IMG/VR virus record: IMGVR_UViG_3300002835_001196 | Coordinates: 1 to 22,381 of that record | Reading direction: 5' to 3' (one strand) | Length of the DNA stretch: 22,381 nt | Source: a virus | Shown here: piece after piece, positions 1-22,381 of the stretch | Numbering within the stretch: position 1 is the first letter of the stretch | How the letters are laid out: every line of letters starts with the position of its first letter | Translations under genes and position numbers: made by a program | The notes under the pieces: generated by a model | What the model was told of the DNA's origin: nothing | The model's input: only the letters and a program-made list of their open reading frames with translations | Databases searched by the model: none

Positions 1-881
1 CTCATCAACTGTAAGTAGTCAACAATAACAAAGTCAGGCTTGTACTGATCAATCTTTCCACGAATAACAGAAGGAGTTACCTCTCCACCTTGATCATTTG
101 AAATAATGTGAAAGTGTGGTTTTCCTTGAAGTTTACTTTCGTGCCACTTCTTTAGCATGTCAAGTTCAACATCTCCATTAGAAAGTTTTCTATGTGACCA
201 AAGACCTTCACCCATAATAGTAAAAGCACGGTTTCTAACTTCTGTCTCTGACATTTCAAGACTGATGATTAGTGGAGTCTTACCCTGCTTCCATGCTTGT
301 ACAGCAAAGTACAGAGCAAGCCATGACTTTCCAATACCTGGATAAGCAAGAAACACACCAAGTTGTCCTGGCATAATTCCAGAAGGTAAGTAGTTATCAA
401 ATCCTGGAAGACCAGTTTTAATTCCAATGTGACCTAGTTCTTGCTGCTTCTTTACATTTTCGAAATACGCAATTGCTGAATCAATATCTGTAGCATCAAT
501 GTCACGAATTGCAGATGTATTTTTCTTTAACTCAGAAGTCTTTGTAATTAGTTCTTCTAGGGCTTTTGATCCTTCTCCCTGTTGAATTTCAGATGCAGCA
601 TTACGAATAATATCCTTTAGGCTGTCATTTAAGTATTCTGTTTGTAACTCATCAAGGTGATGTTTTGTTGCTCCAATGCCCTCTGCTGGTGTAAAGTCTC
701 TAAACTTTTCAACAACCAAGGATGTTGGTGGAACAGTTCCATTTGCTTCAGAATAGTTTCTGATAAAGTTCCACACATCGTTATGTGTTCTAAGAAGATT
801 TTCAACATTTGCTTGAAGGAGTACGTGCACCTGCTTATCTGATAAAACTGCAGTGATTAATTTTGCTTCTGTATTATTCAC
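1..881 (-). CDS. DnaB-like replicative DNA helicase (C-terminus cut by window edge)
   Basis: Probable replicative helicase, a RecA-fold ATPase that unwinds DNA at the phage replication fork. Only the first 293 residues lie inside the window. The Walker A loop AYPGIGKS is at about residues 179-186. SLEMSE, carrying the expected catalytic glutamate, is near residue 208. The Walker B strand FVIVDYLQLM sits at the window edge (about 284-293) and is the hallmark of the DnaB family. The N-terminal ~130 residues are helical and do not obviously match the bacterial DnaB N-domain, as is usual for phage helicases. The start is a GTG at 881-879, chosen because AAAGGAG lies 7 bases upstream; the frame is open from there. 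It overlaps the upstream gene by 8 bases, which suggests translational coupling. The C-terminal DNA-binding loops are not visible. Confidence 0.9.
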   Translation of the reverse strand, partial: MNNTEAKLITAVLSDKQVHVLLQANVENLLRTHNDVWNFIRNYSEANGTVPPTSLVVEKFRDFTPAEGIGATKHHLDELQTEYLNDSLKDIIRNAASEIQQGEGSKALEELITKTSELKKNTSAIRDIDATDIDSAIAYFENVKKQQELGHIGIKTGLPGFDNYLPSGIMPGQLGVFLAYPGIGKSWLALYFAVQAWKQGKTPLIISLEMSETEVRNRAFTIMGEGLWSHRKLSNGDVELDMLKKWHESKLQGKPHFHIISNDQGGEVTPSVIRGKIDQYKPDFVIVDYLQLM

Positions 882-1182
882 TCAGCCACTCCTTTGCTTT
901 AGCCCTGCGCTCTGTTCGTTCTTTGTCATCTTGTTCTTTATCAAGTTTACCATTAAGAATTTTTTCTGCATTGTATGCAAATGAATTCCAAGTTGGATCT
1001 TGTGAAATACTAAAGTAATAATCTAATAAATCATAGCAAGCAGGAAGTCCATAGGATTCAACAAGTGCATCTGATGCCCACTGCTCAACATTTAAGTTGA
1101 GATTAGACTTTTGCTCGTATCTCTGCAAGTAAAGTTTATTGTAGCGACTGAGCAAAGCCATTCGGTCTTTGCGTTCAGCCAC
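874..1182 (-). CDS. Small protein directly upstream of the helicase; possible helicase loader or accessory factor
   Basis: A 102-residue, mostly helical, charged protein with many Tyr and Trp (VEQWASDALVESYG, LLDYYFSISQDPTW) and a strongly basic/acidic C-terminal helix ending in AKEWLSE. I do not recognise a named domain. Its stop codon overlaps the helicase start by 8 bases, and genes in this position in phages often encode helicase loaders or helicase-binding proteins, so an accessory role in replication is a guess from context. The start is a GTG at 1182, one base after the stop of the previous gene. An alternative ATG at 1161 would shorten it by seven residues; neither has a strong ribosome-binding site, so translation probably depends on coupling. 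Confidence 0.75.
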   Translation of the reverse strand: MAERKDRMALLSRYNKLYLQRYEQKSNLNLNVEQWASDALVESYGLPACYDLLDYYFSISQDPTWNSFAYNAEKILNGKLDKEQDDKERTERRAKAKEWLSE

Positions 1183-1183
1183 G

Positions 1184-1414
1184 TTACTCTGCTACGATCT
1201 CGGCTTTTGCTTCGTTTACTTTTTCAATTACCTTATTTTCAACGAATGCATAGACTCTGTCCATTGCTTCGTTTGTGGTTTCACCCTCACGAGTATAGTC
1301 AACAACACCAAGATCAACTCTTAGTGATTGAAAATTTCCTAGATTAAGCGTATATCCTAATGTTACATTTACCTTTGTTGGTTCATTTGTTACTACGTAA
1401 TTACTATTTTCCAT
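1184..1414 (-). CDS. Conserved-looking small phage protein of unknown function
   Basis: A 76-residue protein starting MENSNYVVTNEP. The centre (VNVTLGYTLNLGNFQSLRVD) looks like two beta strands. The C-terminal half is a long acidic helix (ETTNEAMDRVYAFVENK) ending in Ala/Glu/Lys-rich sequence. I recall similar 'lNLGNfqSlRVDlGv' small proteins next to replication genes in other phages, but I cannot name a function. The start at 1414 is preferred because GGCGGG lies just upstream (GGGCGGGATAATG). Reading further upstream adds residues that overlap the preceding gene (its stop is at 1434) and have no ribosome-binding site. It lies between a MerR-like gene and the putative helicase accessory gene, 1 base from the latter, so it belongs to the same operon. 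Confidence 0.75.
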   Translation of the reverse strand: MENSNYVVTNEPTKVNVTLGYTLNLGNFQSLRVDLGVVDYTREGETTNEAMDRVYAFVENKVIEKVNEAKAEIVAE

Positions 1415-1433
1415 TATCCCGCCCATTTCTAAA

Positions 1434-1976
1434 TTATATAGACTCATTCCACACTGGAATAAATCGTCCATCTTCTGTTCTCGTATAAACCAGTATACCA
1501 TCGCCAGTTCTTCGTGTCAACTCCTGACTTGTAGGAGTCATGTTATTAGTTATTAAATTATCTTTTCTTGGTCTTCCAATATGTATACTTGCAAGTATAT
1601 CACGTATCTCTTTTAGTTGCGATTCAGAGTAGTATGCTCTTACTTGCCAATCTCTTACCCCGTCCAGTTGAGATCCCATTGGTGGTGGAATCACTCCTCG
1701 TTTAATTAACAATGGAATATACTTGCGATGCCTATTGACAAGTCGTGCAGTTTCTGCTACAGTATATGCTCGTTCTCTATTTTTTCTAAAGTCAGAACGA
1801 AAGCATGTTTCTATTCTATCTTTTGTAATATTATAAACAGAAACCATTCCTGTTGATCTTGAACTATGATAAAGCCTAACTAAATCACCATTAAGAAACC
1901 AGATTCTTTTGTTTCCAGTAACTACAGGCTGACTATTGTAGTTTTTGCTCTCAAGTTTTCTTGGTTTAAAATCCAT
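1434..1976 (-). CDS. MerR/excisionase-like helix-turn-helix DNA-binding protein with AT-hook motif
   Basis: A 180-residue putative DNA-binding regulator. The middle carries a MerR/HTH_17-type motif: YTVAETARLVNRHRKYIPLL, then a wing region with Arg-Asp-Trp and AYYSESQLKEIRDIL, matching the usual HTH-wing-'yYs..dl..ir' layout. This is followed at about residue 133 by GRPRKD, an AT-hook core that can bind the minor groove of AT-rich DNA. The N-terminal ~65 residues (RIWFLNGDLVRLYHSSRSTG) look beta-rich and are not recognised. The start at 1976 is fixed by a consensus AAGGAGG six bases upstream, even though this places the first 55 bases inside the zinc-ribbon gene. Position at the junction of the tail and replication modules fits a transcriptional switch; that role is inferred. 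Excisionase-like function is possible, but no integrase is present in the window. Confidence 0.8.
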   Translation of the reverse strand: MDFKPRKLESKNYNSQPVVTGNKRIWFLNGDLVRLYHSSRSTGMVSVYNITKDRIETCFRSDFRKNRERAYTVAETARLVNRHRKYIPLLIKRGVIPPPMGSQLDGVRDWQVRAYYSESQLKEIRDILASIHIGRPRKDNLITNNMTPTSQELTRRTGDGILVYTRTEDGRFIPVWNESI

Positions 1977-2110
1977 CTACCCTCCTTGCTATCTGAAGGT
2001 GGGTGAAAAAATTTTCTTGAACCACAACAGATGCAATAAGTCTCAACATGTATCTGGCTAGAATATTGTCTATCAACAAACATCTTGCCATTGCATTTTA
2101 TGCAATGCAT
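1922..2110 (-). CDS. Small zinc-ribbon protein
   Basis: A 62-residue protein with a four-cysteine zinc-binding pattern: Cys3-x2-Cys6 near the start and Cys26-x-Cys28-Cys29-Gly about 20 residues later (CIKC ... CICCGSRKFF). This is typical of zinc ribbons in small phage transcription or replication accessory proteins. The C-terminus is basic and extended, without a recognisable domain. The ATG at 2110 is chosen because AAAGGGG lies 8 bases upstream. An upstream in-frame start (2140) would run into the preceding tail gene and has no ribosome-binding site. The 3' end overlaps the MerR-like gene by 55 bases, so the two are probably expressed together. The specific function is unknown; a DNA- or RNA-polymerase-binding role is only a possibility. 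Confidence 0.75.
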   Translation of the reverse strand: MHCIKCNGKMFVDRQYSSQIHVETYCICCGSRKFFHPPSDSKEGRWILNQENLRAKTTIVSL

Positions 2111-2123
2111 TACCCAATCCCCT

Positions 2124-2567
2124 TTAGTTTGGAATACCAATAATGATTAGGTGCACCGCTAGAGAAAGATCTCCAGACGCACCAAATCTAACAATACCTT
2201 CTACCCTTGAAGTTGTTACGCTTTTTAGGATAACATTTACATTCTGTCCTGCTGGTGTATTACCAATATTGACTGCAGTAGCAGATGCAATTGGTGCATA
2301 CTTAAAGTCTGAGGGAAAATCATAAGAAAATGTTTTCTCGTTACCAGCGCTAACCGTAGAGTTATTGGCAACCTCTACGTATCCACCTACAACTCTTGCC
2401 TCAGATGTTTTGATGCTTTGCTTTCCTGCAGAAATTGTATCTACAGTGGTGTAGTTGTATGTTGCTGAAGAAACCTGTGTAGCGACATCGTTTAATGCGT
2501 CTGCTAATTGATAGATGTACGTAACATCTAGTGGTTGTCCTCGTTCTGGTAGCGGTACTTTAGCCAT
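2124..2567 (-). CDS. Minor tail / fibre protein with H-type-lectin-like C-terminal domain
   Basis: A 147-residue protein, last of the tail-tip series. The N-terminus (LPERGQPLDVTYIYQLADAL) begins with a short Pro-containing strand and a helix. The C-terminal ~80 residues are beta-rich: FSYDFPSDFKYAPIASATAV, followed by strands ending LAVHLIIIGIPN. The spacing of 'F...F...P.v' and a final 'iiiG' strand resembles the H-type lectin fold found at tips of phage fibres, which suggests a receptor- or sugar-binding knob. This is a by-eye judgement. GGAGAG lies close upstream of the ATG at 2567 and supports the start. It follows the fibronectin-like gene after an 18-base gap and is followed 13 bases later by the zinc-ribbon gene. 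Confidence 0.75.
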   Translation of the reverse strand: MAKVPLPERGQPLDVTYIYQLADALNDVATQVSSATYNYTTVDTISAGKQSIKTSEARVVGGYVEVANNSTVSAGNEKTFSYDFPSDFKYAPIASATAVNIGNTPAGQNVNVILKSVTTSRVEGIVRFGASGDLSLAVHLIIIGIPN

Positions 2568-2576
2568 TATCTCTCC

Positions 2577-2585
2577 ATTATATCA
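2577..2585 (-). promoter_or_regulatory. Extended -10-like motif before the lectin-like fibre gene
   Basis: The minus strand reads TGATATAAT in the 18-base gap between two fibre genes, 9 bases before the ATG. The leader would be extremely short, so it may be a chance match in an AT-rich junction. Confidence 0.25.
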
Positions 2586-3113
2586 TTAAACAGTCTGATT
2601 GAGCAGTCTATAAACTTTTAAAAATGGTGTGCCAGCAGCACCGTCTGCTCGTTCAATTGGAAATCCTGGCAAATAAATTTCAACGCTTAATCTGTTTGGT
2701 GCAGAGGGTTGAACAACATTATTTATTGTATATTGTGAAGGTATAGGAATAGACAAAGATGTTGTTGATAGTCTTTCTTTATATAGCCAGTCACCACCGT
2801 CCCCTCTATCCCATCTTACCCAAACATCATATTGTGATTCTTTTCTAATAAAATATGTGTTGTCTCCATCAACTTTATTTAATGTAACAGAATCCCAAAC
2901 TAAACTAGCAATGCTGCCTGCTTTATTAAAAACAATGTTCCCAGTAATAAATGCGTAGTCTGGTAGGACTAAATATATAGGAGACCAATGAGATGTTCTG
3001 TTTTTATCAGATGAGATAATTCTATATCTCAAAGAATATCCTTCTGTTACACTACTTATCGGTGGTAGATCTGTAGTAGGAATTCTAAATTTTTTAATTA
3101 CTTCATTTGCCAT
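2586..3113 (-). CDS. Minor tail protein with fibronectin type III-like domain
   Basis: A 175-residue protein. The segment YSLRYRIISSDKNRTSHWSP near residues 25-45 has the conserved 'Y.lRYR..s.d.nrtS.WS' pattern of fibronectin type III strands in phage tail proteins. A later segment (SQYDVWVRWDRGDGGDWLY) looks like a second sandwich half. The C-terminus (GTPFLKVYRLLNQTV) could be a contact strand. Such proteins usually decorate tail tips or fibres and help adsorption. The start ATG overlaps the stop of the upstream gene by one base (TAATG), with AGGTG upstream, so translation is coupled. A tail role is inferred from domain type and position between fibre genes. Confidence 0.75.
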   Translation of the reverse strand: MANEVIKKFRIPTTDLPPISSVTEGYSLRYRIISSDKNRTSHWSPIYLVLPDYAFITGNIVFNKAGSIASLVWDSVTLNKVDGDNTYFIRKESQYDVWVRWDRGDGGDWLYKERLSTTSLSIPIPSQYTINNVVQPSAPNRLSVEIYLPGFPIERADGAAGTPFLKVYRLLNQTV

Positions 3114-4264
3114 TATGTTACACCTACAGAAAATCTAAATTCAATATAGTTACTTGTGTTTGGTGACTTAACAATTGTTTCTGCATCAGCATCTTTAACA
3201 ACAGAGTATCCTGTTAGTCCGTACAATGGATTTGTTGTTGCAATATTTTCTAATCTAAGAGCATCTAGGGCAATATAGTAGTCTCCAGATGGAACATCAG
3301 AAACTATTGCACAAGCATATATCTTTACTACAGTTACAGCATTCCATGTAAATCCTTGTGTTTGATATAACTCTTGTAGTTGAGTAGATGCCACATAATA
3401 TCTATTGGTTTCAAAATCATATGTTCCACCAGTACCGCTGCCATTTTCTAGTTCAATTTCAAATCTTGCAAATTCTCCAGTATTTGCCGTATCTGTTTCT
3501 GCAAAATCTACAAGAATTCTTACAGTGTCTGGAACAGATTCTGAATCTCCATCTTTACTGATAATCGAAAACGCAAGACGAAGTTCATCTATTGGAGAGT
3601 TTCTAGTAAAGTTAACATCTGCTCCAGTTAGGTGAATATGATTTGATCCAGACTCAATAATAAAATGCCCAGCAGAACTTCCAGTTGATGGGTCAACAGT
3701 TAGGTCTGAATCATCTCCTTGTATTAAAATAATATTATTTAAAAATCTTGCACGTTCATATCTTTCAGGTCTTGGTGATTTATAAAATATTGAGTTGTCT
3801 GCATTTGTTTGAAACACAGGGTCTGCGGTAGCGATTACGTTATCATCTAGTGGATCATCTAATGGCTCAGTAATGGTAGGGATAGATGTCGCTGCTACGT
3901 TTGTGTGGTACTGCCAGTTTTCTCCTTGTGTAAAAGCAAAAACTGTTTTGCTGTCATATGCTCCAGCGGATGGATTAGATCCTGCTGAATATAAACCAAT
4001 TTCAGTTATTTCATATCTTTCTTCTGTTGGCAATTCTGCAGTTAAAACTAGTTTTTCTGTTGCTCCATCATTAACAAATCCTCTAGAAGAAATAGGAACA
4101 CGAAACATTTCAAAATCTAAGTTTTGTTTTTCAGAGTAATCCCCATACGGGTCAGCGGTATCAAGCGGTTGTGCTCCGCAGCCAACAGCAATGTACGAAG
4201 CGTATGCTGGTGCTTGACCAAGCAAATACTTTCCAATTATAGACTTTCCAGTGTTAGTTATCAT
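3113..4264 (-). CDS. Tail fibre / minor tail protein with collar-fibre-like N-terminus
   Basis: A 383-residue protein. The N-terminal ~120 residues follow the pattern of phage tail-collar fibre domains: ITNTGKSIIGKYLLG, 'YIAVGCGAQPLD', 'FRVPISSRGFV' and 'ELPTEERYEITEIGLYSAG'. In other phages this region attaches the fibre to the baseplate or tail tip. The remaining ~260 residues are beta-rich (for example VRILVDFAETDTANTGEFAR and YYIALDALRLENI), like a jelly-roll or carbohydrate-binding module. The ATG at 4264 directly follows the stop of the upstream gene (TAAATG), with GAGGCGGA as ribosome-binding site. It probably forms the host-contact fibre together with the next two genes; the receptor is unknown. 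Confidence 0.8.
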   Translation of the reverse strand: MITNTGKSIIGKYLLGQAPAYASYIAVGCGAQPLDTADPYGDYSEKQNLDFEMFRVPISSRGFVNDGATEKLVLTAELPTEERYEITEIGLYSAGSNPSAGAYDSKTVFAFTQGENWQYHTNVAATSIPTITEPLDDPLDDNVIATADPVFQTNADNSIFYKSPRPERYERARFLNNIILIQGDDSDLTVDPSTGSSAGHFIIESGSNHIHLTGADVNFTRNSPIDELRLAFSIISKDGDSESVPDTVRILVDFAETDTANTGEFARFEIELENGSGTGGTYDFETNRYYVASTQLQELYQTQGFTWNAVTVVKIYACAIVSDVPSGDYYIALDALRLENIATTNPLYGLTGYSVVKDADAETIVKSPNTSNYIEFRFSVGVT

Positions 4265-5080
4265 TTAAATGTCCGCCTCATATATTGTACCACTTGCAGT
4301 TACTTCTAGTTCAATTTGTTCATCTTCAAGCATATTTACTGCTTCAACAACTAGTTCTCCAGTCTCTGGGTCTACATATACGTGAGCGCCTGCTGGACCA
4401 GTTGGCTCTACTGGAACTTTTTCGTCAAATTTAATAGAAAAGTTTTGGAAGTATTTATCTGATGTAGCCTGAAGACTAACTATATTATTAGGATTGTATT
4501 GTTGCTGTATAGCGGTTAAATTTTTGATTGGTTGATATATTACATTTTGCCCATTTACTGTATCATTTCTAGCAATATTGATTAACTCTTGCCCTCCAAT
4601 ATTTTCAAATATTAGATCTGTCATAATTTCAATAGGAACAGAATCATCATTAAACAATATTGTATCTATTGGTGCTGTTTTTACTGGAGGTGGTGGAACA
4701 GCGGTTGCAACTGGAGTTGCTGCAAGTGTTGCTGGAGTTAATGGTGCTGGACTTGGTGCTGGTGCTCCTCTATAAGGAACAACATCTTCATCTTCTCTTC
4801 CTCTTTTAGGAGGGATTGGAGGAACTACAACTGGTGGCTCTGATGCTTTTCTTCTTCTTTCTGCAGCCTCTTCCCTTGCTTTTTCTTGTCTTTCAGCAGA
4901 TGCGGCAAGTCTATCTTTTATATCTAAAAGTGTTTGATATCTTGCGGCAGATGCAAGCCATGTTTCTTGTCGTGCTGTATTTCCAGTTGCGGCAGCAGCG
5001 GCAGCACGGTCTAATGCCGCCTGTCTATTTTCTTCAATTCTTGCCTTACTTGCTAAAATTTCTTCTGATGATACTGGCAT
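4265..5080 (-). CDS. Minor tail protein: coiled coil, proline-rich linker and beta domain
   Basis: A 271-residue, clearly modular protein. Residues 1-85 form a charged Ala/Glu/Arg-rich helix, probably a coiled coil (NRQAALDRAAAAAATGNTAR, RQEKAREEAAERRRK). Residues ~86-145 are a proline-rich, disordered linker (PPVVVPPIPPKRGRED, APAPSPAPLTPATL). From ~150 a compact domain begins with FNDDSVPIEIMTDLIFENIG and continues GQELINIARNDTVNGQN, a signature I recall from minor tail proteins of actinophages. The ATG at 5080 is chosen because GAGG lies seven bases upstream; a GTG four codons earlier would overlap that site. It begins one base after the hub gene ends and likely links the hub to the fibre. 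The function beyond 'structural' is inferred. Confidence 0.8.
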   Translation of the reverse strand: MPVSSEEILASKARIEENRQAALDRAAAAAATGNTARQETWLASAARYQTLLDIKDRLAASAERQEKAREEAAERRRKASEPPVVVPPIPPKRGREDEDVVPYRGAPAPSPAPLTPATLAATPVATAVPPPPVKTAPIDTILFNDDSVPIEIMTDLIFENIGGQELINIARNDTVNGQNVIYQPIKNLTAIQQQYNPNNIVSLQATSDKYFQNFSIKFDEKVPVEPTGPAGAHVYVDPETGELVVEAVNMLEDEQIELEVTASGTIYEADI

Positions 5081-5081
5081 T

Positions 5082-8000
5082 TTATACCTCACTCAAATAT
5101 AAAGTCATAGATGGCCCTGACAAACTTCTTGCATACTCAATGTTATATACTACAAATCTTTCTGAAGAGTCTGCAACAAGGTCAAGTCCATCACTATTTT
5201 TATAATCTATAGTAACGATATCTCCTAGTTGCAGTGTTGGAATAGAAAACATGGTTATACCAACAGATTTTTTAGGTGTCATGACTTTATTAATAATCCA
5301 ACCCATTAACTCATCTGCATCATCTTGTGTTTGTATATATTGACTATCAATTGTAAATTCATTTTTTCCATAAATTAATCTACTTAGTTTAATTTTATCA
5401 TACTTTGCTTTTTCAACCAGTGGTGATGTTATAAGGGTGCTTCCCTGTAGTTCTGGATCAGATAGATTACTTTGTTTCTTAAAATATTCATCTACTGTTA
5501 ACTCATATGATGTGTCTTGAGTAAATGTAATACCCTGGATTCTTAAATAGTTGCCAGTGGTGTCATCAAGATTTAGCGCTGTATCTGTTGCATTAAAAAT
5601 CAAGAACTCTGCTCCATAAGAGTCTGCTTGAAAACCAGATGTAGTGTATCCCTTAATTCTGTTAAAAGTAGGAGAAAGTTGTGCATACAGTGCAGGATAT
5701 GATCGATCATACTTAATATCAAAATAAGCACATTCTCTCATAATAGAACCAAACTCATCAAAATACATGTTATATTTTGGTGGTTGCTGAGCACTGATTC
5801 CAGACAAGTAAGTTCCTTGTATTAAGCCGCTAATTGCATATTTTCTAAAGGATTCGTTTGCATCTATTTCCGTGTCTCCAAAAACACCCGAAAGGGTTTG
5901 TCCCACAACAGAAACAGTGTTTTGAGAATAGTTGTTTGTTAATGCATAGACATGCTCAAACATACATCTAGAGGATCCACGAATGAACAGGGCCATGTTG
6001 TTGTAGATTGGCAACGGATCTGTATCATCAACTATTTTTATTAACTTATTGTTTACATACAGGAAAAACCTGCGTGTTGTTCCAATGTCCTGATACTCTA
6101 CGTATAGATCATAGACTGTTGGCTTTTCTTCTCCAGCCATTCTATACTGTCCAGTAAATCTTCCGTCATCAACAATAACACTTGTTAGTCCTCCCCATAA
6201 CTTGATTGGAATTGCATTATTGTTAGAAGAGTCTTTTTTAACTTTATAAAAAACAATGTTGTTTATATTTACTGCCGCTTTTCCATTTTTGTCTAATTTT
6301 AAATAAGATTCAATATTAGTTTCAGTTAAAGCAACAATCTCAAAATAATACCCATTATTAGTTTCTGGATTTAGCAATACTGCTAGACCACCAGAACCGC
6401 CACCTATGCTAACATTTTGGTTTGCCTGAGATCCAGTGACCTGGTAGTACGGTATACTTCCAATTGGGGTCTGTCCACGATTTTCATTGTTTTCAATTTT
6501 TCCTATAATTCGAACCCTTGTTCCAAAACCTCTATAAGCATTATCTAGTTGCTTGTATTGATAAGATACAAAGTTAACTGGTACATCTGTTGTTTTAAAA
6601 GATGGTCCATTCATTACCAAAGCAGAAGACTGTATTGTTCCACTTTGTGTAGACTTTAAACTATTTACGTTTGTCTCTGTTTGATAACTAGTTGACATAA
6701 AGTTTTTAATAATGCCATTTCTTGTTGTTTGACGTGCAAGCGTATTGTCAACGCCAGCAGCCCCAAGTGTGGTTGGTGGAACAGAAACATCTTCGTCTAA
6801 CATTGTTGTAAACAAATACTGGGTCTGCATGTTACATCCACGAACATATGCATTGTCTGACCAGTACTGGTTGACTCCTGCGGTGTGAGTAACCACAGGG
6901 GTACCAAACTGCCCTCTACCGTGCTCATAGACGGCTCCTGACTGCAGTCTGGTGATTCCATCAACAGTTTCATAGTAAGGGGTAGAAAAAATCCTTATTA
7001 GTCCTGTTGGATATATTTTTCCATTAAAAGGAAGAGAAGAAAAATACTTTTGATATTCTTGATTATTGCTAATCCAAACATTGCCTATTCCAGTTATATT
7101 AAATTCTGCTGCATCATATCTAATAACTTCACCAGATGCATACACATAGCCTTGGTATCTTGTTAGCCAATACACATTCTCTCCAAGATCCATAATATTG
7201 TTTATCACTATACCGTTGGCAACAATTGGAACATCTGGAGTTAAGTCTGAGTTTAGTGGCATAGCGCCTAAAACATAGTTTCCTTGTTTTGATGCTACCT
7301 CATTTATTGTTTTTGTATTTTCTGTTCCAGCAACTTCCCACAAAAGCGATGGCTTGTATATCCAAGTCTTATCACGATCCACCATATTGGCTTGACGAAT
7401 TGATCCATATGATCTCTGTATATATCTTGTTGTATAGTTAATTCTTCCATCGTTATAAACTTTTCTATCTTCAGAAGCAATTGCAAGGATGTTTGGTAGG
7501 TTTCCAGAAGTAGCATTTTCCACTACACCTGAGTCAGTCTGATTATTTGATCCAGAAAGAACAAAGTCTGTTGGTCTTTCTTCTGTGTCTGGCATTAAAT
7601 AGTTTTTGCTCATTACAATAAAATTATTAAACTCATCAAAGAACATTGCCGTTTGTGTTGCAATTGCTAACTGGTTTAACACCTCTGCAACGTTTTGATC
7701 TGGTGCAATAAAGAAAAATGGGATTACAGGGTCGGACTCTGTGTCAAGTCTTCTAAAAGAATAGTTGCTAAAACCAATATAGTCTAAAAGTGTAACAATT
7801 GCCATGCTTAAAGATGTTTGAGTCATTAAAAGTCTTGGAGCAGGCATAGACTCTAAAAAGAAATAAAAATCACGCAAGGAAATAGATAGTGTTCCAGCGG
7901 TAATATTTGCTTGTGGCATACCTTCTGAGTAAAGTGTTTTTATGGGGATGTAGTAATCAAATCCATCAACATCAACTATAATTTCATAAAAATTAAACTT

Positions 8001-9404
8001 AATGTTTTTTCTAACATACTCTGAAATAATACTATCAGTATTATTAAAGTTAAAAGATTGGTCATCATCAAATATGGATATCTCTCCAGTTGAAGCAAGA
8101 AGTTGTCCTACTGGTAAAGATGTTATTCCAATATCAGACAGTGTTTTTGTAACTCTAAAATCAATTACTTTATCTGATATGTCAACTACCATTCTGGGAG
8201 ACATTTCAATTAAATCAAAGGTAGATTCAAACTTATTCATTACTTCAACTACAATTCTCATACCTTGAAAATATGAAAACTCTCTGTATACAGTTTCACC
8301 ACTAATGCTATCTATAAACTCCTCTGGAGATGTAAGGTCTGTTACAAAGTTTGTTTGATTTGTAACTGTTTCTGACCCAAGCACCCACCCGTATTCTGGA
8401 ACAAAAGAATCGTAACCATCATCTTCTCCAGTTTCTGTATAAATATAAAACGTTCCTTTGTCTCCACTGTTTTCAATAATTAGATAGGCATATCCTATTG
8501 GTGCAGATTCTGGAAGAAGTGTAGTTGATGAAAGAGTTTCTGCATAAACAAAAATGCTTTTATATTGTTCTGGAATTACCAAACCATACTCTAGTTCTAC
8601 ATATCCGTCAGACTTAATAATTGCAGAACCATCTGGTCTAGTATCTGTTTCTGTAAATGAATAAGCGTCTACCCAGTTATTATCAACTAGATACTGAATT
8701 CTCCATCTTGATGGTGTTGATTTGTTGGCATCTCCAAACAATGGGTCATCTATAGGTCCAGTGCTTGTGGTAAATGGTCCAAGATCAACTGAACCAACTC
8801 CTGTCTGCATTTTTACAATAATTCTATTTGCGGGAACTGGATTTTTATACACAACAAATGGAACAGCATCATCAATATAGTTTAAGCCATTAGAAATATT
8901 TTTAGCAATACCAAGTTCAAAGTTGTTTTCTGTTCTATAAGATGTCCAATATTTAAATTCATCATACCTAGATGGCATATAGTATCTTGGTCTTTCTGCG
9001 ATACTTGCTCCAGAGTTTGCTAAATATTTACCAGCAAAATATAGTGGCTTGTTTATTCCAGATCTTGGTCTAAATGGCTTTGTGCAATCTTCTAAAGAAT
9101 ATATCATTTTCAGTTTATCTTTGGGTAGCGTAAACTGCTGTGGAACTCCAGAATTAGTTACTCCACCATCAACAACAATGTCAGCATCTGTTGCTCCTGT
9201 ATAAAAATTTCCTTGATCTAGTGGATCAAAACTTATTGGAAGAGTAAAATATTCTGACTCTGGCGTAGTTGGTCTATATCTATAATTGCCTAATTTTTGA
9301 ATATTATCTGGCATATTCATATTCCACTCAGCCAGTACTAGTGACTGAAGTCTTATTGTTGCAGATGTTTCTAAATATGTCTTTAATGCTTCACTAACAA
9401 ACAT
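5082..9404 (-). CDS. Large tail hub / tail-tip protein (minor tail protein)
   Basis: A 1440-residue structural protein, the largest after the tape measure. Its position right after the distal tail protein is that of the siphophage tail hub (Tal / gpJ-like). The region around residues ~440-600 (ISLRDFYFFLESMPAP, NVAEVLNQLAIATQTAMFFD) looks like hub domains of gp27 type. Residues ~930-1157 resemble a concanavalin A / LamG-like carbohydrate-binding insert (YDLYVEYQDI, RRFFLYVNNKLIKIVDD, ALFIRGSSRCMFEHVYA). The C-terminal ~110 residues (LQLGDIVTIDYKN, FVVYNIEYARSLSGPSMTLY) are the typical closing hub strands. No peptidase or lytic motif was recognised. GAGGT five bases before the ATG supports the start. 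It should plug the tail and hold the fibres; host-binding by the insert is inferred. Confidence 0.85.
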   Translation of the reverse strand: MFVSEALKTYLETSATIRLQSLVLAEWNMNMPDNIQKLGNYRYRPTTPESEYFTLPISFDPLDQGNFYTGATDADIVVDGGVTNSGVPQQFTLPKDKLKMIYSLEDCTKPFRPRSGINKPLYFAGKYLANSGASIAERPRYYMPSRYDEFKYWTSYRTENNFELGIAKNISNGLNYIDDAVPFVVYKNPVPANRIIVKMQTGVGSVDLGPFTTSTGPIDDPLFGDANKSTPSRWRIQYLVDNNWVDAYSFTETDTRPDGSAIIKSDGYVELEYGLVIPEQYKSIFVYAETLSSTTLLPESAPIGYAYLIIENSGDKGTFYIYTETGEDDGYDSFVPEYGWVLGSETVTNQTNFVTDLTSPEEFIDSISGETVYREFSYFQGMRIVVEVMNKFESTFDLIEMSPRMVVDISDKVIDFRVTKTLSDIGITSLPVGQLLASTGEISIFDDDQSFNFNNTDSIISEYVRKNIKFNFYEIIVDVDGFDYYIPIKTLYSEGMPQANITAGTLSISLRDFYFFLESMPAPRLLMTQTSLSMAIVTLLDYIGFSNYSFRRLDTESDPVIPFFFIAPDQNVAEVLNQLAIATQTAMFFDEFNNFIVMSKNYLMPDTEERPTDFVLSGSNNQTDSGVVENATSGNLPNILAIASEDRKVYNDGRINYTTRYIQRSYGSIRQANMVDRDKTWIYKPSLLWEVAGTENTKTINEVASKQGNYVLGAMPLNSDLTPDVPIVANGIVINNIMDLGENVYWLTRYQGYVYASGEVIRYDAAEFNITGIGNVWISNNQEYQKYFSSLPFNGKIYPTGLIRIFSTPYYETVDGITRLQSGAVYEHGRGQFGTPVVTHTAGVNQYWSDNAYVRGCNMQTQYLFTTMLDEDVSVPPTTLGAAGVDNTLARQTTRNGIIKNFMSTSYQTETNVNSLKSTQSGTIQSSALVMNGPSFKTTDVPVNFVSYQYKQLDNAYRGFGTRVRIIGKIENNENRGQTPIGSIPYYQVTGSQANQNVSIGGGSGGLAVLLNPETNNGYYFEIVALTETNIESYLKLDKNGKAAVNINNIVFYKVKKDSSNNNAIPIKLWGGLTSVIVDDGRFTGQYRMAGEEKPTVYDLYVEYQDIGTTRRFFLYVNNKLIKIVDDTDPLPIYNNMALFIRGSSRCMFEHVYALTNNYSQNTVSVVGQTLSGVFGDTEIDANESFRKYAISGLIQGTYLSGISAQQPPKYNMYFDEFGSIMRECAYFDIKYDRSYPALYAQLSPTFNRIKGYTTSGFQADSYGAEFLIFNATDTALNLDDTTGNYLRIQGITFTQDTSYELTVDEYFKKQSNLSDPELQGSTLITSPLVEKAKYDKIKLSRLIYGKNEFTIDSQYIQTQDDADELMGWIINKVMTPKKSVGITMFSIPTLQLGDIVTIDYKNSDGLDLVADSSERFVVYNIEYARSLSGPSMTLYLSEV

Positions 9405-9405
9405 T

Positions 9406-10044
9406 TTAGACCTCTTCCAGTGTTACCGAAATATTCCAAAGGTCAAAATTATTTCCACCACGCTTTACTACTGAATAAGAAAAATCTGCAAAGTATACTT
9501 GAATAATTTGATTATATTGTGCAAGGTGTCCAAATGCATTATTATCATCACCAAAATTAGAATACTTATCGTACGCTAGATACATCCAAAATGGTCCAGT
9601 GTGATTTTGATACCAGTCTAAAATTTCAACTCCACCAGCACCGCCATCTGCTGTAAATTCTTGTGTATTGTTTTGATATGGTGAAACACCAGTTGTTGAA
9701 TTAAACTCGGCATTTTGATAAAAAGCACGAGATGGAAGCATATTCCATGACCAAGATATACCAATCTTATCTGCTATATGATAAGATCTCATTCTACCAT
9801 TTACTGTTCTTTGTCTTTGCTCAAGTCTTTGATTTTGAAAATTGATTTCTCCACGATTATGATCTGATAGAATTAAAAATTGATCTATTAAGTTTTGATC
9901 TGTTCCCTCTGGAACATCTTCTCCAACTTCATATCCATTTGGAACATACAGCCCGTTTACAAGTGTCCCAGCATTATTAGACCAAAGTACAGCCTGTGGT
10001 CTTTGATATCTTTTTCTACCAGTTAAATATCCTGCTGTAGCCAT
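9406..10044 (-). CDS. Distal tail protein (Dit-like) / minor tail protein
   Basis: A 212-residue protein located between the tape measure and the hub, the usual place of the distal tail protein that forms a ring at the end of the tail tube. The sequence starts GYLTGRKRYQRPQAVLWSNN and has mixed beta content with many aromatics (IGISWSWNMLPSRAFYQNAE; ILDWYQNHTGPFWMYLAYDK). It closes with a strand pair (YFADFSYSVVKRG, DLWNISVTLEEV) typical of Dit-like N-domains, which often end in 'V.v.leEv'. AGAGGA lies upstream of the ATG at 10044, two bases after the tape-measure stop. The assignment rests mainly on position and fold impression, not on a recognised signature. Confidence 0.75.
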   Translation of the reverse strand: MATAGYLTGRKRYQRPQAVLWSNNAGTLVNGLYVPNGYEVGEDVPEGTDQNLIDQFLILSDHNRGEINFQNQRLEQRQRTVNGRMRSYHIADKIGISWSWNMLPSRAFYQNAEFNSTTGVSPYQNNTQEFTADGGAGGVEILDWYQNHTGPFWMYLAYDKYSNFGDDNNAFGHLAQYNQIIQVYFADFSYSVVKRGGNNFDLWNISVTLEEV

Positions 10045-10046
10045 TA

Positions 10047-13000
10047 TTATCTTTGTCCTCTAATTCTTTGTGAATCAATATATTTAATTTCTCCCAAGAC
10101 TGCCTTGGCAATTGTGTCTGGTGTAGCACTAGAGCCTCCAACGGTAATGCCTACACTATAATTATACACTGTGTTGGAGTTGTCGCTAATAGTATTTACA
10201 GATGTTCTTGATGGGGCAGATATAAAAAGAGACGGCTCAGCACTATATTTTTCTTGAGAATAGCCAGCATTTAAAAATGATGGGAATTTAGATTCATTGA
10301 TTTTATTTAAAAGTGGTCCAAATGCTTTTGTAGATTCTTTATTAATAACAAATTCTCCAGGTGTTAAAAGTGCTGGAACTTTGTCTGTTAAGCCAGTTCC
10401 AGGAACGACTCCACCAGCAGCCATTTTTTTAATTTTTCCACCATAAGCCTTTTGTACCGTTGTTCCCTTAATCTCATTTATAATAACAGTTCTAACTTCA
10501 GTAATTCTTAATTCTACGGATTTGGATTTTATGTCATTCCACTTATCTGAAATTCCTTTTGCAACCTTTTCACTTGCTATAAGTTGATCTTGGAATTCTT
10601 TGCCTTTAACCTTAGCCAGGTCAATTGCAAGTTGTGCATCTTCCCATCGCTCACGCTGTGCATCAATCGTGTCAAGTTCTGCCTGAAGTTCTTTTTTTGT
10701 TGCTTCAAGTGCAGACTCCGCAGCCTCTAGTTCTTCCTGCCTTTTTGCTAGTCTGCCATTTTGAATTAATAAAATATCGTCTTCAATTTTTGTAATTTCG
10801 GCAAGAAGTGGAATTCTTTTTTGCTCAAGTGCATAAATTTTATCTTGATTTACAAGAATTTGATCTTCAACAACTTTTCTTTGAGTTGACAAAGCATAAG
10901 ACTGTCTTTCAATTTGATATTGTCTTTGTGCAATCTGATCTCTTGTTAAACCGCCAGGACTTCTTTGAGCGCCAAGTTCAGCCTCTCTTGCAGCCTGAAT
11001 AACATCTCCAGCACCTCTTGATGCGGCCTCTGCTCTGCTTGCTCTCATCTCTTGTGCTGCATTTGCTGCTGCAGAAATATCTCCCTGTGTTAGCGCATCT
11101 GCAAGACCAATTTGTTGTTTTTGTTGACCTATAATGTCTTGGTTAATTTCAGAAACTTTTTCTAGTGCTGCTGCTTGTGCATCATACTTGGCATTAATTC
11201 CTTCTGCAGCCTTATCCATAATGGTTAGGTCTTCAGAAAGTCTAGACGACTCATCTTGCAAAAGGCCAAGAGGTCTGTCAAACTCCATTTCAATCTTACG
11301 TTGCAAGTCATTTATAGACTGCTGTAATTCTTCAATTGGACGATTAATAGTTAATTCAATATTACGTTGCTTAGTTGCTATGGTGCTTTGTAAACCATCA
11401 ATTTCATCTTGAATCTTTTTTACATTATCTGCTGCATCTGCCGCTGCTTTTTCGGCAGCCTTTATCGGTTCTTCAAATCTGTCTTGTATCTCACGCTCAA
11501 GAACATCATAATATTCCATTGCGGCTGATTTTCTTTTATCAAACTCTTTTTGTATTCCTTCTGGTGTTTGAAGATTAATATTAATATCAATTGCTTCGCC
11601 AGTTCTTATAGCATCTAGATATTCTTTTATTCTTCTAGTTCTATCTTCTACGGTAACAGATTTGTCTACAAAAGAATTCATTAAGGTTGGATTGTTTACA
11701 ATTGTTTCAATATCTTCAAAGGTTGCACCCATTGCTAAAAGACTAGGTATAATTCCAGAAAAACTTTCCTTTAATGTGTTTTCATCTCTTAATGATGTAA
11801 GAAAATCTCTTATCGCAGCAGAAGATGATCTTTTTTCAATATCAATCATTAATGTTTTAATTGTTTCAAGTTGTTCTGGCTTAATTGTTCCTGTTGCAAG
11901 TCCAAGTGCAATTACTGAGTCTTTTGCATATTCAAGGGCTGTTGCTGAATCAAAGCCAGCCTTTTTAAGCATATTGTATGCTGTAGTTGTATTTTTTAAT
12001 TCTGCTTGTTGATTTTGCAATTGCTTAACAGCCAATGCAAATGGTGAATCTTCTTTTTTGCCAGTTCCAGTACCCTTATTTATTTTATCTGTTTCTGCTT
12101 TAACAAGATCAAACAATTCTTGAACAGCACTTACATCTGATTTTATTTTTGCTCTTACTCTGTTTGCTGCTCGTGCTGCTCCACCATCGCTAGATTCAGA
12201 TGCAGCCTTAAGTTGCTTGACCATTGCTGCAGTAATTGTTGAAACACCGAGCATTGCTGCTTGTGCAATAAGGAATTGATCTGAAACATTTTTAATTCCT
12301 ATTGCAGTTTTTGCAAGATCTCCTGGCATATTTTTTAAAATATTGTCAAGCAAGAACATTGCTTGTGGCTCTGGCATATTTTCAATTGTCTTAGATATTG
12401 CAGCAAAGGACTCATTAAATTGTGCTGCAGTTATAGAGCCATTTTCAATTTGTCCAGATAATCCATTAAACATTCCTGCAATTACTTTAGATGTTGTGGC
12501 TACACTCTTTTGTAATCCTTTTGATAACGTTTTTTCTGTATAGGTAATAATTTGTCCAGTAGCACGATTAAAACCAGTTTTAATTTCTTCAGAGTATCCT
12601 TCTGAAAACTGCTTTCCAAAAGAATTTCCTAAGTTAACAGCGGTTCTTTGAAGTGTTGCACGACCTTTTTCGGTTGCAATATCAATATTAGCAAAATCAA
12701 ACTTAATGTTTGTTTTGCCAGATTCTTCCTGCAATGCTTTGATAATCGTATCTATGTTTTCTTTTGCAAATCCTTTACCCTTTAGTTGTATTGCTAAAGA
12801 ATTAAAAATAAGTTTTGCTTGTGCATCTGATGTGCCTTGAAGTGCTTTAATATCTTTGCCAAAGTCTTTTTGGAAAGATTCTGTGGCTCTTAATTGGTCA
12901 ACTTGTGATCGTTTTTCATTATTTAAAATTAAAGATGGGCCAGTTCTTTCTAGTTTTGTCTGTGTTGGAACAACGTTAAAAAATTCTCCAAGGTTTTTTA

Positions 13001-16000
13001 TTTTATCTGCAGAAAGTGTTGCTGCATCTCCAAGACCCTCAATAGCAAGTCTTTCTTTTTCTCTTTCTGCATTTATTATTTTGGTTATAGAGTAAAGTCC
13101 AATAAGACCTGTTGTGACAAGTCCGACTGGACCCGCAAAACGGAATAAGAATTTTCCAGCAGTTAAAAGGTTCTTTTTAAATCCAGCAAGACCTCCACCT
13201 TTTGTAAATAAAGTAGAGACTTTTGCACCAATTTGTTTTCCTGCAGCATCCTTACCAAGACCTTGCATTAATCCAGCGGCAGCACTTGCTCTTGTTGCAA
13301 CCAACTCCGTAACCTTTGCTTGTGTCAACAGTTGTGTAACAGACATCAATGCAAACAATAATCCAGAATATTTCATTACTTGTTGAGATAGATTTCCAAG
13401 TGGTCCACTTGCCATAGAACCTGCACCAGCAAGAGATGTTAGTGCAAACGTTCCAGCCATAAGCCCCTTGTTCATTGAATCAAGTCTTTGTGCAGATGTC
13501 TTTCTTGCTGTTATTTCTTTATCTGCTGCATCTTTGGTTGCCTTTGACATTGCTGATTGACGTGCTTCTTCTAAAGTAAGTTCAGATGATGCTTCTGGTC
13601 TACCAGACCTTCTTCTAACCCTTGGTCCACCACTTTGTGTTCCAGTTTCTGTTAGTGTTGGTGTTGGTGCGCCTTCTTCTCTAAATGCAGCCCTTCTTGC
13701 TCTACCGCTTTGTGTTCCAGCAACTGCTGCAGTAGCAAGTTCCTGACCAGCCATTGCAACATCGTCTTTTCTGTTATCCATTCCAACTTCAAGACCACGA
13801 GCAATATCTTCTCCAATTGGAATTGTTTTTCTTGATGGAGACTGTGTACCTGCTGCTTGTGCTGTTGCCGCAATTGCTGCATTAACATTTGCGGCACTTT
13901 CTTGTGCAAGTGGAGCATTTCTAAAGTCTCCAACAACCTTTTTACCTCTACCATAACTTGTTCCACCAGGAGTTATTCTTCCGCCCTTTGATCCTCTACC
14001 ATAGCCTGCTGGCAGTGCTGCCTGCTGGTCTGGAGTTAATCCTTGGTATCTTATTTCTGTAACTCTGTTTATTGCTTCCTCAAATACAGCATCAAGGCCA
14101 TTTCCTAATTTAAGAACATTTTCTCTAGTTTGCTGTGCAACAGTATCCATTGCAACATAAACTGTATCATCAAATGCTTCACCTTTAGCAAGTGCCTCTT
14201 GTCTCATTTGCTCAATCTGTGCCTGGCTATCAACAATAATTCTTGCACCATTATCATATGCTTCTTGCAAGTTTTGTTGGAACCTTGTATCAAATGCTAC
14301 TAACTCATCTCCAAGTTGTTCCATATTACCGCCGCCCATTTCAACGGATTGACGGAATTTTTCTACTCCACCAATTTCAAAATCAGTAAGAACATCTTGT
14401 AAACTTGCCCCTGCACCCTGCATTGCATTATTTAAGAATCCAGTTAATTCTAAACCAAATCCAGTTTTAAGATCAACAAGTGCTTCTGCTCCAGCGGCAT
14501 CAACAAACTGTTTTAGTCTTGCTTGAGTTCTTGGATCAACTACTGCTCCGCTTTCCAGCAATGGGCCAGCAGCAACTCTTCTTCCAGTATCTAGATGTGC
14601 AAACTGTAATTCTTCTTGTTGCCCAATATTTGCATTATATTGTGCTCTAAATGCTTTTAGTCTTTCCTTTAATGATTTTTCTGAAAGTTGTATTTCCTGT
14701 GAAGCAGTTGTAACTAAAGATTTAAAATCTTGAACAAGTGCTTCTGGTACAGCCTTAAGTTCTTTTTCTAAAAACTCTCTAATTTTTGCTTGACTTCTTT
14801 GTTGAGCACCAGCCGCAATGGACATAGCAAACTCTGCGTCACCACTTCCAAGACTTCCTCTTCCAGTTTTATACCCCGGAATATTTCCAGCAATCATTCC
14901 ATTAATTAATGCACCATACTTTTTTGACATCTCTGCTGGAATTACTGTTTCTCCAGGAGTTAGTAGTGCTAATTCTGTGTCTTGATTTCCAGTACCGCCG
15001 ACAACTACTGGCTTTCCCTTTGCTCTCTTGGTAGGTGCGCCACCTGGCGCTCTCATCATGCCAGGATTTACGGCTGCGAATTTTGCAGCAGCCGCAGTTG
15101 CCTGTTGGTATGCTGCTATGAGTTGTGCAACAGCACTTGATTCTGCTGTAAATGTTTGTGTTAGTCTGGCGTGTGATTGGTCTAGTGAGTGAGATGCTGC
15201 GGCTGCATCAATCTGCTCCATTGTTAAATACTCAGTTTGTTCACCAAGTATTTGTGTTTGTCCAGTTAGTCTTAGGTATCCATTACGCAATACCATAGCA
15301 CCTTTAACAATGTTTGCCAAACCATTTGCAAGCAAACCAAATGCCATTAATGCTACAGGACCAATTGCTCCAATTGCAACTGTTAATACAACTATTGCTT
15401 TCTTTACTCCAGTAGATAGGTTGTTAAACTTTTCTACTATGCCGCCAACAAATTCTAAAATTGGTGTCACTGCTTGCATAAATGTTTGTCCTACTGGAAC
15501 AAGGGCAAACTTTAAATCTTCTACAGACTTTCTAAATTTGTTCATTGCAGAATCTGCAGTCATACCTAATTCTGATTCAGAAAGGGCTGCTAGTTCTTCA
15601 ATAGAAGTTCCTGCTAAATCTAAAACACGACTTGCCTGACCTGTTTCATTTATTACGTTTGTAAATAATGTTGACAAACGAGCAAACTGAAACTTTCCAA
15701 AAAGTTGCTCAATTGCTCTTGCACGAGTTAGGGGATCAAGAGTATCAAGTGCTTGAGCAAACTCAACAACTGTTGTTTTTAGATCTCCTTGATTTCCTTC
15801 AATAATTTTCTTTATATTAATTCCATAGCCTGCAAGCATTGCAGATGCTTTGTCAGTTGGATTAATTAATGCTGCAAGACCTGACTTTAATGCGTTTGCA
15901 CCTTCTGATGCATTGATTCCGCCTTCTTTCATTGCAGCCATAAAGAATGCTAAATCTTTTACATCTCCACCAAGTTGTTCAATAACTGGAGCAACCTTTG

Positions 16001-17024
16001 GAATTGCAGTTGTAATATCATCAAGAGATACAACTGTTTGGTTTTCTACTGCGTTAAGGAAGTCAATAGATGATGCAAGTTGATCAGAAGACATTCTAAA
16101 AGCATTTTGTAAAGATATTGTTGTCTCTAGTGCTTTTTGTGCATCTACTTGTCCAAGAATAGAAAGTCTTGTTGCTTCTGTTGTCTGACGTTGTAGGTCA
16201 ACTCCAGAAAAACCTGCTGCTGCAGCCTCTGCTGCAAGCCCAACTGTTTGTGAAACAGCAATTCCATACTGAGTAAACATCTGTCCAAGTGCGGTTATGT
16301 TATCTAATGCCTGGGTTGTTTCCTCTGTTGGAGTAAATAAATCTCCATAAACTTTTCTAAACTTAATTGTTTGTGCTTCCATTTCCATGAAAGTACGTGT
16401 TGCTGCTGTTCCTAAAGCCATCAATGGCAGAGTAAAGCCAACCATCAACTGTCTACCAGCCCACTGAGTATTCTTACCAAAATTTAATAAATTGGTAGAG
16501 CCTTGCTTAACTAGTTGATTAAATATTGCTTGTTTTTGTGCTGCCATTTGTGATTGAGTAGAAAAATTACTCATATCAAGTTGATTAGGCATGATGGCAA
16601 TTGCCTTCATTGCACCGCTTGTATCACGACCTAATTTAATATATTGAGTTTGTAGTCTTTTAACACGATCTTCTGCTACCTTGCCAATTGTGTCAAACTC
16701 TGATTTAAATAATTTACCAAATGTCTTGGTTGATCCTCCAGCAAACCTGAAGTATTCTCGCATAGAGAACTTGTTTTTTTGAAGTGAGTCTGTAAAAGAT
16801 TCTGCTGTTGTTTTTACGGTGCGGAGTTCTGCAGAAAATGATCCAATAGCATTTACGCTATTAAGAAAATTCTTCTGCAGATCTCTCTGCGCCAATGCAG
16901 CCGACTCGCTGCTTTTAGCGATAGATGTATGAAACTGAGATATCTGACGTTGTAAAGCCTTTAGTTGGGCTAACGCTTCAGACGTATCAATATTAACGCC
17001 AATATTAGCATTAACATCAGCCAT
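10047..17024 (-). CDS. Tail tape measure protein (TP901 family)
   Basis: A 2325-residue protein that sets tail length and is ejected with the DNA. Residues ~185-450 match the TP901 tape-measure core (AGRQLMVGFTLPLMALGTAA, AAEAAAAGFSGVDLQ, FMAAMKEGGINASEGANALK). Hydrophobic, membrane-spanning-like segments occur at ~541-571 (VVLTVAIGAIGPVALMAFGL) and ~1296-1315. A typical tape-measure motif SPSRKTIPIGEDIARGL lies near 1061. Two copies of an 'LLTPGE.VI' motif occur near 686 and 2220. Residues ~1837-2155 are a long coiled coil with a short internal repeat near 1887-1930. GAGGTG supports the ATG at 17024. By the usual rule of about 0.15 nm per residue, the tail would be roughly 350 nm; this is inference. 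No lysozyme or peptidase motif was recognised. Confidence 0.95.
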   Translation of the reverse strand: MADVNANIGVNIDTSEALAQLKALQRQISQFHTSIAKSSESAALAQRDLQKNFLNSVNAIGSFSAELRTVKTTAESFTDSLQKNKFSMREYFRFAGGSTKTFGKLFKSEFDTIGKVAEDRVKRLQTQYIKLGRDTSGAMKAIAIMPNQLDMSNFSTQSQMAAQKQAIFNQLVKQGSTNLLNFGKNTQWAGRQLMVGFTLPLMALGTAATRTFMEMEAQTIKFRKVYGDLFTPTEETTQALDNITALGQMFTQYGIAVSQTVGLAAEAAAAGFSGVDLQRQTTEATRLSILGQVDAQKALETTISLQNAFRMSSDQLASSIDFLNAVENQTVVSLDDITTAIPKVAPVIEQLGGDVKDLAFFMAAMKEGGINASEGANALKSGLAALINPTDKASAMLAGYGINIKKIIEGNQGDLKTTVVEFAQALDTLDPLTRARAIEQLFGKFQFARLSTLFTNVINETGQASRVLDLAGTSIEELAALSESELGMTADSAMNKFRKSVEDLKFALVPVGQTFMQAVTPILEFVGGIVEKFNNLSTGVKKAIVVLTVAIGAIGPVALMAFGLLANGLANIVKGAMVLRNGYLRLTGQTQILGEQTEYLTMEQIDAAAASHSLDQSHARLTQTFTAESSAVAQLIAAYQQATAAAAKFAAVNPGMMRAPGGAPTKRAKGKPVVVGGTGNQDTELALLTPGETVIPAEMSKKYGALINGMIAGNIPGYKTGRGSLGSGDAEFAMSIAAGAQQRSQAKIREFLEKELKAVPEALVQDFKSLVTTASQEIQLSEKSLKERLKAFRAQYNANIGQQEELQFAHLDTGRRVAAGPLLESGAVVDPRTQARLKQFVDAAGAEALVDLKTGFGLELTGFLNNAMQGAGASLQDVLTDFEIGGVEKFRQSVEMGGGNMEQLGDELVAFDTRFQQNLQEAYDNGARIIVDSQAQIEQMRQEALAKGEAFDDTVYVAMDTVAQQTRENVLKLGNGLDAVFEEAINRVTEIRYQGLTPDQQAALPAGYGRGSKGGRITPGGTSYGRGKKVVGDFRNAPLAQESAANVNAAIAATAQAAGTQSPSRKTIPIGEDIARGLEVGMDNRKDDVAMAGQELATAAVAGTQSGRARRAAFREEGAPTPTLTETGTQSGGPRVRRRSGRPEASSELTLEEARQSAMSKATKDAADKEITARKTSAQRLDSMNKGLMAGTFALTSLAGAGSMASGPLGNLSQQVMKYSGLLFALMSVTQLLTQAKVTELVATRASAAAGLMQGLGKDAAGKQIGAKVSTLFTKGGGLAGFKKNLLTAGKFLFRFAGPVGLVTTGLIGLYSITKIINAEREKERLAIEGLGDAATLSADKIKNLGEFFNVVPTQTKLERTGPSLILNNEKRSQVDQLRATESFQKDFGKDIKALQGTSDAQAKLIFNSLAIQLKGKGFAKENIDTIIKALQEESGKTNIKFDFANIDIATEKGRATLQRTAVNLGNSFGKQFSEGYSEEIKTGFNRATGQIITYTEKTLSKGLQKSVATTSKVIAGMFNGLSGQIENGSITAAQFNESFAAISKTIENMPEPQAMFLLDNILKNMPGDLAKTAIGIKNVSDQFLIAQAAMLGVSTITAAMVKQLKAASESSDGGAARAANRVRAKIKSDVSAVQELFDLVKAETDKINKGTGTGKKEDSPFALAVKQLQNQQAELKNTTTAYNMLKKAGFDSATALEYAKDSVIALGLATGTIKPEQLETIKTLMIDIEKRSSSAAIRDFLTSLRDENTLKESFSGIIPSLLAMGATFEDIETIVNNPTLMNSFVDKSVTVEDRTRRIKEYLDAIRTGEAIDININLQTPEGIQKEFDKRKSAAMEYYDVLEREIQDRFEEPIKAAEKAAADAADNVKKIQDEIDGLQSTIATKQRNIELTINRPIEELQQSINDLQRKIEMEFDRPLGLLQDESSRLSEDLTIMDKAAEGINAKYDAQAAALEKVSEINQDIIGQQKQQIGLADALTQGDISAAANAAQEMRASRAEAASRGAGDVIQAAREAELGAQRSPGGLTRDQIAQRQYQIERQSYALSTQRKVVEDQILVNQDKIYALEQKRIPLLAEITKIEDDILLIQNGRLAKRQEELEAAESALEATKKELQAELDTIDAQRERWEDAQLAIDLAKVKGKEFQDQLIASEKVAKGISDKWNDIKSKSVELRITEVRTVIINEIKGTTVQKAYGGKIKKMAAGGVVPGTGLTDKVPALLTPGEFVINKESTKAFGPLLNKINESKFPSFLNAGYSQEKYSAEPSLFISAPSRTSVNTISDNSNTVYNYSVGITVGGSSATPDTIAKAVLGEIKYIDSQRIRGQR
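11230..11500 (-). repeat. Degenerate ~22-residue repeat inside the tape measure
   Basis: Two adjacent 22-residue units, RNIELTINRPIEELQ and RKIEMEFDRPLGLLQ with their following residues, share the pattern 'R.IE....RP...LQ'. A weaker third unit (REIQDRFEEPIKAA) lies about 43 residues before. They fall in the coiled-coil part of the protein, at about residues 1844-1930. Confidence 0.55.
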
Positions 17025-17055
17025 CTATTTACACCTCGCTTTTTAGTTTTTGTTA

Positions 17056-17364
17056 TTAATCGTTAGAGTCTGCAGCAAGTGTTGTGCCTGATGCTGCTTC
17101 TACGATCTTGTAGACAGTTGGTAAATCTAGAACTTCTTCTAGTTTCTCAATGTCTTCGGCTAGTTCTGGCTTATACTGCTTCATAGCAATCTGAACACAT
17201 TCAACAAGAAGAGTCATTGACTTCTCGTTATTATCCGCCACCGCCGCAACTCCCTCAAACTTTGCCATGAATGGTCGAAGTAGAGAGATTTTTAAAGGAC
17301 GAACAGAAATTTCTGTACCGTCCATAAGTGTGAGTTTTTGAGCCTCATACTTTGTTGTTGCCAT
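17056..17364 (-). CDS. Tail assembly chaperone, short form (G-like paralogue)
   Basis: A 102-residue protein just upstream of the tape measure, where siphophages encode the chaperone that coats the tape measure during tail assembly. It is homologous over nearly its whole length to the N-terminal half of the next gene upstream: DGTEISVRPLKI versus DGTELEIVPLKI, FMAKFEGV versus FMVEFEGV, AMKQYKPE versus CMKQYYPE, and LDLPTVYK versus LDLPTIYK. By eye about 40 of ~95 positions are identical. It ends with a short acidic tail (AADSND) and lacks the T-like extension. Only 31 bases separate it from the tape measure, so there is no room for a frameshifted T frame. A consensus AGGAGG lies four bases before the ATG, and a promoter-like motif lies in the 44-base gap upstream. 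Confidence 0.85.
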   Translation of the reverse strand: MATTKYEAQKLTLMDGTEISVRPLKISLLRPFMAKFEGVAAVADNNEKSMTLLVECVQIAMKQYKPELAEDIEKLEEVLDLPTVYKIVEAASGTTLAADSND

Positions 17365-17368
17365 TTTG

Positions 17369-17374
17369 CCTCCT
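17369..17374 (-). promoter_or_regulatory. Consensus ribosome-binding site of the short chaperone
   Basis: A full AGGAGG lies four bases upstream of the ATG at 17364. It contrasts with the long chaperone, which has no recognisable site. This fixes the start and suggests much stronger translation of the short form. Confidence 0.8.
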
Positions 17375-17379
17375 ATTTT

Positions 17380-17389
17380 AGGTTAACCT
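17380..17389. promoter_or_regulatory. 10-bp palindrome, possible operator
   Basis: AGGTTAACCT is a perfect palindrome overlapping the predicted transcription start of the short-chaperone promoter. It could bind a repressor or activator. It may also be chance in a short AT-rich gap. Confidence 0.35.
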
Positions 17390-17391
17390 TA

Positions 17392-17400
17392 ATTATAGCA
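17392..17400 (-). promoter_or_regulatory. Extended -10 promoter-like motif before the short chaperone
   Basis: The minus strand reads TGCTATAAT, a perfect extended -10 box, in the 44-base gap between the two chaperone genes. No good -35 is present, which extended -10 promoters can tolerate. The expected start of transcription is near 17385, about 20 bases before the ATG. Confidence 0.5.
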
Positions 17401-17408
17401 TGAATAGG

Positions 17409-18113
17409 CTAATTTTTCATAAGGGATGGATCTCTTGCATCTTCATAATCAAGCCCCATTCCAATACCAAATCCAGCCTTTCTAGCATTTTGTCCTTGAA
17501 GTGATAAAACATCATTGCTATCAGAAGTGGCTCCACCACTAAATACCCTAGCCTTCATGTCTTCCCATTCTTTTTGACCTTTATCAGGATTAGTAGATCC
17601 TTCTAAATCTACACCCTGTATTGCTGCCAAAAATTTCTTTTCTTCATAATCTAGTTCTCTTTTACTAGATAAAGTAACCATGAGTTCTGGCATAGATAAT
17701 GATTCTTCTAGTTCTTGATAGTCTTTCCAGATACCCAGAATAAATACCTCTGCTTCTAATTTTGCAAGGTCTAGATCATCCCATGTCATACCGCTGGATT
17801 TTGCCTGTTCTACAACTGGCTCTTCTGATTTTTTGTTTATTTTAATTCCAGCAGCAATATCAATAACCTTATATATTGTTGGTAGGTCTAGATGATCTTC
17901 TACTAAATTAAATATTTCTGGGTAGTATTGTTTCATGCAAACACCAACACATTTTACCAATACTTCAATTGCTGAATCATCGTCTGAGGCATTTTTTACA
18001 CCTTCAAACTCAACCATAAACTCTCTTAAATATTTAATCTTTAATGGTACTATTTCTAATTCTGTTCCATCAATTAAATAAATATTTCCCCTGTTATATA
18101 CTTCTGTAGCCAT
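17409..18113 (-). CDS. Tail assembly chaperone, long form (G-T-like) in one continuous frame
   Basis: A 234-residue protein. Residues 1-90 are a chaperone domain paralogous to the downstream short gene (YLIDGTELEIVPLKIKYLRE, HLDLPTIYKVIDIAAG). After a polar junction (INKKSEEPVVEQAKSS, from ~92) comes a C-terminal region absent from the short copy: LAKLEAEVFILGIWKDYQEL, LMVTLSSKRELDYEEKKFLA and a polar, flexible tail. This layout matches G-T fusion chaperones, whose T part contacts the tail tube protein, but here no frameshift is needed to join the parts. The start ATG at 18113 has no good ribosome-binding site (GATAGAATAGATAAAATG), and a strong terminator lies just upstream, so expression is probably low. 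Identification as the long chaperone is from paralogy and position. Confidence 0.85.
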   Translation of the reverse strand: MATEVYNRGNIYLIDGTELEIVPLKIKYLREFMVEFEGVKNASDDDSAIEVLVKCVGVCMKQYYPEIFNLVEDHLDLPTIYKVIDIAAGIKINKKSEEPVVEQAKSSGMTWDDLDLAKLEAEVFILGIWKDYQELEESLSMPELMVTLSSKRELDYEEKKFLAAIQGVDLEGSTNPDKGQKEWEDMKARVFSGGATSDSNDVLSLQGQNARKAGFGIGMGLDYEDARDPSLMKN

Positions 18114-18121
18114 TTTATCTA

Positions 18122-18134
18122 TTCTATCATAGAA
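18122..18134. repeat. 13-base palindrome upstream of the long chaperone
   Basis: TTCTATCATAGAA is a perfect 6-1-6 palindrome, 9 bases before the start codon of the long chaperone and just after the terminator U-tract. It is a possible operator or weak RNA hairpin near the start codon. Confidence 0.4.
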
Positions 18135-18142
18135 ACAACAAA

Positions 18143-18164
18143 GCCCACCCCCGAAGGGATGGGC
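18143..18164 (-). terminator. Strong Rho-independent terminator after the tail tube gene
   Basis: The minus-strand RNA folds into a 9-bp stem, GCCCAUCCC with GGGGUGGGC (eight Watson-Crick pairs and one U-G), closed by a very stable UUCG tetraloop and followed by UUUGUUGUUU. It lies between the tube stop (18187) and the long chaperone start (18113), and should sharply lower transcription into the chaperone genes. Confidence 0.88.
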
Positions 18165-18186
18165 CTGTTATTAATCTAAAACTAGA

Positions 18187-18822
18187 TTATGTTGCTGGTG
18201 TCCAGGTACGATCTACGATCTTACCGTATGAACCAGATGTGTCCTCTGGTAGGAGACGGAATGATACTTCAAACATTGAAGCCTCATCACGCTTTGCAGA
18301 TACTGTTACATTCTCAATTGAGAGTGCACGGTATGCGCTGTAAACACGCTCTACGTATGCTGAGTCCGCACAGTCACCTGTACCTGGACCTACAGCAATA
18401 ATTCCACGCTCTACTGGACATTCGCCAATATCGCCTGCGGATAGGTCAAGTGCCTGTCCGTTAGATGTGCTCTTTGTGCCTGACAACTGATCAGAGTTGT
18501 AAGCAAGTGCAAGAAGAAGGTTCTCAAGTGTTGCTTCAGCAAAAGCCGTTGCCATGTTCACTTGCATTCCCTGCTTGTATAACTTAGCAACGTCAAGAAG
18601 TTGGTCAACCTGTACTTCGCCGAAGTCTGGTTGGAACTGCAATTCAAGGCCGTTCATTGTATAACCTACGTTAGTAAAATCAGTGTCATCAGCGATTGTC
18701 TCTCTGTATGACTCGGATGATATATAAGCAGGTAGGGTTCCAGCAGTTAGTGTTGTGTCTGCGACGAAAAGCGCTGCAGCACCAACAATAATGTTAGTAG
18801 ACGTACCACGAGTGTATGCCAT
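18187..18822 (-). CDS. Major tail tube protein
   Basis: A 211-residue protein that should polymerise into the tail tube. It lies between the tail terminator and the chaperones, the standard place for the tube gene. The sequence shows a tube-protein pattern: an N-terminal arm (AYTRGTSTNIIVGAAALFVA), a central helix (VDQLLDVAKLYKQG), and a long strand pair (ENVTVSAKRDEASMFEVSFR). The GC content is higher than its neighbours: two hand-counted 60-base lines gave about 52% and 45%, versus 35% in the tape measure. This is as expected for a highly expressed virion gene. A strong ribosome-binding site (AGAGGTG) precedes the ATG. A candidate extended -10 motif lies in the 77-base gap upstream, and a UUCG-loop terminator follows the gene. 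No sheath gene follows, so the tail is non-contractile. Confidence 0.88.
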   Translation of the reverse strand: MAYTRGTSTNIIVGAAALFVADTTLTAGTLPAYISSESYRETIADDTDFTNVGYTMNGLELQFQPDFGEVQVDQLLDVAKLYKQGMQVNMATAFAEATLENLLLALAYNSDQLSGTKSTSNGQALDLSAGDIGECPVERGIIAVGPGTGDCADSAYVERVYSAYRALSIENVTVSAKRDEASMFEVSFRLLPEDTSGSYGKIVDRTWTPAT

Positions 18823-18884
18823 ATTTTTTCACCTCTACTTTCAATAGAATCTATATTAAGTTGTTGGGGTGTTTCCTCAAAATA

Positions 18885-18893
18885 AGTATAACA
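18885..18893 (-). promoter_or_regulatory. Extended -10 promoter-like motif before the tail tube gene
   Basis: The minus strand reads TGTTATACT in the 77-base gap before the tube gene. It would give a leader of about 55 bases. No clear -35 was found. The gap, the high-expression gene and the terminator at its end fit a separate transcript. Confidence 0.42.
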
Positions 18894-18899
18894 GCATTT

Positions 18900-19466
18900 T
18901 TAAGTGTAAGGATTAGTATATGTTACCCCATTGAGGGTAATTTGGTCATTAGTATGATAGTCATACTCAATAATTAGTTTATTTGCATATACCGTTCTGG
19001 CTGAGGCTAGTTCTAGAACGTCTCTGGTCTCGTCTGCCTGATATACCTTTAGGTTATGAAAATAAACATTGTATGGCTCTATGCCAGTGTCAGGATCTGA
19101 GCACCATGCGTTTATGTCTTGGGCTGCTGAATCTTCACGATCAAGAGCGTCTGTGATAATTCTGTGAGCATCTGTTATTTTGCTTAAGTTGGTGCAGTAT
19201 AAATAATACACCAACTGCTCTCTTTTATGTCTATAAAATGGGGTTGGTCTAAATCTAATTAATCTTTCATATTGAATTAATAGTGGGTCAGAAACTCCTG
19301 GTGCAGCAATATAATTTCTAAATACATCTTCTATGTTTGTAGGGGATGTAGGGAATATTGGTACCATTTGCTCTGTACCGCTCAAAATGCCAAAACTTTG
19401 CAGTTGTCCAACAACATAGTGGTTTACAAAAGTTGGTGGGAATGCCGTGACATTAATATTTTCCAT
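18900..19466 (-). CDS. Tail terminator protein
   Basis: A 188-residue protein located directly before the tail tube gene, the usual place of the terminator that stops tube growth and joins the tail to the head. The N-terminus (PTFVNHYVVGQLQSFGILSG) and the segment RFRPTPFYRHKREQLVYYLY fit an alpha/beta fold like that of other terminators, with 'r.tpf.r..r...v.y.i'. A helix follows (ITDAHRIITDALDREDSAAQ). It closes with strands (YANKLIIEYDYHTND). No firm family signature was recognised, so the call relies on order and size. The start at 19466 has only a weak, distant GGGGT site; the gene starts four bases after the upstream stop, so coupling is likely. Confidence 0.75.
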   Translation of the reverse strand: MENINVTAFPPTFVNHYVVGQLQSFGILSGTEQMVPIFPTSPTNIEDVFRNYIAAPGVSDPLLIQYERLIRFRPTPFYRHKREQLVYYLYCTNLSKITDAHRIITDALDREDSAAQDINAWCSDPDTGIEPYNVYFHNLKVYQADETRDVLELASARTVYANKLIIEYDYHTNDQITLNGVTYTNPYT

Positions 19467-19470
19467 AATC

Positions 19471-20148
19471 TTATTCTACCCCAATCTTTGCATTTGTTAT
19501 CCACTTGTACCCAGTAGCAACGCCTTTTGGTCTGCCCTGCTTTGCTCCTGCTTTTAGATTCTTTTTATAAATAATTGGGTTACTAATATAATCTGAAACT
19601 CCGCTTGCTCTTAGGAATGCCTGAGTAAAATATCTTTTCATAAATTCATCAAAGATTCTTTCAAAAGAACCTTCTACTTCTGTTCCACCTGGATTTCTTA
19701 CTGTAATTGGCTTTGATGTAAAAACAGTTTCTCCACCTGAATAAAATCTTATTACAGAGTTTTTCTTTGGTTTTATAAAAACTGGAATTCCATCTTCCAT
19801 GATTCTTGCTTTATTATAAAAAGGTGTATTTGTGTCTGCTTGAACGCTTGTTGATTGTCTAAAAGTTGAGTTTATAGAAAGACCAAGATTGCTAACAGTA
19901 TAGTTAATGTCAAACAGTCTTGCTTCTGGACTTCCAGTTCTGTACCACTCATATACGTGATGAAGTGCTGAACTGTTTGCTCTTGCTTCAACATCTATGT
20001 ACTCACCTAAAGCAAAAATAACGCCTCTTCCCAAATTATCAAGAAACACCTTCTTACCCTTTTGTGCACCTTCTAAAAACCCTAAAGAATAGTTTGCAAT
20101 ATTTAAAAGATCTTTTTCAAAATTGTTTGTTGTTAGTGAAACTCTCAT
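19471..20148 (-). CDS. Tail completion / neck protein (HK97 gp10-like)
   Basis: A 225-residue protein with features of the HK97 gp10 family, which sits at the head-tail joint. The N-terminal helix (NNFEKDLLNIANYSLGFLEG) is followed by a second helix and the segment ALHHVYEWYRTGSPEARLFD, resembling the conserved 'l.HvY.W...G.p..rLf' part. The middle is beta-rich. The C-terminus carries a helix (FERIFDEFMKRYFTQAFLRA) and ends in a basic segment rich in Lys (KKNLKAGAKQGRPKGVATGY). The start overlaps the upstream stop by one base (TAATG), which suggests coupled translation. Its place between head closure and tail terminator agrees with the assignment. Confidence 0.75.
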   Translation of the reverse strand: MRVSLTTNNFEKDLLNIANYSLGFLEGAQKGKKVFLDNLGRGVIFALGEYIDVEARANSSALHHVYEWYRTGSPEARLFDINYTVSNLGLSINSTFRQSTSVQADTNTPFYNKARIMEDGIPVFIKPKKNSVIRFYSGGETVFTSKPITVRNPGGTEVEGSFERIFDEFMKRYFTQAFLRASGVSDYISNPIIYKKNLKAGAKQGRPKGVATGYKWITNAKIGVE

Positions 20149-20597
20149 TAGTCACCAACTGTCTGGTTTTCGGTTCTACGCCAGAGCATTTTGTAGTATT
20201 CTATTTCACCAAATGGGCCGACAAATGGCTCAAGAGTTCCAACCTCATATATTGTTCCACGGCCAGTTCTAGGCCCAGCAGTTTCTTTATAAAGTATAAT
20301 ATCGGTTTTACTTCTAATATTTGTAATAAGAATATTTGTTATTGCATTTTCTGACTCATTAGAAGACACTCTTATATCTGATCTTGATCTACAAACTAAT
20401 TTTCCATCATATTGTAAAAATGTATCTGGCTTTAATTCAACATCTCCAGCACCGCCTACTGTAGTAGCATTGCAAACAATAGTTCTATCAAATACCCATT
20501 CTTTATTAGGCTGACCATAACTATTTTGTGTAATTATAGGATAGTAAATATCAGCCTTCATTGGATAGATAAAATCTGTTGTATCGCAACTTATCAT
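20148..20597 (-). CDS. Head closure (stopper) protein
   Basis: A 149-residue beta-rich protein. Its position third after the capsid accessory genes, between connector and gp10-like protein, fits the head-closure or stopper protein that seals the connector after DNA packaging. Segments ADIYYPIITQNSYGQPNKEW and WVFDRTIVCN match the opening strands of stopper proteins ('.di..p....d.yG.....w'). The C-terminus (GEIEYYKMLWRRTENQTVGD) is a typical last strand and tail. The start is coupled to the upstream gene by a TAATG junction, with TGGAG seven bases upstream. Confidence in the exact role is moderate. Confidence 0.72.
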   Translation of the reverse strand: MISCDTTDFIYPMKADIYYPIITQNSYGQPNKEWVFDRTIVCNATTVGGAGDVELKPDTFLQYDGKLVCRSRSDIRVSSNESENAITNILITNIRSKTDIILYKETAGPRTGRGTIYEVGTLEPFVGPFGEIEYYKMLWRRTENQTVGD

Positions 20598-21583
20598 TAC
20601 AATACTCCAGGTGTACCAAAGTTTGTTATATACTTTTCTAGAATTCTGTCTACTAGGATGTTGCCTGTACCAGCAAGTGCAGATTTGTCAATCTTAATCT
20701 TATATTGATCGGTAGAATAATCAAGGATATATCTCTTGTGGTATTCCATTCTTCCACACTTAATATCATCAATAAGCATTGTTATGGCATCTTGTATATC
20801 ATAAGGCACTACCTTGTACCCAGTTTCTAGTGAGAATAAGTAGTTGAAAGTTATTGGAAATGTAACACCTGCTGCAACTGCCAAGGTTACGGGGCTATCC
20901 TCTGTGTCATATAAATAGATAGAATCTGACTCACCAAGCGGCACACCCTTTGGTGTTCCAACTGCTCTGACATATGAATCAGTAGTTTGCTGATTCCACT
21001 CTTTAATAATTGCTGTTTTATCTTTTGTTAATAAGTAACTCCACTCAAACAATGCTTGTGGATCTTGTGTTGAATCCCAAACAAGTTCATTGTTTTCATA
21101 AGCCTTTAAGATTTTATAAACTCTGTCCCAGATAGCAAGGTAGTCTGTTCCGTTGCCATTTACTTCATACCAAGATCTTTCATAATAAAATCCTCCAGGA
21201 ACAATGGAATCAATGATTGCTCTTGCTAAGTCTTCATACTGTGTATACTCATTAATTTCAGTTGCTGTTCCTGACCCATACTTTTTTGCAAGTGTGGTTG
21301 GATTAACATACGGGCGCATTACCTCTAGATTATCTTCAACAACAATCTCTGCCTGCTCACCATCTTCTACCTCATAGATTGCCAAATAATATGATTCATC
21401 ATAAGAACTAAACAAGGATGGCAAGGTGTATTCAATTTGTGATCCAGAAGTAGATGTTATATTTTCTTCAACTTCAATAACATTTCTAGAACTGTCTTGA
21501 ATCAGCAATAAATACTCTGTGTTCGCTAGTGGAACATCATAAGATATTGTAAGCGGGTATGGTGGTAAGCGCAATATTTGCAT
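20597..21583 (-). CDS. Head-tail connector / adaptor protein with N-terminal beta extension
   Basis: A 328-residue protein. The first ~90 residues are beta-rich (PPYPLTISYDVPLANTEYLL, SYYLAIYEVEDGEQAEIVVE), like an immunoglobulin-type sandwich. From ~90 a helical part begins: RPYVNPTTLAKKYG, EYTQYEDLARAIIDSIVPG, WDRVYKILKAYENNELVWDS. This resembles adaptor proteins (HK97 gp6 / SPP1 gp15 group) that bind under the portal. The C-terminal region (VPYDIQDAITMLIDDIKCGR, ILVDRILEKYITNFG) is again helical. The N-terminal domain and the full length are larger than the ~100-150 residues usual for simple adaptors. The start is linked to the upstream gene by TAATG. The role is inferred from order and helical pattern. 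Confidence 0.75.
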   Translation of the reverse strand: MQILRLPPYPLTISYDVPLANTEYLLLIQDSSRNVIEVEENITSTSGSQIEYTLPSLFSSYDESYYLAIYEVEDGEQAEIVVEDNLEVMRPYVNPTTLAKKYGSGTATEINEYTQYEDLARAIIDSIVPGGFYYERSWYEVNGNGTDYLAIWDRVYKILKAYENNELVWDSTQDPQALFEWSYLLTKDKTAIIKEWNQQTTDSYVRAVGTPKGVPLGESDSIYLYDTEDSPVTLAVAAGVTFPITFNYLFSLETGYKVVPYDIQDAITMLIDDIKCGRMEYHKRYILDYSTDQYKIKIDKSALAGTGNILVDRILEKYITNFGTPGVL

Positions 21584-21936
21584 TAGATTTTACCGTAGTG
21601 TTTGGCTACTTCTTTAGGCGATGCTTCACGCACTGCTTTATGAGTTAACCATTTAACGGATGCCTCCTTAGTGACAATGTTATATCCTTTTTCAAGGGCA
21701 CCCACACCAGTCCAATGTAGATTACGCTCTGAGTAAAGTGCAATCTTTTCTTTTGGATTCTCTACTGCTACTTCTTCTACTGGATCTTTTCTTGGTACAA
21801 AAGGCAAAATAGCCTCTAGTATTTCCTCTTTTGTTTCAGTTCCATATAAATCTATATTGTGCTTTTTGGCATATGCCTGTAATTGTGGTACTGTCTTTTT
21901 AGCAAATTTTTCTACTACTTCTACTGTTGTTGCCAT
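21583..21936 (-). CDS. Head-module protein with Rho-N / SAP-like N-terminal domain
   Basis: A 117-residue protein. Residues ~5-45 (KKTVPQLQAYAKKHNIDLYG followed by TKEEILEAIL) form a helix-extended-helix motif like Rho N-terminal, SAP or LEM domains, which often bind nucleic acid. A linker rich in Glu, Pro and Val follows. The second half (IALYSERNLHWTGVGALEKG, KWLTHKAVREASPKEVAKHY) is a small domain seen between capsid and connector genes in several phages of Gram-positive hosts. The ATG at 21936 is supported by GGAGG five bases upstream; a GTG four codons earlier would overlap that site. A promoter-like TGATATAAT is close upstream. It may act at the capsid inner face or connector; the function is not established here. 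Confidence 0.75.
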   Translation of the reverse strand: MATTVEVVEKFAKKTVPQLQAYAKKHNIDLYGTETKEEILEAILPFVPRKDPVEEVAVENPKEKIALYSERNLHWTGVGALEKGYNIVTKEASVKWLTHKAVREASPKEVAKHYGKI

Positions 21937-21952
21937 AATATCCTCCACTGCT

Positions 21953-21961
21953 ATTATATCA
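21953..21961 (-). promoter_or_regulatory. Extended -10-like motif before the Rho-N/SAP-like gene
   Basis: The minus strand reads TGATATAAT, only 16 bases before the ATG at 21936. A transcript from here would have a leader of about 10 bases, which leaves the GGAGG at its very 5' end, so the site is doubtful. Confidence 0.28.
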
Positions 21962-21969
21962 GAAATGAA

Positions 21970-22194
21970 TTATCTTCTGCTTGCTCTCAATGTTTGTGGT
22001 CTTCTAATACCACTAGGTGTTCCAGAAATTGATATATTCTCACCAAATATAGGTGTTGGTATATTTCCTAAAACATTGTTTTGTGTAATAATTCCTGATG
22101 GACCCATTACTATTACCCCGCCAACTCCTCCAACAGCAATTGCTCCATCACCATCGTGCTGATGAGGAACTGTAGGATTTCCTGGATATGACAT
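21970..22194 (-). CDS. Small Gly-rich protein after the capsid gene; unknown, possibly head decoration
   Basis: A 74-residue protein of low complexity. It has HQHDGDG near residue 11, then a Gly/Val/Ile-rich stretch (AIAVGGVGGVIVMGPSG), further Gly/Pro/Ile-rich sequence (NIPTPIFGENISISGTPSG) and a basic end (RRPQTLRASRR). There is no signal peptide or clear helix. I do not recognise a family. Its place directly after the major capsid gene and its terminator is where decoration or head-fibre proteins often sit, so this is a possible role but unproven. The ATG at 22194 has AAGGA upstream, after the terminator, so it probably depends on read-through from the capsid transcript. Confidence 0.65.
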   Translation of the reverse strand: MSYPGNPTVPHQHDGDGAIAVGGVGGVIVMGPSGIITQNNVLGNIPTPIFGENISISGTPSGIRRPQTLRASRR

Positions 22195-22215
22195 TTATAT
22201 TCCTTAATTGATAAA

Positions 22216-22241
22216 GGAGGGCAGTTTTTACGCTGCCCTCC
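22216..22241 (-). terminator. Rho-independent terminator after the capsid gene
   Basis: A perfect 9-bp inverted repeat (GGAGGGCAG / CTGCCCTCC) with an 8-base loop. On the minus strand it is followed by TTTATCAATT, a short and imperfect U-tract. It lies 24 bases after the capsid stop, and the next gene starts 21 bases later. Probably a partial terminator that boosts capsid mRNA over downstream genes. Confidence 0.7.
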
Positions 22242-22265
22242 CTATCGTTTAGTTTTTACAAACTA

Positions 22266-22381
22266 TTATGCTGTAGGATCAACTGCTGCATCTGCATAAG
22301 CAACCGCATCAAGTTCTTCCCACTGTAGACCAAAGCGGACGAATACTGTGTATTCAATTGTATCCTTCTTTGGCTTGTATT
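22266..22381 (-). CDS. Probable major capsid protein, C-terminal 37 residues (cut by window edge)
   Basis: The frame is open from the right edge to a TAA at 22268-22266. The visible end includes EYTVFVRFGLQWEELDAVAY and then a short Ala/Asp-rich tail. The 'y.v.vrfGl.w..ldAva' pattern is the usual last strand of HK97-fold capsid proteins. Position upstream of the connector genes, relatively high GC and a terminator hairpin right after the stop all support a highly expressed capsid gene. Because only the end is visible, another head structural protein cannot be excluded. Confidence 0.7.
   Translation of the reverse strand, partial: YKPKKDTIEYTVFVRFGLQWEELDAVAYADAAVDPTA

Follow-up and report, generated by a model that had tools for sequence, protein, structure and literature searches.

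Many related uncultured phages carry two tail assembly chaperone genes in place of a programmed frameshift

Siphophages usually make both of their tail assembly chaperone products from one locus by ribosomal slippage, and this G/GT frameshift is among the most conserved recoding events of long-tailed phages. We analysed a stretch of 22,381 nucleotides, positions 1 to 22,381 of the IMG/VR virus record IMGVR_UViG_3300002835_001196 (which will be referred to as the window), together with its relatives. Judged by sequence comparison, an arrangement of two separate chaperone genes, a long GT fusion followed by a short G, is real and widespread in a large family of uncultured phages. Quite probably the G gene was duplicated, the upstream copy was fused to T and the downstream copy stayed G, the ratio of the two products now probably being set at initiation. 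The comparison supports the homology of the genes, the assignment of their frames, the mutual exclusion of the two arrangements, the loss of the slippery heptamer, the asymmetry of the start signals and the faster change of the G domain in the long gene.

All genes of the locus lie on the minus strand and are transcribed in the order major tail protein (MTP), long chaperone, short chaperone and tape measure protein (TMP). The MTP gene (18187..18822) matches phrog_2175, an Ig-domain tail protein; the TMP gene (10047..17024), which occupies the same place in all complete loci, encodes 2325 aa with a PF10145 PhageMin_Tail match (E 3.5e-28). The long chaperone gene (17409..18113, 234 aa) consists of a G domain (residues ~1-97), a linker and a T-like domain (~105-234) in a single frame, residues 1-97 matching phrog_10504 and residues 128-190 phrog_10474. 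Its product aligns to the G and then to the T ORF of Streptomyces phages, which occupy two frames there and one frame in the window. The short gene (17056..17364, 102 aa) encodes a G domain only, which also matches phrog_10504 and is a paralogue of the N-terminal domain of the long protein (43/100 positions identical and 65/100 positive by BLASTP, E 3e-27). The sequence-only reading had placed both ORFs at these positions, long first and short second, had taken the long gene for a chaperone domain with a T-like extension in one frame, and had estimated by eye that about 40 of ~95 positions were identical in its short paralogue; the ORFs, phrog matches, G/T alignment and BLASTP bear this out. 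It had also seen no room for a classical G/G-T overlap. Consistent with this, neither the short gene of the window nor the junction in its long gene has a T-like ORF continuing in another frame, and the TMP gene starts ~30 nt past the stop codon of the short gene.

Searches by tblastn yielded matches in 131 phage records with E values as low as 1e-29. The nearest annotated homologues are the chaperones of Streptomyces phages (Stanwilliamsviridae) and, more weakly, those of the Rhodococcus phages Trina and Dorin. Between the same neighbour genes, these phages have a single G ORF, with T in the -1 frame, and the joined frameshift product is annotated in Yaboi and Dorin. Several Streptomyces phage records give the T frame a late start codon (as few as 60-90 nt) or label it hypothetical (Faust and Forrest, L170/L178; L171, L177 and others), so that the GT product is missing there despite a CCCAAAT.

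Structure prediction, which had been proposed as a check, gave both G domains one and the same fold rather than unrelated ones: AlphaFold2 modelled each as two strands (a beta-hairpin) followed by four helices, at moderate confidence (pLDDT 69 and 72). The best structural match of the short model in BFVD is named 'Tail assembly chaperone' (TM 0.80). Matches to solved structures in the PDB were weak (HK97 chaperone 2ob9, E 3.9), some family members weakly matched phrog_1932, phrog_330 and NF047360, and a PDB sequence search and Pfam gave no useful match apart from the PF10145 of the TMP. With their position between MTP and TMP, a shared N-terminal domain, a C-terminal extension on the long form and homology to annotated chaperones of characterised phages, the two genes represent, at the gene level, G/GT chaperones in the broad sense.

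The search for relatives, likewise proposed beforehand, comprised seven viral-contig scans and annotated phages. It yielded 500 loci, whose chaperone regions were unique in 353 cases. Classification by MTP, G, T and TMP profiles placed every unique complete locus in one of two architectures. Among the unique complete loci, 180 carry a fused GT followed by a short G and 144 a split G/T with a single G, the split loci being the frameshifting ones; mixed loci, that is, a fused gene without short G or a split G/T with a second G, were not found in any of these 324. Queries with the T part, which favour neither class because they are independent of G copy number, returned 97 fused loci with a short gene and 47 split loci, duplicates still included, with zero exceptions. 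Sister phages from the environment that share the MTP/TMP module have G followed by T in the -1 frame with canonical slippery heptamers.

Apparent exceptions were inspected individually. Six loci classed as 'MTP,G+T', which looked like fused genes without a short partner, all end within ~150 nt of the end of the long gene. Weak G-model matches (E up to 10), one each in 75 of the 144 split loci, were considered as a hidden second G; where compared with the ORF table (L200 and L235), they corresponded to the T ORF itself. The scan of the genome collection contributed a single relative, the split locus L500 (CAINGU010000031.1), which lies in a MAG labelled uncultured cyanobacterium. Either a phage contig was binned wrongly here or the tail module occurs in a broader range of hosts.

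The reading frames and junctions clearly separate the two architectures. Each of the 151 split loci has T in the -1 frame (median overlap 49 nt), and 138 of these overlaps contain a canonical heptamer in frame, most often CCCAAAC, GGGAAAC or CCCAAAT. In the fused loci such a heptamer was found at 23 of 198 junctions and in 6 of 192 tails of short genes, being absent from 175 and 186, respectively, and the combination that defines the lambda type (T in the -1 frame, an overlap and a slippery heptamer) was found neither in the window nor in the 198 fused loci. At the aligned site, where split G genes read GAC CCA AAC, 20 short genes read GAT/GAC GCA/GCT AAC/AAT, and by this alignment the altered site is a fossil of the lost heptamer. 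The mutual exclusion in 324 complete loci and the loss of most heptamers from fused and short genes agree with the earlier proposal that two genes replace the frameshift. The 13 split loci without a canonical heptamer are of the Yaboi/Coruscant/Karimac/Samisti12 type, and those of their overlaps that were displayed share CCCGGAA. In Yaboi, Coruscant, Wofford, Karimac, Samisti12, Mandalore and one IMG/VR contig (L001, L002, L087, L174-L176 and L179), T is in the -1 frame without a canonical heptamer, and CCCGGAA at DPE is the first common candidate.

Start signals were compared in 78 non-redundant fused and 74 split loci with shuffled sequences as control. In the window, the long gene has an extended -10 element, TGATAGAAT (18121..18129, minus strand), 7 nt ahead of its ATG, so near that its mRNA should be leaderless. 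The short gene has an extended -10 element, TGCTATAAT (17392..17400, minus strand), 27 nt ahead of its ATG and a Shine-Dalgarno (SD) sequence AGGAGG (17369..17374, minus strand) at a spacing of 4 nt (duplex -10.2 kcal/mol). The same partition was observed across the loci. An SD core of at least 4 nt precedes 76/78 short and 0/78 long genes, the SD duplex is stronger for the short gene in 77/78 pairs, and its median is -2.9 kcal/mol for long genes and -10.2 kcal/mol for both short genes and split G. Extended -10 elements were found 4-10 nt before the long ATG in 68/78 fused loci (shuffles: mean 1.6, max 5), 20-40 nt before the short ATG in 74/78 (mean 2.5, max 8) and at the same distance before the split-G ATG in 70/74. 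The exact hexamer TATAAT occurs in 14/78 long, 73/78 short and 55/74 split cases. The close element is absent from 10/78 long genes, and the leaderless reading leaves these uncovered.

A TA-like -10 box whose first T lies ~10-12 bp before the start codon is a mark of leaderless genes, a common type in Actinobacteria (PMC3160421); for actinophages, too, leaderless mRNAs have been predicted (PMC4351075). The long gene, with a close -10 box in most loci and no SD, agrees with this description. Calling its start 'weak' is nevertheless tentative, as Actinobacteria can translate leaderless mRNAs well. Elsewhere in the window, a gene at 21583-21948 (minus strand) starts with GTG, has a weak SD (-2.3) and carries a perfect extended -10 element, TGATATAAT, 4 nt upstream (~21953-21961); it likely represents a second leaderless start. 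The same TGATATAAT also stands 9 nt before gene 2124-2567, where GGAGAG adjoins.

Between MTP and the long gene, a terminator-like hairpin, GCCCATCCC-TTCG-GGGGTGGGC (18143..18164, minus strand), can be read from the sequence, adjoined by the T-rich TTTGTTGTTT (18133-18142). The intergenic stretch folds at -30.9 kcal/mol, and similar hairpins follow the MTP gene in sampled loci, fused and split alike. In the window (18133-18164), as in the sampled fused and split relatives, a new promoter directly follows the hairpin. Together they could act as a switch between high expression of MTP and low expression of the chaperones and TMP.

The two G copies have evolved at different rates. Across the same genome pairs, mean identity is 53% for long-G and 70% for short-G, the short gene is more conserved than long-G in 36 of 39 disjoint pairs, and it is closer than the long one to split G in 78/78 loci. 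The distance from the most recent common ancestor to the tips is 1.39 for long-G versus 0.55 for short-G. Since the short gene is more conserved between genomes and closer to split G, it is, by these sequence measures, the conservative copy, and the G domain of the long gene is the fast-evolving one. Purifying selection acts on both chaperone genes; median dN/dS is 0.17 for the short gene, 0.31 for the G part and 0.20 for the T part of the long gene.

We propose that the ancestor had one locus, which would have produced short G and, rarely, long GT when ribosomes slipped by -1 on a heptamer close to where G ends. On the branch leading to the window, the G gene would have been duplicated and the upstream copy joined in frame to T, yielding a dedicated GT gene, and the downstream copy would have retained the ancestral G coding sequence, promoter and SD and lost T and the slippery site. 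Duplication and fusion presumably were one linked event. The ratio of short to long protein, formerly derived from slippage, would now probably be fixed at initiation: the short gene, with its AGGAGG and an extended -10 promoter of consensus type, would provide G in excess, and the weaker extended -10 element of the long gene, together with its leaderless start, presumably keeps GT low. The terminator-like hairpin should in addition shield the long gene from MTP transcripts. We regard it as evenly balanced whether, since the duplication, leaderless initiation from a weaker promoter versus SD-led initiation from a consensus promoter has set the G:GT ratio in place of slippage efficiency. The short and long proteins together would act like lambda gpG and gpGT, and by analogy to lambda we infer that GT bridges MTP and TMP. 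Chaperones of this class are characterised by binding of G to TMP and of T to MTP and by the absence of both proteins from the virion.

Gene duplication followed by a splitting of roles, as suggested by the sequence-only reading, is supported by the paralogy, the mutual exclusion and the heptamer loss. Its rival is a capture, in which the second G was acquired by recombination from a frameshifting relative and the resident G and T were fused before or after. In the G-domain tree, long-G (100/97) and short-G (100/92) each form one clade, and short-G joins the environmental split G (99/95) with long-G outside both, as a capture would predict; the closeness of split G to the short copy in every one of the 78 loci and the promoter and SD of the short gene, which are arranged as in split G, point the same way. 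The faster evolution of long-G, however, draws it outward in the tree, and a common clade of long-G and short-G was not rejected (p-AU 0.39), so that tandem duplication and capture are not separated; we consider a capture possible but doubtful. In the T tree, fused T is placed among split T with weak support. Fused loci cluster in the MTP+TMP tree, with one split locus (L318) inside, beside the fused L209, pointing to a recombinant or to a return to frameshifting. The result of two changes on this tree is due to that neighbourhood; the idea that the fused state arose twice independently was rejected, long-G and short-G each being a single clade.

Three further explanations were weighed. The short paralogue might have taken over another function, for example as a regulator or inhibitor, with the long protein alone doing the chaperone work. 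An average identity of only 41% between the two G domains within a genome would allow for this, but the short copy has kept the ancestral sequence, promoter and SD, and in 324 complete loci the presence of this copy and the absence of the frameshift go together with no exception, which makes another function unlikely. Still less probable is a reverse recoding as in dnaX, in which slippage at an A-rich junction followed by an early stop would yield short G from the long gene too. An A AAA AAN heptamer does lie in frame at about 20 of the 198 fused junctions, and in one fused long gene (L259; L259:3108-3869) an in-frame CCCAAAT is retained at the ancestral site with a TAA at once in the -1 frame, so that slippage would yield a truncated G. 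Yet 175 of 198 junctions, including AAC AAA AAA TCA in the window, lack a canonical heptamer, A-runs are presumably to be expected in AT-rich, lysine-rich linkers, and such recoding would make the short gene redundant. Finally, as the window comes from one metagenome contig and has six consecutive A at the junction, the in-frame fusion might be an assembly or sequencing indel. The chance of this is negligible: one continuous frame runs through each junction of 198 unique fused loci on independent contigs, which rules out an assembly error, and the fused state clusters phylogenetically.

Duplication of G with fusion of one copy to T remains the preferred reading, and its outcome resembles known systems in part. 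Lambda-type G/GT (Xu et al. 2004, via PMC5009743) likewise comprises a short and a long form with a common N-terminal domain, encoded in the MTP-TMP interval with a T-like extension on the long form, and the gpG:gpGT ratio in lambda is about 30:1 (PMC5009743). Unlike in the lambda type, two genes are present here, the long one in a single frame, and the heptamer is gone. T4-like phages possess separate short and long fusion chaperone genes (Vladimirov, Gautam and Davidson 2022, via PMC10885494; PMC12846349), and this arrangement without a frameshift, as defined in PMC10885494, is also found here. T4-like phages are myophages, and the likeness is one of description; no link to their chaperones appeared in the family and structure searches. 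Here, sister phages that share the tail module use a frameshift, and the two genes differ in their start signals. The Stanwilliamsviridae (Yaboi, Coruscant, BillNye and others) have the closest characterised G, T, MTP and TMP homologues and gene order; unlike the window, they carry one G, with T in the -1 frame, and no second G. In Microbacterium cluster EA, some subclusters seem to express two chaperone ORFs without an evident frameshift; the excerpt of PMC7302621 describes separate expression only and reports neither paralogy nor in-frame fusion. Given the T4-like and Microbacterium EA precedents, the two-gene principle is not new. Within the open-licence literature searched, the features that appear to be new are the existence of this arrangement in the present phages, a sister group that frameshifts, an exclusion that is perfect and the partition into leaderless and SD-led starts.

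For annotation, the finding argues for caution, as such genes should not be joined or split by rule. For the biology of these phages, some groups rely on slippage and their sisters, which share the tail module, on two genes. Which of the two is used corresponds perfectly to the copy number of G, and this provides a natural experiment on the purpose of slippage. Should nothing but the short-to-long ratio be important, slippage ought to be replaceable by two genes that are tuned at initiation, as appears to have happened here, and the ratio hypothesis becomes testable by locus swaps.
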